DNA from: Sphaerisporangium rubeum | GTDB lineage: Bacteria > Actinomycetota > Actinomycetes > Streptosporangiales > Streptosporangiaceae | Direction of reading: 5' to 3' | Length of the DNA stretch: 64,000 nt | Assembly (NCBI RefSeq): GCF_014207705.1 | Contig: NZ_JACHIU010000001.1 | Location: 5,510,501-5,574,500, forward strand | Shown: positions 1 to 64,000 of the stretch, one piece after another | How the letters are laid out: every line of letters begins with the position of its first letter | How positions within the stretch are numbered: the first letter of the stretch is position 1 | Made by a program: the position numbers and the translations under genes | The notes under the pieces: generated by a model | What the model saw: only the letters and a program-made list of their open reading frames with translations | Databases searched by the model: none | Told to the model about the DNA's origin: nothing

Positions 1-25
1 CGAACCTCCATCCGGGTCCGGAGGA

Positions 26-47
26 GGCCGGGGATCCGTCCCCGGCC
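26..47. terminator. Strong hairpin, possible terminator of a gene left of the window
   Basis: A perfect 9-bp stem (GGCCGGGGA at 26-34, TCCCCGGCC at 39-47) closes on a 4-base loop TCCG. There is no T-run, which is normal for actinobacterial terminators. What lies upstream is outside the window, so the role is inferred. Confidence 0.4.
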
Positions 48-281
48 GGAGACGGCACGAGACACGCTTCCGGGTGCGTGTCCCGCGCCGGGTCCGCCGT
101 CACCGGGGTTCCCCGGCCCGCCCTCCGCGGCCCCGGGCCCGGGTACTCCCGTCTTCCCCGGCGCACCGTGACGGCGGCCGGGCCGGTCGGCGAGCGCAGT
201 CTGGTCAAGTACCGTTTTCTCTAGGTCAAGACCCGCGACTGAGCCGCCGGCCGGTCCGATCCACAAGGAGGATTCACCCGC
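48..281. other. Intergenic leader of the MscS gene
   Basis: No convincing gene is seen here; the open frames are composition artefacts. The only clear signal is a strong ribosome binding site AAGGAGGA at 265-272, nine bases before the GTG at 282. Confidence 0.5.
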
Positions 282-1283
282 GTGTCCCCGCTCGTCCCGG
301 ACCCTTCGCCGACACCCGAACCGTCCCCGCTCAACCTCGAAAAAGGACTTGAGAACGCGTTGAGCGGCTGCGAGACCGGTAGTGGCAAGGACGACCCGAT
401 CTGTGCGGCGCTGCTCCACTGGCTTCCGGCCGGCTGGGCTTCGCCGGTGGCCTGGCTGGTCGGCCTCGTGATCATCATCATCGTCGCGCTTCTGGTGCGG
501 GCCGTCCTCCAGCGGCTGATCGACCGGGTGATCCGCCGGGCCGCCGAGGGCCTGCGGCCGGACCGCGCGCGCCAGCGGCAGGCGGATCAGGACATGTCCC
601 CCACCGCGCTGCTGCTCAACGAGCGCCGCCGCCAGCGGGCCGAGACACTCGGCACGGTGCTCAGCAGCCTTGTCTCGGTGGTGGTCTTCGGCACCGCCGC
701 GCTGATGGTCCTCGCGCGGCTCGGGCTGGACCTGGCCCCCGTGCTGACCAGCGTCGGCATCCTCGGGGTCGCCGTCGGCTTCGGCGCGCAGGAGCTCGTC
801 AAGGACTTCATCGCCGGCATGTTCATGCTGCTGGAGGACCAGTACGGCGTGGGTGACCATGTCGACACCGGCTCGGCCGTCGGCACGGTCGAAGCCGTGA
901 CGCTGCGCATCACCCGGCTGCGTGACGCCGACGGCCGGGTCTGGTACGTGCGCAACGGCACCATCACACGGGTCGGCAACGAGTCGCAGGGCTGGTCCCG
1001 CGCGCTGCTCGACGTGCCGGTGGCGTACGACGCCGACGTGAACGGCGTGCTCGACCTGCTCCAGCAGATCTCCACCGAGATGTGGGAAGACCCGCAGCTG
1101 CGCGACGTGTCCCTGGTCGAGGAGCCGCAGGTGTACTCCCTCGAGCAGCTCTCCGACAAGGCGATGATCTTCCGCATCACCGCCAAGGCGGTGCCGGCGC
1201 ACCAGGCCGAGGTGGCGCGCGAGCTGCGCATGCGGGTCAAGCGGGCCCTGGACCGCGCGGGTGTCCCGCTGGCCGGCGTCTGA
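282..1283 (+). CDS. Mechanosensitive ion channel family protein (MscS type)
   Basis: The 333-aa protein belongs to the small-conductance mechanosensitive channel family, which opens under membrane tension to release solutes on osmotic downshock. A transmembrane helix lies at about residues 53-76, a second at about 124-147, and a glycine/alanine-rich pore helix at about 155-178 (motif [14 protein letters not shown], typical of MscS TM3). The soluble beta domain follows, with VGDHVD and a [10 protein letters not shown]-like segment, then the alpha/beta C-terminal cage. The GTG at 282 is supported by AAGGAGGA nine bases upstream. A truncated haemoglobin gene starts 34 bases after the stop, so the two may be co-transcribed. 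The N-terminus before TM1 is proline-rich and not conserved in the family. Confidence 0.9.
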
Positions 1284-1317
1284 GAAGGACCACCGGAGCG
1301 TGGGTACCCTTGGAGGC

Positions 1318-1707
1318 GTGTCCGCTACTCCGCAGGAATCCGAGTCGTTCTACGACGCCGTCGGCGGCGCCGAGACGTTCGAGCGCCTCGTCGAGCGCTT
1401 CTACGAAGGGGTCGCCGAGGATCCCCTGCTCCTCCCGCTGTATCCCGAGCCGGACCTCACCGGGGCCAAGGAGCGGCTGCGGCTGTTCCTGATCCAATAC
1501 TGGGGCGGGCCCGGCACTTACAGCCAGACCCGCGGTCACCCCCGGCTGCGCATGCGCCACGCGCCGTTCGTCATCGGCGAGGCCGAGCGCGACGCGTGGC
1601 TGCGCCACATGCGCGACGCCGTCGACTCCTTGGGCCTGGCCGCCGATCAGCGTGACCGGCTGTGGAAGTACCTGGAGTACGCCGCGCAGTCGCTGGTGAA
1701 CTCCTAG
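1318..1707 (+). CDS. glbO: Group II truncated haemoglobin
   Basis: This small haem protein (129 aa from the GTG at 1318) has the truncated 2-on-2 globin fold. Members bind O2 and are implicated in NO or peroxide handling and O2 delivery at the membrane. Visible marks are FYDAVGG near the start of the B helix, YPEPDLTGA at the CD turn, WGGPGTYS in the E/F region (typical of group II) and the proximal histidine in RMRHAPF. The frame is open back to 1261 and a GTG at 1300 is possible. I chose 1318 because homologues begin just before the [11 protein letters not shown] segment; GGAGG sits very close to it, so the start is uncertain. It lies directly downstream of the MscS gene. Confidence 0.88.
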
Positions 1708-1775
1708 GCGACCCCGCGTCCGTTCACCAGGGTGATCGACGCATAAGTGGGCCGATGAGGGGGACCCCACCACTT

Positions 1776-3320
1776 GTGACACATTCCCCTATCCCTTGGT
1801 GGCGTGACGCCGTCGTCTACGAGATCTACGTCAGGAGCTTCGCCGACGCCTCAGGAGACGGCGTCGGCGACCTGCGAGGCATCCGTTCCCGTCTCCCCTA
1901 TCTCGCCGCGCTCGGCGTGGACGCGGTGTGGCTGACGCCGTTCCAGCCGTCCCCCATGGCCGACGGCGGCTACGACGTGGCCGACTACCGCGATGTCGAC
2001 CCGCTGTTCGGCACGCTCGACGACTTCGACGCGATGGTGTCGGACGCGCACGAGCTGGGACTGCGGGTGATGGTGGACATCGTGCCGAACCACAGTTCGT
2101 CGGCGCACCGGTGGTTCCAGGAGGCCCTCGCGGCTCCGCCGGGTTCGCCGGCCCGCGACCGGTACGTCTTCAGGGACGGCGACCGGCCGCCGAACAACTG
2201 GACGTCGGTGTTCAGCGGCCCCGCGTGGTCCCAGGTACCCGACGGCCAGTGGTACCTGCACCTGTTCGCACCCGAGCAGCCCGATTTCAACTGGCGCAAC
2301 CCCGAGGTGCACGAGGAGTTCCTCGACGTGCTGCGCTTCTGGCTCGACCGCGGCGTGGACGGGTTCCGCATCGACGTCGCGATGGGCCTGTACAAGGACA
2401 TCGGCCTGCCGGACATACCGGAAGCCGAGGAGGGTTTCCGGTCCCGCTCCCCCATCTGGAGCCAGCCCGAGGTGCACGAGGTGTACCGCGCGTGGCGCAA
2501 GGTGCTGGACTCCTACCCCGGTGACCGTGCCGCCGTGGGTGAGGTGTGGACCGACAGCGCCGAGGACCTCGCGCGTTACGTCAGGCCCGACGAGCTGCAC
2601 CAGAGCTTCAACTTCGCCTGGTTGGAGGCGCCGTGGTCGGCCACGGCGTTCCGCACCGTGATCGACCAGACGCTGGCCGCGGTGCCGGCACCCACCTGGG
2701 TGCTGTCCAACCACGACGTGGTGCGGCACATCTCACGGTACGGCGAGGGGTCCCTCGACCCGGAGGCCGGCCCGGCACGAGGCCGCGCCGCGATGATGAC
2801 CATGATGGCGCTGCCGGGGTCGGCGTACCTGTACCAAGGTGAGGAACTGGGCCTGCCGGAGGTGAAGGATCTTCCACCGGAGGCCCGGCAGGATCCGATC
2901 TTCGCGCGGTCCGGCGGCGAACTACCCGGACGGGACGGCTGCCGGGTGCCACTGCCGTGGTCGGGCACGGCCGAGCCGTTCGGCTTCTCCCCCGAAGGCA
3001 TCCGGCCGTGGCTGCCGCAACCGGCCTCGTGGGCCGCGCTCACCGCCGAACATCAGGAGGCCGACCCGGTGTCGACCCTGGCGTTCTACCGGCGGGTCCT
3101 GGCGCTGCGCCGCACCCTGCGCGCGTCGCTGCCAGGCACGATCACCTGGCTGGAGTCGCCTGAGGACGCACTGATCTTCTCCAGAGGCGACCTGATCTGT
3201 GCCGTCAACTGCGGCGAGGACACCGTGCCGCTGCCGCCGCACCGCGAGCCGCTGCTGAGCAGCGGCGGATACGCGCCGGACGCACTGCCGCCTGACACGG
3301 CCGTCTGGCTTCGTGCCTGA
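1776..3320 (+). CDS. GH13 alpha-amylase family glycosidase (alpha-glucosidase-like)
   Basis: The protein (about 514 aa) is a retaining alpha-glucosidase of GH family 13, probably cytoplasmic since no signal peptide is seen. It begins with the family opening PWWRDAVVYEIYVRSF, followed by conserved region I (DIVPNHSS), region II with the nucleophile aspartate (GFRIDVAMG), region III with the acid/base glutamate (GEVW) and region IV (SNHD) with the transition-state aspartate. A C-terminal beta domain follows. The GTG at 1776 has GAGGGGGA about 11 bases upstream; an ATG at 1755 in the same frame lacks a Shine-Dalgarno. Substrate specificity (oligo-1,6-, trehalose or maltose type) cannot be read from the sequence. 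It converges on ettA across a hairpin. Confidence 0.9.
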   Translation: MTHSPIPWWRDAVVYEIYVRSFADASGDGVGDLRGIRSRLPYLAALGVDAVWLTPFQPSPMADGGYDVADYRDVDPLFGTLDDFDAMVSDAHELGLRVMVDIVPNHSSSAHRWFQEALAAPPGSPARDRYVFRDGDRPPNNWTSVFSGPAWSQVPDGQWYLHLFAPEQPDFNWRNPEVHEEFLDVLRFWLDRGVDGFRIDVAMGLYKDIGLPDIPEAEEGFRSRSPIWSQPEVHEVYRAWRKVLDSYPGDRAAVGEVWTDSAEDLARYVRPDELHQSFNFAWLEAPWSATAFRTVIDQTLAAVPAPTWVLSNHDVVRHISRYGEGSLDPEAGPARGRAAMMTMMALPGSAYLYQGEELGLPEVKDLPPEARQDPIFARSGGELPGRDGCRVPLPWSGTAEPFGFSPEGIRPWLPQPASWAALTAEHQEADPVSTLAFYRRVLALRRTLRASLPGTITWLESPEDALIFSRGDLICAVNCGEDTVPLPPHREPLLSSGGYAPDALPPDTAVWLRA

Positions 3321-3329
3321 CCCTGGCCC

Positions 3330-3359
3330 GTCCGGGTCCCCCGCGCGGGAGACCCGGAC
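3330..3359. terminator. Bidirectional terminator between convergent genes
   Basis: GTCCGGGTC (3330-3338) and GACCCGGAC (3351-3359) form a 9-bp perfect stem around a GC-rich loop. It lies between the stops of the GH13 gene (plus) and ettA (minus), so it can serve both. Confidence 0.65.
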
Positions 3360-3377
3360 GGACCCGGACGGACGCGG

Positions 3378-5042
<1,665 letters not shown>

Positions 5043-5052
5043 GTCCTTAAGC

Positions 5053-6348
5053 CTAGGGGATTCCGCCCTGGGAGTTGTCCTCCCTGCCGCGCTGGGGGGG
5101 CACCGGTGCGACCGGCAGGCAGATGCGGTCGCGGCCGAGCTCCTTGGCCCGGTAGAGGGCCAGGTCGGCGGCGGCGAGCAACTCGATCAGATCGTCGCCG
5201 TGCACGCTCAAGATGGCCACCCCGACCGAGATGGTCACGGTGATCAGGGCCTCCTCGACCGGGATGGCCATGCGGCCAACGCGGCCCCGCAGGCGCTCGG
5301 CCACCCGGCGGGCCTCGGCGACGTCGGCCCTCGGCAGCAGCACCACGAACTCCTCGCCACCGAACCGGCCGACGACGTCGTAGTCGCGGAGCTGGCTGCG
5401 GACGGCCGTGGCGACGCCGGCGAGCACCTGGTCGCCGATGAGGTGGCCGTGGTTGTCGTTGACCCGCTTGAAGTGGTCGATGTCGACGATGAGCAAGGCG
5501 AGGGTCTCGCCGGTGCGGCGGGCCCGGACGATCTCGGTGTCGGCCTCGCGCTGCCATGCCGTGGCGTTCAGCAGGCCGGTCTTGGCGTCGGTGCGCGCGG
5601 CGGCCTTGAGCTGCGCGTGCAGCAGGCTGCGCTGCAGCAGCACCACCGGCGGGAGAGTGAGCACGAGCAGCAAGGGGCTGATGCCGCAGACGATGGCCAC
5701 CAGCACCCCGAGGCACAGCTCCACGACGTCGAGCAGCACCCGCTCGCGGTCCCACAGGACGTCGCGCAGGCGGGTGTCAGGGTCGGACAGGACGGCGGCC
5801 GCGGCGACCAGCGCGGTGTTCAGCACCGTGAACAACACCGCGCACGCGACCGCGAGCAGGAGTGTGGCCGTCCCCAGATGGCCCGGCCCGCGACCCATGC
5901 CGTGGAAGCACAGTGAGGCCGCCACGGCGGCCAGCCCGATGGCCGCCGCGCTGAAGACCCGGCGGTACACCACGGTCGGCTTCACCCGGACCTGGAGCAG
6001 GAACTGGAGCGGCAGCGGCGCCAGTAACGCGTACACCGGTGGCAGCAGCAACGCCACCGGCAGCCACCACGCCGACAGCAGGTCGCGTGAAACCCCCGCC
6101 GGCAGGCCGAGCCGCCGCGTCGCCTCGATGCAGACCGCCCCGCATCCCATGAGCGCGAGGAAGGTCAGCACGTCCTCCCACCGGAACGGCGTGGCCCGCG
6201 CCAGCCACACCCCTGCCGCCACCGCGAGCCCCACCGTGCCGCAGAGATAGAGCACCAGCGTGCCCGGCTGCCTGAGCAGCGGCCACCGGTCCGCCAGCGC
6301 CACTCCCCCGCGCCGCACGTCGATCGAGCTCTCTCTCGGCGCCGTCAT
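5053..6348 (-). CDS. Membrane-bound GGDEF diguanylate cyclase
   Basis: The protein (431 aa) has an N-terminal integral membrane sensor region of about six to eight hydrophobic helices (residues about 20-240) and a C-terminal GGDEF domain. The catalytic motif is GGEEF in the context RFGGEEFVVLLP. The magnesium-binding DIDHFKRVND and the NHGHLIGD segments are also present, so the domain should make cyclic di-GMP, the signal that controls development in streptomycetes. There is no EAL domain. Translation could begin at a TTG at 6360, but the ATG at 6348 behind GGGGGA is preferred. What the membrane domain senses is unknown. Confidence 0.9.
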   Translation of the reverse strand: MTAPRESSIDVRRGGVALADRWPLLRQPGTLVLYLCGTVGLAVAAGVWLARATPFRWEDVLTFLALMGCGAVCIEATRRLGLPAGVSRDLLSAWWLPVALLLPPVYALLAPLPLQFLLQVRVKPTVVYRRVFSAAAIGLAAVAASLCFHGMGRGPGHLGTATLLLAVACAVLFTVLNTALVAAAAVLSDPDTRLRDVLWDRERVLLDVVELCLGVLVAIVCGISPLLLVLTLPPVVLLQRSLLHAQLKAAARTDAKTGLLNATAWQREADTEIVRARRTGETLALLIVDIDHFKRVNDNHGHLIGDQVLAGVATAVRSQLRDYDVVGRFGGEEFVVLLPRADVAEARRVAERLRGRVGRMAIPVEEALITVTISVGVAILSVHGDDLIELLAAADLALYRAKELGRDRICLPVAPVPPQRGREDNSQGGIP

Positions 6349-6628
6349 CACATCCCCCAAGGCAGTGTGTCCGACCTGGATTGTCCGCGATCTCTACCTT
6401 TACGCCTCACGATGAGTAACACAATAGTCGCAGACTGTGCCCCCTGCGAAGAGAACCACTACACCGACCCAGCCACCCAACCCCCTCCACCACCTCTGCC
6501 CCACAGTCCCCACCCGTCCGACCCGGAAACCCCGGCCACCGCCAGAAGCGCACCCCACGACACGACGCACCTCCCGCTTCGCGCACCTCGATCTCGCGCA
6601 CCTGATCCTCAAAATCCGAAAATAAAAT
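6349..6628. other. Intergenic region between divergent genes, no gene seen
   Basis: This stretch is C-rich and repetitive in composition, then becomes strongly AT-rich from about 6610 to 6650. The short frames on both strands have no coding bias. The AT-rich end is probably the promoter of the ArsR-like gene at 6663. Confidence 0.5.
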
Positions 6629-6648
6629 TGCGAAAATTATCCTTCGCA
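6629..6648. promoter_or_regulatory. Inverted repeat upstream of the ArsR-like gene, candidate operator
   Basis: TGCGAA (6629-6634) and TTCGCA (6643-6648) are perfect inverted arms with an 8-base AT-rich spacer, 14 bases before the ATG at 6663. Position and symmetry suit an autoregulatory site of the winged-helix protein encoded next. No binding data are available. Confidence 0.45.
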
Positions 6649-6662
6649 TCTAGGGTCGACGT

Positions 6663-7256
6663 ATGGGACCAGAGCGCGAACCCGAGCGGATCACCGACCT
6701 GACCCGGCTGAAGGCGTTCACCAATCCGCTGCGGCTGAGGCTCTACCGCCTGCTGTACGCCGCAGGCACCGCGACCGCCTCCCAACTGGCCGAGCAGGTC
6801 GGCCAGACCCCGTCACTCGTCAGCTACCACCTGCGCAAACTCGCTGACCACGGTTTCGTCGCCGAGGCAGGCGAGCACGGCTCCGACGGCAGGGAGCGGT
6901 GGTGGCAGGTGGCCTCCGAGGACGGCTGGTCCTTCCGCGACTCGGACTTCAGCGCCACCCCCGAAGGCGCTGCAGCCGCCGTCACCGTGGCCCGCGGCGT
7001 CTTCGAGACCCGCGTGACCCAGTACCGCACTTACCTCGACCAGACCGCCGCCTGGGCCAAGGACTGGACCGACGCCGCCTTCAGCTCCGAATGGCTCATG
7101 GAACTGACCCCCGACGAACTCGCCGAGATGAGCGCCGAACTCGCCGCCGTGACCCGCCGCTGGCGCGAACACGGCAAATCCGCCAAAGCCGCCGGCCACA
7201 CCCAAAACCGCGAACACGTCGCCACCCACCTCTACGGCTTCCCCTTCCGAATCTGA
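6663..7256 (+). CDS. ArsR-family winged helix-turn-helix regulator
   Basis: The 197-aa protein has an N-terminal winged helix (residues about 12-85). It reads LKAFTNPLRLRLYRLL, the usual start of ArsR/HTH_20 domains, then the recognition helix QTPSLVSYHLRKLADHGF and a wing ending in ERWWQVA. The C-terminal half is helical and acidic, with no metal-binding cysteines, so it is not a classical metal sensor. Regulators of this subfamily commonly sit next to MFS exporters and repress them. Here an MFS gene follows on the same strand after 320 bases. An inverted repeat overlapping the promoter region supports autoregulation. Confidence 0.88.
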   Translation: MGPEREPERITDLTRLKAFTNPLRLRLYRLLYAAGTATASQLAEQVGQTPSLVSYHLRKLADHGFVAEAGEHGSDGRERWWQVASEDGWSFRDSDFSATPEGAAAAVTVARGVFETRVTQYRTYLDQTAAWAKDWTDAAFSSEWLMELTPDELAEMSAELAAVTRRWREHGKSAKAAGHTQNREHVATHLYGFPFRI

Positions 7257-7288
7257 CCCCTCCCCATCCCCCCAGAACCCGACCCCCT

Positions 7289-7401
7289 CAAGAACCCGAC
7301 CCCGACCACATCCCCACCGTTCCACCACTTCCGACCCCTCCCGACTCCCCCAAGAACCCGACCCCGACCACATCCCCACGTCCGCCACTTCCGGCTCCTC
7401 T
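7289..7401. repeat. Two direct copies of a ~50-bp sequence, 62-bp period
   Basis: A 29-bp block beginning CAAGAACCCGACCCCGACCA occurs at 7289-7317 and again unchanged at 7351-7379. In each copy it is followed by a similar CCACTTCCG segment. The copies lie in the untranslated gap between the regulator and the MFS gene. No function is evident. Confidence 0.8.
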
Positions 7402-7482
7402 CCGGATCAACCCTCTCGCTGTGCCTCTCCCGGCTCACGTTCTCGATCCCAAGACGAGTTCTCATCTGGATCCGCCCCCCTT

Positions 7483-7506
7483 CGAGCCCTCCGGATGAAG
7501 GGCTCG
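7483..7506. terminator. Hairpin between the regulator and the MFS gene
   Basis: CGAGCCCT (7483-7490) pairs with AGGGCTCG (7499-7506) across an 8-base loop. It lies 75 bases before the MFS start. It may terminate the regulator transcript or act as an attenuator. Confidence 0.35.
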
Positions 7507-7580
7507 CTCGATCCGGTCACGACCCTGGTCCGGACTCCTCCCGGATACGGCTCTCGTCCGCCTGGCTCTTGGAGATGCAC

Positions 7581-9344
7581 ATGGCAACCGAACACTCCTC
7601 CCTGCACACGGACACCGACTCCGCAACTGCGAGCACCACGCACTTCGCGCGCATCGGTGACACTGAACCGCCGGGTTCGCGCGCCGGCGACTCACCGCCG
7701 GTGAGTGCCACCGATCCGCCGGCCACGAACGTCACCGTCACCGCTCCGCCGGACACGGACATCGCCGACGCCGTTCCCGCCTACCGGGACGGGAACGTGC
7801 TGCGGTGGCTCGCCGCTTACACCGCCTCGCTGGTCGGGGACAGTGTCTACTTCGTCGCGCTCGGCTGGTCGGCACAGCAGGTCGCGGGGGCCGCCGAGGT
7901 CGGACTGATCATGGCGGCGGGAGCGCTGCCGCGGGCTCTGCTCATGCTCGGGGGTGGAGTGGTCGCGGACAGGTTCGGGCCGCGGCGGGTGGTGATCGGC
8001 AGTGACGCGGTGCGGTGTGTGCTGATCTTGGGGGTGGCGGCGGGGATCGCGCTGACCACGCCGGCGGCGTGGCTCCTGGTGGCGGTGGCTCTGGTCTTCG
8101 GCGCCGTCGACGCGCTCTTCGTACCCGCCGTCGGTGCGCTGCCGCCGCGCATCACCAGCGCGGGACAGCTGGCGCGGGTCACCGGCATGCGGACGCTGTC
8201 GATGCGCCTCAGCCAGATAGCCGGCCCGCCGATCGGCGGCCTGGCCATGGCGCACGGAGGCACCGCGGCGACCTTCACCGTCGCCGGGCTGCTGTTCGCG
8301 CTCTCGCTCCCGCTGCTGATTCTCGTACGACTACGTCCGCTCACAGACCATGAGGAGACGACACCCACGACACCGACGGGTCGGCAGGACGAAACGGCAC
8401 CCATGACACCAGCGGGTCGGCAGGACGAGACAGCACCCACGACACGCACCGGTCGGCAGGACGAAGCCGTACCCACGACAACAACGGGTCGGCACGATGA
8501 AACGGCACCCGCGACACGCACCGGTCGGCAGGACGAGACAGCATCCACGACACGCACCAGTCGGCAGGACGAAGCCGTACCCACGACAACAACGGGTCGG
8601 CACGATGAAACGGCACCCGCGACACGCACCGGTCGGCAGGACGAGACAGCACCCGCGACACGCACCGGTCCGCAACACGAGACAGCACCCGCGACACGTA
8701 GGGGTCGGTGGGGTGAAACGGCAGCCGCGAGGCGGACCGGGTGGCAGGAGTTGCTCGACGGTTTGCGGTACATCCGCGGTCATCGCCTGATCCTGCCGCT
8801 GGTCGCCGTCGGTGCCATCACGGAGCTCGGGCTGACCGGCACGCTCAACGTCGGCCTGGTGTTGCTCAACGGGGAGCGTGGCTGGGGGCCCTCGGGGTAC
8901 GGCTGGATCGTGAGCGGCTTCGGTACCGGTGCGACGGCCGGTGCGGCGCTGCTCACCGTGGCACGCCGGTTGCCGCGCGCCGGTGGGGTGCTGTCCGGCA
9001 CGATGCTCGTGTGCTGCACCGGAGCGGCTATGATCGGTCTGGTGCCGACGCTGCCGCTGGCCGTGGTCGCCGCGACTGTCGTCGGCCTGGCGGCCGGTGT
9101 GCATGGCGGTGTGAGCAACACACTCATCCAGACCTCGGCGGACCCTGCCTATCTGGGCCGCGTCACCTCCGTCGTGATGCTCACCGTGGTCGGGCTCGCA
9201 CCGCTGAGCTACCCTCTGGTCGGCGCCGCCATCGGAGCGTGGGGTGCGACCCCGGTGTTCGTCGGCTGCGGCGTGTTCGCCGCCTTCGGCGTCGTCATCA
9301 CCTTGGTCTCCGGCCACGTGCGGCGCGCGGAACTGCCGCGATAG
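7581..9344 (+). CDS. MFS transporter with a repeat-filled central loop
   Basis: The protein (587 aa) has about twelve hydrophobic helices in two bundles, the arrangement of major facilitator drug exporters. The family loop 2-3 motif appears as GGGVVADRFGPRRVVIG. The first 70 residues are hydrophilic. Between helices 6 and 7, where most MFS proteins carry a short cytoplasmic loop, there is a 120-residue array of 12-residue repeats (consensus GRQDETAPATRT). This makes the protein much longer than the usual 400-450 residues. The ATG at 7581 has GGAG six bases upstream; a TTG at 7569 and an ATG at 7575 in frame are less well placed. The partner regulator at 6663 may control it. The substrate is unknown. 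Confidence 0.87.
   Translation: MATEHSSLHTDTDSATASTTHFARIGDTEPPGSRAGDSPPVSATDPPATNVTVTAPPDTDIADAVPAYRDGNVLRWLAAYTASLVGDSVYFVALGWSAQQVAGAAEVGLIMAAGALPRALLMLGGGVVADRFGPRRVVIGSDAVRCVLILGVAAGIALTTPAAWLLVAVALVFGAVDALFVPAVGALPPRITSAGQLARVTGMRTLSMRLSQIAGPPIGGLAMAHGGTAATFTVAGLLFALSLPLLILVRLRPLTDHEETTPTTPTGRQDETAPMTPAGRQDETAPTTRTGRQDEAVPTTTTGRHDETAPATRTGRQDETASTTRTSRQDEAVPTTTTGRHDETAPATRTGRQDETAPATRTGPQHETAPATRRGRWGETAAARRTGWQELLDGLRYIRGHRLILPLVAVGAITELGLTGTLNVGLVLLNGERGWGPSGYGWIVSGFGTGATAGAALLTVARRLPRAGGVLSGTMLVCCTGAAMIGLVPTLPLAVVAATVVGLAAGVHGGVSNTLIQTSADPAYLGRVTSVVMLTVVGLAPLSYPLVGAAIGAWGATPVFVGCGVFAAFGVVITLVSGHVRRAELPR
8379..8738 (+). repeat. 36-bp in-frame tandem repeats (10 units) inside the MFS gene
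   Basis: Ten consecutive 36-bp units encode variants of GRQDETAPATRT, preceded by a degenerate half unit. Units 3-5 (from 8451) and 6-8 (from 8559) are nearly identical 108-bp blocks, so a higher-order duplication happened recently. Units carry alternating Arg/His and Asp/Glu and are predicted to be disordered. Confidence 0.95.
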
Positions 9345-9353
9345 CGCCATGGG

Positions 9354-9860
9354 TCAGGCCGCCAGAGGCAGCGAGGTGGTCTCCTCGGGGTCCTCTGGCG
9401 GCTCACGATGAATGGACCCGTCAGGAGCAGCAGGCAGCGCGTCAGGTGGGCCGGAGCCGGCGGAGGCCGATGAGGGCTCGGAGGCCGCCGGTGGTGCGGC
9501 GGAGTGATGTCTGGTGAAGACGGTCGTGCCGCGGCGGAGGTCGTGGCCGAGGGTCGTGGCCTCGATGTCCGCGGACAGGTGGCGCACGCCGTCCTTCTCG
9601 TAGCCGCGGATACGCAGGCGGCCGTGGACCACCACAGGGTGGCCGGGGTGGAGGCAGGCCAGAGCGTTCTCGGCGAGGGCTCGCTGACACCAGACGCTGT
9701 AGTAGGCGGTCTCGCCCTCGCGCCAGGTCTGGGTGCGGCGGTCGAGATAGCGGGGGGTGGCGGCCAGGCGGAACAAGGCGGTGGTGGTGCCGTCCTTCAG
9801 GCTGAATCGCCGGGGTGCGGTGATGACGTTGCCGCTGACGGTGAGGTAGGTGTCTTCCAT
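9354..9860 (-). CDS. ssb: Single-stranded DNA-binding protein paralogue
   Basis: The 168-aa protein has an OB-fold of the bacterial SSB family in residues 1-110. It opens with DTYLTVSGNVITAPRRF, followed by FRLAATPRYLDRRTQTW, YYSVWCQRALAENA and GHPVVVHGRLRIR, all typical strand positions. The C-terminal 50 residues are low complexity and end in SLPLAA, not the acidic DDEIPF-like tip that recruits partner proteins. It is therefore probably the second, SsbB-like actinobacterial SSB, linked elsewhere to sporulation or competence rather than bulk replication. GGAGGCC precedes the ATG at 9860. The gene ends 9 bases from the convergent MFS gene. Confidence 0.85.
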   Translation of the reverse strand: MEDTYLTVSGNVITAPRRFSLKDGTTTALFRLAATPRYLDRRTQTWREGETAYYSVWCQRALAENALACLHPGHPVVVHGRLRIRGYEKDGVRHLSADIEATTLGHDLRRGTTVFTRHHSAAPPAASEPSSASAGSGPPDALPAAPDGSIHREPPEDPEETTSLPLAA

Positions 9861-10013
9861 GCAGGCCTCCGTGAAACGTCGCTGTGGAGGCCAGCATGCG
9901 GCACATCGTCACCTGGCGTGTCAACCGAACCGCGTTCTGTGGATAACCCGGCGGCGGGCCGGCACCGGTGAATGAGAAGCCGTTGCAGTGGCACAGCGCC
10001 TGCTCCGCCAGGG

Positions 10014-10411
10014 GTACGTACGGTTCCTTGGACAACTGAGCGATGCGCCGATGCCAGGACCGTGAAGAAGTCGCTGAAGTGGTTGCCGCACCGACCCCAC
10101 CAGGGAGGACGAACAGTTCCTTGGACGGCTCAGCGATGTGCCGACGTCAGGGCCGTGAAGAAGGTCGCTGAAGTGGTTGCCGCACCGACCCCACCAGGGA
10201 GGACGAACAGTTCCTTGGACGGCTCAGCGATGTGCCGACGTCAGGGCCGTGAAGAAGGTCGCTGAAGTGGTTGCCGCGCCGACCCCACCAGGGAGGACGA
10301 ACAGTTCTTTCGACGGCTCAGCGGCGTGCCGACGTCAGGGCCGTGAAGAAGGTCGCTGAAGTGGTTGCCGCGCCGACCCCACCAGGGAGGACGAACAGTT
10401 CCTTGGACGGC
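10014..10411. repeat. 94-bp tandem array resembling the 3' end of the adjacent GTPase gene
   Basis: Units starting CAGGGAGGACGAACAG recur at 10101, 10195, 10289 and 10383, exactly 94 bp apart, with a more diverged copy before 10101. Read on the minus strand, each unit resembles the last 31 codons of the GTPase gene that ends at 10412. FFTALTSA is retained in the units, and IAEPSKELFV aligns with IASVGKEQVV of the gene. Since 94 is not a multiple of 3 the units change frame, so they are not one protein. The array fills most of the gap between ssb and the GTPase gene. Confidence 0.88.
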
Positions 10412-12061
10412 TCAGCGGCGTGCCGACGTCAGGGCCGTGAAGAAGTCGTTGTAGTGGCGTAGGGACTGTTCCACGGGGTTGACGACCTGTTCCTTGCCGA
10501 CGGATGCGATGCGGCGGCGCATCTCGCGCTCCAGCGACTCGCGTTCCCTGGCCGCGCCGAGGACGACGAAGTTGCGGCTGGCTATCGCCGACAGCAGGCC
10601 GAGGCCGAGGACGCTGGCGATCATCAAGGCGACCCATGGCAGCACGGACACGTCGCTCAGCAGTTCGGGAGCGGACTCGGCGGGTCGCAGGACGCCGTAG
10701 AAGAGGATGCTGCCGGCCCACGCGACACCGGCCACGAAGAGCAGCACGAGGAAGAACTGCCAGACCTTGAGCAGGCGCCACCACGTGGGGACGCGGTCCA
10801 GGCGGGGAGCGATCTCCGCGACCTCGGTGGTGAGCACCTGCGGCAGGCGGCCGAGGTTGGCTCGCGCGGCGTCGCGTACGCCGTCGCGCCAGGCGTCCGG
10901 CATGCCGGGGGTGAGCCCGTCGGCGAGGGCCTGGACGGCGTTCTCGACCTCGGCGGGCTGTGCGCTGATCGAGGCCGCGGTGACGGCCCTGATCTCGTCG
11001 CGGAAGCTGCCGAGGCGCAGGCTGTTCACGGGGTCGGGACGCAGGCGCGCGGCCCACCGTCCGTACGGCCAGCCGACCCAGGCGGCCGAACGCGCGGCGT
11101 AGACGTTCTCCATGGCCTCGCCGACCGCGGACACGCCGACCGCGTCGCACAGCGCGTCGGTGAGTCCCTCCTGGCGGGCCGGGTCGACGGCCGGCGGCAC
11201 CGACATGACCTCGGCCGGAGGCATGACCTTGGTGAGCTTGACCATCAGGCGGTCGAGGTCGGCCTCCAGGCGCTGCACGGCGCCCCGGCGCGCGGCGACC
11301 GACTCGGCCAGCACGCTCTTGAGGCTGTTCACGCCGCGGCCGGTGGTCGCCGAGGTCGGCACGATGCGCGGCCGGGCCACGCCTTCGCTCTTGAGCAGGT
11401 CCGACAGGTCGACGACGCACTCGGCGAGTTCCTCGGGGGCCAGCCGGTCGGCCTGGTTGAGCGCGAAGACGGTGACCGCCTCGTGGCCGGCGAGCTCGCG
11501 GACGTACCGGGTGTGGGTGGCGGCGTCGGCGTACTTCTGCGGGTCGAGCACCCACACGATGAGGTCGGCCATCTTGATCAGCCGGTCGGCCTCGTGGTCG
11601 GTGATCGCGCGGATCGAGTCGTGGTCGGGAAGGTCGAGCAGGATGAGCCCGTGCAGCTGGCTCTCGCCGCGGTCGAGCGCGCTGGCCCGCGCGAACCGGT
11701 GGCGCCACTGGATCTGCAGCCAGTCGAGCAGCGGCCCTGCGCCGTCGAGGCCCCACACGCAGGCGTGGGTTCGCGCGGTCGTCGGCCGCCGCACCCCGAT
11801 GGGGGACAGCTCAAGCCCGGAGATGCGGTTGAAAAGCGAGGACTTGCCGCTGCCGGTGCCGCCGGCGAGCGCCACGACGGTGTGGTCGCCGGACAGCTTC
11901 AGCCGGTCACCGGCCCGCAGGAGCAACTGCCCCGCCTCGGCGAGCAACTTGGGGTCGACCCGGCCGGGTCCGAGCTCGGCGACCCTGGCGAGGGCCGACA
12001 GCCGGTACCCCAGGTCGTTGCGCTTGTCCATCGTCCCGGCACGTGCGCCGCTGACAGTCAT
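10412..12061 (-). CDS. Dynamin-like membrane GTPase (second of a pair)
   Basis: The 549-aa protein has an N-terminal GTPase domain with P-loop GGTGSGKSS (residues 67-75), a DLPDHDS switch II and NQAD in place of NKxD at G4. A helical region follows, then two transmembrane helices at about 436-458 and 473-495, and a cytoplasmic tail with charged ERESLEREMRRR. The architecture resembles membrane-inserted bacterial dynamin-like or YfjP-type GTPases such as the DynA/DynB pair that supports septation in Streptomyces; that assignment is inferred. Its ATG overlaps the stop of the upstream GTPase gene by 4 bases (ATGA), so the two are translationally coupled and likely form a hetero-complex. Downstream lies the 94-bp array of 3'-end-like sequences. 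Confidence 0.82.
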   Translation of the reverse strand: MTVSGARAGTMDKRNDLGYRLSALARVAELGPGRVDPKLLAEAGQLLLRAGDRLKLSGDHTVVALAGGTGSGKSSLFNRISGLELSPIGVRRPTTARTHACVWGLDGAGPLLDWLQIQWRHRFARASALDRGESQLHGLILLDLPDHDSIRAITDHEADRLIKMADLIVWVLDPQKYADAATHTRYVRELAGHEAVTVFALNQADRLAPEELAECVVDLSDLLKSEGVARPRIVPTSATTGRGVNSLKSVLAESVAARRGAVQRLEADLDRLMVKLTKVMPPAEVMSVPPAVDPARQEGLTDALCDAVGVSAVGEAMENVYAARSAAWVGWPYGRWAARLRPDPVNSLRLGSFRDEIRAVTAASISAQPAEVENAVQALADGLTPGMPDAWRDGVRDAARANLGRLPQVLTTEVAEIAPRLDRVPTWWRLLKVWQFFLVLLFVAGVAWAGSILFYGVLRPAESAPELLSDVSVLPWVALMIASVLGLGLLSAIASRNFVVLGAARERESLEREMRRRIASVGKEQVVNPVEQSLRHYNDFFTALTSARR

Positions 12062-14283
12062 CGGGCGACCTCTAGGTTGTACGCTGCCTGGTAGAGCCGC
12101 TTGGCCGCGGCCTCGTCGGGGATCCCCACCTCGTCGAGCACCTGCACGTACCGCAGCGTCTCCTCGTCGAACAGCACGCTGACCCGCGCGCGCAGGTCGG
12201 TGCGTGCCCTCGTGCCGATACTGCGCAGCGCCTCGGCGCCGAGCACGCCGCGCAGCAGCCGCTCGGGAAGGGTGGTCGTGCCGGACGTCGCCGCCACGTC
12301 GGAGTTGCCGTAGCCGAGCAGGCCGACCATGAACACCAGCGAGAGCGCCTCCTCGTCGAAGGCGACGACCTTGGCGACCGACCGCTTGGCCATGCCGCCG
12401 GACCGGATGAGCGCCACGACGTGCTCCTGCCAGGCCCCCACCATGCGTCCCGCGCGGCGCACCAGCTCTTCCGACGGCCGTCCGAGGCCAGGGGTGGCGG
12501 CGAGGCGGTCACCGACGCCGTCGCGCTGCCGCCACCGGTTGACGACCTCCTCGGCGGCACGCTGGGCCGCCGTGACGATCAGCGACTCGAGCCCGGCGCG
12601 CAGCGCGGTCTTGAAGGCGCGCAGCCGTGCCGGTGCCTGCTGGCCCGCCTTGGAGGCCAAGCGGCCGGGACGGCGCACGTGGACGATCTTCATGAGGTCG
12701 CCGGAGCCCGCGAAGTCCTGCCAGCGGGCCAGCACCTCGCCGCGCAGCAGCGAGCCGTCCCCGGTGACCTGGTCGATCCAGGCGAGCGCACCCATGTACG
12801 CGGCGTCCACGTCGGTGCGCAGCTCGGCGCGGAAGGCGACCTGTGCCTCCAGGTGCCGGGCCAGGGCCGGCACGCGGGCACGGAAGCTGTTCATCACGCC
12901 GTCGAGTGTGGCCTGTACGGCCTGGTCGCGGCGCTGGTCGTCGACCGACAGGTCGGTCAGCCACATGCGCAGCTCGGCGACGTCGGCGTCCGGCAGGCGT
13001 CCCGCGGTGACCGTCGACTCCTCGATGACGAAACGCTCGACGTCGCCGAGGCCGTACTCCTGGAGCATGCGCGCGAAATGCTTCTCGATCACCTCGCTGG
13101 ACTTCTCCGGCACCCGGGACAGCACGATCGCGAGCCGTGCGCCGCGCTCCTTGGCGAGGCGCAGCAGCTCCCAGGCCGGCGCGTCGGCGTACCGGGTGGC
13201 GGTGGTGACGAAGATCCACAGGTCGGCGGCGTCGAGCATGCGCCTGGCGATGTCGTGGTGCCGCTCCACCACCGAGTCGATGTCGGGGGTGTCGAGCAGC
13301 GCCACGCCGTTCGGCAGCCGCTCGCTCTCGGTGAGCACGAGGGTGTCGAGAGAGGCGTCGCCGGTGGGACGGTCGACCCGCACCATGCCGCCGAGCACGT
13401 CCCCCTTGGCGTACCAGTCGCGGTCCTCGGGGTGGCACACGAGCACGGGGGTGGCCGTGGTGGGACGGCGCACGCCTGTCTGGCTGACCTTGGCGGCGGC
13501 CAGGGTGTTGACCAGCGTGGACTTGCCGGCGCCTGTGGAGCCGACGACGGCGATGAGTGCGGGTGCGGTGCTCATGTGCACGCGCGGGATGACGTAGTCC
13601 TCGAGCTGGGTGAGGATCTCGGCCTGCGCCTTGCGCGCCTCGGCCACGCCGGGGACGTCCAGCCCGAGCCGCAGGCCGGTGACGCTGTTCTTGAGCCCGG
13701 CGAGAGCGGTGGTGAGGGCCCGTGAGACGGGACGCGGCAGCGGCACCTCGCGGGTGCGCTCCGGCACGGCCTCGTCCGCCTGCGGAGGCGTGCCGTCGTC
13801 GTCCGCGGCGGCCGGCGGCTCGGCCGCGTCCTCCACGGCGTCCTCCCGCGTGGACGCGGTGTCCTCGGCGGTGTCCTCGGCGGTGTCCTCGGCGGTGTCC
13901 TCGGCGGTGTCCTCGGCGGTGTCCTCGACGGCGGTCGCGGCGGTGTCCTCGGACGGCGCCGGCACGGCGGTAGGCGGACTCTCGTCCTCGCTCTGCTCGG
14001 GGACGTCGCCGGCCTCTGCCTCCGCGCTCTGCTGTGCGTCGCCAGCCGGAGCCTCCGCGCTCTCTTGTGCGTCGGGTGTGTCACCGGCCGGGGGCTGTGG
14101 ATTCTTTTCGGCCTCGGACAGGTCGCCGGTCTCCTGGCTCTCGGGTGGCCCGGTGCCGGAGACGGCCGGGAACGTCATCGTCTGCTCCTCCGGCGACTCG
14201 GGGTCCACCCCCTCGACCGCCGCGTCGGCAGGCCGTGCCGCGTGCTCGTCCACGCGACCGGCCTTGTTCGCAGTCGATTTCAC
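12058..14283 (-). CDS. Dynamin-like GTPase (first of a pair) with acidic repeat N-terminus
   Basis: The 741-aa protein has a long acidic, proline-rich disordered N-terminus (residues 1-175), including six EDTA tetrapeptides at about 120-143. A GTPase domain follows with P-loop VVGSTGAGKST (residues about 246-256) and switch II DTPDIDS. A long helical region comes after it; no obvious membrane helix is present, unlike its partner. The GTG at 14283 overlaps the stop of the cysG-type gene (GTGA), and its own stop overlaps the next GTPase start, so cysG and both GTPases form one operon. A joint role in membrane remodelling at division is inferred from family similarity, not shown. Confidence 0.82.
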   Translation of the reverse strand: MKSTANKAGRVDEHAARPADAAVEGVDPESPEEQTMTFPAVSGTGPPESQETGDLSEAEKNPQPPAGDTPDAQESAEAPAGDAQQSAEAEAGDVPEQSEDESPPTAVPAPSEDTAATAVEDTAEDTAEDTAEDTAEDTAEDTASTREDAVEDAAEPPAAADDDGTPPQADEAVPERTREVPLPRPVSRALTTALAGLKNSVTGLRLGLDVPGVAEARKAQAEILTQLEDYVIPRVHMSTAPALIAVVGSTGAGKSTLVNTLAAAKVSQTGVRRPTTATPVLVCHPEDRDWYAKGDVLGGMVRVDRPTGDASLDTLVLTESERLPNGVALLDTPDIDSVVERHHDIARRMLDAADLWIFVTTATRYADAPAWELLRLAKERGARLAIVLSRVPEKSSEVIEKHFARMLQEYGLGDVERFVIEESTVTAGRLPDADVAELRMWLTDLSVDDQRRDQAVQATLDGVMNSFRARVPALARHLEAQVAFRAELRTDVDAAYMGALAWIDQVTGDGSLLRGEVLARWQDFAGSGDLMKIVHVRRPGRLASKAGQQAPARLRAFKTALRAGLESLIVTAAQRAAEEVVNRWRQRDGVGDRLAATPGLGRPSEELVRRAGRMVGAWQEHVVALIRSGGMAKRSVAKVVAFDEEALSLVFMVGLLGYGNSDVAATSGTTTLPERLLRGVLGAEALRSIGTRARTDLRARVSVLFDEETLRYVQVLDEVGIPDEAAAKRLYQAAYNLEVAR
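13857..13931. repeat. 12-bp coding microsatellite (EDTA repeats)
   Basis: About six tandem copies of GTGTCCTCGGCG (plus-strand reading) encode the EDTA repeats on the minus strand in the N-terminal disordered region of the first GTPase. Such tracts change length easily by slippage but stay in frame. Confidence 0.9.
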
Positions 14284-15515
14284 GGAACCCGCTCCGCTCG
14301 TACCATTTGGATCTCCTGGCCGACCCTGACGACGTCGCCGACGATGACGATCGCCGGAGGCCGTGTGCCCGCGGCGGCAACGCGCTCCGCCACCGTGGAG
14401 AGGCTGGCGTAAAGAGCGCGCTGGGTGGGAAGAGTACCGTCCTGTACCACCATCACGGGGGTTTCCGGCGAACGTCCATCTCGTTGCAGTGTGTCAGCGA
14501 TCACGGCGATACGTTCAACAGCCATCAGAAGTACCAGGGTTCCCGGTGATCTCGCCAGTCCCGCCCAGTCAACAGTTGATCTCGGATCGTCCGGCGGCAC
14601 GTGCACCGAGATGACGTGGAACTCCTGGCTCACCCCGCGATGGGTCACCGGCACCCCCGCCGCGGCCGGCACGGCCACGGCACTCGTGACACCGGGGACC
14701 ACGGTGACCGGGATGCCGGCCCTGGCGCAGGCGAGCATCTCCTCACCGCCGCGGCCGAACACGAACGGGTCGCCGCCTTTGAGGCGCACCACGAACTTCC
14801 CCTTGCGCGCGTGCTCGATGAGGAGCTCGTGGATGCGTTCCTGCGCGAGGTAACGGCCGTACGGGATCTTGGCGGCGTCGATCAGCTCGACGTCGGGGGC
14901 CAGCTCGTCGAGCAGGGCACGGGGGGCGAGCCGGTCGGCCACCACCACGTCGGCCTGCGTGAGGAGCTGACGGCCGCGCACCGTGATGAGGCCGGGGTCG
15001 CCTGGGCCGCCGCCGACCAGCGCCACCCCGACGGGCTTGGCGCGGTTGCGCCGCGCGTCCACGGTCCCGTCGCGCAGCGCGTCGACGACGGAGTCCCTGA
15101 TGCCGGCGGCGCGGCGCGGGTCGCCACCGGCGGTGACGGCGACGCTGATCTCGCCGACCCGGCCGCTGGCGGGGGTCCACGCCGCGGACGCCTCGCGGTC
15201 GTCGGCGCGGACGCACCAGATGCGCTTGGCCTCGGCCTCGGCGGCGATCGCGGCGTTGGCGTCGCGGTCGCTGGTGCAGGCCTGCACGAGCCACGCGCCG
15301 TCGCAGTCGCCGACCTCGTACCGACGGTTCACCCAGGTGACGCGGCCCGCCGCGATGAGGTCGTCGAGTGCGGGGGTGACGTCCGGGGACACCAGGACGA
15401 CCGACGCGCCGGCGTCGAGAAGCGTGGGCACCCTGCGCTGCGCGACGCGTCCGCCGCCGACGACGAGCGCACGCTTGCCGTTGAGGCGCAGACCGAGCAG
15501 ATAGGGCGACGACAT
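14280..15515 (-). CDS. cysG: Siroheme synthase-type fusion: precorrin-2 dehydrogenase + uroporphyrinogen-III methyltransferase
   Basis: The protein (411 aa from the ATG at 15515) joins two activities. Residues 1 to about 190 form a CysG N-terminal NAD(P)-binding domain, with the dinucleotide loop LVVGGGRVAQRR, that oxidises precorrin-2 and may insert iron. The rest is a SUMT methyltransferase that makes precorrin-2 from uroporphyrinogen III using S-adenosylmethionine, with VGGGPGDPGLITVRG, RLKGGDPFVFGRGGEE and VPGVTSA motifs. The frame is open to 15653, but family members begin at SPYLLGLRLNGK. Nearby cobT and CbiX-type genes suggest it feeds cobalamin as well as siroheme. It is the first gene of an overlapping set with the two dynamin-like GTPases. 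Confidence 0.92.
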   Translation of the reverse strand: MSSPYLLGLRLNGKRALVVGGGRVAQRRVPTLLDAGASVVLVSPDVTPALDDLIAAGRVTWVNRRYEVGDCDGAWLVQACTSDRDANAAIAAEAEAKRIWCVRADDREASAAWTPASGRVGEISVAVTAGGDPRRAAGIRDSVVDALRDGTVDARRNRAKPVGVALVGGGPGDPGLITVRGRQLLTQADVVVADRLAPRALLDELAPDVELIDAAKIPYGRYLAQERIHELLIEHARKGKFVVRLKGGDPFVFGRGGEEMLACARAGIPVTVVPGVTSAVAVPAAAGVPVTHRGVSQEFHVISVHVPPDDPRSTVDWAGLARSPGTLVLLMAVERIAVIADTLQRDGRSPETPVMVVQDGTLPTQRALYASLSTVAERVAAAGTRPPAIVIVGDVVRVGQEIQMVRAERVP

Positions 15516-15561
15516 CAGGATCGTGTTCCCTTTCCCCGGGTTGTGGCGATGCGAGGCAAAC

Positions 15562-16602
15562 CTACCGGCCCCCGCTCGCCTGAGGCGTGGAAAGTCTGCC
15601 GGAAAGGAGCGGCAGGCGCGGATCCCATGGCTCTCCCCCGGCGGCGACCGCACGGCGGCGCGCCATCGCCGACAGCGCCTCCAGGATCACGCGGTTGCCG
15701 AGGAACGCCGTGATGTCGGCGTGGTCGTACGGCGGGGCGACCTCGACGACCTCCATGCCGGCCACCGGGAGCTCGTAGCACAGGCGCCGCACCGAGTCGA
15801 GCAATTCCCTGGCGCTCAGGCCTCCCGGCTCGGGGGTGCCGGTGCCGGGAGCGTGGCCGGGGTCGCACACGTCGATGTCCACCGACAGGAAGACGGCGTC
15901 GCAGCCGTCCAGGGCCCGCGCGGAGGCCTCGGTCAGGCACTCGGCGAGGCCGCGTTCCACGATCTCGGTCATCTCGTACGACCGCATGTCCTGCCCCGCC
16001 ATCCAGTCCAGCGTCTCGGGGCCGGGCCAGTAGCCGCGCAGGCCGATCTGCAGGAACCGGTCGCCTCTGATGGCGCCGGACTCGATGAGCCTGCGCATGG
16101 GCTGGCCGTGGCCGTGCAGGTGGCCGAAGTCGATGTTCCCCGTGTCGGCGTGCGCGTCGAAGTGGATCATGGAGACGCGGCCGTACCCGTGGTGGCGCGC
16201 CACGCCGCGCGCGTCCGGCAGCGCGATGGTGTGGTCGCCGCCGAGCACCAGCGGGATCGCGCCGGAGGCCGCGACGGTGTACACGGCCTCCTCGATGTCG
16301 GCGATCGACTTCTCGATGTCGCCGGAGTAGCACTCGACGTCCCCGGCGTCCAGCACCTTCAGGTCGCGCAGCCCGTCGGTGCGCATGGCGAGGCTCGGCC
16401 GTGAGCCGTCGTGCGGCAGGTAGCACGCCTGCCGCAGCGCCATGGGACCGAACCGTGCGCCTGGCCTGTTGCTGGTGCCGCCGTCGAACGGCGCGCCGAG
16501 GATGACGACGTCCGCGTCCGCGTACGTCCCGGGCTCCGCGAGATCGCAGCGCTCCACGCCGAGGAAGGTGATGTCGGGGCCGAACATCGGGCCGTAGCGC
16601 AT
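15562..16602 (-). CDS. speB: Agmatinase / ureohydrolase family protein
   Basis: The 346-aa enzyme belongs to the arginase/agmatinase fold, which hydrolyses guanidino compounds to urea plus an amine with a binuclear manganese centre. Metal-ligand motifs are all present: GGDHT, DAHAD and SVDIDVCDP. Agmatinase, guanidinobutyrase and guanidinase look alike at this level, so the substrate is a best guess. The ATG at 16602 is the natural start; the protein opens with the typical GPDITFLGVERCD and GAPFDGGTSNRPGARFGP segments. It ends 47 bases before the cysG-type start and reads the same way, but a functional link to tetrapyrrole synthesis is not apparent. Confidence 0.85.
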   Translation of the reverse strand: MRYGPMFGPDITFLGVERCDLAEPGTYADADVVILGAPFDGGTSNRPGARFGPMALRQACYLPHDGSRPSLAMRTDGLRDLKVLDAGDVECYSGDIEKSIADIEEAVYTVAASGAIPLVLGGDHTIALPDARGVARHHGYGRVSMIHFDAHADTGNIDFGHLHGHGQPMRRLIESGAIRGDRFLQIGLRGYWPGPETLDWMAGQDMRSYEMTEIVERGLAECLTEASARALDGCDAVFLSVDIDVCDPGHAPGTGTPEPGGLSARELLDSVRRLCYELPVAGMEVVEVAPPYDHADITAFLGNRVILEALSAMARRRAVAAGGEPWDPRLPLLSGRLSTPQASGGR

Positions 16603-16689
16603 CGCAGTCCAATCATCCTTAACGGCGAGTTGTCACTATATCGCCGCGACCGGGTAAAGCCTTCTGGTCATGCGCCGACACTCTCCCGG

Positions 16690-17790
16690 TCAGGTCGCCT
16701 GGGCTTCTTTGTCCGTGACGCCGGCCGAGTCGAAGGTGGCGACGTCGTGCATGACCCGGGCCGCGGCGGCGACGAGCGGGTAGGCGAGCAGCGCGCCGGT
16801 CCCCTCGCCGAGGCGCAGCCCGAGGTCGACCAGGGGGGTCAGCCCGAGGTGCGCCAAGGCGATGGCGTGACCGGGCTCGGCCGACAGGTGGCCCGCCACG
16901 CAGTGGTCGGCCGCGGCGGAGGAGAACGCGGCGGCGGCCAGCGCGGCCGAACCGGCGATGACCCCGTCGAGGATGACGGGGACCCGTGCCGCGGCGCCGC
17001 CGAGCACGAACCCGGCGAGCGCGGCGTGCTCCAGCCCGCCGACGGCGGCGAGCAGGCGCAGCGCCTCGGCGGCCCCGGCGGGACGGTCGCCGGCGCCGTC
17101 CGGCGGCAGGCCGTTCACGGTCAGCGCGCGGCGCACGGTCTCGATCTTGCGGGTGAGGGTGGCGTCGTCCACTCCGGTGCCCCTGCCGGTGGCGCGAGCG
17201 GGGTCGCTGCCGGTGAAGGCGCAGATCAGCGCGGCCGACGCCGTGGTGTTGGCGATCCCCATGTCACCGGTGACCAGGCACCGCGCACCGGCCGCCACCA
17301 GGTCGCCTGCCACCGTGATGCCTGTCTCGACCGCGGCACGCGCCTGGTCGAGCGTCATGGCGGGACCGAGGGTCATGTCGGCGGTGCCGGAGGCGACCTT
17401 GCGGACGACCAGGCCGGGGCCGGGTGGCAGCTCGGTGGCGACGCCGACGTCGACCACGGTGACCGACGCGCCGGCCTGCGCGGCGAAGGCGTTGGCGACC
17501 GCGCCACCGGCGAGGAAGTTGGCCACCATCTGGCCGGTGACCTCCTGCGGCCACGGGGTGACCCCCTGAGCGTGCACACCGTGGTCGGCGGCGAAGATGG
17601 CGAGCGCGGCGGGAACCGGTAACGGCGCGGGACACGTGCCGGCCGCCGCCGCCAGACGTACCGCGACGTCCTCCAACGCGCCGAGGGAGCCGCGCGGCTT
17701 GGTCAGCCGGTCCTGGTGAGCGACCGCCAGCGCTCTGGCGTTCCGGTCGGCGGGGTGGATCTTCGCGAGCGTCGTCTCCAGCAGTCCCAT
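16690..17790 (-). CDS. cobT: Nicotinate-nucleotide--dimethylbenzimidazole phosphoribosyltransferase
   Basis: CobT (366 aa) transfers the phosphoribosyl group of nicotinate mononucleotide to dimethylbenzimidazole, making the alpha-ribazole phosphate needed for the lower loop of cobalamin. The protein opens with HQDRLTKPRGSLGALEDVA, which carries the conserved KPRGSLG segment. It continues with FAADHGVHAQGVTPWPQEVT and DMGIANTTASAAL, and ends with the LRLGEGTGALL motif containing the catalytic glutamate. Length matches the family (about 350). Other cobalamin genes in the window are the cysG-type fusion, the CbiX-type chelatase at 17899 and cobD at 50700. No B12 riboswitch was recognised upstream. 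Confidence 0.94.
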   Translation of the reverse strand: MGLLETTLAKIHPADRNARALAVAHQDRLTKPRGSLGALEDVAVRLAAAAGTCPAPLPVPAALAIFAADHGVHAQGVTPWPQEVTGQMVANFLAGGAVANAFAAQAGASVTVVDVGVATELPPGPGLVVRKVASGTADMTLGPAMTLDQARAAVETGITVAGDLVAAGARCLVTGDMGIANTTASAALICAFTGSDPARATGRGTGVDDATLTRKIETVRRALTVNGLPPDGAGDRPAGAAEALRLLAAVGGLEHAALAGFVLGGAAARVPVILDGVIAGSAALAAAAFSSAAADHCVAGHLSAEPGHAIALAHLGLTPLVDLGLRLGEGTGALLAYPLVAAAARVMHDVATFDSAGVTDKEAQAT

Positions 17791-17898
17791 GAAGCAGCCC
17801 AGCCCCTTCCCGGCGTCGTCCCGGCGAACTCTAACGATCTACCTCCGGGTCGCCGTACCCCGGCCCCGCGCGCGTGGCGTGACGCCGGGCCGGCCCCG

Positions 17899-18798
17899 TC
17901 AGACCAGGCCCTCCGCCAGTGTCGGCTCCTCGCGCGGCAGCCGGTGGACCACGGCGAGCAGGCCGGCGTCGCGCGCGGTCCACTCGGAGCCGGCGGGCTC
18001 GGCGGCCAGCGTCTCCTCGTACCGCTCGATGATCACGTCGGCGAGGCCCTCGCAGTCGCCGATGACCTCGGCGAACCGCACGTCGAGATCGGTGTGGCCC
18101 GCGGCGTACGCCAGCGCCTCGGCCCAGATGCGCTCCAGCACACCGCCGGCGAACAGCAGGTACGGCAGCACGACGACGCGCCGCGCGCCGAGGCGGCGGC
18201 ACCGCTCGATGCCCTGCGCGACGCTCGGCGGCGCGTCCGACACGTACGCCGTCTCGACGGTCAGCAGACCGGCGGCGTGGGTCTCCCAGAACAGCCGCGA
18301 CACCCGGTGCACCTCGGCGTTCTCGGCGGTGTCGGCCGAACCGTGGCCCACCAGCACGACGGCGGTCTCGGCCGGGGACACCGGCTCGCGGTGCGCCTCG
18401 CCGTGGTCGTCGCCGACGGCGGCCAGGCGCGGCATCTCGGCGAGCGCGTCGGCCAGCCGCTCCCCCATCAGGGCGAGCACGCGCGGCGAGGCGGCGAGCG
18501 AGCGGCCCTGGTCGCAGGTGAGGGTCGGGTGCGCGAGCTGGGCCCGCCGCACCGCCGCCTCGACGTCGCCGGTGCCGTACAGCGTGAGGGGGATCGTGAC
18601 CAGCCGGTGGTGACCGCGCGCCACCAAGGAGGCCACCGAGTCGCTCATCGTGGGACGGCCCCTGGCGATGAAACCGCCGGAGACATCGGCCGCGACGCCG
18701 TCCAGCCGGCACCGCAGGCGATGGACGAACCGGCCGAACTCTGCCGCGCCGGTGTCGTCGTGGGCCCCGTGCCCGATGAGCAGAAGCGGCGGCTTCAT
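17899..18798 (-). CDS. Sirohydrochlorin chelatase (CbiX type), duplicated domain
   Basis: The protein (299 aa from the ATG at 18798) has two CbiX-like half domains. The first begins PPLLLIGHGAHDDTG and the second VVLVGHGSADTAENAEV; the histidines of the two HG motifs are the probable metal ligands. The family inserts cobalt or iron (also nickel) into sirohydrochlorin. With cobT adjacent, cobalt for the cobalamin ring is the natural guess. The ATG is behind GGAG, which decides it against an upstream open frame to 18927. The downstream half contains LPYLLFAGGVLERI, a conserved chelatase segment. Confidence 0.88.
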   Translation of the reverse strand: MKPPLLLIGHGAHDDTGAAEFGRFVHRLRCRLDGVAADVSGGFIARGRPTMSDSVASLVARGHHRLVTIPLTLYGTGDVEAAVRRAQLAHPTLTCDQGRSLAASPRVLALMGERLADALAEMPRLAAVGDDHGEAHREPVSPAETAVVLVGHGSADTAENAEVHRVSRLFWETHAAGLLTVETAYVSDAPPSVAQGIERCRRLGARRVVVLPYLLFAGGVLERIWAEALAYAAGHTDLDVRFAEVIGDCEGLADVIIERYEETLAAEPAGSEWTARDAGLLAVVHRLPREEPTLAEGLV

Positions 18799-18951
18799 AT
18801 GATCTCCGATACGTTGACCTGCGAAAACGATGGGTCGGGTCGCGAGGATATCGGAATCTGCCAGCTCATGGGCCTGCCTTTGCCCAGTAATGGGCCCGAA
18901 CGATCCGCCGGCGTTTCCCTGGTTCACCTGGAGTGTTCTGACGTCACAGGG

Positions 18952-20064
18952 TCACCAGCGGTGTTCCTCTTTGAGCAGGCTGAAAAGCACGGCGTCCGAC
19001 AGCCCGTCCCCCACCGGGAGAGCCCGCCGCAGCACCCCCTCCTCGGTGAAACCGGCCTTCTTGGCGACCCCCTGGCTGTTGACGTTGCCGACGGCCGCGA
19101 GGAGCGTGACGCGGTGGAAGCCGCGCATCATGAGGTAGGTGCTGACCGCGCGGGCCGCCTCGCTGGCGTAGCCGCGGCGGCGGGCCCACGGGGAGATCCA
19201 GTAGCCGATCTCGACGTCGCCGCGTTCCCAGTCGGCACGCTGCACGCCGACCGAGCCGACCAGCCGGCCGCCGGTCTTCGGCTCGATCGCGAACTGCACG
19301 CCGTTCACCGAGTCGGCGTGCGCGTACCGGGTGCACCAGTCGTACGAGCGCTGCATGTCGTACCCCTCGGCCCACGGCATCCAGCGGCGGATCTCGGCGT
19401 CGTGCTCGACGGCGGCGAGCACGTCGGCGGCGTCGGTGCCGGTGAAGGGACGCAGGACGAGGCGCTCGCTCTCCATGCGGACACCGGTGCCGAAGCCGCG
19501 GCCGTTCATCGTCGGCGGCCCCATGGACAGGTCACCGGAGAGCAGGCCGAAGATGACCAGGTCGTGGGGGCCGTCGTCCTCGTAGCCGGCGCCACGCAGC
19601 ACACCCTCGCGGGTGAAGCCGGCCTTCTCCGCGACCCGCAGCGACGAGGTGTTGTCGAGGTTGGCCCGCAGTTCCACCCGCCGCAGGCCCCCCTTGGTGA
19701 GGGCCCACTCGGTGAGCGCGGCGACGGCCTCCGGCGCGAAGCCGCGGCCCCGGTAGGCGGGGTGGACGCCGTACCCCACCTCGGTGGTGCCGATGCCCCA
19801 GACCGTACGGAACAGGCTGATCGCCCCGATGACGGTGCCGTCCGCGACCATCGCGAGATGGATGCCCTGGCCGGACCGCCACAGCTCGTGCACGCCGTAC
19901 GCCAGCCACTGCGAGATCCCCGCGACGTGCCCCGGAGCCCCCGGCGGCAGGAACTGCACCCCCGACTCGACGATGACCCGGATGCGGTCGGCGTCCTTGG
20001 GGCCGAAAGGCCGAAGGACCAGCCGTCGCGTGGTGATCGTCAAGTGCTCATCGAAACCGGTCAA
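18952..20064 (-). CDS. Tandem GNAT (RimJ/RimL-like) acetyltransferase
   Basis: The 370-aa protein consists of two complete GNAT domains (about residues 1-180 and 190-370), each starting with an ..RLVLRPF segment. Each has an acetyl-CoA loop: HPAYRGRGFAPEAVAAL in the first and SPWARRRGYASEAARAV in the second. Each ends with an N..S..VAEKAGF-like helix. The halves are related, so the gene probably arose by duplication and fusion. RimJ/RimL relatives acetylate N-terminal amines of proteins or small amines and antibiotics; the substrate here is unknown. The 150-bp gap to the CbiX-type gene holds no recognisable signal. Confidence 0.88.
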   Translation of the reverse strand: MTGFDEHLTITTRRLVLRPFGPKDADRIRVIVESGVQFLPPGAPGHVAGISQWLAYGVHELWRSGQGIHLAMVADGTVIGAISLFRTVWGIGTTEVGYGVHPAYRGRGFAPEAVAALTEWALTKGGLRRVELRANLDNTSSLRVAEKAGFTREGVLRGAGYEDDGPHDLVIFGLLSGDLSMGPPTMNGRGFGTGVRMESERLVLRPFTGTDAADVLAAVEHDAEIRRWMPWAEGYDMQRSYDWCTRYAHADSVNGVQFAIEPKTGGRLVGSVGVQRADWERGDVEIGYWISPWARRRGYASEAARAVSTYLMMRGFHRVTLLAAVGNVNSQGVAKKAGFTEEGVLRRALPVGDGLSDAVLFSLLKEEHRW

Positions 20065-20154
20065 GGCAATCCCCCCTGTGCGGACATATCAGCTCACCGC
20101 ACATGGGGGGTGCTCCGCAACCCGGCGGGCCCGTGGCGGCACCCGCCGGAGAGG

Positions 20155-21324
20155 TCACGCGGCCGTGCCGAACAGGTCGCGCAGGCGGACCCGCGCGCCG
20201 GTGCGCAGCACCGCGCGCTGGTACACTTTGCCGCCGAGCGCCAGCACCGCGGCGGCGGCCACCACCATCAGGCCCATGGCGAGCGCCGTCTCCCACACCG
20301 GGACCGCCATCACGGCCGTGCGGACCGGCATCACCATGCCGGAGAACGGCGGCACGATCGACAGCACACGGGTCAGCGGCGCCTCCGGCGTGCGGGCCGC
20401 GAAGAAGCCGATCAGGTAGCTCGCCATCAGCAGCATGGTGGCCGGGGTCAGCACGCCGCTGAGCTCCTCCTGCCGCGACACCGTGGACGCGATGGCCGCG
20501 AACATCGCCGCGTAGAAGACGTATCCCAGCAGGAACCACAGCACGGCGTTCGCCACCACGCCGTACATGCCGGCCGGCATGTCAGGGACGGCGCCGGTGA
20601 CCTGGGCCGCGCCGAGACCCACCACGGCGATGACCAGCAGCTGCGCGAGGCCGAGCACACCGAGGCCGAGGGTCTTGCCGGTGAGGAGCTGCCACGGCCG
20701 TACCGCGGTCAGCAGGATCTCGACGATGCGGCTGCCTTTCTCCTCGACCACCCCCATGGCGACCCAGGTGCAGATCTGCATCAGCAGCATGAACAGGATG
20801 ACGACCATGGTCATGGCGAACACCAGGCGGACACCGGCCTCCTCGCCTGTGCCGTTCAGCATCACCGGGGTCAGCGGGGTCACCTGCTGGGCCTGCTGGA
20901 CCTTGGCCGGGTCCAGCCCGGCGCTGACCAGGCCGGCCTCGGTGGCGACCACGCGGTGCGCGGTGTCCAGCATGACCGACAGGTCGCCGTCGAGCACGCT
21001 CTTGGAGATGACCTTGTCACCGGTGACGGCCGCCTCGACCTTGCCGTCCTGTACGGCCGCGCGCGCCGCGGTCTCGTCGGGGTAGCGCTCGAACCGCATG
21101 GTCGTGTCGTCGCGCTGCGACACCTGCGCCGACAGTGCCTCCGCCATGCGCTCGGCGCTCGGGCCGGAAAGGCCCACGACGTACTCGGACGGGCCGCCGA
21201 GGATCTTCGGCAGCGAGGCGAGGACGCCGATCAGCACGGCGGTGACGAGCAGGCCGTACCGGAAACCCTTGGTGCGGCCCCGCACGCTGATCTCGCGGCG
21301 GGCCACCAGCAGGACGGTGTTCAC
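20155..21324 (-). CDS. ABC-2 type transporter permease (NatB-like)
   Basis: The 389-aa protein has one N-terminal membrane helix (residues about 24-44) and a large extracytoplasmic segment (about 50-180). A cluster of five or six helices follows, from RLVFAMTMVVILFMLLMQICTW to the C-terminus. This is the layout of NatB/YhaP sodium or drug exporters, and VEEKGSRIVEILL is the conserved amphipathic motif of that family. The GTG at 21324 overlaps the stop of the ATPase gene by four bases. With the upstream ATPase, regulator and small membrane protein it forms a four-gene operon. The substrate is unknown. Confidence 0.88.
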   Translation of the reverse strand: MNTVLLVARREISVRGRTKGFRYGLLVTAVLIGVLASLPKILGGPSEYVVGLSGPSAERMAEALSAQVSQRDDTTMRFERYPDETAARAAVQDGKVEAAVTGDKVISKSVLDGDLSVMLDTAHRVVATEAGLVSAGLDPAKVQQAQQVTPLTPVMLNGTGEEAGVRLVFAMTMVVILFMLLMQICTWVAMGVVEEKGSRIVEILLTAVRPWQLLTGKTLGLGVLGLAQLLVIAVVGLGAAQVTGAVPDMPAGMYGVVANAVLWFLLGYVFYAAMFAAIASTVSRQEELSGVLTPATMLLMASYLIGFFAARTPEAPLTRVLSIVPPFSGMVMPVRTAVMAVPVWETALAMGLMVVAAAAVLALGGKVYQRAVLRTGARVRLRDLFGTAA

Positions 21325-22214
21325 GCGACCACCTCACGGAAGATCTCGGCCAGGGACGGCTCCTGCCATCCGAAGTGCTCCACCCGGCCCGCTCCGGCGG
21401 CGACCCGCAGGGCCTCCTGGTCGTCGGACGGCATGAGGACGACCTCGTCGCGGCCGGCGCCGTCCTGTGCGCTCTTGGCGACGACGGTGCCGGGGAGGCG
21501 GTCGGCCCAGCCGGGGTCCGCGCCGCTCACCACGATGCGCAGGCGCTTGCGCGACTCCCGTGCGCGCAGGTCCCCTACCGTGCCACCGGCGATCATCGTG
21601 CCGGCCTTGATGATGCCGACCGAGTCGCACAGCCGTTCCACCAGGTCGAGCTGGTGGCTGGAGAACACCACCGGCACGCCTTTGGCGGTGCGCTCGGCGA
21701 GCACCTCGGCCAGCGCGTCCACGGCGATCGGGTCGAGGCCGGAGAACGGCTCGTCGAGGACCAGCAGCTCCGGATCGTGGATCAGCGCGACGGCGAGCTG
21801 CACGCGCTGCTGGTTGCCGAGCGAGAGGCTGTCGACGTCGTCGTCGCGGCGCTCGGTGAGGCCGAGCCGCTCGATCAGCGCGTCCGCGGCGCTCCTGGCC
21901 GCCGCGGGGGCCATGCCGCCGAGCTGACCGAAGTACGTGATCTGCTCGGCGACCCGCATCTTGGCGTACAGGCCTCGCTCCTCAGGCATGTAGCCGAACC
22001 GTCTGCGGGTCTCGAAGCCGACCGGCTTGCCGCGCCATTCGACCTCGCCGCCGTCGCCGGACAGGACACCCATGATGATGCGCATCGTGGTGGTCTTTCC
22101 GGCGCCGTTGGCGCCGACGAAGCCGAACATCTGGCCCTCGCCGACGGACAGGCTGACGTCGTCCAGAGCGATCTTGTCGCCGTATCTCTTCTTGAGTCGT
22201 CTCACCTCAAGCAT
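21321..22214 (-). CDS. ABC transporter ATP-binding protein (NatA-like)
   Basis: The 297-aa ATPase shows Walker A GANGAGKTTTM (residues about 35-45), signature LSLGNQQRVQLA and Walker B LLVLDEPFSGLD, with the YMPEERGLYAKM Q-loop region typical of exporters paired with NatB-like permeases. A C-terminal extension of about 80 residues follows the switch histidine (SSHQLDLVERL). It overlaps the permease by 4 bases and the regulator gene by 8 bases. It is therefore the energiser of the permease at 20155. Confidence 0.92.
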   Translation of the reverse strand: MLEVRRLKKRYGDKIALDDVSLSVGEGQMFGFVGANGAGKTTTMRIIMGVLSGDGGEVEWRGKPVGFETRRRFGYMPEERGLYAKMRVAEQITYFGQLGGMAPAAARSAADALIERLGLTERRDDDVDSLSLGNQQRVQLAVALIHDPELLVLDEPFSGLDPIAVDALAEVLAERTAKGVPVVFSSHQLDLVERLCDSVGIIKAGTMIAGGTVGDLRARESRKRLRIVVSGADPGWADRLPGTVVAKSAQDGAGRDEVVLMPSDDQEALRVAAGAGRVEHFGWQEPSLAEIFREVVA

Positions 22215-22518
22215 GGGGGGATCCCTTCATGATCATCTCTAGGACGGAGACATATTCCTGGAAGGCCGCGCGGCCCTCCGGGGACAGCGAGTACCAGGTG
22301 CCGGGCTTCTTGCTGATGAAGACCTTCTCGACCTTCACGTAGCCGGCCTCTTCGAGCGTGAGCATGTGCTTGGACAGCAGGGAGTCGCTGACCTCGATGG
22401 TGTCGCGCAGGAACCGGAACTCGACCCGGTCCGCCGCCGCCAGGGCCGCCATGATCGACAAGCGCACCGGCGTGTGGATGAGCGGGTCCAGCCCGTGCCG
22501 CGGATGCGCTCCGGTCAC
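22207..22518 (-). CDS. Winged-helix transcriptional regulator of the ABC operon
   Basis: The 103-aa protein is a compact winged helix. It reads HPRHGLDPLIHTPVRLSIMAA-like at the start, then EVSDSLLSKHMLTLEEAGYV as the recognition helix and KPGTWYSLSPEGRAAF as the wing. This subfamily (HTH_34-like) is regularly encoded beside ABC exporters with a small membrane protein. The GTG at 22518 overlaps the upstream membrane protein stop (GTGA), and the stop overlaps the ATPase start by 8 bases, so all four genes are coupled. The regulator probably controls its own operon. The longer open frame to 22875 is an artefact. Confidence 0.87.
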   Translation of the reverse strand: MTGAHPRHGLDPLIHTPVRLSIMAALAAADRVEFRFLRDTIEVSDSLLSKHMLTLEEAGYVKVEKVFISKKPGTWYSLSPEGRAAFQEYVSVLEMIMKGSPHA

Positions 22519-22958
22519 CGCTCCCCCGCCCACGGCCGCAACCGCCAGGCCCCGTACAGCACCGGCACCGCCGCGGCCCCCGCCACCGCGACCGCCGCCA
22601 CCACCCACCAGCCGGTCGGCTCGTCCGGCAGCACGTACGACCCGGCCAGGGCCGCGCCGACCATCGTCCCGAGCCAGGTGAACGTGATCACGTACTGCAA
22701 CCGGTCCATCCCGGACCCGTGCACCCGCTGCCGATGGATGAAGACGAACGACCCGGCTGTCAGCACCAGCCACGCGATCGCCGCCGCCATCCGCACCGTG
22801 CTCCCGCCGAGGAACATCAGGCTCCAGTAGACGACCGCCGAGACCCCCCAGAACAGGTACAGCCACCCGACCCACCGGCTCGACCGCCGCACCTTCCCCC
22901 GCATCCGCTCGATCTCTTCGAGCGCCTGACCCGCACTGAAGCTCTCACCCATGTTCAT
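22515..22958 (-). CDS. Small membrane protein, first gene of the ABC operon
   Basis: The 147-aa protein has four predicted membrane helices: VGWLYLFWGVSAVVYWSLMF, AAAIAWLVLTAGSFVFI, a third after RLQYVITFTWLGTM, and WWVVAAVAVAGAAAVPVLY. A short cytoplasmic N-terminus with EEIERMRGKVRRS precedes them. The ATG at 22958 is chosen because GGGAGGA lies seven bases upstream. No enzyme motif is present. Its constant company with a winged-helix regulator and a NatAB-like pair suggests an accessory or sensing role, which is inference. Confidence 0.75.
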   Translation of the reverse strand: MNMGESFSAGQALEEIERMRGKVRRSSRWVGWLYLFWGVSAVVYWSLMFLGGSTVRMAAAIAWLVLTAGSFVFIHRQRVHGSGMDRLQYVITFTWLGTMVGAALAGSYVLPDEPTGWWVVAAVAVAGAAAVPVLYGAWRLRPWAGER

Positions 22959-23238
22959 GGGCTGTCCTCCCGTTCGACCGCTCAACACGCTATCAAGCAC
23001 TCAACTCCCATTCAAGTACTTTCCACCGGCCCAGACCCTGCCACCTGAAAGTGACGGGTGAGCCGCCGTACCACGGCGCCGATCTCCTCGAACCACCCCT
23101 CGCCGTACCGGCGCCGAACAAAGCCCCCAAGCCACCGAAAATCCCCCCACCACACAGCAACCCCCCGCCACACAGCGCCGCCAACGCCGACGCCAATGCC
23201 GACGCCACCCGACGCCACCTCACCCACCGCCACCGATA
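22959..23238. other. Intergenic, promoter of the ABC operon; no gene
   Basis: The right side of the ABC operon is AT-richer at 22980-23025 and probably holds its minus-strand promoter. From 23060 to 23230 the sequence is a C-rich, low-complexity stretch with no coding bias on either strand. Confidence 0.5.
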
Positions 23239-23293
23239 CCGGCGCCGCGACGGCGGGAACCGGTTACGGCGAATCCGGCGCCGTCGTACGGCG
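23239..23293. repeat. Palindromic intergenic element, copy A
   Basis: This 55-bp stretch begins CCGGCGCCGCGACGGCG and continues TACGGCGAATCCGGCGCCGT. Close copies occur at 49889-49941 and 50637-50690. Each lies at the stop codon of a minus-strand gene; here its right half includes the last codons and TAA of lutC. Confidence 0.6.
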
Positions 23294-23887
23294 GGTCGCC
23301 ACGATGACATTCAGGGTGCGGGGACCGTGGACGCCTTCGACGCGGTTGAGTTCGATGTCGCTGGTGGCGGACGGGCCGCTGATCCAGGTCAGCGGCCGGT
23401 GAGGGTCGAGGGCCGCGACGGCCTCGGAGAGGCTTGGCACGATCTGGTTGTCGGTGAGCACGCACAGGTGGTAGTCGGGGAGCAGGGTCAGCGCTCGCCG
23501 GCCCTGGCCGGGGCCTCCGTCCAGCACGATCGTGCCGGTCTCCGCGACCGCGACGGCGCACGTGCTGACGACCCCGTCCACCCGGTCCAGCTCGACGACG
23601 CTCAACGGCGGCTCGTCGCGCAGGAACGACGAAGGCAGCCAGTCAGGAGGAAAGCCCTCAGGGACGACGACCCGCCGTTCCCCGAGCACCTCGGCGACCG
23701 TGGCGCGAACCTCCTCGGCCGGCACCACGTGCACGACGGCCCGGTAGTCCCGTAGCCGCTCGACGAACAACTCAAGCAGTCCGCCAGACGGCCGGACCCA
23801 CTCATGCGGCCCGGCAGAGGGGACCTCAGGAGCCCCGGCGACCGCGGCCCGGACGGCCGCGAGGATCCGGTCCCTGGACGAACTCAT
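23264..23887 (-). CDS. lutC: Lactate utilization protein C (LUD domain)
   Basis: The 207-aa protein is the LutC subunit of the LutABC iron-sulfur complex, which oxidises L-lactate to pyruvate in organisms such as Bacillus. The LUD (DUF162) domain shows VSTCAVAVAETGTIVLDGG and RRALTLLPDYHLCVL, both conserved in LutC. It has no cysteine cluster, as expected. Its ATG overlaps the lutB stop (ATGA). The last codons run through the palindromic repeat at 23239-23293, so the C-terminus (RRTTAPDSP) may have been altered by that element. Confidence 0.92.
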   Translation of the reverse strand: MSSSRDRILAAVRAAVAGAPEVPSAGPHEWVRPSGGLLELFVERLRDYRAVVHVVPAEEVRATVAEVLGERRVVVPEGFPPDWLPSSFLRDEPPLSVVELDRVDGVVSTCAVAVAETGTIVLDGGPGQGRRALTLLPDYHLCVLTDNQIVPSLSEAVAALDPHRPLTWISGPSATSDIELNRVEGVHGPRTLNVIVATRRTTAPDSP

Positions 23888-25284
23888 CGGCCCTCACGCT
23901 CCCACCACTCCCGGAACGACTCCGCCGGCACCGCCGGCACGTCCCGCGTCTGCGTCCACGCCGACCCCGGCCCCGGGAGCCACCGCCGAGGTACGAACCG
24001 CCGCATCCGGGACATCACTCGCTGAACTCCCCGCAGCCGCGAGGCCCGCGAGAACACCCACCCGGCGGCGCGCATCCCGGCCCGTTCCCCGGCAGGATGC
24101 GGCCCCCTGGCCCGCAGATGCACCAGCACCTCGGGAATGTCGATCGCCACCGGACACACGTCGTAACAGGCCCCGCACAGGCTGGACGCGTACGGCAGCG
24201 ACGCGTCCAGCTCCGACGCCGTCCCCCGCAGCTGCGGTGTGAGGATGGCCCCGATCGGCCCCGGGTACACCGACCCGTACGCGTGGCCCCCCACCCGCTC
24301 GTACACCGGGCAGACGTTCAGGCAGGCCGAGCACCGGATGCACCGCAACGCCTGCCGTCCCACCTCGTCCGCCAGCACCCGCGTGCGGCCGTTGTCCAGC
24401 AGCACCAGATGGAACTCCTGTCCCTCGACTCCGGCCGTCCAGGTGGAGGTGTACGGATTCATCCGCTCCCCGGTGGACGAACGCGGCAGCAACCGCAGGA
24501 ACAGATCGAGATCACGCCAGGTGGGGAGCACCTTCTCGATCCCCACCACGCTGATCAGCGTCTCCGGCAGCGTCAGGCACATCCGTCCGTTGCCCTCGGA
24601 CTCCAGCACCACCAGCGTGCCGGTCTCCGCGATGACGAAGTTGGCCCCGGAGATCCCCACCTTGGTGGACAGGAACCGTTCCCGCAGATGCAGCCGCGCC
24701 GCGTCCGCCAGCGTCGCGGGCTCGTCGGTGAGCCCGTCCGGCGCCGGCCGTCCCCATCGGGCCATGTTCTCCTGGAAGATCTCCCTGATCTCCGACCGGT
24801 TGCGATGAATGGCAGGCACCAGGATGTGGGACGGCAGATCGTCCCCGAGCTGCACGATCAGCTCGGCGAGGTCCGTCTCGTACGCCGTGATCCCCGCCTG
24901 CGCCAGGGCCTCGTTGAGCCCGATCTCCTGCGTGGCCATCGACTTGACCTTGACCACCTCGCGGTGCCCGGTGTCCTCGACCAGCCGCGTCACGATGGCG
25001 TTGGCCTCGGCCGCGTCCGCGGCCCAGTGGACGTGGCCGCCGGCCCGCGTGACGGCCTCCTCGACCTGCAGCAGGTACCGCTCCAGGTTGCGCAGCACGT
25101 CGTCCTTGACGACCTTCCCCGCGGCGCGCATCGCGGCCCAGTCCGGCACCTCGTCCACCACGGCGGCCCGCCGTCCCCGGATGGTGTGCGTGGCCTTACG
25201 CAGGTTGAACCGCAGCTGCGAGTCCTGCACGGCCTCCTCGGCGGCCCGGGGAAACGCCGGCATCCCGACGAACGTCCTGCTCAC
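23884..25284 (-). CDS. lutB: Lactate utilization iron-sulfur protein B
   Basis: LutB (466 aa) combines an N-terminal LUD domain (ISGANFVIAETGTLVVLESEGN near the middle) with a C-terminal ferredoxin-like region. The cysteine clusters are CIRCSACLNVCPVYE and CGACYDVCPVAIDIP, enough for two 4Fe-4S centres. It transfers electrons in the LutABC lactate oxidation complex. The start is the GTG at 25284, which overlaps the lutA stop (GTGA); the frame remains open beyond it without homology. The order lutA-lutB-lutC with 4-base overlaps matches the canonical operon. Confidence 0.94.
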   Translation of the reverse strand: MSRTFVGMPAFPRAAEEAVQDSQLRFNLRKATHTIRGRRAAVVDEVPDWAAMRAAGKVVKDDVLRNLERYLLQVEEAVTRAGGHVHWAADAAEANAIVTRLVEDTGHREVVKVKSMATQEIGLNEALAQAGITAYETDLAELIVQLGDDLPSHILVPAIHRNRSEIREIFQENMARWGRPAPDGLTDEPATLADAARLHLRERFLSTKVGISGANFVIAETGTLVVLESEGNGRMCLTLPETLISVVGIEKVLPTWRDLDLFLRLLPRSSTGERMNPYTSTWTAGVEGQEFHLVLLDNGRTRVLADEVGRQALRCIRCSACLNVCPVYERVGGHAYGSVYPGPIGAILTPQLRGTASELDASLPYASSLCGACYDVCPVAIDIPEVLVHLRARGPHPAGERAGMRAAGWVFSRASRLRGVQRVMSRMRRFVPRRWLPGPGSAWTQTRDVPAVPAESFREWWEREGR

Positions 25285-26066
25285 CGCCGTGCCCCCAGGT
25301 CCTCCGTGCTCGCGAGTATCTCCGCCAGGTGCATGACCCGCACCCCGGACCGCTGCCGCCGCAGCGCTCCCCCGATGTGCATCAGGCACGAGTTGTCCGC
25401 GGCGCACAGCACCTCGGCCCCGGTGTCCATCACGTGACCGATCTTGTCGGCGCACATCGCCGCCGACACCGCCGCGTTCTTCACCGCGAACGTCCCGCCG
25501 AACCCGCAGCACTCGTCCGCCTGCGGCAGCGGCACCAGTTCCAGCCCCCGCACCGCCTCAAGCAGCCGCACCGGCCGGTCCCCCACCCGCAATCCGCGCA
25601 ACGAGTGGCACGTCGGGTGATAGGTCACCCGATGCGGAAAACAGGCCCCCACATCGGTCACCCCGAGCACGTCCACCAGGAACTCCGACAGGTCGTACAC
25701 CTTAGGCGTCACCTCGGCCACCGCCTCAGCGAACCGCGTGCGTCCCCTGTGCACCCGCGTGAACGCCTTCGCTCTTGTGGCCCCCATGCCGGCCGCCAGC
25801 TTCGGGTACTGCTCGCGCACCATCGACGCGCACGACCCTGACGGCGAGACCACCGCGTCGTACCGACCGAACACCGAGAGGAAGCCGCGCGCCAGCCGTA
25901 CCCCCTCGTCGCGGTACCCGGTGTTGACGTGCATCTGCCCGCAACAGGTCTGCTCCTGCGGAAAGTCCACGTCCACCCCGAGCCGCCGCAGCAGCGAGAC
26001 GACCGCCTTGCCGGTGTTTGGGAACAATGTGTCGTTGACGCATGTGACGAACAGGGCGACCCGCAT
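25281..26066 (-). CDS. lutA: Lactate utilization protein A (CCG domain oxidoreductase subunit)
   Basis: LutA (261 aa) has two cysteine-rich CCG domains, with TCCGQMHVNTGY in the first and ECCGFGGTFAVK in the second, as in LutA and GlpC-like subunits that bind a non-cubane iron-sulfur cluster. The protein starts VALFVTCVNDTLFPNTGKAV at the ATG of 26066; the open frame to 26159 is not homologous. It is first in the lutABC operon. The 215-bp gap upstream is shared with a divergent oxidoreductase gene and carries a KstR-like palindrome nearer that gene. Confidence 0.93.
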   Translation of the reverse strand: MRVALFVTCVNDTLFPNTGKAVVSLLRRLGVDVDFPQEQTCCGQMHVNTGYRDEGVRLARGFLSVFGRYDAVVSPSGSCASMVREQYPKLAAGMGATRAKAFTRVHRGRTRFAEAVAEVTPKVYDLSEFLVDVLGVTDVGACFPHRVTYHPTCHSLRGLRVGDRPVRLLEAVRGLELVPLPQADECCGFGGTFAVKNAAVSAAMCADKIGHVMDTGAEVLCAADNSCLMHIGGALRRQRSGVRVMHLAEILASTEDLGARR

Positions 26067-26228
26067 CCCGCAGCCCTTTCCTGGAACCCGTCCCGGCCGC
26101 CACCCGCGGAGACCCACCGCCGTGAGCACGCATCCAAAGCCCGGGACGGCGCGGGACATACCGTACGGTCCCCGACCCTACTCCACCGATCTCCCCCGTC
26201 CTCGGCCCCACCTCTCACCCCTTCGATC

Positions 26229-26242
26229 TAGAACGTGTTCTA
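26229..26242. promoter_or_regulatory. KstR-type operator TAGAACGTGTTCTA
   Basis: The site fits TnnAACnnGTTnnA, the binding motif of the TetR repressors KstR/KstR2 (sterol catabolism) in mycobacteria and rhodococci, in all conserved positions. It lies 38 bases before the ATG of the LLM oxidoreductase at 26281, where it would cover the promoter. The match is seen directly; binding by a KstR homologue is inferred. Confidence 0.65.
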
Positions 26243-26280
26243 ATTACCCGCAGCGCCACCAAGGCACCCAGGGAGCGGAC

Positions 26281-27300
26281 ATGAGCGACGACCTGCGACT
26301 CGGCCTCAACCTCGGCTACTGGCAACGCCACGCCACCGACGCCACCGACCTCGTCCAGGCCGCGGAACGCCTCGGCTACGACTCGGTCTGGACCGCCGAG
26401 GCCTACGGCTCCGACGTCTTCACCCCTCTGGCCTGGTACGGAGCCCGCACCACCCGCATCAAACTCGGCACGAGCGTCGCGCAGATCTCCGCACGCTCCC
26501 CCGTGACCACCGCCATGACCGCCATGACCCTGGACCACCTCACCGGTGGCCGCCTCCTGCTCGGCATCGGCGCCTCCGGCCCCCAGGTCGTCGAAGGCTG
26601 GTACGGCCGGCCTTTCCCCTACCCCTTGGCCCGCACCCGCGAATACATCGACATCATGCGCAAGGTCTGGCGCAGAGAGGCCCCCGTCACCAACGACGGC
26701 CCCCACTACCCCCTTCCGTACCCCGGCGGCACCGGCCTCGGCAAACCCCTGAAACTCATCACCCACCCGTTGCGTCCCGAAATCCCCGTCTACCTAGGCG
26801 CGGAAGGCCCCAAGAACGTGGCCCTCGCCGCCGAACTCACCGACGGCTGGCTTCCCCTCTTCACCATCCCCCAGCAGATCCCGGCCCTGTACGGCGACTC
26901 CCTGGCCAAAGCCTCCCCCGGCTTCGACATCGCCGCCATGGTCCTCGTCATGGTCACCAACGACCTCCGCGAGGCCCTGGACACCGTGAAACTCATGCTG
27001 ACCCTGTACATCGGCGGCATGGGAGCCAGATCCAAGAACTTCCACGCCGACATCATCAGCAGAATGGGCTACGCCGAAGCAGCCGAGAAGATCCAGCACC
27101 TCTACCTGACCGGCAAGAAAGACGAAGCCTTCAAAGCCATCCCCGACACCCTCGCGGACGACATCTCCCTCCTCGGCCCTCCCGCCAGGATCCGCGAACG
27201 CCTCCGGCTATGGCGAGACTCCCCGGTGACAACCCTGCTCGCCATGGGCCCCCACGACGAGCCGGCACTCCGCACCGTCCGCGACCTGGTACTCGGCTGA
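26281..27300 (+). CDS. F420-dependent LLM-class oxidoreductase
   Basis: The 339-aa protein is a luciferase-like (LLM) TIM-barrel oxidoreductase of the type using coenzyme F420. Typical segments are LGYDSVWTAEAYGSDVFTPL, LGTSVAQISARSPVTTAM, LDHLTGGRLLLGIGASG-like and VYLGAEGPKNVALAAELTDG. Length and motifs match the mycobacterial F420-dependent LLM proteins, several of which are in the KstR regulon. The ATG at 26281 follows AGGGAG. The KstR-type palindrome just upstream supports a role in sterol or lipid breakdown, but the substrate cannot be read here. Confidence 0.9.
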   Translation: MSDDLRLGLNLGYWQRHATDATDLVQAAERLGYDSVWTAEAYGSDVFTPLAWYGARTTRIKLGTSVAQISARSPVTTAMTAMTLDHLTGGRLLLGIGASGPQVVEGWYGRPFPYPLARTREYIDIMRKVWRREAPVTNDGPHYPLPYPGGTGLGKPLKLITHPLRPEIPVYLGAEGPKNVALAAELTDGWLPLFTIPQQIPALYGDSLAKASPGFDIAAMVLVMVTNDLREALDTVKLMLTLYIGGMGARSKNFHADIISRMGYAEAAEKIQHLYLTGKKDEAFKAIPDTLADDISLLGPPARIRERLRLWRDSPVTTLLAMGPHDEPALRTVRDLVLG

Positions 27301-27363
27301 CGGAAACCCCGCGGAGAATCCATGTCACGCAAGCGTGGAACGACGGAGGGAACGACGCTCACA

Positions 27364-28026
27364 TCAGGCGCCGAGGAACGCGTCCACGGTGGTGTGGAAG
27401 GCATTCGGGTCGGTCGAATGGACCAGGTGGCCGGTGTCGAGGGTGGTGAGGTGGGAGCCGGGGATCAGAGGGGCCAGGAGTTCGGCTCTGACGTGGCTTC
27501 TCTGGCCGCCGGAGATTATCAGGGTCGGGGTGGTGATCTGGGACAGGGCTTTGGGCCAGGTGGGGTCCGGAGTGGTGAACTGGGCTTCGGTCTGGTGGAC
27601 CATCTGCCAGTCGAAGCCGGTGGAGTCGTCCTCCTCCACCGGGGGACGGATCATGGGGAAGGGGGGTGGGGGGTCCTCCAGGACGAGGCGGTCCAGGCGG
27701 TGGGGGTGGGTCATGGCGAAGTGGTAGGCCACCACACCGCCGAGTGAGTGGCCGATGACGGTGGCGCGGTCGAGTTTGAGGTGGTCGAGGAGCGCGCGGA
27801 GGTCTTGCGCCATGGTGGGGAAGCTGTAGTCGCCGGTGTGCTCGCTGGCGCCGTGGCCGCGCAGGTCGACGGCGTAGACGCGGTGGCGGCCGGCGAAGTA
27901 GGGGATGGAGGTGCCCCAGTCGGTGTGGTTGGCGGTGCGGCCGTGCAGGAGGATCAGCGGTGGGCCGGTGGTGCCTTCCATCCAGTAGGCCAGGCCGACG
28001 CCGTTGACGTGTGCCGTGATCAGCAT
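27364..28026 (-). CDS. Alpha/beta hydrolase
   Basis: The protein (220 aa) is an alpha/beta hydrolase fold enzyme. It shows the oxyanion-hole region LILLHGRTANHTDW, the nucleophile elbow GHSLGG (serine near residue 93), an acid probably near LIISGGQ and the catalytic histidine in DTGHLVH (about residue 200). A short cap (residues 110-160) suggests a small substrate such as an ester, lactone or epoxide. The ATG at 28026 is chosen because the longer frame to 28752 is antisense to the next gene. The protein is somewhat shorter than the usual 250-280 residues. It converges on the LLM gene. Confidence 0.85.
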   Translation of the reverse strand: MLITAHVNGVGLAYWMEGTTGPPLILLHGRTANHTDWGTSIPYFAGRHRVYAVDLRGHGASEHTGDYSFPTMAQDLRALLDHLKLDRATVIGHSLGGVVAYHFAMTHPHRLDRLVLEDPPPPFPMIRPPVEEDDSTGFDWQMVHQTEAQFTTPDPTWPKALSQITTPTLIISGGQRSHVRAELLAPLIPGSHLTTLDTGHLVHSTDPNAFHTTVDAFLGA

Positions 28027-28257
28027 CCGCTCATGGTAATCACCACGTACCTGACATTTCATTACCCAAGGTAAGCGTCTCTGCCGTTTGGACAGGTCCA
28101 GGCCCCGCACGACCGGGGATTCCGCCGACGGCGGAGCATGGGGATCTTCTGAGCTCCGGGGTCGATTAGGCCGCTTCAGGAGTGGATACAAGTCCATCAG
28201 GCGTCGCGCCGCTTCACGCGGATTGGCTGTGCCCGCGCATGCCGAAAGGAGACCGAC
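28027..28257. other. Divergent promoter region between hydrolase and DUF4328-like gene
   Basis: AT-richer near 28035-28075, consistent with a promoter for the minus-strand hydrolase. A palindrome TCCGCCG/CGGCGGA at 28121-28135 and the ribosome binding site AAAGGAG before 28258 are the other visible signals. No gene is seen. Confidence 0.45.
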
Positions 28258-28938
28258 ATGCGCTACGCGCGGTACGCGGTGGGGAGGGCGGCGATCGGCG
28301 TCTATCTCGCGCTCGCCGCTCAGATCGCGACCTTGACGTGCCTGGTCGTCTTCGAAGAGGTGCGCGGCAGGCAACTCGCGCGCCAGGTCGCGGTCCTCGG
28401 CACCGACCCCCGCGTCCCGGAGACCCAGCCCCTGGTCGGCGCGGTGACGTGGTTCGCCGTCCTCGTCCTGCTGGCCCTCGCCGCCACCGTGGCCGCCGGC
28501 TGCTCGTACTTCTCCTGGCTCCGCCACGCCGGCGCCACCCCCGGCACGATCGCCATCGCCTGGTTCGTCCCCGTACTCAACCTCGCCGCCCCCGCACTGC
28601 TGCTGTACAAACTGCGCGAGGACGCGACCGGCATCCGAGACGCACGCCGCGTCTCCTGGCTGGCCCTGCTCGCCGCCTGGTGGGCCTCCTGGCTCGTGAC
28701 CTTGTTCCTCATCGTCACCCACCTCCCCGTCTTCCGCCCCTCCACCACCCACTCCCTGACCGGCCTCGGCCCCACCGAACTCACCGTCGCCGTCCTCGCC
28801 GCCGTACTGTGCGCCGCCACCGTCCGCGAGGTCACCCGCGCCAAGTGGAACGCACGCCCCTCCGGCCTCGCCCCCCGCCTCAAGCTGCTGCCGGTGCTGC
28901 GCTCCCTACCCCGGCACACCTACCCGGCCGGAGAGTAG
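28258..28938 (+). CDS. DUF4328-like integral membrane protein
   Basis: The 226-aa protein has about five to six membrane helices. These include AIGVYLALAAQIATLTCLVVF near the N-terminus, TWFAVLVLLALAATVAAGCSY, IAIAWFVPVLNLAAPALLLY, a tryptophan-rich WLALLAAWWASWLVTLFLIV and TVAVLAAVLCAATV. The FSWLRHAG..TPG..AIAWFVPVLNL and W..NA arrangement fits DUF4328, a family of unknown function in actinobacteria, often beside Ser/Thr kinases. The ATG at 28258 has AAAGGAG. It converges on the WD40 kinase gene with only eight bases between stops. Confidence 0.8.
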   Translation: MRYARYAVGRAAIGVYLALAAQIATLTCLVVFEEVRGRQLARQVAVLGTDPRVPETQPLVGAVTWFAVLVLLALAATVAAGCSYFSWLRHAGATPGTIAIAWFVPVLNLAAPALLLYKLREDATGIRDARRVSWLALLAAWWASWLVTLFLIVTHLPVFRPSTTHSLTGLGPTELTVAVLAAVLCAATVREVTRAKWNARPSGLAPRLKLLPVLRSLPRHTYPAGE

Positions 28939-28946
28939 TTCCCGGC

Positions 28947-30905
28947 TCACGGCTGCCAGAGGCGGATCTTGCCGTCGGTGCCGCCGGTGGCGAGGAGGTC
29001 GCCGTTGGGGTGGAACATCAGGGACGAGACGGTGCCGGGGTGCGGGAGGGGATTGCCGATCAGCCGGCGGGAGGTCATGTCCCACAGGCAGACGACGCCG
29101 GTGGCGCCGGTGGCGAGCACGGAGCCGTCGGGGGTGAAGGCGATCGCCTGGACGGGTGCGGCGTGGCGTCTGGGGAGTTTGGTGATGGCGGTGACGGTGG
29201 CGGGGTCCCAGAGGGAGACGATGGAGTCGTCGTCACCGGAGACCAGGACGCGGCCTTTGGGGTCGAAGGCGAGCGCGGTGATGAGGGACGGGTGCTTCAC
29301 CGGCGGATCGATGGGGGTCGCGGAGCTTATGTCCCACAGTTGCAGTTCGCTCACGTCGCCAAGTCTGCTGGCGCTGGCGAGGAGTTTGCCGTCGGGGCTG
29401 TAGGCCAAGGCGTCGGCGTCGTTGCCTTTACGGGGGAATCCGATGAGCCGCTCACGGGTGGCGGTGTCGTAGACGCGGAGCTGGAAGTCGTAGTTGTGGA
29501 AGACGGCCAGCCGTTTGCCGTCCGCACTGAACGCCATGCGCCGTGCGTAGTCCCCTGAGTCCTCCAGAGTGAGATCGCCGATGAGCCGGCGGTCAGGCGT
29601 CCACAGCCGCAGCGAGTGCTTCTCACTGGTGTCGCTCGTGGCGGGGATCACGCCGTTGACGGCCAGCACGGTGCCCTGCGGGCTGAGCAGCAGTTTCGGT
29701 GTGGGCCCCGCTCCGGTGGTGAACGGACGGCCGACCGGCTTGCCGTCGAGGACGTTCCACCAGCGGACGACGTCGTCGGCGCTGGCGCTGATCATGGTCT
29801 TGCCGTCGGAGGTGAACACCAGAGAGGTGATCGTGGAGCTGTGGCCGGGGAAGTCGGCGGCCAAGGGTGCGGGGGTGCTCCAATCGGGGCCGGTGCGGCG
29901 GGTGAGGAGGTAGGTCGTGGGGACGGCGGTGAGCACAGCGGCGGCGCCGAGGCCGAGCAGGACACGGCGGCGGGTGACGACGGGACGGCGCATGAGGGGC
30001 TGTGCGGGCCGGCGGACCGGCGGGAGGGTCCTGGCCGGCTCGCCGGTGCGGTCACGGCGGATGGGGCGGGTCGGTTCGGCGGGGGTGGTCAGTTCGGTCA
30101 GGGACGCGGCGGCGGTGGCGGCGGTGGGACGGGAGGCGGGATTCTTGCTCAGCAGAGCCCGCAGCAGGGGGTGGAGCGGGCCGGCGTGGGTCATGGGGGC
30201 GGGTTTGCCGCGGTTGACGGACATCAGCAGTGCGGCGGGGGTGGGGGCCTCGAACGGGGGACGGCCTTCGACCGCCTTGTAGAGGGTGGCCCCCAAGGCC
30301 CACATGTCGGAGGCGGCGGTGGCGGCGGCGCCGTCGATCTGCTCGGGGGCCATGTACGCCGGAGTGCCGATCATGAGGCCGGTGGGGGTGAGGGTGGTGT
30401 CGCCTTCCAGGGAGGCGATGCCGAAGTCGGTGAGGACCACCCGGTCGCCTTCCAGGAGGATGTTGGCCGGTTTGACGTCGCGGTGCACGATGCCGGCGGC
30501 GTGCGCGGCGGCCAGTGCGGAGGCGACCTGTGCGCCGATGCGAGCGGTCCACTCGGGGGACAGCCGGCCGCCTTCCTCCACGATCTGGTCGAGTGAGGCA
30601 CCCGCGACGAGTTCCATGACGATCCATGGCAGGCCCCGCTCGTCGGTGAGCAGGTCGTGGACGGTGATGATGCCGGGGTGGCGCAGCCGTCCCGCCGCCT
30701 GGGCCTCGCGTTCCACCCGGGCCACCAGCTGGCCGCGCGCCTCGGAGCGGATGCCGTGGGGCAGCCGCAATTGTTTGATGGCGACATCACGCCGCAGCCG
30801 TTCGTCCACCGCCTGCCAGGCGGAGCCCATGCCGCCTTCGCCGAGTAATCGCACCAGCCGGTACCGGCCGGCCACCACCGTTCCGACGTCCTCCGCCACA
30901 ATCAT
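28947..30905 (-). CDS. Serine/threonine protein kinase with WD40 sensor repeats
   Basis: The protein (652 aa) has a PknB-type kinase domain in residues about 15-275: glycine loop LLGEGGMGSAW, ATP lysine in VAIKQL, catalytic loop HRDVKPANILL, DFGIASLEG and GTPAYMAPEQ. A proline/arginine-rich juxtamembrane stretch and one membrane helix follow (near 305-325, LLGLGAAAVLTAVPTTYLL). The C-terminal 300 residues form about seven WD40 units, each ending in a W-x-x-like blade such as VRWWNVLDG, LRLWTPD, LQLWDIS, VSLWDPA, VCLWDMT, IRLWQP. The repeats would lie outside the cell and may bind ligand or protein. The ATG at 30905 is used; the open frame to 31160 is an artefact. Confidence 0.92.
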   Translation of the reverse strand: MIVAEDVGTVVAGRYRLVRLLGEGGMGSAWQAVDERLRRDVAIKQLRLPHGIRSEARGQLVARVEREAQAAGRLRHPGIITVHDLLTDERGLPWIVMELVAGASLDQIVEEGGRLSPEWTARIGAQVASALAAAHAAGIVHRDVKPANILLEGDRVVLTDFGIASLEGDTTLTPTGLMIGTPAYMAPEQIDGAAATAASDMWALGATLYKAVEGRPPFEAPTPAALLMSVNRGKPAPMTHAGPLHPLLRALLSKNPASRPTAATAAASLTELTTPAEPTRPIRRDRTGEPARTLPPVRRPAQPLMRRPVVTRRRVLLGLGAAAVLTAVPTTYLLTRRTGPDWSTPAPLAADFPGHSSTITSLVFTSDGKTMISASADDVVRWWNVLDGKPVGRPFTTGAGPTPKLLLSPQGTVLAVNGVIPATSDTSEKHSLRLWTPDRRLIGDLTLEDSGDYARRMAFSADGKRLAVFHNYDFQLRVYDTATRERLIGFPRKGNDADALAYSPDGKLLASASRLGDVSELQLWDISSATPIDPPVKHPSLITALAFDPKGRVLVSGDDDSIVSLWDPATVTAITKLPRRHAAPVQAIAFTPDGSVLATGATGVVCLWDMTSRRLIGNPLPHPGTVSSLMFHPNGDLLATGGTDGKIRLWQP

Positions 30906-30952
30906 CAGCAAATCACGCGAACACCCCGGTCGTCCCGGCTGTGATCCAGTGG

Positions 30953-33900
30953 TTACGGAGCGGTGGGGCCGGAGCTGCCGGGGCTGGAGTGCCACAGCTT
31001 CTTCGGAGGGGTGCGGATGCCGGGAGGTGCGCCGATGTCGGCGTACGGGGAGACGCGGAAGCCGTTGGCGTAGGTGAGGGGGACGCCGGTGACGCCGGGG
31101 GTGGTGGGACGGGGGGTCAGCAGGAGGCGGCGGAGTTCGGCGGTGCCCCGGGTGCGCCACAGTTCGTCCAGGTCGACCAGGTTCCAGCAGTCGAGGGCCC
31201 GCAGGGTGACGGCACGGCCGCCGGCGCGGCGTACGACGCCTTTGGCGACCAGGAGCCAGGAGCCGAAGACGGTGGCGGCGCAGTGACCCTGGACGTTCTC
31301 GAAGAACGTGAGGTCGACGGGGCCGGTGGAGTCGTCGAGGGTGGTGAAGATGACGCGGCGGCCGGAGCGGACGGCGGGGGTCTGGGTGGCGACCTTGACG
31401 CCTGCCACCAGGATCTCGGCGCCGGCGCGCATGGTGAGCAGTTCACGGGAGCGGACCACGCCGATGGCGTCGAGGAGTTCGGTGTGGAAGTCCAGGACGT
31501 GGTGGCTGACGTCCATGCCGAGGATCTCCAGTTCGGCCTGCACGGCCTCGGCTTCGGTCATCTCGGGGAACTCGCCGGGTTCGATGCGTTCGGTGAACGC
31601 CATGGGGATCTGCACGGCGGCGGCCCGCGCGGCCGTGACGGTGCCGGTCGCCGAAGCGCGTTCCAGGGTGCCGATGTGCGCCACCAGGTCGCGGCGGGTC
31701 AGCCGGCCGGGACGCCAGCGGGGGCCGCCGGGGTGGACGTCGTGCAGGTCGTCGAGGCCGCCGACCTCGACGACGCGTTCGGCGACCGGACGGGAGGGCC
31801 GGGCCCTGGCCCAGAAATCGGCGAGTGAGGTGTACGGCTGTCCGGCGACCATGCGGTCGATCTCGGCCTCGCTGACGCCTTTCACCGACGAGAAGGGGAC
31901 GCGCAGTCCGTAACCCTGGCCGATGTGGTCGAGGTCGTCGCCGGGTGCGCCGGTGCGGCGTTCCACCTGCCAGTGCCGTGCCGAGCGGTTGACGTCCAGC
32001 GGCAGGACGGTCACGCCGCAGCGGCGCGCGTCGTCCAGCAGCACCCTGTTGGGGTACATGCCGGGTTCATGGGTGAGGAGTCCGGCGAAGAACGCGGCGG
32101 TGTGGTGGCGTTTCAGCCAGGCCGACTGGTAGGTCGGCAGCGCGAACGCGGCGGCGTGGGCCTTGCAGAAGCCGAAGGAGCCGAAGGCGTCGAGGATGTG
32201 CCAGGCGTGGTCGGTGGCGGCGCGGTCGTACTCGGGAAGCACGTTGCACTCCCACCACGTCATGATCTCCTGCCGTGCCGAGGGGTCGCCGAGCTTGCGG
32301 CGGATACGCTCGGCCTCCGACAGGCCGCAGCCGGTCATGATGTCGATGATCCGCAGCACCTGTTCGTGGAAGACGACGACGCCGTGGGTCTCGGCCAGCG
32401 CGTCGCGCAGCCGCGGGTGGGGGTAGGCCGGTTCGCGCCAGCCGTGCCGCGCCTCCAGGAACGGGGTGACCATGTCGGAGTTGACGGGACCGGGACGGAA
32501 CAGCGAGATGTCCACGATCAGGTCGTGGATCTGCCGGGGTTCCATCTTGGCGACCAGTTCACGCTGACCGGGGGACTCGATCTGGAAGCAGCCGAGCGTG
32601 CGGCCGGTGCGGATCATGTCGTAGGTGGGGGTGTCGTCCCTCGGCACGTCCTGCTCCAGGTCGACGCGCGTGCCGTCCACGCGCTCGATCTCCTTCAGCG
32701 TGTACGCCATGGCGGACTGCATGCGCACGCCGAGCACGTCGAGCTTGAGCAGCCCGAGCTCCTCGACGTCCTCCTTGTCGAACTGGCTCATCGGGAACTC
32801 CAGCAGGCTGCGTTCCACGGGGGTGCGGTCGCGCAGCCCGGCGTTGCCGACGAGGACGCCGCAGGGGTGCAGCGCGATGTGCCGTGGCAGGCCGTCGAGT
32901 CTCTCGGCGAGCGTGAACATCGTGGACAGCGCGCGGTCGTTCAGGCCGCTGCCGCGCAGTTCCGGCAGATCGGTGAGCGCGGTACGGATCTGGCGGGCCC
33001 GTACGTGAGGGAACGCCTTGGCGATGGTGTCGATCTCGTGCGGCGGCAGGCCCATGGCGGCGCCGACGTCACGGATGGCGCTGCGGGCCCGGTAGGTCTC
33101 CATCATCGACACGCACGCGACGCGGCTCTCGCCGTACCGGCCGAGGATGGCACGGTAGCAGTCGAGGCGCCGCGCGGACTCCACGTCCACGTCGATGTCC
33201 GGCAGCCCTCTGCGGCTGTCGCACAGGAAGCGCTCCATGAGCAGGCCGTGGTCGAGGGGGTTGACCTCGCCGATGCGCAGCAGGTGCGTGACGAGGCTGC
33301 CGGCCGCCGAGCCGCGTACGGCGCAGCGCACCCCCATCTCGCGGATCATGTCGGTGATGCCGGCGACGACGATGAAGTACCCCGACAGCCGTTTGCGCTC
33401 GATGACGGCGAGCTCGTCGGCGAGGCGGTCGCGGGCCTGACTGGAGCGTTCCATGCCGCGGTGGGCCAGGCCTTCCTCGCAGCGGCGGCGCAGCAGCGGC
33501 ACGGGGTCGGCGTCCACTTCAGGCAGGTGCAGCCGTTGCGGGTCGCCGACGAGCGCGAGGACCTCCAGTGGGTCGAGCACGCAGCGCTCGGCGACGCGGC
33601 GGGTGGTGGCGAGCAGCTCGGCGGCGCCGTCGCCGCAGACGCGTCTCGCCATCAGGGCCATCTCGCGGCCGTCCTTGAGGTAGGCGTGCGCGGCGGAGTG
33701 CTCCAGGTGGCGGGGGTGCAGCGGCACGAGTTTGCGTGCCGCGTCGAGCACGTCCCCCACCCGGTAGTCGCCGGGGTCCAGATGGCGTACGGCGTTGGTC
33801 AGCACGGCGGACAGGCCCGCCGCCTTCGCCAGGGCCAGCATGCGGCGCGCGACGACGGCGTCTCGCTGCCCGTAGTGGTCGACGACCTCCACCACCAGGT

Positions 33901-34363
33901 CGGGTACGGCGGCGCGCCACGCCGCCAGCAGCTCGCGGGCCCGCTGGTCGCGGCGCTCGGCGACCGCGTGACCGGCGTCGGACCTCGGGCCGAGCAGGAC
34001 CACCAGGCCGTCGGCGTGCCTGGCGATCATGGCGCGGGTGACGTACGGCTCACCGCGCTCCCCCGCCTGGTGGGCCTCGGTGGTGAGCCGGCACAGGTGG
34101 GCCCACCCGCCGGACCTGGCGAGCACGGTCACGCGGCAGGCGTCGTCACCGGGACGGTCCAGCGCGAAGTCGACGCCGGCGATGGGGGCGACACCGGCGG
34201 CGGCGCACGCCTGGACGTGCTTGACGACGCCGTACATGCCGTCACGGTCGGTCAGCGCGAGCATGTCCATGCCGCGCTCGGCGGCGCGGGCCGCCAGTGC
34301 GGCGGGGAACGCCGTGCCGTACCGCAGGGAATAGGCGGAGGCGACGTGCAGGTGGGGGAACAT
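30953..34363 (-). CDS. dnaE2: DNA polymerase III alpha subunit, error-prone DnaE2/ImuC-like
   Basis: The protein (1136 aa) begins with a PHP domain (HLHVASAYSLRYGTAF, then LTDRDGMYGVV), followed by the C-family polymerase palm with PDIDVDVES, which carries catalytic aspartates. Helix-hairpin-helix and OB-fold regions close the chain (ILVAGVKVATQTPAVRSGRR). The gene follows a DUF6504 gene with a TGATG overlap, so its ATG at 34363 is well defined, and an SOS box precedes the pair. That context, and a length slightly under replicative DnaE1, favours a damage-inducible translesion polymerase. An ImuB/DinB partner, usual beside DUF6504 in Streptomyces, is missing here. Confidence 0.88.
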   Translation of the reverse strand: MFPHLHVASAYSLRYGTAFPAALAARAAERGMDMLALTDRDGMYGVVKHVQACAAAGVAPIAGVDFALDRPGDDACRVTVLARSGGWAHLCRLTTEAHQAGERGEPYVTRAMIARHADGLVVLLGPRSDAGHAVAERRDQRARELLAAWRAAVPDLVVEVVDHYGQRDAVVARRMLALAKAAGLSAVLTNAVRHLDPGDYRVGDVLDAARKLVPLHPRHLEHSAAHAYLKDGREMALMARRVCGDGAAELLATTRRVAERCVLDPLEVLALVGDPQRLHLPEVDADPVPLLRRRCEEGLAHRGMERSSQARDRLADELAVIERKRLSGYFIVVAGITDMIREMGVRCAVRGSAAGSLVTHLLRIGEVNPLDHGLLMERFLCDSRRGLPDIDVDVESARRLDCYRAILGRYGESRVACVSMMETYRARSAIRDVGAAMGLPPHEIDTIAKAFPHVRARQIRTALTDLPELRGSGLNDRALSTMFTLAERLDGLPRHIALHPCGVLVGNAGLRDRTPVERSLLEFPMSQFDKEDVEELGLLKLDVLGVRMQSAMAYTLKEIERVDGTRVDLEQDVPRDDTPTYDMIRTGRTLGCFQIESPGQRELVAKMEPRQIHDLIVDISLFRPGPVNSDMVTPFLEARHGWREPAYPHPRLRDALAETHGVVVFHEQVLRIIDIMTGCGLSEAERIRRKLGDPSARQEIMTWWECNVLPEYDRAATDHAWHILDAFGSFGFCKAHAAAFALPTYQSAWLKRHHTAAFFAGLLTHEPGMYPNRVLLDDARRCGVTVLPLDVNRSARHWQVERRTGAPGDDLDHIGQGYGLRVPFSSVKGVSEAEIDRMVAGQPYTSLADFWARARPSRPVAERVVEVGGLDDLHDVHPGGPRWRPGRLTRRDLVAHIGTLERASATGTVTAARAAAVQIPMAFTERIEPGEFPEMTEAEAVQAELEILGMDVSHHVLDFHTELLDAIGVVRSRELLTMRAGAEILVAGVKVATQTPAVRSGRRVIFTTLDDSTGPVDLTFFENVQGHCAATVFGSWLLVAKGVVRRAGGRAVTLRALDCWNLVDLDELWRTRGTAELRRLLLTPRPTTPGVTGVPLTYANGFRVSPYADIGAPPGIRTPPKKLWHSSPGSSGPTAP

Positions 34364-34629
34364 CAGTCCCACGCTCTCAGCAGCAGCCAGCCTTCGCTCG
34401 CGGTGTCGTACCGCAGCTCGTAGGTGCCGGCCTGGCCGCCGGGGCTGGCCTCGACCCGCCAGAAGCGCCGCTCACCCGGGTCGCTGTCGGCGATCTTCCA
34501 CCACTCGCGGGAGGTCACCCAGTGGTCGAGGACGCGGCGCACGACGTACAGCCGGTCCCGCCAGACGAAGCGGACGGGGTCGTCCTCCCGCGTCCACACC
34601 TCGATGGGATCGCCGTAGATTCTGCTCAA
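34363..34629 (-). CDS. DUF6504 family protein, SOS-operon partner of dnaE2
   Basis: The protein (88 aa from a TTG at 34629) shows SRIYGDPIEVWTREDDPVRF at its start, then RLYVVRRVLDHWVTSREWW and GERRFWRVEA, a set of short beta strands typical of DUF6504. These genes usually sit between a Y-family polymerase and dnaE2. No function is proven. GGGAGA lies about nine bases before the TTG, which also matches where homologues begin; upstream ATG codons in the same frame lack support. The stop overlaps the dnaE2 start (TGATG), indicating translational coupling, and both are probably LexA-controlled. Confidence 0.82.
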   Translation of the reverse strand: MSRIYGDPIEVWTREDDPVRFVWRDRLYVVRRVLDHWVTSREWWKIADSDPGERRFWRVEASPGGQAGTYELRYDTASEGWLLLRAWD

Positions 34630-34693
34630 GGCGGTTCTTCTCCCTGGGTCCTTGGAACTGTGGAGCACCCGGGGGAAGACGGGCGGTGCTGCT

Positions 34694-34709
34694 TCGAACA
34701 TATGTTCCC
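34694..34709. promoter_or_regulatory. SOS box (LexA site) TCGAACATATGTTC
   Basis: The perfect palindrome GAACATATGTTC (34696-34707) inside TCGAAC-N4-GTTC matches the actinobacterial LexA consensus (CGAAC-N4-GTTCG) except at the outer right base. It is 67 bases before the DUF6504-dnaE2 operon, the position expected for damage-induced expression. Confidence 0.8.
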
Positions 34710-34884
34710 AGAGCTTGGACGGCAAATCCAGACGAGCCGGGAGTGTTCTGTACGTGATCGGCCGGCGACGGCGATCACTTCATGGGTCGTTCACACAGCC
34801 GCACCGGAACGCAGCGGACTGGCCACTGTTTGTTGTCCGGGGCCGCGTAACTTCCTCCCGTACCTCCGATAGCGGGAGCTAAAC

Positions 34885-36039
34885 GTGCATTCATCCCGTA
34901 CGCGTATGGTCGGCCTGGCGGCCGTCCTTACCGTCGCCACTTCTCTTGGCGCCGCCTGTGGCGCCGCACCGACCGCGGGCACCGGCGTCACCGCCGCCGG
35001 TGCCGGCAAGACCGCCACCTCGGCGGCCGACTTCGGCGGCCTGGACGAACTGGTCGAGGCCGCGAAGAAGGAAGGCCGGCTCAACGTCATCGCCCTCCCG
35101 CCGAACTGGGCCAACTACGGCGAGATCATCTCGGCGTTCACCGCCAAGTACGGCATCAAGGTCAACAGCGAGAACCCGGACGGGTCCAGCCAGGACGAGA
35201 TCAACGCCGTCAAGACCCGCAAGGGCCAGGACCGCGCACCCGACGTCCTCGACCTCGGCACCGCGTTCGCGCTGAGCGGCGCCGCCGAAGGCCTGTTCGC
35301 GCCGTACAAGGTGCAGTCCTGGGACAAGATCCCCGAGGGCCAGAAGGACGCGGACGGCGCCTGGTACAACGACTACGGCGGCTACGTCTCCATCGGCTGC
35401 GACGCCAAGAAGGTCGGCAACTGCCCGCAGTCGTTCGCCGACCTGCTCAAGCCCGAGTACAAGGGCCAGGTCGCGCTGAACGGCAACCCGACCAAGGCGG
35501 GTGCCGCGTTCGCCGGGGTATACGCCGCGTCGCTGGCCAACGGCGGCTCGTTCGACGACATCCAGCCCGGCATCGAGTTCTTCGGCAAGCTCAAGGACGC
35601 CGGGAACTTCAACCCCGTCGAGTCGACCCCGGCGACCGTGCAGAGCGGCGAGACCCCGATCAGCATCGACTGGGACTACCTCAACGCCGGTTACACCGAC
35701 GAGTTCACCGGCAAGGGTGTCGACTGGAAGATCGCCGTCCCCTCCGACGGCAAGTACGCGCAGTTCTACGCGCAGGCCATCAACAAGGACGCACCCCACC
35801 CGGCCGCCGCGCGGCTGTGGCAGGAGTTCCTGTACAGCCCCGAGGGCCAGAACCTGTGGCTGAAGGGCTACGCGCGTCCCGTGCTGCTGCCGGCCATGCA
35901 GGCCGACGGCTCGGCCGACGCGACCCTCGTCGCCAAGCTCCCCGCCGTGGACGGCACGCCGCAGTTCCCGACCGACGCGCAGGTCACCAAGGCCAAGGAG
36001 GTCCTGGCCACCGGCTGGGGCGCCGCGGTCTCGGGCTGA
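34885..36039 (+). CDS. ABC importer substrate-binding lipoprotein
   Basis: The 384-aa protein starts with a lipoprotein signal: basic MHSSRTRM, a hydrophobic core and the lipobox LGAAC (cysteine near residue 25). A small Ala/Gly/Thr linker comes next, then a family 1-type binding protein of the iron/thiamine/polyamine/phosphonate cluster. Visible segments are EGRLNVIALPPNWANYGEII near the start of the domain, DVLDLGTAFA, YNDYGGYVSIGCDA and YSPEGQNLWLKGYARPV at the end. GGGAG precedes the GTG at 34885. Two permease genes and an ATPase follow in tight order, so this is the receptor of a complete importer. The ligand is not evident; two permeases plus an ATPase of this class suggest polyamine, 2-aminoethylphosphonate or a similar small molecule. 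Confidence 0.9.
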   Translation: MHSSRTRMVGLAAVLTVATSLGAACGAAPTAGTGVTAAGAGKTATSAADFGGLDELVEAAKKEGRLNVIALPPNWANYGEIISAFTAKYGIKVNSENPDGSSQDEINAVKTRKGQDRAPDVLDLGTAFALSGAAEGLFAPYKVQSWDKIPEGQKDADGAWYNDYGGYVSIGCDAKKVGNCPQSFADLLKPEYKGQVALNGNPTKAGAAFAGVYAASLANGGSFDDIQPGIEFFGKLKDAGNFNPVESTPATVQSGETPISIDWDYLNAGYTDEFTGKGVDWKIAVPSDGKYAQFYAQAINKDAPHPAAARLWQEFLYSPEGQNLWLKGYARPVLLPAMQADGSADATLVAKLPAVDGTPQFPTDAQVTKAKEVLATGWGAAVSG

Positions 36040-36044
36040 CGTCC

Positions 36045-36926
36045 ATGACGGACATCTCCCCCATGGCGCCGGTCCGCCTGCCCCGCAGGGCCGGCGGACG
36101 GCGCCTCGGCGCGCCGGGCTGGGCCGCGGCGCTGCCTCTGCTGATCTTCGTGGGGCTCGCCTTCGGCGTCCCCGCCGCGGCCCTGCTCGGCGGCGCGTTC
36201 ACCTCCGAGGGCTCGTTCACCACGGCCAACCTCACCGAGTCGCTCCAGGGGGCCTACCTCACGGCGCTGCTCGGCAGCGTCAAGCTCTCCGTGCTGGTCG
36301 CCGTCACCGGCGCCGTGCTCGGGACGTTCCTCGCGCAGGCCGTCGTGACGTCGCGGTTCCGCGCGCTGCGTGAGGCCGTGCTGACGGCGTCCGGGGTGCT
36401 CGCCAACTTCGGTGGCGTTCCGCTGGCGTTCGCGTGGATCGCGACCCTCGGCAACTCCGGCGTGCTCACCCGCGGCCTCGGCCTCGGCGACGCCGGGTGG
36501 AGCCTGTACAGCTTCTGGGGTCTCGCGCTGGTGTACCTGTACTTCTCCATCCCGCTGATGGTGCTGGTCATGGTGCCGGCGCTGGACGGCCTGCGTCCGC
36601 AGTGGCGGGAGGCGGCGCGCGGCAACGGCGCGTCGGCGTGGCAGTTCTGGCGGTACGTCGGCGTCCCGGTGCTCACCCCCGCGCTGCTCGGCGGGGTCGT
36701 GCTGCTGTTCGGCGGGGCCTTCGCCGCGTACGCCACCGCCGCCGCCATGGTCGGCACGGTCGTGCCGCTGGTCACGCTGCAGATCGCGGACGCGCTCACC
36801 GGCAACGTGCTGATCGGCCACGAGAACGTGGCGCTCGCGCTCAGCTTCGACATGATCGTGGTGGCCGGTCTGGTGATGGCCGTCTACCTGCCCCTCCAGC
36901 GCAGGAGCGCGCGATGGCTGCGCTGA
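36045..36926 (+). CDS. ABC importer permease 1
   Basis: The 293-aa inner-membrane protein has six helices, from AAALPLLIFVGLAFGVPAAA to the C-terminal VVAGLVMAVYLPL. The ATPase-contact EAA loop is EAARGNGASAWQFWRYVGVP. It starts five bases after the stop of the binding protein (ATG at 36045). Its end overlaps the second permease gene by 13 bases. It pairs with that permease to form the channel of the importer. Confidence 0.92.
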   Translation: MTDISPMAPVRLPRRAGGRRLGAPGWAAALPLLIFVGLAFGVPAAALLGGAFTSEGSFTTANLTESLQGAYLTALLGSVKLSVLVAVTGAVLGTFLAQAVVTSRFRALREAVLTASGVLANFGGVPLAFAWIATLGNSGVLTRGLGLGDAGWSLYSFWGLALVYLYFSIPLMVLVMVPALDGLRPQWREAARGNGASAWQFWRYVGVPVLTPALLGGVVLLFGGAFAAYATAAAMVGTVVPLVTLQIADALTGNVLIGHENVALALSFDMIVVAGLVMAVYLPLQRRSARWLR

Positions 36927-37783
36927 CCCCCACCGTCCTCCCCGACGTCGAGGCCCCCGCGTCCCGTACGGCCCGGCCCCGCCGGGTGCGGGGGTGGCGC
37001 GGCGTGGTGCTCGCGCTCGCCGGGCTGTACTTCGTGGTGCCGCTGCTCGCGTCGTTCGTGTTCACCGTGAACGACCCCGTGCGGGGGTTCACGCTCGACG
37101 CCTACCTGGAGATCTTCGGCGCCGAGGGCTTCGTGCCGAGTCTGCTGCTGTCGCTCGGGCTCGCCGCCGCGACCATCGTGGTGGTGCTGGTCCTGACGCT
37201 GCCGGCGATGCTCGCCGTACGGCTCACCGCGCCGCGGCTGCGGCCGGTCATGGAGGTGCTGTGCACCCTGCCGCTGGTGGTGCCGCCGATCACGTTCGTG
37301 GCCGGCATCGGCACCGTGCTGCGGTGGGGGCCCGACCACCTGGCCGCCACGCCGTTCTACCAGACCGTGATCGCCGTCCAGGATCCGGCGTTCCCGGTGG
37401 TGCTGGTCATCGCGTACGTCGTGCTGGCGCTGCCGTTCGTGTACCGGGCCCTGGACTCCGGGCTCGGCGCCATGGACGTGCGCACGCTCGTGGAGGCGGC
37501 ACGCAACTGCGGCGCCTCATGGCCGCACGTACTGCTGCGGGTCGTCGTGCCGAACCTCGCGTCCGGGCTCGCGAGCGCGTCGTTCCTGACGCTGGCGCTG
37601 GTGCTCGGCGAGTACACCGTGGCGCGGCTGCTCGGGTTCCAGCCGTTCTCGGTGTGGATCGTCACGATCTCCGGGTCCGACGCCGCCATGTCGGTCGCCG
37701 TGTCCATCTTCAGCCTGCTGCTGACATGGCTGCTGCTGCTCGTCCTGTCCACCGCGGGAACCAACAGAAGGAGTCGGTCGTGA
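36914..37783 (+). CDS. ABC importer permease 2
   Basis: The 289-aa protein is the second membrane subunit, with six helices, beginning VVLALAGLYFVVPLLASFVF after a Pro/Arg-rich N-terminus. The EAA loop is EAARNCGASWPHVLLRVVVP. The ATG at 36914 lies within the end of the first permease gene; its stop overlaps the GTG of the ATPase gene (GTGA). Translational coupling should keep subunits in ratio. Confidence 0.92.
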   Translation: MAALTPTVLPDVEAPASRTARPRRVRGWRGVVLALAGLYFVVPLLASFVFTVNDPVRGFTLDAYLEIFGAEGFVPSLLLSLGLAAATIVVVLVLTLPAMLAVRLTAPRLRPVMEVLCTLPLVVPPITFVAGIGTVLRWGPDHLAATPFYQTVIAVQDPAFPVVLVIAYVVLALPFVYRALDSGLGAMDVRTLVEAARNCGASWPHVLLRVVVPNLASGLASASFLTLALVLGEYTVARLLGFQPFSVWIVTISGSDAAMSVAVSIFSLLLTWLLLLVLSTAGTNRRSRS

Positions 37784-38850
37784 ACGGCGCGCGAGTGGAG
37801 TTCCGTGGGTTGCGCCGGACGTTCGGCGCGACCACCGCGCTCGCCGGGCTGGACCTGACGGTCGCGCCGGGTGAGCTGATCGCGCTGCTCGGGCCGTCCG
37901 GATGCGGCAAGACGACGGCGCTGCGGTGCGTCGCCGGGTTCGAGACCCCCGACGCGGGGGCCGTGCTCGTCGACGGCCACGACATCACGCATGTGCCGGC
38001 CAACCGGCGCGACGCCGGGATGGTGTTCCAGTCCTACAGCCTGTTCCCCAACCTCAACGCGCGCGACAACGTGGCGTTCGGCATGCGGGTGCGTAAGGTA
38101 CCCACCGCAAGGCGGCACGCGCGGGCCGCCGAGCTGCTGGAACTGGTCGGGCTGCCGGTGCACGGCGACCGGTACCCGCACCAGATGTCCGGCGGCCAGC
38201 AGCAGCGGGTCGCGCTGGCGCGGGCCCTGGCGCTGGAGCCGCGGGTGCTGCTGCTGGACGAGCCGCTGTCGGCGCTGGACGCCAAGGTGCGGGTCTCCCT
38301 GCGCGAGGAGATCCGGCGGCTGCAGCAGTCGCTCGGCATCACGACGATCTTCGTGACGCACGACCAGGAGGAGGCGCTGTCGGTCGCCGACCACGTCGCG
38401 GTGCTCAAGGACGGACGCCTCGAGCAGTCCGGCACGCCGGCCGAGGTGTACGACACACCGGCGACACCGTTCGTGGCCGAGTTCGTCGGCACCATGAACC
38501 ACCTGCCGGGACGGCTGTCCGGCGCCGAGGTCGAGGTGCTCGGCCGGCGGCTGCCGGTGCACGGGCCGCTGCCGGGGACGGCGGACGTGGACGTGCTGGT
38601 GCGGCCGGAGACCGTGCTGGTCGGCCCCGCTCCCGACGGCGCGGCCGAGGTGGTGGCGTCGTCGTTCCGCGGCGCGTCGGTGCGGCTGCGACTGCGCGCC
38701 GGGGACACCGAGTTCCTCGCCGACCTGCCGGGACACGACGCCACGCGGTACGCGCTCGGGGACCGGGTCGACGTGCGGCTCGTGGAACGGCCGGTGCTGG
38801 TCGCGGCCCGCACCGCGGCCTCGGTGCCTGAGGTCGTCGCCGCCGAATGA
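37780..38850 (+). CDS. ABC importer ATP-binding protein (PotA/FbpC-like)
   Basis: The 356-aa ATPase shows Walker A GPSGCGKTTAL (residues about 38-48), signature MSGGQQQRVALARAL, Walker B VLLLDEPLSALD and the switch histidine in FVTHDQEEAL. The C-terminal 120 residues form a TOBE regulatory domain (MNHLPGRLSG, VLVRPETVLVG). The overall form is that of the PotA/FbpC/ThiQ group, in keeping with the binding protein class. The GTG at 37780 has GGAG close upstream. This is the last gene of the importer; a kinase gene begins 65 bases later. Confidence 0.93.
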   Translation: MNGARVEFRGLRRTFGATTALAGLDLTVAPGELIALLGPSGCGKTTALRCVAGFETPDAGAVLVDGHDITHVPANRRDAGMVFQSYSLFPNLNARDNVAFGMRVRKVPTARRHARAAELLELVGLPVHGDRYPHQMSGGQQQRVALARALALEPRVLLLDEPLSALDAKVRVSLREEIRRLQQSLGITTIFVTHDQEEALSVADHVAVLKDGRLEQSGTPAEVYDTPATPFVAEFVGTMNHLPGRLSGAEVEVLGRRLPVHGPLPGTADVDVLVRPETVLVGPAPDGAAEVVASSFRGASVRLRLRAGDTEFLADLPGHDATRYALGDRVDVRLVERPVLVAARTAASVPEVVAAE

Positions 38851-38915
38851 CCGGCCGCGGGAGTCCCTGTCGATAAGGTAGGCACTCGCGAACGGGTACA
38901 TAGCGGTTAGGCGAC

Positions 38916-40907
38916 GTGGTGAACAACCTGAGTCCGGGTGACCCCTCCCAGATCGGCCGATACCAGGTGATCGGCCGGCTGGGCCGGGGCGGTATGGGGA
39001 CGGTCTACCTCGGGCTGGACGACACGGGGCAGCGGGTCGCCATCAAGGTGATCAACCCGGAGTACAGCCGGCACGACCTGTTCCGTGACCGGTTCCGGCG
39101 GGAGGCCGAGGCGGCACGCCGGGTCCGCCGCTTCTGCACGGCCGCGGTCCTCGACGCCGACCTCGACGGCGACCAGCTGTACGTCGTCACCGAGTACGTC
39201 GACGGCCCCGACCTGGAACACGCCGTGCGCACCGGCGGGCCCCTGCGCGGCTCCAGCCTGGACGCGCTGGCCGTCGGGGTGGCGACGGCGCTCACCGCCA
39301 TCCACGGCGCCGGCATCGTGCACCGCGACCTGAAGCCGTCCAACGTGCTGCTGTCCCCCGTCGGCCCCCGGGTCATCGACTTCGGCATCGCCCGCGCCAT
39401 GGACACCCTCAGCGCGCTCACCGGCACCGGCCAGCTCGTCGGCACCCCCCGGTACATGGCCCCCGAGACGCTGCGCGGCGAACCGGTCTCCCCCGCCTGC
39501 GACGTCTTCTCCTGGGGCTGCCTTGTGGCCTTCGCCGCCACCGGCCGTCCCCCGTTCACCGCCGAGGCCCTCCCCGCCATCGTCTACCAGATCCTCAACG
39601 CCGACCCCGTCCTGTCCGGCCTCGACCCCTCCCTCCACGCGCTGATCACCGCCACCCTCGCCAAGGACCCCTCCCGCCGCCCCACCTCCCAGCAGATCCT
39701 CGACCAACTGATCGGCCGCACCACCCCGGAGAACGCGCACCACTCGGTGACCGAAGCCTGGCAACACTCCTCCCCACCTCCCTACCCGGCCCCCTCCGGA
39801 AACACCACCCCGGCCTACACCGGCCGCCCCGGCACCACTCCGCATCCCCCCGGAACCACGCCTCCCCCGTACGCCGGCCCCCCTGAGGCCGCAGCTCCCC
39901 GGTACGCCGGATCGACCGGCCACACCGGGACCACCCATCACAGCGCCGGCCCACCCCCCACCGCGCCGTACTCCGGCCCGTATGCCGGTCACCCCACCGC
40001 GCCGCACCCCGGCGACCCGGCACAAGGCCACCCCGGGTACGGCCCCACCGCCGCGCACCACAACCCCGCCGCGACCGCGTCCCTCCACCCCGGCCCCACA
40101 GCTCACGGAGGCGGGCCGGCCCTGGCCGGTGGCCGCTCCGGCGGAAGCCGTCGGACACGGCTGATCGGCATCGCCGCCGCCGCGGTGGTGCTGGCCGTGG
40201 TCGCCGGTTTCGGCGTGCGGGCCCTGCTCGCGCCGTCCGGTCCTCCGACCGACCTCGCCTACCTCTACCGGGACGACTTCAACCAGAGCGGCACCGGCTG
40301 GGGTGGCTCGACGTACACCGGCGTGGACTACAGCACCTACGGCTACGCACCCGACGGCTACTACGCCATCGACGTGGACGGCGGCCACCCCGAACGCGCC
40401 GAGAAGGCCCCGATCCCCTACCTGCCGAAGCAACCGGCCTCCCCCGACCCGTCCGCGACCCCCACCCCGACGACCCCCGACCGGCTCCTCATCAGCGTGA
40501 CCGCCGGCACCCGCCGGGCCCGCGCGGACGGCGAGTACGGCCTGTTCTGCCGGGCCGACCAGGAGTACCACCTGAGCCGCTACGAGTTCCTGGTCGACGG
40601 CCGCGGCCAGGCGAGGATCCGCCGCGTCACCAAGGGAGCCGGGGGCAACCTGACTCCTCCTGTCGCCGTCAAGAACCTCTCCTCTCCTTCCCTGCTCCAG
40701 GCCGAATGCGCCGCCACCACGGAGGGCCTCCGCCTGACCATGTGGATCAACGGCCAGGAACTGCACTCCTACACCGACCCGTCTCCCCTCCCGAACGGCG
40801 ACGTCGGCGTGCTCGCCAGAGTCCCCCCGGACAAGGCCGGTCCCGCGCTCAAGACGTCCTTCGACGACTTCACCGTGCAGGGCCCCGCCGCGACCTCGAC
40901 CCCCTGA
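38916..40907 (+). CDS. Serine/threonine protein kinase with extracellular jelly-roll-like domain
   Basis: The 663-aa kinase has a PknB-type catalytic domain in residues about 14-270: GRLGRGGMGTVYLG, VAIKVIN, HRDLKPSNVLL, DFGIARAMD and GTPRYMAPE. A 140-residue Pro/Thr/Tyr-rich disordered juxtamembrane part follows, then one helix (IGIAAAAVVLAVVAGFGV, near 420). The extracellular C-terminus (about 230 aa) begins YRDDFNQSGTGWGGSTYTGV and contains ISVTAGTRR.., YGLFCRADQEYHLSRYEF and TSFDDFTVQGP. This resembles the concanavalin-like domains found in other actinobacterial kinases, so the sensor may bind a glycan (inference). No PASTA repeats are present. Translation starts at one of two adjacent GTG codons, 38916 or 38919. 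Confidence 0.9.
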   Translation: MVNNLSPGDPSQIGRYQVIGRLGRGGMGTVYLGLDDTGQRVAIKVINPEYSRHDLFRDRFRREAEAARRVRRFCTAAVLDADLDGDQLYVVTEYVDGPDLEHAVRTGGPLRGSSLDALAVGVATALTAIHGAGIVHRDLKPSNVLLSPVGPRVIDFGIARAMDTLSALTGTGQLVGTPRYMAPETLRGEPVSPACDVFSWGCLVAFAATGRPPFTAEALPAIVYQILNADPVLSGLDPSLHALITATLAKDPSRRPTSQQILDQLIGRTTPENAHHSVTEAWQHSSPPPYPAPSGNTTPAYTGRPGTTPHPPGTTPPPYAGPPEAAAPRYAGSTGHTGTTHHSAGPPPTAPYSGPYAGHPTAPHPGDPAQGHPGYGPTAAHHNPAATASLHPGPTAHGGGPALAGGRSGGSRRTRLIGIAAAAVVLAVVAGFGVRALLAPSGPPTDLAYLYRDDFNQSGTGWGGSTYTGVDYSTYGYAPDGYYAIDVDGGHPERAEKAPIPYLPKQPASPDPSATPTPTTPDRLLISVTAGTRRARADGEYGLFCRADQEYHLSRYEFLVDGRGQARIRRVTKGAGGNLTPPVAVKNLSSPSLLQAECAATTEGLRLTMWINGQELHSYTDPSPLPNGDVGVLARVPPDKAGPALKTSFDDFTVQGPAATSTP

Positions 40908-40920
40908 CGTCACACCGGCC

Positions 40921-43329
40921 TCATGCCGACGAGCGGATGATCAGGTCGGTGGGGAGGATGACGGAGCCCGCCGGGCCGCCTTCGATGTGACGCAGCAGCA
41001 GGCGGATCGCGGCCCGTGCCTGATCGTGCATCGACGTGCGGATGGTGGTGAGCGGCGGGATGGTGAACGCGGCGGCGTCGATGTCGTCGAAGCCGATCAC
41101 TGCGACGTCGTCGGGGACGCGGCGGCCGGTCTCGTGCAACACGCTCAGCGCGCCGATGGCCATCAGGTCGTTGGCCGCGAAGACCGCGTCCAGCTCGGGG
41201 TCGTCCTCAAGGAGCCGGCGCATGGCCTCGGCGCCTGAGGTCCGGCTGAAGGACCCCAAGGCGATCATGGGCCGGCGGTCCTGCTCGGCGAGCACCTGCT
41301 CGTAGCCGGTGAGCCGGTCCTGAGCGGCGACGCTGTCCAGCGGACCACCGATCATGGCGACCCGGCGCCGGCCGGCCGACAGCAGGTGACGGACGGCGGC
41401 CACGGCTCCGCCGGTGTTGTCGGCGTCGACGTACGGCATGGCGCCGGGGGAGGCGGAGCGGCCGAGCGCCACCACCGGGACCCCGGTGCGCAGCAACGCG
41501 GCGCGTAACGGGTCACCGGCCGGGCCTGGCAGCAGGACGGCGCCGTCGACCTGACCGCCGGCCACGTAACTCTCCGCGCGGCTGCGGCTGCGGCTGGACC
41601 CCGCGAGGACCAGGGTGACGTGCTTGCCGGCCTCCTCCAGCGCGTGTCCGGCGGAACGGACCACGACCGAGAACGCCGGGTCCTCGCCACGGGTCCACGG
41701 CGCGTCGGGGACGATCAGCGCGACACCGTCGGTGCGTTCGGTGACGAGGCTGCGCGCGGCCGAGTTGGGGACGTACCCGAGCTCGTCCACCGCCTGCATG
41801 ACGGTGGCGCGGAACTCGTCGCTGACCGTGGCCTCTCCGTTGATGACCCGTGACACGGTCGAGCGCGACACCCCGGCCCGCGCCGCCACGGCCTCCAGCG
41901 TGGGTCGCCGCGCGCGCTCGTTGTGCAGGCCGTTGCGCCGGATCACGTCGCGGTACCACAGCGCGCTGTCCTTGAGCAGCCGCCGCTGGGTGGCGTAGTC
42001 GACGTGCACGATGCCGAACCTCTTGGTGTACCCCTCGGCCCACTCGAAGTTGTCCAGCAGCGACCACACGAGGTACCCCCGAAGGTCGGCCCCGGCCTGG
42101 ATCGCGTCGTACGCGGCACGCAGGTGCGCGTCGAGGTAGGCGACGCGGTCGGCGTCCCGCACCCGGCCCTCGGTGACCACGTCGTCGAACGCGGCGCCGT
42201 TCTCGGTGACGAGCAACCCCACACCCGGGTGGTCGCGGGTCAGGCGCTCCAGCATGCGGGACAGGCCGGTCGGCACGATGGGCCACCCCATGGCGGTGGT
42301 CGGCGCGTACGCACCGCAGAACTCGATGTCCTCGGTGCCGGGGTAGGCGGCGTTGGCCGGCTCACCGGGGCCGTAACGGACCACGCACGGCGTGTAGTAG
42401 TTGATGCCGAGCAGGTCGACAGGCTGCTTGATGGTGGTGAGGTCGCCGTCGCGGATGTGGCCGAGCCCGGCGGTGCGCTCGATCATCGGCAGCAGCCGCG
42501 CGGGGTACTCACCGCGCAGCGCGGGGTCGAGGAACTGCCGGTTCAGCAGCGCGTCGACCCGTTCCACCGCCTCGGCGTCCTCAGGCGACAGCTCGGCTGC
42601 GGGGTCGTTGACCTGACCCGGTGTCATCACCGGCGCGAGGTTGAGCATCAGCGCGATCGTCGCGGCCCCGTCGGCGCGCAGCGCCTGCGCGGTCAGCCCG
42701 TGCGCCAGCAGCAGGTGGTGCGCCGCACGGAACGCGTCCGCCATGGAGGTGCGGCCCGGCGCGTGCGCGCCGATGCCGTACCCGATGAACGCCGACACCC
42801 AGGGCTCGTTGACCGTCATCCACGTGCCGACCCGGTCGCCGAGCCGCTCGTACACCACACGCGCGTAGTCGGCGAGCCGGTACGCGGTGTCCCGGGAGGC
42901 CCACCCCCCGGCGTCCTCCAGGGCCTGCGGCAGATCCCAGTGGTACAGCGTGACGTACGGCGTGATGCCGGCGGCGAGCAGCCTGTCGACCAGGCGGTCG
43001 TAGAAGCCGAGCCCCGCCGCGTTGACGGCCCCCGCGCCGGCCGGCATGACGCGCGGCCATGACACCGAGAAGCGGTACGCCATCAGGTCGAGGCGATCCA
43101 TCAGCCCGACGTCCTCGGCGTACCGGTTGTAGTGGTCGCACGCGATCTCGCCGGTATGGCCTTGCAGGATGGCACCCTGCCGCCTGCCGAAGACATCCCA
43201 GATCGAGGGGCCGCGGCCGTCCGCGTCCACGGCACCCTCCACCTGGTAGGCGGCGGTGGCGGCCCCCCAGACGAACCCCTCGGGAAAGACGAGGGTCTTC
43301 CCGCGCGCGGCCATGGTGGTGGCGGTCAT
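40921..43329 (-). CDS. Fusion: GH1 beta-glucosidase followed by LacI-family regulator
   Basis: One 802-aa frame holds two complete proteins. Residues 1 to about 468 are a GH1 enzyme: FPEGFVWGAATAAYQVEGA near the start, acid/base glutamate in TVNEPW (about 175), nucleophile glutamate in VTENGAAFDD (376), and FEWAEGYTKRFGIVHVDY. Residues 476 onward are a LacI regulator, with helix-turn-helix TLEAVAARAGVSRSTVSRVI (about 477-496) and a periplasmic-binding-like core ending in GFDDIDAAAFTIPPLTTIR. The joint (RRNGLHNERARRPTLE) has no stop, ATG or TTG; one GTG near 41946 lacks a Shine-Dalgarno. The ATG at 43329 has GAGGAG ten bases upstream. The gene converges on the kinase gene with 13 bases between. 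Confidence 0.85.
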   Translation of the reverse strand: MTATTMAARGKTLVFPEGFVWGAATAAYQVEGAVDADGRGPSIWDVFGRRQGAILQGHTGEIACDHYNRYAEDVGLMDRLDLMAYRFSVSWPRVMPAGAGAVNAAGLGFYDRLVDRLLAAGITPYVTLYHWDLPQALEDAGGWASRDTAYRLADYARVVYERLGDRVGTWMTVNEPWVSAFIGYGIGAHAPGRTSMADAFRAAHHLLLAHGLTAQALRADGAATIALMLNLAPVMTPGQVNDPAAELSPEDAEAVERVDALLNRQFLDPALRGEYPARLLPMIERTAGLGHIRDGDLTTIKQPVDLLGINYYTPCVVRYGPGEPANAAYPGTEDIEFCGAYAPTTAMGWPIVPTGLSRMLERLTRDHPGVGLLVTENGAAFDDVVTEGRVRDADRVAYLDAHLRAAYDAIQAGADLRGYLVWSLLDNFEWAEGYTKRFGIVHVDYATQRRLLKDSALWYRDVIRRNGLHNERARRPTLEAVAARAGVSRSTVSRVINGEATVSDEFRATVMQAVDELGYVPNSAARSLVTERTDGVALIVPDAPWTRGEDPAFSVVVRSAGHALEEAGKHVTLVLAGSSRSRSRAESYVAGGQVDGAVLLPGPAGDPLRAALLRTGVPVVALGRSASPGAMPYVDADNTGGAVAAVRHLLSAGRRRVAMIGGPLDSVAAQDRLTGYEQVLAEQDRRPMIALGSFSRTSGAEAMRRLLEDDPELDAVFAANDLMAIGALSVLHETGRRVPDDVAVIGFDDIDAAAFTIPPLTTIRTSMHDQARAAIRLLLRHIEGGPAGSVILPTDLIIRSSA

Positions 43330-43401
43330 CGTGCTGCAGCTCCTCGTGGCCGGCCCGCGGGACGGCGCCGGTGCCGTCCCGTCCTTCCGGGCCTTTCTCA
43401 C

Positions 43402-43409
43402 CAACGTTG
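43402..43409. promoter_or_regulatory. Small palindrome CAACGTTG, possible LacI-type operator
   Basis: CAACGTTG lies 73 bases before the GH1-LacI start and in the divergent gap shared with the oxidoreductase at 43581. LacI operators are usually longer palindromes, so this is only a candidate. Confidence 0.2.
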
Positions 43410-43580
43410 TACACGACGGATGAGGACCCGGGCAGGGCCGCGACCAGGCCCTGTGGACAACTCGGGAAACCGGCGCGGGGAGACCGGAGGAAACGGACGC
43501 GTGCGGGGAACAACGAGCAGGTGGCCGAAGTTGGCCATGATCGTATGAGGACCGTCCCATCGACAAAGGAGCCACGCGTC

Positions 43581-44543
43581 ATGCATGCCATCGTCGTCTC
43601 GACCCCAGGCGGACGGTCCGCACTCCAGCACACGAAGGTGCCCGCTCCGTCCCCCGGTCCCGGCGAGGTCCTCGTCGAGGTCGAGGCGGCCGGTGTGAAC
43701 TTCATCGACGTCTACCAGCGTGAGGGTCGCTATCCGCTGCCGACACCGTTCACCTTGGGTCTGGAAGGCGCCGGCACCGTCTCCGCCGTGGGGGAAGGCG
43801 TCGACGACATCGCGGCAGGCGACCGGGTGGGCTGGGTCAACTCCCTCGGCACCTACGCGGAGAAGGTCGTCGTCCCCGCCTCCCAGGCCATCCCGCTGCC
43901 GGACGGCCTCGCCGCGGACCTCGCGGCGGCCGTCCTGCTGCAGGGCCTCACCGCGCACTACCTGACCCACTCGCTGTACGAGGTGAGATCTGGGGACGAC
44001 GTGCTCGTGCACGCGGCGGCCGGTGGTATGGGCCTGCTGCTCACCCAGATGGTGAAGCTGCGCGGCGGCCGGGTGATCGGCACCGTCTCCACCGAGGAGA
44101 AGGAGAAGACGGCTCGCGAGGCCGGCGCCGACGACGTGCTGCGCTACGAGGGCTTCGCCGACAAGGTCCGCGAACTGACCGACGGCAAGGGTGTGCACGT
44201 GGTGTACGACGGCGTCGGCGCGGCGACCTTCGACGGCAGCCTCGCGTCACTGCGGATCCGCGGCATGCTGGCCCTGTACGGCGCGGCGAGCGGCCCGGTG
44301 GAGCCGATCGACCCGCAGCGGCTCAACCAGGGTGGTTCGCTGTACCTGACCCGGCCCACCCTCGCGCACTACACCCTCACCCGCGACGAGCTGCTGTGGC
44401 GCGCGAGCGACGTGCTCGGCTGGGTCGAGTCCGGTGCGCTGAAGGTGCACGTCTCCGAGCGCTACCCGCTGGCCGACGCGGCACGGGCCCACGAGGCCCT
44501 GGAGGGCCGCCGCACCACAGGCAAGCTGCTGCTGATCCCGTGA
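43581..44543 (+). CDS. NADPH:quinone oxidoreductase (zeta-crystallin type)
   Basis: The 320-aa protein belongs to the zinc-independent medium-chain dehydrogenase/reductase family. It begins AIVVSTPGGRSALQHTKVP with the GroES-like domain (VNFIDVYQREGRYPLPTPF). The NADPH-binding Rossmann fold shows VLVHAAAGGMGLLLTQMVKL, and YDGVGAATFDGSLASLRI and GGSLYLTRPTL are typical later segments. It reduces quinones using NADPH, one electron at a time in characterised relatives. AAAGGAG precedes the ATG at 43581. It is divergent from the GH1-LacI gene. Confidence 0.92.
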   Translation: MHAIVVSTPGGRSALQHTKVPAPSPGPGEVLVEVEAAGVNFIDVYQREGRYPLPTPFTLGLEGAGTVSAVGEGVDDIAAGDRVGWVNSLGTYAEKVVVPASQAIPLPDGLAADLAAAVLLQGLTAHYLTHSLYEVRSGDDVLVHAAAGGMGLLLTQMVKLRGGRVIGTVSTEEKEKTAREAGADDVLRYEGFADKVRELTDGKGVHVVYDGVGAATFDGSLASLRIRGMLALYGAASGPVEPIDPQRLNQGGSLYLTRPTLAHYTLTRDELLWRASDVLGWVESGALKVHVSERYPLADAARAHEALEGRRTTGKLLLIP

Positions 44544-44569
44544 CGCGTGGCCGTGGTGGTGATCACGGA

Positions 44570-44677
44570 TCAGGTCGTCGCGAGGCCGAACAGCACGACA
44601 CCGAGGTAGATCCCTCCGGCGATCGCCACCACGTGCAGCACGATCGACCACACACGCAAAGCGGTCTCTTCGCTCAT
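44570..44677 (-). CDS. 35-aa single-pass membrane protein, coupled to SHOCT gene
   Basis: The frame encodes an acidic N-terminus (SEETALRVW) followed by one hydrophobic helix of about 22 residues (VLHVVAIAGGIYLGVVLFGL) and a short end. Its ATG at 44677 overlaps the stop of the SHOCT membrane protein gene (TGATG), a common form of coupled translation. The third codon positions are mostly G or C. No function can be read; it may be a partner of the upstream protein. Confidence 0.6.
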   Translation of the reverse strand: MSEETALRVWSIVLHVVAIAGGIYLGVVLFGLATT

Positions 44678-45399
44678 CAACGACCTCCCGAGCCGTTCAG
44701 CAGGCGTGCCTTCGCGGCGGCGTACTCGGCGTCGTCCAGCCGTCCCGTGCGGTGCAGCGCCGACAGCCGTTCGAGCTGACCCACCAGGTCGCCGCCACCC
44801 GAGGACGCCACATCCTGCGGTCGCAGCTCCACGAACCGCGAGGCCGGCCGCGGCGGCGGCGCGTCCTGCGGGGCCGTGTCCTCACCGGGGAGGGTCACCC
44901 TGGTCGTCCAGCGCACCCCACCGGGCCCCGGCGCCGGCGGCGCGGCCTTCGGCGCCGTACCCCAGAAGACCGCTCGCGCCGCCTGCCGGTTGAACAGCAA
45001 CGCCAGCGGAGCGCCACCCATGAGCAGGAACAGGACCGCGCAGATCATGAAGCCCCACTCGATCCCCGGCCCGGCCACCGCCGACTCCAGGAAGGCCCAC
45101 CCGAGGCTGAGGAACAGCGCGGGCCACGCCAGCGGCGTCAGCCTCGGCCCCACCGGCAGCGAGCTCGCCAGATAAATCCCGAGCGCCGCGATACCTCCGA
45201 AAATGGACACCGGCATGATCCAGGCGATCCCGTCGGGACACGGCGTCGCCACGACGTACGGCCCGCCGGAGCCGCAGCTCCCGCCGACGCTCATCACGGC
45301 ACGCGAGCCGAGGAACAGCAACGTCAGGCAGCACGCCAGGCCGGCCAGCCCGAGCAGTGTTCCCAGTGACTTCCTGGCCAGTCGGCGGGGGTTGATCAC
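44677..45399 (-). CDS. Membrane protein with C-terminal SHOCT domain
   Basis: The 240-aa protein has four membrane helices: LGTLLGLAGLACCLTLLFLG, WIMPVSIFGGIAALGIYLA, LAWPALFLSLGWAFLESAV and WGFMICAVLFLLMGGAPLAL. A Pro/Ala-rich linker precedes the C-terminal SHOCT motif (VGQLERLSALHRTGRLDDAE, then YAAAKARLL), a small helical module thought to mediate oligomerisation. A cysteine pair (C42 and C54) lies in the first external loop. The GTG at 45399 is used. The 35-aa gene follows by overlap. The upstream gap (45400-45503) is AT-rich and probably contains the promoter. Confidence 0.82.
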   Translation of the reverse strand: MINPRRLARKSLGTLLGLAGLACCLTLLFLGSRAVMSVGGSCGSGGPYVVATPCPDGIAWIMPVSIFGGIAALGIYLASSLPVGPRLTPLAWPALFLSLGWAFLESAVAGPGIEWGFMICAVLFLLMGGAPLALLFNRQAARAVFWGTAPKAAPPAPGPGGVRWTTRVTLPGEDTAPQDAPPPRPASRFVELRPQDVASSGGGDLVGQLERLSALHRTGRLDDAEYAAAKARLLNGSGGR

Positions 45400-45503
45400 G
45401 CCCGTATGTTAGGTCACGGCCCCGGATTAAGGAACGAACTATCTGAATTGATAATCCATCCCTTTTTCCACAAATGAGTCGACCAGGTGGTTAACCGGAA
45501 TTG

Positions 45504-46571
45504 TCATGACGTCTCCGGCGGCCACCCGATCAGTCTGGCGCCGAGCACCGCCGTCTCCAGCGTGAACCGCTGCGTCGGATCATCCGGCGAGAACCCCGTG
45601 AGCCGCCGTATCCGCTCCAGCCGGTACGTCACCGCGCGCGGACTGATGCCGAGCCTGCGCGCCGCCGCCGTCTGGTTGCCCTGCGACGCGAACACCGCCT
45701 CCAACGTCTCGAGCAGCGGCCCCGGACCGCCCCTGGCCCGCGCCAGCGGATCGAGCACCGTCCCCACCAGGTCCTCGATGGCCTCCCTGTCCCGCAGCAA
45801 CACCGGGAAGACCAGCAGGTCGGCGGCCTTCAGCACCTGCGGCCGCAACCCCAGCGCGTCCCCCAGCCTGATCGCGTCCGCCGCCTCACGGTACGACGTC
45901 ACGACCCCGCCGGGCCCGCGATGCGGCCGTCCCACACCGACCCGCCAGTCCGCCGCCAGCGCCGACCGTACGTGATGGGTGAACTCCCCCGTCGCCGCCG
46001 TCAGGGCCCCCGGCGCCACGCACACCAGCAACCCGTCCCTGGCCGCCACCAGGATGTTGTGCGACCCGAACCGCGTCACCAGCGCCTGCTCGACCCGGCG
46101 GACCAGCGGATCGCCGTCCACCACGGCCTTGGCGTCCCTCGCCACCGCCACGACGTACGGCTCGGCCAGCCGCAACCCGAACTGCTCGGCCCGCTCGGCC
46201 AGCCGGTCCGCGCGTCCCTGGAGCAGATCGTCGACGAACGACCGCCGCGCCGCCTCCTGCTCACGCAGGGCTTTGTGCTGCGCTCCCTCGTACCCCTCGG
46301 CGTACGCGGCGACCGCACGGCGCAGGGCCCCGAGCGCCGGCGCGCCGGCCGAGGTCAACGTGAGCTCGGCGGTGAGCAGGCAGGCGTCCACGAGCGCACG
46401 CATCGGCACCCCCCGCTCCGCGGCGGACGCACCGCTGGCGCGTAACTCGTCGATGGCGTCCCTGGCAGGCAGGCGGCCGGTCGCGTCGGCCGCCTCCAGA
46501 ACCGCCGGATACCCGCCGAGCAGATCCGCGGGCACCCCGGTCGCCTCGCTCACCTGAGCGAGAACGTTCAT
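45504..46571 (-). CDS. PucR-family transcriptional regulator
   Basis: The 355-aa protein ends with the PucR helix-turn-helix (QTAAARRLGISPRAVTYRLE, then RIRRLTGF). The preceding 200 residues include a GGDEF-like regulatory domain common in CdaR/PucR proteins (VGVGRPHRGPGGVVTSYREA) and an N-terminal RsbT-co-antagonist-like helical part. Such regulators respond to purines, sugars or diacids. Its ATG overlaps the stop of an ABC permease gene (TGATG), so it is the third gene in an operon with the ATPase and permease. It may control their expression. Confidence 0.88.
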   Translation of the reverse strand: MNVLAQVSEATGVPADLLGGYPAVLEAADATGRLPARDAIDELRASGASAAERGVPMRALVDACLLTAELTLTSAGAPALGALRRAVAAYAEGYEGAQHKALREQEAARRSFVDDLLQGRADRLAERAEQFGLRLAEPYVVAVARDAKAVVDGDPLVRRVEQALVTRFGSHNILVAARDGLLVCVAPGALTAATGEFTHHVRSALAADWRVGVGRPHRGPGGVVTSYREAADAIRLGDALGLRPQVLKAADLLVFPVLLRDREAIEDLVGTVLDPLARARGGPGPLLETLEAVFASQGNQTAAARRLGISPRAVTYRLERIRRLTGFSPDDPTQRFTLETAVLGARLIGWPPETS

Positions 46572-47371
46572 CAGACTCCTACATCACGCCGGTCGAAGGA
46601 GAGGACGGCGGTCACGACCAGAACCACGGTGCCGGCGAGCAGCACGAGGTAGTCGGCCACCGGGACGCCGCCGTACAGCGGGGACCCCTCACTGTAGTAA
46701 CGGAACGGCGAGAGCCAGGCGAGCCAGTCCATCACCGGGACGTCCTTGGCCAGCGCGTTCACGACGTACGACGCCACCGCGTACACACCCGTCACAGCCA
46801 GGGCCAGGGACTTGCGTCCCGTGATCGCCCCCACGGTGAGCGTCATCGTGCCGAACAGCAGGACCAGCAGGAACAGGCCGAGATGTGCCGCGAGGATCCG
46901 GCCCACCGGCACCCCGAGATCCACGGCGCTCGCCGCCAGGATGACGAACACGAACGACGCCACCGCCACGGCGAACAACGCCAGCGCCAGCGCCCCGTAC
47001 CGCTCCAGCAGCAACCGGCCCCGGGTGATCGGCAAAGTGAGGGTCAGCTCCAGCGTGCCGGACTCCTCCGGCGCGGCGATCGCGCGGTTGGCGATGGCGA
47101 CCGCGCACATGATGAACAGCAACGGCACGAAGAACTGGTAGAGGATCGCCTGGAGGAAACCGGCGCCACTGGTGATGTCCTCGAAACCGCCGAGCAGTTT
47201 ACGGATGCTGTCGGGGTACTTCGTCATGGCCGCCTGCGAGTACAGGCCCGGGTTGTCGCGGATCTGCGGGAAGAACGACGTGTATCCCCCGGCGAACAGG
47301 CAGATCCCGACGGTCCAGCCGATCAGCGCGCGGCGGTAGTCGCGCAGCGTCTTACGCATGAGCGTGGGCAT
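46571..47371 (-). CDS. ABC-2 type exporter permease
   Basis: The 266-aa protein has six membrane helices with an extended loop after helix 1 (residues about 40-75). Helices include FFVPLLFIMCAVAIANRAI, LALALFAVAVASFVFVILA and LVLLAGTVVLVVTAVLSF. The cytoplasmic sequence EESGTLELTLTLPITRGRLL matches ABC-2 permeases of antibiotic or polyketide exporters. Its start lies 20 bases inside the end of the ATPase gene. It works with that ATPase. Confidence 0.87.
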   Translation of the reverse strand: MPTLMRKTLRDYRRALIGWTVGICLFAGGYTSFFPQIRDNPGLYSQAAMTKYPDSIRKLLGGFEDITSGAGFLQAILYQFFVPLLFIMCAVAIANRAIAAPEESGTLELTLTLPITRGRLLLERYGALALALFAVAVASFVFVILAASAVDLGVPVGRILAAHLGLFLLVLLFGTMTLTVGAITGRKSLALAVTGVYAVASYVVNALAKDVPVMDWLAWLSPFRYYSEGSPLYGGVPVADYLVLLAGTVVLVVTAVLSFDRRDVGV

Positions 47372-48257
47372 GGTGCTCCTCCTCGCTGTAGTAGGTGAGG
47401 AAGATCTCCTCCAGGTCCGGCTCCGCGCTGACCATGTGAACGACGGTGAACCTCGCCGCCGCCTTCACCAGCGCGTCCGGACGGCCGTCGATGGTGCACC
47501 GCACGCTCGCGCCTTCGACCTTCAGGTCCCGCACCCCCGGCAGATCCCGGAACGCCTCCTCAGGCACCGGCGCGTCGAAGTGGAATTCCACCCTTCTGAC
47601 GGCCTTCTCCCTGAGCGCCGCGACATCCTCCACCGCGACCAGTCGCCCCTTGCGCACGATGCCGACCCGGTCCGACACATGCTCCACCTCGGCCAGCACG
47701 TGCGAGGACATCAGCACCGTACGTCCCGCCGTCCTCGCCTCCCGCACCATGGCGAGGAACTCCTGCTGTACCAGGGGATCGAGCCCGCTCGTCGGCTCAT
47801 CCAGGATCAGGAACTCCGGTTCGTGCATGAACGCCTGGATCAGCCCGACCTTCTGCCGGTTCCCCTTGGACAGCTGCCCCATCCGTACCGACAGATCAGC
47901 CTCCAGCCGCTCCGCCAGCTCATCGATCCTGTTCCGACCCACCCCGCCCCGCACCCCCGCGAGGAACCGCAGATAGTCCCCCGCCTTCTCCCTGCCTTCG
48001 AGCGCCAGCTCCCCCGGCAGATACCCGATCCTGGCCCTGACGCCGGCATCCCGGGGATCCATTCCCAATACTCGCACCACACCGCGCGTCGGCCGTATCA
48101 CATCCAGAAGCAGCCGGATCGTCGTCGTCTTCCCAGCCCCGTTGGGCCCGAGATACCCGAACACCTCCCCCGGCCGGATCTCCATCGTGAGATCCTCCAG
48201 CCCCCGCCGCTCCCCGTAGAACTTCGTCAGCCCTTCGGCCTCCACCACAACTGTCAT
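47352..48257 (-). CDS. ABC exporter ATP-binding protein (DrrA/CcmA-like)
   Basis: The 301-aa ATPase has Walker A GPNGAGKTTTI (residues about 38-48), signature LSKGNRQKVGLIQ, Walker B FLILDEPTSGLD and switch SSHVLAEVEHV. The C-terminal region (VRRVEFHFDAPVPEEAFRDL) is typical of DrrA-like exporters. The ATG at 48257 replaces the longer open frame to 48281. The 3' end overlaps the permease gene. The gene is G-rich on its coding strand, as are most genes from here to 53.6 kb. Confidence 0.91.
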   Translation of the reverse strand: MTVVVEAEGLTKFYGERRGLEDLTMEIRPGEVFGYLGPNGAGKTTTIRLLLDVIRPTRGVVRVLGMDPRDAGVRARIGYLPGELALEGREKAGDYLRFLAGVRGGVGRNRIDELAERLEADLSVRMGQLSKGNRQKVGLIQAFMHEPEFLILDEPTSGLDPLVQQEFLAMVREARTAGRTVLMSSHVLAEVEHVSDRVGIVRKGRLVAVEDVAALREKAVRRVEFHFDAPVPEEAFRDLPGVRDLKVEGASVRCTIDGRPDALVKAAARFTVVHMVSAEPDLEEIFLTYYSEEEHHAHAHA

Positions 48258-48331
48258 GCCGACATGGTGACCCCCACCCACCCCGCACCGACATCACACA
48301 TCCCCCACACTTACCGGCCCCTTCCTTTCCC

Positions 48332-48458
48332 GAACCCGGCAACCACCGCATCGAAGGGCCGCACGACCAGCACCCCGAGCTGGCCGATCTCCGTGCACGG
48401 CTCGGCGTGCGCGGCTGGGACAACCAGCGCAACGGTCACACCGGCGTCCCCGGACGGT
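48332..48458 (+). pseudogene. Coding-like fragment upstream of the MOSC gene end
   Basis: The plus strand in frame with 48347 reads about 42 codons with strong G/C third positions (segment HPELADLRARLGVRGWDNQR). It has no start and runs straight into the antisense of the MOSC gene. It looks like a broken piece of a gene. It cannot be assigned to a family. Confidence 0.25.
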
Positions 48459-49247
48459 TCACCCTGGCCGGACTTCGTCACCGACCCTCAGCTCACCAAG
48501 GTTCCTCGGCACCAGCCGGATGCCGAACCACGTCTTCCCGTCCCACCGGCGATGCTTGGCCAACGTTCTCAGCGGCTCCTTGCCACGCTCCTGAGTCCCC
48601 GGATCCAAGATGGTCACGGCGCAACGATCACACAACTCCGAGACCCCGAAGTCGATCTCCCCGATCCGAACCGACGTCCAGGCGTCCTCCGCGAACGGCT
48701 CCGCACCGTCAATGACGGCATTCGGCCGAAACCGCGCCACATCAAGAGGCCCCGGCACATGCTCCTGCCGTTCCATGGCCCCGTCCGCGATCCAGTCGTC
48801 CAAGCGCCGAAGCGAGCTCCTGGAAACCAGCAGCAGCGGCCCATCCCAGAGCCCGTCCTCTTCCTTGCCCCGGCGTCCGGGATCATCCAACCAGACAAGC
48901 CGCGCCGGTTCTCCAAGCAGCCGCGTGAACCACTCATGCGCGTCGTCATGAGCGAGCACAGCCCGATCAAGGTTGGAGACCCCCAACCGGATCGTCCCCC
49001 CGGCAGCCGGAGGAACCTTGAGCTCCCCCATCCCCTCCGCCGACAGCCAAACCCCACCTTCAGCAGTCTCCACCGCCGAGACCGAAAGAAGCCGAGGATA
49101 CTCACCGACCCAGATCAGCTTCCCCATCGGATCCACCACACCCCACCGTCGATCACCTTCCAGCCCCCACGGCAGGACCTGGACGGACCGACAGGAAATC
49201 CCCTTGGTGGACTTGACGGGATAGATGCGAATCTCCGCTAACTCCAT
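48459..49247 (-). CDS. MOSC domain protein
   Basis: The protein (262 aa from the ATG at 49247) has an N-terminal MOSC beta-barrel (ELAEIRIYPVKSTKGISCRS, then VLPWGLEGDRRWGVVD) and a C-terminal MOSC domain. The latter has RFRPNAVIDGAEPFAEDAW and the conserved cysteine in SELCDRCAVTILDPGT, the expected sulfur carrier or molybdenum ligand. Relatives include molybdenum cofactor sulfurase C-termini and amidoxime reductases (mARC/YcbX). No ferredoxin domain follows, unlike YcbX. No strong ribosome site is seen. Short plus-strand coding-like fragments flank the gene. Confidence 0.87.
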   Translation of the reverse strand: MELAEIRIYPVKSTKGISCRSVQVLPWGLEGDRRWGVVDPMGKLIWVGEYPRLLSVSAVETAEGGVWLSAEGMGELKVPPAAGGTIRLGVSNLDRAVLAHDDAHEWFTRLLGEPARLVWLDDPGRRGKEEDGLWDGPLLLVSRSSLRRLDDWIADGAMERQEHVPGPLDVARFRPNAVIDGAEPFAEDAWTSVRIGEIDFGVSELCDRCAVTILDPGTQERGKEPLRTLAKHRRWDGKTWFGIRLVPRNLGELRVGDEVRPG

Positions 49248-49310
49248 GCGCCAAGAATAAAAGCAACCCCCCAGAGAGCGCTCTCTCAACGAATCACCAA
49301 TGCCTCAAGA

Positions 49311-49448
49311 CCGTGCCTGATACTGCCGCCGGTCGACGTGCCCTGGGCCGCGGCCGACGTCGAGCTCTATGCGCAGGAAGTCCTCCGGCTCGATGTCCTT
49401 GACGAGGAACCGGGCCGCACGCTCGTGGACGACCTGGTGGGGACCTAG
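49311..49448 (+). pseudogene. Truncated 3' end of an unidentified gene
   Basis: The plus strand has about 45 codons ending at TAG (49446-49448), with G-rich first and G/C third positions typical of real genes here (segment DVELYAQEVLRLDVLDEE). No suitable start or ribosome site exists, so it is probably a remnant. The family is not recognised. The minus-strand frame over the same bases has weaker codon bias. Confidence 0.35.
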
Positions 49449-49888
49449 GGTCCCCGAGTACAACGAACCCCCCGACCTGCGAGTCACCCACCCTCTTCAA
49501 CCCCACCTTCTGCAAGACACCACACCCACCGACACACCAACCGCTGCGGACACAACCCCCATCCCCGACACCAAGCGCTGCAGACTAACCACATCACCGA
49601 CACACCGACCCACCCGGTGCCCCTCCGCCACATCGGCGAGCACCACCGAGTCCACGAACAGCGGCCGCACGGGAGTCGTAACACTCATCGCCCATACAAC
49701 ACCCACCCGGACCGCAACCCCACCACAAACGGCACATACAGCACATCCACTACGAACGGCGACATCCACACCATTGATCGCATTACCTCGAATCGCGACC
49801 CCACCACGAACGGCACATTCACGCACCCACCACGGATCGCAACGCGCACCACGGAACGAAACACCCACCACCACCTCCGCACCCCTCC
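49449..49888. other. Gene-free, C/A-rich low-complexity region
   Basis: About 440 bases with short imperfect repeats (for example CACGAACGGCACAT-like motifs near 49725 and 49805). Frames on both strands lack codon bias. I see no gene here. Confidence 0.5.
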
Positions 49889-49941
49889 CCGGCGCCGACG
49901 CGGCCCGCACCACCTACGGCGAAGCCGGCGCCGCCGTACAG
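49889..49941. repeat. Palindromic intergenic element, copy B
   Basis: Related to copies A (23239) and C (50637). Its core TACGGCG (49915-49921) pairs with CGCCGTA (49932-49938) around a GCCGGC centre. It ends five bases before the stop codon of the minus-strand DCC gene. Confidence 0.6.
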
Positions 49942-49945
49942 CGTG

Positions 49946-50317
49946 TCACTTGGCACCGATGCCACAGGTGCCGGCCCCCGTACCTCCAGGAAGACGATGA
50001 CGATACCTGGAGACCAACCGGTAAACGACCTCGGCGACCCAGCTGATCGGCGGTGTCAGGGCGACATTTCCGAGGATCCGCCACGGCAAGGACGGCTGCA
50101 CAGCCAGGAGAATGCCGACCGCGCGAGCACCATGAGCACGCATGCCGTCCGGACCGAGCAGCTGCACGGACGCGTTGACCTGAGCCAAGGTGAGCCCATG
50201 GCGAGCCAGATCGAGCCCCTGCCACGCCGACACCCTCGGCATGAACGGCAGGTACTTACGCGCGAAATCCAGGCACAGCCGGCAAAAACCACAATCGCCG
50301 TCATAGACCAGCAGCAT
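49946..50317 (-). CDS. DCC-family thiol-disulfide oxidoreductase (DUF393)
   Basis: The 123-aa protein starts LLVYDGDCGFCRLCLDFAR, with the D-x-x-C-x-x-C DCC motif. It continues with VSAWQGLDLARHGLTLAQV and a C-terminal WRILGNVALTPPISWVAEVV-like helix, all as in DUF393. A thioredoxin-like fold and redox role are known only for the family. The ATG at 50317 lies behind AGGGGGC. The longer open frame to 50518 runs through a tandem repeat and is not coding. Confidence 0.85.
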   Translation of the reverse strand: MLLVYDGDCGFCRLCLDFARKYLPFMPRVSAWQGLDLARHGLTLAQVNASVQLLGPDGMRAHGARAVGILLAVQPSLPWRILGNVALTPPISWVAEVVYRLVSRYRHRLPGGTGAGTCGIGAK

Positions 50318-50448
50318 GCTCGTAGCCCCCTGCACCGTGGATCCGACCTGAACCCCTACATTCCGCGACCACGCGACCCTACACATGGATACCGTGATCT
50401 CCGGCCCCATGTCCCCAGACGCCGGAGGCATCATGCCGAACGTGATCC

Positions 50449-50576
50449 CAGACCCGGCTCGGTAACCACACGACACGTCACCCTCCAGACCCGGCTCGGT
50501 AACCACGCGACACGTCACCCTCCAGACCCGGCTCGATTACCACGCGACGCGTCACCCTCCAAACTCGACCCGGTAG
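50449..50576. repeat. 37-bp tandem repeat, about 3.4 copies
   Basis: Units beginning CAGACCCGGCTCGGTAACC start at 50449, 50486 and 50523, exactly 37 bp apart, with a decayed fourth copy at 50560. They lie between cobD and the DCC gene and have no spacers, so this is not a CRISPR array. Confidence 0.9.
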
Positions 50577-50636
50577 CGGGCTCCCCGCATACCCGGCACC
50601 ACACCCCTCCGTCCTCCCACCTCGACACCATCTCGA

Positions 50637-50690
50637 CCGGCGCCGCGACGGCGAGCAGTGGCACGGCGAACCCGGCGCCGCCCTACGGCC
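50637..50690. repeat. Palindromic intergenic element, copy C
   Basis: Begins CCGGCGCCGCGACGGCG exactly like copy A and continues CACGGCGAACCCGGCGCCG. It ends ten bases before the cobD stop (minus strand). Confidence 0.6.
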
Positions 50691-50699
50691 CCCGCCACC

Positions 50700-51647
50700 T
50701 CACCTGCGGACAGTCGGCCGTCCCCGCAGCCCCCAGGACACCCCCACGGCCAGCACCCCCGCCGCCACCCCCACAACCCGCGCAAGCCGCACAGCTCGCC
50801 GGATGTCAGAAACCTCAGGCCGCCCCCCATCCCCCAACTCAGGCCGATACTCCACCCGCCCCCCGTACTCGTTCCGCCCCCCAAGCCGAACCCCCAACCC
50901 CCCCGCGAACGCCGCCTCACACCGCCCCGCGTTAGGACTCGGATGCCGATGCCCATCCCGAATCCAAACAGCCAAAGCCTCCGGGGGAGACCCCCCGACC
51001 ACAGGCGCCAGCAGACAAGCCAACCCCGCCGTAACCCGCGCCGGCACCCAATTAGCCAAGTCATCCACCCGAGCCGCCGCCCACCCAAAATGCTCGTACC
51101 GCTCCGACCGATGCCCCACCATCGCATCCAACGTGTTGACAGCCCGATAAACAAGCAACCCCGGCACCCCCGCCACCGCCCCCCAGAACAACGGCGCCAC
51201 CACAGCATCCGATGTGTTCTCCGCCACCGACTCCACCGTGGCCCGAACCAACTCCCCCTCCCCCAACCCGGAAGGATCCCGACCACACAGATGCGGCAAC
51301 CTCCCCCGAGCCGCCTCCAGATCCCCACCCTCAAGGGCCCGAGCCATGAACACCCCCTCCCGTCCGAGAGAGGTCCCCCCCAGCACAGCCCAAGTAGCCA
51401 GCGCCGTGACAGCAGTCCGCCCCACCGAACTCCTCCGGCTCACCCGCTCAGCGACGACCCCCAAACCCCCCGCCGCCCCCACACACACGACCACATGCAC
51501 AACCCCCCGTCCCCGAGACCCCCCATAAACCCGCCGCTCCACCCACCCCGCGAACCGTCCGAAAACGGCCACCGGATGCCCCACCCCCTCCGGATCCCCG
51601 AACAAACCATCCGCCGCGACCCCCAGCAAAATCCCCAGCCCCCGCAC
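50700..51647 (-). CDS. cobD: Adenosylcobinamide-phosphate synthase (CobD/CbiB)
   Basis: The protein (315 aa) is an integral membrane enzyme that attaches aminopropanol (or its phosphate) to cobyric acid late in cobalamin synthesis. It opens GLGILLGVAADGLFGDPEGV and continues GHPVAVFGRFAGWVERR, FWGAVAGVPGLLVYRAVNTL, DAMVGHRSERYEHFGWAAAR and DDLANWVPAR, all diagnostic. The GTG at 51647 has GGGGAGGGG six bases upstream and gives the family length; an ATG at 51719 would add 24 unrelated residues and overlap the next gene. Codon use is unusual, rich in GGG, GTT and TTG. Confidence 0.92.
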   Translation of the reverse strand: MRGLGILLGVAADGLFGDPEGVGHPVAVFGRFAGWVERRVYGGSRGRGVVHVVVCVGAAGGLGVVAERVSRRSSVGRTAVTALATWAVLGGTSLGREGVFMARALEGGDLEAARGRLPHLCGRDPSGLGEGELVRATVESVAENTSDAVVAPLFWGAVAGVPGLLVYRAVNTLDAMVGHRSERYEHFGWAAARVDDLANWVPARVTAGLACLLAPVVGGSPPEALAVWIRDGHRHPSPNAGRCEAAFAGGLGVRLGGRNEYGGRVEYRPELGDGGRPEVSDIRRAVRLARVVGVAAGVLAVGVSWGLRGRPTVRR

Positions 51648-51693
51648 AACACACCCCTCCCCAACACCGATCACCAAGCAAGCACAAACGGTA

Positions 51694-52494
51694 CTACCGC
51701 AGACAAAAAGCAAGCTCATCCCAGTTGGCATCAAGCCAAGCCGCGGCCCGCCGAATCCGATCCCCCGCCCCCGCGTCCCACATCCGAGCCCACCCCCCAC
51801 CCTCACGAACAGCCCGCACCCGCATCCGCTCGTACGACCGCCCGAACCGCAACCGACTGACCTCCAGCAACCGCCGCCGCTCCCCGGCCTCCAATCCGTA
51901 GGCATCACAGAACAGCCGCAGCCGCCTCCCCACATCAAGCCCCCGCTGCCGAGGATCCCGATCGATCGGATCAGCGACAGGCCCCCAGTGCCGCAAGGTG
52001 GTGGCGATGTCGTACACCCGCGTCACCGGCCGCGCCATATCGAAGTCGATCAACCCCCAAGGCCGCTCATCCCGAAAAATCACATTCTCCGTAGTGATGT
52101 CGCAATGCCCCACCAATTCAGGCACCCCGTCATCCCCCGACCCGTCCTCCCAAACAGCACCCGCCGGCACCCGAAACGAAGCCACCGCATCGTGATACCG
52201 CCGAACCAACCCCCCAAGCTCCTCCAACACGTCATCCCGCACCACATAAGCCGGCAGAGGCCAAACCCCCGCCTCCCCCGGCAAGTAAGAAAGCACCTCC
52301 CGCCCCGACTCATCCACCCCCAGCACCCGAGGCGCCCCCTCGAACCCCACATCCTCCAGGTGCCGTAACAACGCATGAACCGCCTCAGCCGACCGCCCCA
52401 TCCTCCGCCGCACGGTATCCCCGACCCGCACGACCCCACCCGTCACATCCCCACCAGGAAGCCCGATCTCCACATCGGCCGTACGCAAACCCAT
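51694..52494 (-). CDS. APH-family phosphotransferase
   Basis: The protein (266 aa) has the aminoglycoside phosphotransferase/choline kinase fold. It shows VLSYLPGEAGVWPL in the N-lobe hinge, a catalytic loop GHCDITTENVIF (with aspartate and asparagine in place) and a metal-binding IDFDMA. No resistance-specific motif is visible, and many such genes in actinomycetes act on small alcohols or are orphan. The ATG at 52494 was chosen because family similarity begins there. It is followed after 46 bases by cobD. Confidence 0.85.
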   Translation of the reverse strand: MGLRTADVEIGLPGGDVTGGVVRVGDTVRRRMGRSAEAVHALLRHLEDVGFEGAPRVLGVDESGREVLSYLPGEAGVWPLPAYVVRDDVLEELGGLVRRYHDAVASFRVPAGAVWEDGSGDDGVPELVGHCDITTENVIFRDERPWGLIDFDMARPVTRVYDIATTLRHWGPVADPIDRDPRQRGLDVGRRLRLFCDAYGLEAGERRRLLEVSRLRFGRSYERMRVRAVREGGGWARMWDAGAGDRIRRAAAWLDANWDELAFCLR

Positions 52495-52660
52495 GCCACC
52501 CAACCATAGCCCCACCCCACCAAGATCACATGTCCTGAAGTGCGAGTTCACCCGAAACAGCCCACCTCCGCCCCCTCAAGAACCCCCGAAATCCGCCCCC
52601 GACACAGCGTCGACCACTCCGCCACCTACGTACTTCCGCCCCTGCTCCCCGAATCCGACC

Positions 52661-53620
52661 TCAAGCAGGCCCCTGTTCCCCCTCCCGCTCCCCACCCCGA
52701 GTCTGAACGAACCGCCGCACCATCTCGGTAGACCTCCACCCCGTGATCCTCATCAACTCAAGCGGATCCCCCCCGGCCGCCAGATGCCCCTCCGCCACCG
52801 TGTACCGGAACCGATGCGGATGCAGCCGCCCCGCGATCCCCGCCTCCCTCCCCCGCCGCTCCAAGATCTGCTGAATCCCCGAAGCCGTAAGCCTCCGCTC
52901 CCCACCCCGAGCCGTGACCCCCCGCATCGGCAACCACAACCAGGGAGACGACGCATGCGGATGCCGAGCACGAGCCCGCAGATACCGATCAATGGCCCCC
53001 ACCGCCTGAGCCCCGACCGGCGCCAGATGCGCCTCCCTCCCCACCCCCCGATCGATCCGCAACACCCCTTCCTCCAACCGCACATCATTCTGACTCTCGT
53101 CATCCGGCCGGTACCGCAACCCCGCCAGCCCCGAGACCCGCATCCCGTTGTCCATCAAGATCCGAATGATCGCCATATCCCGTCGATCCACCCAAGACCC
53201 CCCCGAACACACCTCCACCAACGCAGCCAACTCCCCCTCCCCCAACACCTCAACCCCCCGCACCCCCACCTCAGGCGCCTCAACCCCCTCCACCGGCGAC
53301 CCCGCAACACGCTCCCCCTCAGCTATCAACCAGTTAAAAAACACCCGAAGATTCCGAAAATGCTTATGAGCATTCCCCGCACTGGTCTCAACCGCACAGA
53401 CCTCCAAAAACCCCCGAACATCCTCAACCCCCACCCCCTCCACATCCGCCGACACCCCCCGCTCCGCCAGAAACCCAGCCAGCGCCCGTACGCTGTCCAG
53501 GTAACTCCGCACCGTCCCCTCCGACCGCCCCGCCGCCCGCAACGCCATCTCCCAGGACCCCACAAGCTCCAACAACGGCACAACCCGCACCTCAGATCTT
53601 CGACCCCGCACCCCAACCAT
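52661..53620 (-). CDS. Tyrosine recombinase lacking the catalytic tyrosine
   Basis: The protein (319 aa) has an N-terminal SAM-like core-binding domain (VGSWEMALRAAGRSEGTVRS, then YLDSVRALAGFL) and a C-terminal phage-integrase domain. The first arginine (DNGMRVSGLAGLRY) and the box II HRFRYT (H269, R272) are present, and W295 sits where Cre has its tryptophan. Nine residues later, where the nucleophilic tyrosine should be, is phenylalanine (F304, TTC codon), and no tyrosine follows. The protein is therefore probably unable to cleave DNA. It lies next to the tRNA-Arg gene but its sequence is unrelated to the AICE integrase. Confidence 0.85.
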   Translation of the reverse strand: MVGVRGRRSEVRVVPLLELVGSWEMALRAAGRSEGTVRSYLDSVRALAGFLAERGVSADVEGVGVEDVRGFLEVCAVETSAGNAHKHFRNLRVFFNWLIAEGERVAGSPVEGVEAPEVGVRGVEVLGEGELAALVEVCSGGSWVDRRDMAIIRILMDNGMRVSGLAGLRYRPDDESQNDVRLEEGVLRIDRGVGREAHLAPVGAQAVGAIDRYLRARARHPHASSPWLWLPMRGVTARGGERRLTASGIQQILERRGREAGIAGRLHPHRFRYTVAEGHLAAGGDPLELMRITGWRSTEMVRRFVQTRGGEREGEQGPA

Positions 53621-53707
53621 CTCCAAATCCGATACTGTTCAACCGCCGACCGAATATGCTACCTTCCACCATGACCCGTGAACCCCCAGTTCACCACCCC
53701 AAACCAA

Positions 53708-53781
53708 GCGCCCTTAGCTCAGCCGGACAGAGCACCGGACTTCTAATCCGACGGTCGCAGGTTCGAATCCTGCAGGGCGCG
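53708..53781 (+). tRNA. tRNA-Arg (anticodon TCT)
   Basis: A 74-base gene: acceptor GCGCCCT pairs with AGGGCGC, D-arm GCTCAG..GAGC, anticodon loop CTTCTAA with TCT, T-arm GCAGG-TTCGAAT-CCTGC. CCA is not encoded. The top pair of the anticodon stem is a C-A mismatch. It is the integration target of the downstream elements. Confidence 0.95.
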
Positions 53782-53797
53782 CCCTCCACAACCAGTC

Positions 53798-53840
53798 GCA
53801 AGAGCCCCTGACCAGCAGCTTCACGGTCAGGGGCTCTTGC
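53798..53840. terminator. Terminator downstream of tRNA-Arg
   Basis: A perfect 16-bp stem (GCAAGAGCCCCTGACC at 53798-53813 and its complement at 53825-53840) with an 11-base loop. It can terminate the tRNA transcript and, on the other strand, the former integrase gene. A near copy is at 55629-55665. Confidence 0.8.
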
Positions 53841-53925
53841 GTTGCTGTCCGGCTGTGTCCGGTTGTCACCGAGGATCTACGGCACGTTGTTCCCAATGCG
53901 TTCCCACGGCTCCGGCTACGGGTCC

Positions 53926-54067
53926 TCAGTGGTCGAGCGCTTCAGAGATCCGGCGCTTGGCCGCTTCGTCCTGACCCACGATGCACTTGACGTAAATGCG
54001 CAGGGGAGTTCCGCGCTGTGCCCTGTCCACTGGGCGACCTGGGTAGCAGGGACGCCAGCATTGAGCC
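53926..54067 (-). pseudogene. 3' remnant of an AICE integrase
   Basis: The minus strand encodes a decayed version of the last ~48 codons of the intact integrase at 55749. NAGVPATQVAQWTGHSAE is in one frame and IYVKCIVGQDEAAKRRISEA in another, so a frameshift lies between. The catalytic tyrosine remains in the second part. Everything upstream in the gene is missing. Confidence 0.85.
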
Positions 54068-54109
54068 CGTGGAGGCGCGGCGCCGGAGATCTTAGATGCG
54101 GCACCCCGG

Positions 54110-54520
54110 CTACTTGGGGAGGAACAGGGCAACGATGGCTGCGAGACAGGACACCGCGGATGCCAGGGCTGCAATGGAAGCTAGACCCTCTTTGGGTGAG
54201 GTCCACAAGCCGTGATTGAGACGGCGGAGCTTCTCCGAGCCCAGTCGGCGAAAGAAGTTCTGCCGCTTGTGCTGCTGAAGCTGGCAGCCGGCCATCAGCC
54301 CGTAGGCGTTGTTCCTACATGCACCATCCCTACCTTGCGCTCCGCAGGGGCGAGGCACCCGAAACAGGAAGTAGTAGATCGCCAGAAGCGAGCCAGCGAT
54401 GATGAAGGGCGCGACTTTGACTTTGTCGTCCACTAGCCACCAAGCCGCCATTAGGCCGAGGAGCAGCGCGTATCCCCAGTACTTCGCGATGAACCCCTTG
54501 TTCTTCTTCGTCTGGGCCAC
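54110..54520 (-). CDS. Hypothetical membrane protein (island cargo)
   Basis: The 136-aa protein has three hydrophobic helices, at about residues 14-30 (WGYALLLGLMAAWWLV), 36-53 (VAPFIIAGSLLAIYYFLF) and 113-134. Between the second and third is a cysteine-bearing loop with CGAQGRDGACRNNAYGLMAG, a GC-rich basic segment. The N-terminus AQTKKNKGF is basic. It belongs to no family I recognise. It lies inside the degraded element and reads away from the cargo gene at 54762. Confidence 0.65.
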   Translation of the reverse strand: MAQTKKNKGFIAKYWGYALLLGLMAAWWLVDDKVKVAPFIIAGSLLAIYYFLFRVPRPCGAQGRDGACRNNAYGLMAGCQLQQHKRQNFFRRLGSEKLRRLNHGLWTSPKEGLASIAALASAVSCLAAIVALFLPK

Positions 54521-54761
54521 TCACGGACCGTACCGACGGGTGAGGACGATGGGATAGAGAGACATCAATGACGGCAAGTAACGCGACCCTGTGTTGACAA
54601 CGCAGGGTCGCCGATTCCGGCATAGGCGCCGCGCGGGGGCATCGCCATAAGACTGCCGCACCATACCGAGACACGCGCTCCCCGCCAGCACGCCGCCGGA
54701 TCGAATCGATCTCCTTGGGCTAGAACTGCGGGAACCATTGCGAATCATGACAGGTTCGGCT

Positions 54762-55553
54762 TCAAAGTCCGCGTGCACGTCCGACCCTTTCAATCTTTCG
54801 CCTCACTTCAAGCATATTTCTTGCTGCCTCAAGCCCTTCATCGCGGACCGCGTCGTACTCCGCCCATCCTCCTTGACGCTCACTTGCAGGGACAATTTCA
54901 TACACATAGTCCCCATTTGGCAGGGCATCCGAGCATGCGAAGCCATTTGCACCAAGCCAGACCGTCAGATTTTCGCAGCATGAACGGAACTCAATGAACA
55001 CATCCTGGACTTCCATATCATCAAAAAACCGCTCCCGCCATCCATCAGTAAACCCGTACAAATCGTCAACCCGTACCCCCCTCCACTTCTTGGCGTTGAA
55101 TCCATGCTCCAGAAACATCATGGCGCCCTTTTCCCAAGGAAATAGCTTTAGCAGTTCGGCGAATGTATCCTTGTCGCGGAGAGTGGGATGTAGCCGCCGC
55201 TCAAGATTCTGAATCTCGACCTTTAGCCCGTCTAGTTGCTCGTCGCGCGTCCGCAGCGCGGAAGCGTGCTCATCGTCACGCTTTTGCAGCTCGGCGATTC
55301 TATTCCCCTCACACTTTCGCAACCTCGCGGCAGCTCGATTGGCGAACACTGCAAAAACCACAATAAGTCCAGCAGTGACCCAGAAAAGAACGAAAGGATT
55401 CTGCTTTACCCAGTCACGCACGTCGTCAGAGAGCAGGAGGGCCGCGACGGCCGCAGCGTCGGCGACGATGCTAATGATGGTCATGGCTGTCGACGTAGCG
55501 ACTCGCTCAATAGGGCCTGATGATTGCATAAAGCCAAGGGTAGAGCCGACCAT
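54762..55553 (-). CDS. Hypothetical membrane-anchored coiled-coil protein (island cargo)
   Basis: The 263-aa protein has two membrane helices (about 24-41 and 53-75), a charged coiled-coil stretch at about 78-120 (IAELQKRDDEHASALRTRDE) and a soluble C-terminal domain (125-263). The latter has EVQDVFIEFRSCCENLTVWL and GDYVYEIVPASERQGGW. The DNA has lower GC and looser codon use than the surroundings, which indicates recent transfer. The function is unknown; membrane plus sensor-like architecture on an integrated element suggests a defence or signalling role, a guess. The ATG at 55553 or an internal ATG at 55529 could be used. Confidence 0.7.
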   Translation of the reverse strand: MVGSTLGFMQSSGPIERVATSTAMTIISIVADAAAVAALLLSDDVRDWVKQNPFVLFWVTAGLIVVFAVFANRAAARLRKCEGNRIAELQKRDDEHASALRTRDEQLDGLKVEIQNLERRLHPTLRDKDTFAELLKLFPWEKGAMMFLEHGFNAKKWRGVRVDDLYGFTDGWRERFFDDMEVQDVFIEFRSCCENLTVWLGANGFACSDALPNGDYVYEIVPASERQGGWAEYDAVRDEGLEAARNMLEVRRKIERVGRARGL

Positions 55554-55572
55554 GGAGATCTCTCAGCAACAA

Positions 55573-55605
55573 CTAATCCGACGGTTGCAGGGCTCGAATC
55601 CTGCA
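55573..55605. other. Diverged copy of the tRNA-Arg 3' end (att-like site)
   Basis: The 33 bases CTAATCCGACGGT..GAATCCTGCA match tRNA bases 53743-53774 except for one C-to-T change, one inserted base and a T-to-C/G difference near the T-loop. It marks the boundary between the degraded element and the intact one to the right. Confidence 0.7.
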
Positions 55606-55628
55606 AATCGTGCCCCCGTTGCTCCAAA

Positions 55629-55665
55629 AGAGCTCCTGACCAGCGGCTTCGCGGTCAGGGGCTCT
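55629..55665. terminator. Terminator downstream of the AICE integrase
   Basis: Stem AGAGCTCCTGACC/GGTCAGGGGCTCT with an 11-base loop, one G-T pair. It is a near copy of the hairpin at 53798-53840, so both elements carried the same end structure. Confidence 0.7.
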
Positions 55666-55748
55666 CTCGTGCATCTCCGGCTGCGTCCCGCCGTGATCGA
55701 GGCTCGGGACGTTCTTCCGAACATCTCCCTGCGGCCCCGGCGTGCTCG

Positions 55749-57161
55749 TCAGCCGTCGAGCGCTTCGGAGATCCGGCGCTTGGCCGCTTCGTCCTGGCCC
55801 ACGATGCACTTGGCGTAGATGCGCAGGAGGACTTCCACGCTGTGCCCTGCCCACTCGGCTACCTGGGTAGCAGGGACGCCGGCGTTGAGCCACGTTGAGA
55901 CACAGGCGTGCCGCAGGTCGTACACGCGCCGGGCCAGCGGTGAGGCGTACTCCCTGTCCGTGAGAGCCGTCCGACGCGCCTTCTTCCATGCGCGCCGGTA
56001 GGTGATACCAGGCAACTCCCCGCCCTGCTCTCCAAAGAACAGACGTCCGTCCGGTCCCCTGCCGTACGCGACGGCCATGTGAGCCCGCAGAGTTCTCGTC
56101 AGGGCGGGCGGACAGGGGACGGCGCGGGTGTGCCCGTCCGCGCGATGCTTCAGGGCACGTTCCTCGCGGAGCGTGCCGCCATCGGTCCACTCGCGGCCGG
56201 CGAACGGGGCCGCCGCGGCGAGATGCAGCTCACCCCAACCGTTCGCCGGTTCTTCCCACTCGCCGGTTTCCTCGTTGAGCACCAGGGCTGGGAGGATGAC
56301 GTTGTCTTCCCGGAGATTGACAACTTCTTCTGGGCGAAGTGCGGCGTAGTACATGACTGCAAAGAAGGCCACGAGACGGGGACCGCTACGTGTTTGCTCA
56401 CCAACCGCTTTGAGCAGTGCACGTGCCTGCGCGTGGTTGACGACACTTCGCCGGTCCACTTCGTGTGCAACCTTTGGCGGACTCCACTTGAGTTTCTTGA
56501 TGGGATTCTCGGCGAGAACGCCGATTTCCACGGCGTAATCAAGGGCGTTCTGGAGAATGGTCTTGTTTCTGATGACCGTGCTCGTGGCGGCTCGCTTGCC
56601 ATTCAGCAGGGACGTTGCGGTGTCCAGCACAGCACGAAGAATTGCCGGGTCGGCAAGCACTGCCACGGGCTGCGAGTTCTCAGCGAGCCAGCGGATAACC
56701 TCGGCCACCTCGGGCGAAGCGTCGGCGCGCTGCTTGGTGTTGTACCCCCAGCGTCGCATGGCGGTACGCAGGGCGAGCGCATCCGGCTTTCCAGGGCCGT
56801 CAGCCAGCAAGGCCGGCGTGGCAGCGGTGAGTGCCCGTGAGATGTCCTGTCGGTACTTCGCGGATGCGGCTTTCCACTTCATGTCAACGAAGCGGCAGGC
56901 GAAGTCGTACCAACTCATCTCGGGCTTGTCCTCACGTGCCCACGAGACGGGTTCTCCAGTGGCCATGCTGAATGCTTCACCGTTGCGGCTGGCGGTTACC
57001 AGGGCGCTGCGATAGGCATCCGCTTGTGCTGTCTTCTGGAATGCCTTCTTCCGTGACTTTCCATCGGTCTGCCAAAGAACGCGATAGGAGGTGACCACAC
57101 CCTTGGCGTTCTTCCGCTTTTCCGTCTTGTAAATTCGGACTTTGTATGTGGTGCCGTTCAT
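55749..57161 (-). CDS. int: AICE site-specific integrase (tyrosine recombinase)
   Basis: The protein (470 aa) is a tyrosine recombinase of the pSAM2/AICE type. Arm-binding and core-binding domains fill residues 1 to about 230. The catalytic domain shows ALRPEEVVNLRED (first arginine), YDLRHACVSTWLNAGVP (R417, H418), WAGHSVEV (H440) and IYAKCIVG, with Tyr449 as nucleophile. Spacing of H440 and Y449 is nine, as expected. It inserts the element into the 3' end of tRNA-Arg. Its ATG at 57161 overlaps the xis stop (ATGA). A terminator lies just after its 3' end. Confidence 0.95.
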   Translation of the reverse strand: MNGTTYKVRIYKTEKRKNAKGVVTSYRVLWQTDGKSRKKAFQKTAQADAYRSALVTASRNGEAFSMATGEPVSWAREDKPEMSWYDFACRFVDMKWKAASAKYRQDISRALTAATPALLADGPGKPDALALRTAMRRWGYNTKQRADASPEVAEVIRWLAENSQPVAVLADPAILRAVLDTATSLLNGKRAATSTVIRNKTILQNALDYAVEIGVLAENPIKKLKWSPPKVAHEVDRRSVVNHAQARALLKAVGEQTRSGPRLVAFFAVMYYAALRPEEVVNLREDNVILPALVLNEETGEWEEPANGWGELHLAAAAPFAGREWTDGGTLREERALKHRADGHTRAVPCPPALTRTLRAHMAVAYGRGPDGRLFFGEQGGELPGITYRRAWKKARRTALTDREYASPLARRVYDLRHACVSTWLNAGVPATQVAEWAGHSVEVLLRIYAKCIVGQDEAAKRRISEALDG

Positions 57162-57346
57162 CCGGTCAGGTCCTCCAGGCTGGTAAGCCAACGGTCATAG
57201 TCGGCGCGACGCACGCGCAGGTCGCCGTTCGGAAGTCGCATGCACCTGGGCGCGCGGCCTTTCTGCCGCCAGTCGTAGAAGGTTGAGCGGCTGATGCCGA
57301 GGTCTTCGCAGATGTCCGCGATCGTGAGCTTTTCGGCCCTGGCCAC
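57158..57346 (-). CDS. xis: Excisionase (Xis, helix-turn-helix)
   Basis: The 62-aa protein is a MerR-like HTH_17 excisionase: LTIADICEDLGISRSTFYDW followed by RQKGRAPRCMRLPNGDLRV and DYDRWLTSLED. It directs excision of the element together with Int. The GTG at 57346 has AAGGAGAG eight bases upstream, a strong site that overrides the longer open frame to 57784. Its stop overlaps the int start. Confidence 0.9.
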   Translation of the reverse strand: MARAEKLTIADICEDLGISRSTFYDWRQKGRAPRCMRLPNGDLRVRRADYDRWLTSLEDLTG

Positions 57347-57385
57347 GGGTGTCTCTCCTTGCAATTCGGCGGATTGGGGAGGGGT

Positions 57386-57454
57386 AGCCGTCCCAGCCGT
57401 CCCAGGGTCATTTCTGCTGGTCAGGCTGGGACGGCTTGTCTGGCTGGGACGGCT
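57386..57454. repeat. GGGACGGCT repeats left of the IS (4 copies)
   Basis: AGCCGTCCC occurs at 57386-57394 and 57395-57403, and GGGACGGCT at 57428-57436 and 57446-57454. Five more copies lie to the right of the IS (58372-58450). They sit in the xis upstream region of the element. Confidence 0.75.
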
Positions 57455-57523
57455 TAGAGCTCCTAACAGAATGATCTTTGTTGTGCTTTGATCTCTCGCT
57501 GTAGCCGAGTGAGAGGACCACGG

Positions 57524-57934
57524 GTGGCCAAGCTGAAGCCGTGGGAGGTCAGCGACGAGTTGTGGGCGGTGATCGAGCCGCTGTTGCCTCAGCGTCAGCG
57601 CCGGTTCCGGCATCCGGGGCGTAAGCGGCTGGATGATCGGCTGGCGTTGCAGGGCATCTTGTTCGTGCTGCACACCGGGATCGCCTGGGAACACCTGCCT
57701 CAGGAACTGGGCTTCGGCTCGGGCATGACCTGCTGGCGGCGCCTGGCCGAGTGGAACGCCTCCGGCGTCTGGCAGCGGCTGCACGAAGTGCTGCTCGATC
57801 GGCTGCGCGCCGCTGACGCGCTCGACCTCTCCCGCGCCGCGGTGGATTCCTCGCAGATCAGGGCGTTAAAAGGGGGCCGCAGACCGGCCCGTCCCCGGTC
57901 GACCGAGGGCGAGCCGGCAGCAAGCACCATCTGA
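57524..57934 (+). CDS. IS5-family transposase, frame A (N-terminal part)
   Basis: This frame begins with VAKLKPWEVSDELWAVIEPL from the GTG at 57524, preceded in frame by a short extension from 57488. It continues with RRFRHPGRKRLDDRLALQGI and DLSRAAVDSSQIRALKGG. The DDE aspartate is in AVDSS. It then leaves the transposase frame after the A-AAA-GGG run at 57866-57875 and stops at 57934. Expression of the full enzyme requires a -1 shift into frame B. It is one of two parts of a single transposase. Confidence 0.8.
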   Translation: MAKLKPWEVSDELWAVIEPLLPQRQRRFRHPGRKRLDDRLALQGILFVLHTGIAWEHLPQELGFGSGMTCWRRLAEWNASGVWQRLHEVLLDRLRAADALDLSRAAVDSSQIRALKGGRRPARPRSTEGEPAASTI

Positions 57935-58338
57935 TCACCGATGCAGGCGGCGTCCCGCTGGCCGTCATCTTGACCGGCGCCAACCGCAATGATGTCACCC
58001 AGCTTCGCCCGCTGCTGGACGCCATCCCCAAAGTCCGTGGCAAGCGCGGGCGCCCCCGGCAACGCCCCGATGCGGTACTCGCCGACCGCGGCTACGACCA
58101 CGACAAGTACCGCCGCCTGGTCCGCGAGCTGCAGATCCGCCCGCTGATCGCCCGACGCGGCACCGAGCATGGCTCCGGCCTGGGCAAACAACGGTGGGTC
58201 GTCGAGCAGACCTTCGCCCTGCTGCACGCCTTCCGGCGCTTGCGCATCCGCTGGGAGATCCGCGCCGACATCCACGAAGCCTTCCTCAAGCTCGCCTGCG
58301 CACTCATCTGCTGGCGACGCCTCGCCTCATTGCGTTAG
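57875..58338 (+). CDS. IS5-family transposase, frame B (C-terminal part)
   Basis: The second frame lies one base back from frame A and resumes just after the slippery AAAAGGGGG (57867-57875). It reads KHHLITDAGGVPLAVILTGA and NRNDVTQLRPLLDAIPKV, with the second catalytic aspartate in VLADRGYDHDKY. It ends with QRWVVEQTFALLHAFRRLRI, which carries the DDE glutamate. The first ATG is at 57970, but that would lose conserved sequence, so translation by -1 frameshifting is more likely. Confidence 0.78.
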
Positions 58339-58371
58339 GTGCTCTTAGGCGTCCCACGAGGCGTGTTCGCT

Positions 58372-58450
58372 GGGACGGCTAAGCCGTCCCACGGTTGGAA
58401 GCCGTCCCGCGCTGACCTGCGATGACGAGGCTGGGACGGCTGGGACGGCT
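58372..58450. repeat. GGGACGGCT repeats right of the IS (5 copies)
   Basis: GGGACGGCT occurs at 58372, 58433 and 58442 and its complement at 58382 and 58400. The first two form a near-perfect palindrome (58372-58390). Some copies encode the SRPSRPS end of the ATPase. They continue the cluster at 57386-57454, which the IS has split. Confidence 0.75.
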
Positions 58451-59608
58451 TCCCCCCTCGAACAGGGGGATGTCGGCGTTTCCCGTGGTCGGCGGCGTGT
58501 CGAGGGCGGGGCAGTAGCGTGCCCAGGCGTCGGTGAAGTCGGCGCGCTGGTAGCCCTTGGCCTGGGTGCCGTCGGTGAAGCGGATGTTGGCCGAGCGGAT
58601 GTCGTATTCGCGAAGGATGACGCCGAGCTTCATGGCGGTGAGCCCATTGGGTCCGTAGTCGGCCCACGGCGCTTCGGGGTCGGCCTTGAGCCGCTCCAAC
58701 AGGGTGACGGTGGCTAGGGCGGGGTCGGTGCCGAACGCGGTGCGGCAGTCGGCCAGCAGGCGGACGCGGTTGGAGATTTCGGTGTTGTCGTCGGCTTCGG
58801 CGGTGAGGGCGAGTACGGCGGCGCGGGCGCGGTCGGGCCAGGTGCCGCCGGCGTGGTCGGCGACGGTGATGAGGGGTTCCCAGGTGTCGGCGGCGCGGTC
58901 TTCCACGGGCATGGGCGGTTCTGCCTTCTCCAGGGTTTCCAGGTCGGCGCGCAGCCATAGCCGAAGGTCTTCGGCGAGCTGGCGCAGGGCGGGGCGGTCG
59001 CGGCGGTGCCGGTAAGGCGCTACCGACTCTCCGGGGCCGCGGCGGCGCATGCGGATGACGACGGCGCGGTCTTCGATGGTGTCGGGCATGGCGCCGATTC
59101 CGGCGAGCGCGGCCATGGCGAACGTCGGGATGGACTCGACGCGGCCGGTGTTGGCGTCGTACCTCTTTGCGGGGCGGTTGCGCTGGTGGCCGGCGTTGAG
59201 CAGGCCGCGGAGGTCTTCGTTGCCGTCGGCTTTGGGACCGAAGATGGTGTCGGCCTCATCGACCAGCATCGTGGGCGGGTCCTCGCTGATGGAGCGGTAG
59301 ACGGCGGCGCTGCTGGAGTTGACGGTGATGAACGGGTCATGGCACGTGGCCTCGGTCACGTCCAACAGACGGGACTTGCCGCAGCGCTTTTCTGGGGCGC
59401 GGATGACCAGGCGGGGGGCGTGCGCCCATGCGGGTTGGGCGTGGCTGGCGGCGATCCACAGGGTGACCGCGTCGGCGGCCTCGGGCGATGGCAGGATCAC
59501 GTATCGGGTGAGTGCGTCGCGCAGCGCGTCGAGCAGGGCGGCGCCGTCGGGCCTGGTGTCGGGTTGGGTCATGGAACGATCTCCCGGGTGATCGGGTGGG
59601 TTGGTCAT
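58379..59608 (-). CDS. DUF3631 ATPase/helicase-like protein of the AICE
   Basis: The 409-aa protein has a DUF3631 domain with the P-loop-like APEKRCGKSRLLD (residues about 70-82) and Walker B-like TMLVDEADTIF. A C-terminal region with YDIRSANIRF and AKGYQRADFTDAW lies next to repetitive GGGACGGCT-encoded residues. DUF3631 is usually fused to or encoded beside prim-pol replication proteins, so it probably unwinds or loads at the element's origin. The ATG at 59608 overlaps the prim-pol stop (ATGA). Confidence 0.85.
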   Translation of the reverse strand: MTNPPDHPGDRSMTQPDTRPDGAALLDALRDALTRYVILPSPEAADAVTLWIAASHAQPAWAHAPRLVIRAPEKRCGKSRLLDVTEATCHDPFITVNSSSAAVYRSISEDPPTMLVDEADTIFGPKADGNEDLRGLLNAGHQRNRPAKRYDANTGRVESIPTFAMAALAGIGAMPDTIEDRAVVIRMRRRGPGESVAPYRHRRDRPALRQLAEDLRLWLRADLETLEKAEPPMPVEDRAADTWEPLITVADHAGGTWPDRARAAVLALTAEADDNTEISNRVRLLADCRTAFGTDPALATVTLLERLKADPEAPWADYGPNGLTAMKLGVILREYDIRSANIRFTDGTQAKGYQRADFTDAWARYCPALDTPPTTGNADIPLFEGGSRPSRPSLVIAGQRGTASNRGTA

Positions 59609-60513
59609 GCGGTGACGGTGCGGGGGCGCCGGGTGCCGTTTCTGAGCCCGGATGCGACGGTGAGGCGGGTTTCGGTGGCGGTCAGGCCGATGGCGACCCC
59701 CTGCTGTTCAAGCAAGGTGGTGACCTCGCTCGCGTCGAGGGCGCCGCCTGCCACCAGTTGGCCCAGGGCGGTGGCAGCCAGGTACAACGTGCGGTTGCGC
59801 TGTCCCTTTTTGGCGGCGGCCAGGTGGTCAAGCTCGCCGTTGATCGCGGCGCGCAGGAAGTTGCCGCGCCGGTTCTCGGGCAGGGCCAGGCGGACGGGTT
59901 TGGGCGCCGCCGCGGGTGGGGTTGAAAGACGCTTGGACAGCCAGGGGGGCAGCGGGGCCGGGGGCGCGTTGTGAACGACCTCGTAGGCGCCGGTGCCGTC
60001 GGGCAGGTTGACGAAGCTGCCGGGGGCGACGACGTAGCCGCCGGCGGCGCGGGTGTCGATGAGCCAGCCCAGGCCGTTGCCCTTGTCGCCTTCGGTGTTG
60101 CGTAGCGCCGGGCCGTCGGCAGGGGCGGTGTAGTACAGGTGGGTCCCACGCCGGCGGGTGCGTACCTGGAAGGTTTCGAGGGTGGGGAAGGGTTGGCCGG
60201 CGCGTTCGCAGACCAGTGCCAGGACATCGGCGCCGTCTGCGTCGCCCGGCAGGCCGAGAGAAGGCGGGGGCGTAGCCCCTCCTTTTGGGGTGTCCAGGTC
60301 CAGCACGACCAGGCCGGAAGGGCCGCACGCTATCCCGATGTTGAACGGGCCGCGTGCCCACCATCGCCGGATGGTGGCGGGGTCGGTGGTGGCGCGTTCC
60401 TCCCAGGAGTCGAAGCCACGCGGGGGAACCTTGTCGCCGGGGGTGAGGGGGAAGACGTGCCAGCCGCGGGCGGCGGCGGCCAGGGCGTACCGCAGGGTCG
60501 GGTTGGTGCTCAT
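59605..60513 (-). CDS. Bifunctional DNA primase/polymerase (prim-pol, AICE replication protein)
   Basis: The 302-aa protein has an archaeo-eukaryotic primase fold. It reads LRYALAAAARGWHVFPLTPG, NIGIACGPSGLVVLDLDTPK with the metal-binding DLD, RRRGTHLYYTAPADGPALRN and the GWLIDTRAAGGYVVAPGS segment. It is probably the initiator that primes replication of the excised element, in the class of AICEs with prim-pol type initiators. It forms an operon with the DUF3631 gene. Confidence 0.9.
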   Translation of the reverse strand: MSTNPTLRYALAAAARGWHVFPLTPGDKVPPRGFDSWEERATTDPATIRRWWARGPFNIGIACGPSGLVVLDLDTPKGGATPPPSLGLPGDADGADVLALVCERAGQPFPTLETFQVRTRRRGTHLYYTAPADGPALRNTEGDKGNGLGWLIDTRAAGGYVVAPGSFVNLPDGTGAYEVVHNAPPAPLPPWLSKRLSTPPAAAPKPVRLALPENRRGNFLRAAINGELDHLAAAKKGQRNRTLYLAATALGQLVAGGALDASEVTTLLEQQGVAIGLTATETRLTVASGLRNGTRRPRTVTA

Positions 60514-60566
60514 GACGCCGGTGACCTCCTGTGGTCGGACGTTGTGGCGGTCATGCGGTCATGCGG

Positions 60567-61067
60567 TCAGTCGGTGGCGCTGTCGGCGTGCAGCCACAGC
60601 ACCAGCAGCGCGGCCAGGTGGGTGACGTGGCGGCGTAAGGCGTGGTCGCGGGGGTGGCGCCGGTGCTGGCGGGCGGTGGCGATGTGCCGGGCGATCTCGC
60701 CGAGCGCGGCGGTCGCCTCAGTGAGCCGAGCGCTGTCGAAGTGGTAGGGGGTGGCGGCGTCGTGCCGGGCAGCGCGAAGGCGTTCGATCTCGGTTCGGAT
60801 GTCGTGTGTAGCGGCGGCGTGGCGGCGGTCTTGGGCGTGGTCGTGGACGGCGGTCACGATGAACTCGGCGACGGCGCGGCAGTCTTCGGCGTCGGCCACT
60901 TCGATGTACAGGTCCCATTCCTCGTCGCCGGCGGCGATGGCCCATCGGCCGAACGGGTGTCCGGCGGGGTTGCATTCGGCGGGGACGACGCGCCAGGTCT
61001 GGAGGTCGTGGGTGCCGATCTGTTGCCGGGTGGGGATGGTCGGGCGGTCGGTGTCAGGTGTGGGCAT
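60567..61067 (-). CDS. Hypothetical AICE protein
   Basis: The 166-aa protein is hydrophilic. It has a WRVVPAECNPAGHPFGRWAI and DEEWDLYIEVADAEDCRAVA N-terminal half and a long helical C-terminal half rich in Arg/His (RRHPRDHALRRHVTHL). No family is recognised; genes with this type of N-terminus are common on AICEs. It lies between the prim-pol gene and a zinc-ribbon gene on the same strand. Confidence 0.7.
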   Translation of the reverse strand: MPTPDTDRPTIPTRQQIGTHDLQTWRVVPAECNPAGHPFGRWAIAAGDEEWDLYIEVADAEDCRAVAEFIVTAVHDHAQDRRHAAATHDIRTEIERLRAARHDAATPYHFDSARLTEATAALGEIARHIATARQHRRHPRDHALRRHVTHLAALLVLWLHADSATD

Positions 61068-61094
61068 GGTGGGGATGCTCCTTTGGAGGTGGGG

Positions 61095-61310
61095 TTAGCG
61101 GGTGCCGTCGCGGTGGAGGCGGCGGGCGTAGACGTACAGGCGCCAGCCGATGCGGGGGCGCATGCCGGTGCCGGAGCAGGTGCGGCAGGTGCGGTTCTTG
61201 CCGGGGCGGCAGTGTCGGCAGGTGCCCCAGGGGGAGAGCAGGCACCGGGCGATGTAGCACACAGTGACGATGGGTAGGCAGAGCAGTAGCGCGGTGATGA
61301 GGAGGGTCAC
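61095..61310 (-). CDS. Small membrane protein with zinc-ribbon-like cysteines
   Basis: The 71-aa protein starts with one hydrophobic helix (MTLLITALLLCLPIVTVCYI), followed by two CxxC pairs (CRHC and CRTCSGTG, about 16 residues apart) and a basic tail (RPRIGWRLYVYARRLHRDGTR-like). The cysteine pattern resembles the DnaJ or RNA-polymerase zinc ribbon. Its position among AICE genes suggests a transfer-associated role, which is inference. Confidence 0.65.
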   Translation of the reverse strand: MTLLITALLLCLPIVTVCYIARCLLSPWGTCRHCRPGKNRTCRTCSGTGMRPRIGWRLYVYARRLHRDGTR

Positions 61311-61403
61311 GGGTGGCTCCTGGGCCGTTTCCGGGGCTTTGTGCAGGTGGGCGCTAGCGTGCTAGTCGGCTGGTAGATCAGCGTTTGGGGTGCTAGCGGG
61401 GGT

Positions 61404-61437
61404 GCTACCGGTAGCGGGGGGAACCGCTACCGGTAGC
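61404..61437. repeat. 14-bp stem palindrome of two GCTACCGGTAGC units
   Basis: GCTACCGGTAGCGG (61404-61417) and its complement (61424-61437) are separated by GGGGAA. Each arm contains the perfect palindrome GCTACCGGTAGC. It starts 13 bases beyond the traB stop. It may be the traB terminator or a DNA site recognised by the transfer protein. Confidence 0.6.
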
Positions 61438-61449
61438 GCTGCGATGGGG

Positions 61450-63660
61450 TCATCCGGCGGGACGATCCCGGTTACGTTCGGTGACGAGTTCGGTGATGCG
61501 GTCGCGGTCGATGCCGCGCCGGTTGATCTGCTTTCCGTCGATGCGTCGGCTGATCTGCACGGTGTCGATGCCGTGCGGTTTGAGCGCGGCGGCCAACTGG
61601 TCGCTCTCCCATCCGCCGTAGATCTGCGGGCGCAGCTCGGCCAGGCGGGTGACCACGACTTCCGACCACACCTTGCCCTCACCGGCGGGGACGACGGCCA
61701 GGATGTCCGACAGCAGATCGAACGCCGGCGCGGCGGGTTCGGTGTCGCCGATGGCGTGGCCGGACAGGGTGCCGGCGGCGGTGCGGGCGGCGTGCGCGCG
61801 GGTGACGATCCGTTCGGAGGCGGGTCCATCCAGGTAGGCCGAGCGGACGATCTGGGCGTCTTCGGCGGCGCCGACCAGGTAGCCGATGCCCTTGTCCCGC
61901 ACGGTGAACGTGGTGGCGCGGATGCCGTTGCGGTACGCACTCGTGCCTAACACCATGTCGTTTTCGACCTGGCCCATGACCCGCAGGCAGAACCGGATGC
62001 CGACGTTGGCCGACACGCCGGTGGGGAGGCTGTCTTTGTCGGGGCGCTGGGTGGCCAGCAGCAGGATCACGCCCAGGGCGCGGCCTCGCTTGATGATGGC
62101 GGTGGCCAGGTCCCCGGCTTCCTTGCCGTACTCGGGGTGGGAGAACAGCTCTTGGCATTCGTCGACGGCGAACACCAGCGGGTGCAGGCCAAGCGATCGC
62201 TTAGCCGCGAGTTGAGGGGTGACCTTGTTCTCGGGGCAGATGTCGCGAGGCAGGTTCGAGATCGTTTTGGCGCGGCGTTCCAGGTCCTTGTAGACCTCCC
62301 GCAAGCTGAGCAGGCAGGCATAGATGGTGTCGTCGTCGGGGCCGGAACCGTAGTGGTGGGCAACCGACTCGAACACCGACAGGTCACCTGATCCCTTGAG
62401 TTCGAACAGCCGCAGTTCGGCGGTGGGGTCGAGGGCGGCGGCCAGCAGCAGCACGCGCAGGGCGAAGGTCTTGCCGGCGCCGGGCATCGCGCCGATCAAC
62501 ACGTTCGCGTACATCAGGGGGATGGTGACCGGGCGCATGCGCTGGTCGTGGCCGAACACCACCGGCTTGAACAGGTCGGCGGTGCCGGTCCGGGCCAGCG
62601 GCCAGGCCGGGGCCTTGGCCGATGACATGTCCTGGTCTCCGACCCATAGCACCAGCCGTCCGGCGTGCTGCCCGGGGGCCGATTCTGGCCATACGCAGCC
62701 GAGGGGGCGGCGCAGGCCGGAGGCGAGCCGGTCACGGCGTTCCATGATGTCGGTCACGGTGACGCCGAGCGGCAGGTCCACATCGGCGCGCCAGCCGGGG
62801 CCGTCACGGGTGATCGGTGCGGGGAAACCGATGCCGCGTCCGCCTTTGCCGGTCGCCTTGTTGATCTCGGCGATACCGAGCGCGGCCAGGGCATCGATCA
62901 CGACGGTCGAGGTCAGCCGTTCCACCTTCGTGGCCACCACGGCGCGGTCGATGAGCGGCCGGTCCGCCGGCGCGCCGAGCATGCCCAGCAGGGCCACCAG
63001 CGCGGCCACCGCGCCCCATTGGGCCGACGTCGGGGCGGCGGTGGCCAGCAGCAAAGACGAGATGCCGAACACGATCGCGGCCAGGATCGCCACCGGCAGG
63101 CGAAGCCGCACCCGGGCATCGCGCTGCCGCGACAACTTCAGGTAGGACTCAGGGTCTTCCCTGCGCACTGCCGCCAGCCGTATCGGCTCGCCCTCCAGAT
63201 CGAAAGTCCAGCGGACAAAGCTGGCGACGGTGCGGGCCAGGCCACGCGGGGACCGGGCGGCCAGCCGTCCGGCATACAGCGGGGAGCGCGCGGCGTGGTA
63301 GCCGGTCACGTGCAGGTAGTGGCCACCGGCCCATGCCAGGGTGTCCACCGCTTCGGCACGGGAACGCAGCCACATCGGGACGATCGCCCGGCGCGCCTTG
63401 ACCTTGTCAGCCAGCTCGGCACGCCAGTCACGGCCATCGGTGCCGGGCGGGTCAACACGCGGCGCCGGGCCGTCGCTGTCCTCCTGGCCCTGGTCCGCGG
63501 CGGGCGCGGCGGGTGGGTAGGGGTGGCGTCCGGCGCGGGCGGTCTCGATCGAGACGACCTCAGCGCCGGGGCCGTCGTCGGTCCGGTCCATCGCGGTGTT
63601 GTCGGGGAACAGGTCCCGATCTGGTGCGGGTCGGTCGCCAGGCTGGTTGGGCGGGGTCAT
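61450..63660 (-). CDS. traB: FtsK/SpoIIIE-type DNA translocase TraB
   Basis: The 736-aa protein is the main transfer protein of AICEs: a hexameric motor that moves double-stranded DNA between hyphae. A disordered N-terminus precedes two membrane helices (about 189-207 and 213-229). The motor domain has Walker A GAMPGAGKTF (390-399), Walker B LVFAVDECQE (495-504) and the LLLATQRPDKDSLPTGV motif. The C-terminal winged helix (about 670-736, RRIDGKQINRRGID) should bind the element's clt-like repeats. The ATG at 63660 has GAGGTGA upstream. The start overlaps a small coupled ORF. Confidence 0.92.
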   Translation of the reverse strand: MTPPNQPGDRPAPDRDLFPDNTAMDRTDDGPGAEVVSIETARAGRHPYPPAAPAADQGQEDSDGPAPRVDPPGTDGRDWRAELADKVKARRAIVPMWLRSRAEAVDTLAWAGGHYLHVTGYHAARSPLYAGRLAARSPRGLARTVASFVRWTFDLEGEPIRLAAVRREDPESYLKLSRQRDARVRLRLPVAILAAIVFGISSLLLATAAPTSAQWGAVAALVALLGMLGAPADRPLIDRAVVATKVERLTSTVVIDALAALGIAEINKATGKGGRGIGFPAPITRDGPGWRADVDLPLGVTVTDIMERRDRLASGLRRPLGCVWPESAPGQHAGRLVLWVGDQDMSSAKAPAWPLARTGTADLFKPVVFGHDQRMRPVTIPLMYANVLIGAMPGAGKTFALRVLLLAAALDPTAELRLFELKGSGDLSVFESVAHHYGSGPDDDTIYACLLSLREVYKDLERRAKTISNLPRDICPENKVTPQLAAKRSLGLHPLVFAVDECQELFSHPEYGKEAGDLATAIIKRGRALGVILLLATQRPDKDSLPTGVSANVGIRFCLRVMGQVENDMVLGTSAYRNGIRATTFTVRDKGIGYLVGAAEDAQIVRSAYLDGPASERIVTRAHAARTAAGTLSGHAIGDTEPAAPAFDLLSDILAVVPAGEGKVWSEVVVTRLAELRPQIYGGWESDQLAAALKPHGIDTVQISRRIDGKQINRRGIDRDRITELVTERNRDRPAG

Positions 63661-63797
63661 GATGGGGTCACCTCGTACGTGTTGAAGCGGGCGGGGTGGC
63701 GGGGCGCGGCCGTTGTCTTGGCGGATGGGGCCGCGTCCCGCGTCGTTGCGGGGATGGTGAGGGGCATGGCGGTGGGGGTGATGCGCAGGCCCGTCAC
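63657..63797 (-). CDS. 46-aa ORF coupled on both sides, upstream of traB
   Basis: The frame starts with GTG at 63797 inside the stop of the upstream gene (GTGA) and ends with TGA overlapping the traB start (ATGA). Four-base overlaps at both ends are typical of genuine small genes in actinobacterial operons, and GAGGGG lies five bases before the GTG. The product is Thr/Pro/Ala-rich and basic (TTRDAAPSAKTTAAPRHPAR), with no recognised domain. Confidence 0.55.
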   Translation of the reverse strand: MTGLRITPTAMPLTIPATTRDAAPSAKTTAAPRHPARFNTYEVTPS

Positions 63798-64000
63798 GCC
63801 ATCCCCTCGGCCAGCAGGGCGTCACGGACGGCGCGGGCGTCGTCCATCCCGCACCTGAGAACCTGTCGAAGCTTGTAGGCGCTCGGGGTCGCGGGCAGCT
63901 CTCCGGCGGTGATGAGTGCCCGTGCCCGCTGCACCAAAGCGGGCATCTCGATCACGGACGGCCACGCCGTGTCGGTCGCGGGTGGCCTTACCGGATCATG
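63794..64000 (-). CDS. Partial AICE gene cut by the window edge
   Basis: The last ~68 codons of a minus-strand gene, running off the right edge. It reads MPALVQRARALITAGELPAT near the middle and ends DDARAVRDALLAEGMA. The helical Arg/Ala-rich ending resembles small DNA-associated AICE proteins, but no family is recognised. Its stop overlaps the start of the 46-aa ORF. The start codon lies outside the window. Confidence 0.65.
   Translation of the reverse strand, partial: HDPVRPPATDTAWPSVIEMPALVQRARALITAGELPATPSAYKLRQVLRCGMDDARAVRDALLAEGMA

Follow-up and report, generated by a model that had tools for sequence, protein, structure and literature searches.

Within the window, the whole stretch of 64,000 nucleotides of Sphaerisporangium rubeum DNA that was analysed, a single gene on the minus strand encodes a GH1 beta-glucosidase followed in the same frame by a LacI-type regulator, and comparison with related genomes points to what looks like a single old fusion event whose product is still joined in dozens of species. 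This picture suggests that joining the enzyme to the repressor does something useful. The reading favoured here, to which we give somewhat less than an even chance, is that the fused gene, having arisen once, encodes a bifunctional protein: a beta-glucan regulon would have in it a second regulator, able to destroy its own inducer.

One frame for an enzyme and a regulator

Re-derivation from the sequence returned the frame, coordinates and strand of the original prediction (40921-43329, minus, 802 codons), with the ATG at 43329 and the end of the frame at 40921. The gene and its parts are as follows.

40921..43329, minus strand: fused GH1-LacI gene, 802 aa plus stop (open-frame reading, Pfam, 76 fused relatives)
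41929..43290, minus strand: GH1 beta-glucosidase domain, residues 14-467 (Pfam PF00232, 529 bits; TIGR03356, 584 bits)
42805..42807, minus strand: E175, acid/base, in the NEP motif (invariant in 77/77 fused)
42202..42204, minus strand: E376, nucleophile, in the TENG motif (invariant in 77/77 fused)
41908..41928, minus strand: linker LHNERAR, residues 468-474 (spacing constant in 76/77 fused; pLDDT below 50 in the model)
41914..41916, minus strand: R472, aligned with the stop codon of 7/8 split relatives that share the 180-nt spacing
41764..41901, minus strand: LacI helix-turn-helix and start of the hinge, residues 477-522 (Pfam PF00356, conservation in 77 fused)
40927..41724, minus strand: LacI sugar-binding and dimerisation core, residues 536-801 (Pfam Peripla_BP_1/3)
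43340..43345, minus strand: GAGGAG, Shine-Dalgarno-like site 10 nt before the ATG (read from the sequence)

The Glyco_hydro_1 profile of Pfam is matched over its full length (positions 4-452 of 453) at 529 bits against a cut-off of 22.6, and the NCBIfam model for GH1 beta-glucosidases, TIGR03356, at 584 bits against 478.5. E175 and E376, whose roles as acid/base and nucleophile we take from established GH1 knowledge, are also invariant in the 51 split loci aligned (51/51), and the nine residues Q29, H130, N174, E175, N310, E376, W422, E429 and W430 are invariant in 77/77 fused proteins (we take the glycone-site set of GH1 enzymes to be Q, H, N, W, E and W). Judged by its sequence, the first half is a complete GH1 beta-glucosidase with intact catalytic residues, for which hydrolysis is predicted. 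The second half carries a LacI helix-turn-helix (HTH; PF00356, residues 477-522, 63 bits) and a Peripla_BP_3 match over residues 646-801 (PF13377, 117 bits), both above cut-off, as is PF00532. It has the layout of LacI/GalR proteins, an HTH with hinge followed by a periplasmic-binding-protein core, but not the usual position of the HTH at the extreme N-terminus, as 474 residues precede it in frame. Profile matches and invariant glutamates thus agree with the original prediction of a full GH1 enzyme, with E175 and E376, followed by a full LacI protein.

In an AlphaFold2 model built from a 26-row alignment (mean pLDDT 87.5, pTM 0.60), the GH1 part is mostly confident and its last helix spans residues 454-466; residues 468-474, at pLDDT below 50, lead into the three HTH helices, which are followed by a low-confidence hinge (522-531) and the core, the LacI part being made up of helices and strands. 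On this model the linker looks flexible, and the mutual placement of the GH1 and LacI parts is consequently not predicted.

Elsewhere in the window, positions 48400-58000 are lower in G+C, with strong GC and AT skew and a poor coding signal. This segment holds two Phage_integrase (Pfam) frames, 52661-53626 and 55749-57191, both on the minus strand, and a 37-bp tandem repeat at 50448-50575, and its appearance is that of a mobile element, integrated or in decay.

Distribution, joint and ancestry of the fused gene

A search of 341 genomes of the window's family gave, among the matches listed, 130 loci (L007-L136); they were found with a query spanning both halves, so that the presence of both halves in all 77 fused loci is no evidence in itself. 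All but one (L132) could be classified, 77 as fused and 52 as split (129/130). The fused loci lie in 77 different genomes under 11 genus labels, the genome of Thermocatellispora tengchongensis DSM 45615 (G322, locus L018) among them, and their number is a lower bound, a locus of similar kind (G070:C16) standing outside the count. The split loci are a sample biased towards pairs with agreeing frames (50/52), since the search joined same-frame matches; L026 and L100 are identical copies within one genome. The unclassified L132 is a GH1 gene of Nonomuraea dietziae (G171) with no LacI joined to it, and the genus label of that species, g40, is common to many fused genomes. In a class-wide sample of 296 genomes, four of the matches listed in order of score span the joint without a stop, all of them from the window's family, and no fused locus from outside that family occurs among the matches listed; of at least 80 further loci, the 31 for which both flanks of the joint align are split without exception (31/31). 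Searching related genomes for the joint, as the original prediction had proposed, yields 76 further fused genomes, 75 of them with identical spacing, and the contrary outcome that it had named, homologues always split with a start codon before the HTH, is not what was found, 77 of 129 loci being fused.

The distance between residues 440 and 500 is exactly 180 nt in 76/77 fused loci (174 nt in L089) and ranges from 180 to 243 nt in the 50 frame-agreeing split loci. Eight split loci share the 180-nt spacing, and seven of them have a stop (TAG or TGA) at R472 and an ATG at A473, as in the alignment of split NGLRGS*MRRPTLE with fused NGLHNERARRPTLE; in L099, likewise split at 180 nt, the stop aligns with residue 469. 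Position 472 is Arg in 66 of the 74 aligned fused proteins (the alignment used for per-position variability leaves out the truncated L044, L097 and L098), and linker residues 469-471 are variable. Constant length is also a property of many segments within the GH1 and LacI parts, and the loops at about 40-80, 540-560 and 680-700 vary.

The frame runs through the joint without a stop and, again as originally described, without a well-placed internal start: the only candidate that the window's fused gene has within 14 codons before RPTL is a GTG at -13, a Val codon common to 18/77 fused loci, in none of which it has a Shine-Dalgarno match of at least 4. In 56/77 fused loci no ATG, GTG or TTG lies within 14 codons before RPTL, and none of the 25 candidate internal starts, from 21 loci, has such a match (0/25), which by the same measure is present at 31/52 split LacI starts and 55/77 fused GH1 starts. 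A conserved internal start was rejected on these two counts.

Quick trees place the fusion on one branch. In the tree of 128 concatenates of GH1 and LacI halves, the fused loci form one side of a branch (SH-aLRT 100) with no split locus nested among them, and the fused/split trait changes once on this tree, a value as low as this being reached in 0/500 shuffles. With named outgroups, the fused loci again fall on one side in the tree of GH1 halves (SH-aLRT 98) and in that of 75 LacI halves (SH-aLRT 100); L131 was left out of the trees and residue counts, and the short LacI rows L097 and L098 out of the LacI tree. A sequencing or assembly error that removed a stop was considered and rejected as practically without probability, given that 76 other genomes share the fused frame, that the spacing is constant and that the fused loci fall on one side of a single branch. 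The claim that enzyme and regulator form one polypeptide is strongly supported at the level of sequence by this one-sided position in three trees, by the constant linker and by the absence of a stop, an ATG or a Shine-Dalgarno match at the joint.

Both halves are, by the substitution pattern, under purifying selection: in 13 fused pairs chosen by hand, no computable dN/dS for the GH1 part, the HTH region or the core exceeds 0.53. Across the 77 fused proteins the HTH and hinge hardly vary, G486 differing in 15/57 clade B loci; in the core, R672, D721 and D749 show no substitution in any fused row that reaches these positions. Position 720 is N in 31, S in 15 and D in 5 of the 51 split proteins and is N in 2/74 fused ones, which otherwise have S, T, G or D. 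The ratio of core to GH1 divergence is 1.82 in clade A, the window's clade, 1.14 in clade B and 0.75 in split relatives, and that of HTH region to GH1 divergence is 0.60, 0.50 and 0.46, respectively, with little or no speed-up. From the faster divergence of the core and the loss of N720 it follows that ligand sensing by the LacI part may have shifted or weakened in the fused proteins, a point that counts against the reading favoured here.

The AGCGCT box and its candidate readers

The fused gene stands outside ABC-permease operons, and its split relatives mostly follow ABC-permease genes: a permease C-terminus motif occurs within 260 nt before GH1 in 40/51 split loci versus 1/77 fused (L097). 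Upstream of 19 of 20 split operons (the exception is L245) lies the palindrome GAGAGCGCTCTC or a near copy with an AGCGCT core, in 16 of these at a distance of 3.2-3.9 kb from the end of the upstream sequence, a place that in L237 is just upstream of the first ABC gene. It matches the boxes given in PMC3377646 for Streptosporangium roseum (GGAGAGCGCTCTCC, before Sros_7173) and T. bispora (AGAGAGCGCTCTCT, before Tbis_0842); the authors suggest that two regulators may act on the S. roseum operon.

Twenty fused-bearing genomes together hold 178 perfect copies of GAGAGCGCTCTC versus 6 for a reversed-pattern control, and the window's genome holds five. One of these, with three near-copies, lies upstream of an ABC-GH1 operon (L282, 8260-12874) that consists of SBP_bac_8, two BPD_transp_1 permeases and GH1, with no LacI behind it. 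Two more precede a separate LacI gene by about 430 and 600 nt, another lies about 45 nt before a GH64 beta-1,3-glucanase gene, and near-copies precede a GH3 gene. The fifth, in the form of the palindrome AGAGAGCGCTCTCT, is in the window itself at 49273-49286, where it precedes the ATG (49247, minus) of a MOSC-domain gene by about 25 nt. The MOSC gene has no obvious sugar link, and this box is about 5.9 kb from the fused gene.

The separate LacI gene (L283, 5338-6324; C1:1857337-1858323) lies about 1.2 Mb from the ABC-GH1 operon, and its product is 74% identical to the regulator of split L099 and 60% identical to the fused LacI half, to which L099 is also 60% identical; by sequence it is likely the orthologue of the LacI that is missing beside the operon. 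A second LacI at least 73% identical to L283, presumably unfused, is present in 29 of 30 fused-bearing genomes examined, the window's own included, the exception being G030, a genome 83% complete. At about 430 and 600 nt the boxes before L283 are far for an operator, which counts against the reading favoured here.

The recognition helix VSRSTVSRV is shared by the fused protein and the split regulators L021, L099, L101, L102 and L133, all five of which have a box upstream (L227, L237, L238, L239 and L243). Since the same helix goes with the box in all five, the fused HTH probably recognises, in trans, this GAGAGCGCTCTC box or one close to it.

Its target is probably not its own promoter. The GAGAGCGCTCTC box is absent from the fused promoters of clade A, and in a palindrome scan of 18 clade A promoters (leaving out L020, a near copy of L019) the best GC-rich 16-mer was found in 4/18, against at most 2 in three shuffles, 12- and 14-mers doing no better than shuffles. 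As neither a box nor a clearly conserved palindrome marks these promoters, the DNA target of the fused LacI probably lies elsewhere. The phrase "its repressor" in the original prediction should consequently be qualified, a target in the fused gene's own promoter being improbable. Autoregulation through an AACGTT palindrome at about 43400-43411 was rejected, the palindrome being absent from the other aligned clade A promoters and no box lying there. Outside clade A, GCCTGGCCAGGC with at most 1 mismatch occurs in 30/58 fused promoters, about 50-90 nt before the start. The palindrome TGAGCGCTCA is found about 33 nt upstream of the start in eight fused genes (L077, L081 and L090-L095), and in this subgroup alone (genus labels g30 and g31) it may serve as an autoregulatory site.

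The surroundings of the fused gene were compared in 21 contexts of about 12 kb. No AGCGCT-core box (at most 1 mismatch) was seen in 16 of them, which counts against the favoured reading, and neighbours shared among the 21 are nearly all confined to one genus label. In 4/21, an opposite-strand CBM6 gene lies 0.2-2.7 kb behind the fused gene, with two boxes at or before its start; these four contexts all carry the genus label g40, the label that also covers Nonomuraea dietziae, and one box in L264 is a one-mismatch copy. GH16 is recognised in these CBM6 proteins above cut-off in L264 and L266 and just below it in L262 and L265.

Possible functions of the fusion and comparison with known systems

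The helix and box shared with split regulators, together with a boxless promoter of its own, lead to the reading of the fused protein as a second beta-glucan regulator joined to an enzyme that removes the inducer. The course of events and the working of the product, which we infer together with the single-chain product, the recognition of the box by the fused HTH, the nature of the ligand and the resetting, may be pictured as follows. The fusion would have arisen once in the window's family, which is probably Streptosporangiaceae, with a copy of an ABC-GH1-LacI operon as its most likely source. The GH1-LacI pair would have separated from the transporter genes, a sense codon (at present mostly Arg) would have replaced the intergenic stop codon, and with the decay of the LacI ATG and its ribosome site the regulator could be made only as the C-terminal part of the enzyme. 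The fused protein would then work beside the separate, enzyme-less LacI paralogue on the GAGAGCGCTCTC-marked beta-glucan regulon. Its LacI core would dimerise and bind a beta-gluco-oligosaccharide, the putative ligand, upon which the HTH would be released from DNA, and the flexibly tethered GH1 part would hydrolyse the same class of oligosaccharide. By holding the sensing and the destruction of the inducer at a 1:1 ratio, and by uncoupling the enzyme-regulator pair from the induced operon, the fusion would presumably let the switch reset when the sugar supply ends. N-terminal fusions to LacI, e.g., GFP-LacI, bind DNA, so that the enzyme-first architecture is compatible with repression. Any preference of the GH1 part for beta-1,3 over beta-1,4 oligosaccharides is putative at most, which is counted against this explanation. 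A more specific proposal, that a self-terminating switch has been kept through the diversification of the lineage and competes with the enzyme-less paralogue at the same boxes, the ratio of the two proteins setting how long the regulon stays on, seems to us rather unlikely.

A different role had been envisaged at the outset, in which the sugar released by the enzyme would be sensed at the DNA, and this finds no support. A kcat/Km taken to be about 1e5 per M per s compares with a diffusion limit above 1e9, and as the latter is so much higher, a rough estimate says that one tethered enzyme can neither deplete nor enrich the sugar in its vicinity, which makes local sensing unlikely. The fused enzyme may be a tethered sensor or may serve to remove the inducer.

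The main rival to a regulator that destroys its inducer is co-production without any new mechanism, a possibility with an appreciable, though lesser, claim: enzyme and repressor would act independently, the loss of the stop having become fixed and then irreversible once the start had decayed. An irreversible accident of this kind would also leave the fused loci on one side of the tree with no split locus nested among them, and it sits well with a linker that is flexible (pLDDT below 50 over residues 468-474) and variable at residues 469-471. The constant linker length in 76/77 and the Arg that occupies the old stop position in 66/74 suggest constraint instead, although many structured segments are equally constant in length.

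Another mechanism would make the GH1 part the sensor, with substrate occupancy altering DNA binding through the dimer while the LacI core loses its own sensing. It would account for a core that diverges at 1.8 times the GH1 rate in clade A, versus 0.75 in split relatives, next to a conserved HTH, and for the replacement of N720 in the presumed pocket, where N is kept in 2/74 fused proteins. However, R672, D721 and D749 of the core are still invariant, the flexible linker of the model offers no rigid coupling, and the catalytic residues, unneeded for pure sensing, have been kept, and we consider this mechanism improbable. The chance is lower again that two products are made, internal initiation or proteolysis of the linker giving free LacI besides the fusion; the GTG 13 codons before RPTL, present in the window and in 18/77 fused loci, and the disorder of the linker in the model would permit this, but the candidate starts have no Shine-Dalgarno match (0/25), 56/77 loci have no start codon to use, and the ATG of the split relatives has been lost.

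It is common for a glycosidase and a LacI repressor with the same ligand to be encoded by adjacent separate genes. No description of a GH1-LacI fusion was found in the literature searched, and the words "fused" and "fusion" are absent from PMC4052901, on LacI regulons; protein databases may already list the architecture. A lineage that has the one-protein form, split relatives and a paralogue in the same genome provides natural controls, with which the effect of joining signal sensing to signal destruction on the dynamics of a sugar switch becomes directly testable, and the order of an enzyme before a LacI HTH would be a ready natural example for the design of enzyme-coupled repressors.

Trigger enzymes and enzyme-regulators such as PutA, NadR and BirA also combine a metabolic enzyme and DNA-binding regulation in one chain. 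They belong to other enzyme and DNA-binding families, and their regulation has been demonstrated, whereas in the fused GH1-LacI protein it is deduced from the architecture. Closer at hand, L283, L021 and L099 have the same HTH core as the fused LacI and boxes upstream, but are unfused and have their own start codon. The mark of CelR/CebR we take to be an HTH of the VGRGTVSRVING type, and a CelR/CebR identity was rejected, as the fused proteins have VSRSTVSRVING at this place and do not cluster with the VGRGT loci L112-L130. These loci, together with L286, form a CelR-like split GH1-LacI set with the HTH VGRGTVSRV within the window's family; in L286, from the window's genome, a separate LacI of VGRGT type belongs to an ABC-GH1 region, and TGGGAGCGCTCCCA, the box taken as the CelR/CebR mark, lies upstream of the ABC genes. 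The actinobacterial cellobiose operons (ABC transporter, beta-glucosidase and LacI) of T. fusca CelR and of S. roseum (Sros_7169-7173) agree with the split relatives in enzyme family, regulator family and gene order; the part of PMC3377646 drawn on here describes two distinct genes for them and mentions no fusion, whereas the fused gene described here lies outside such an operon.
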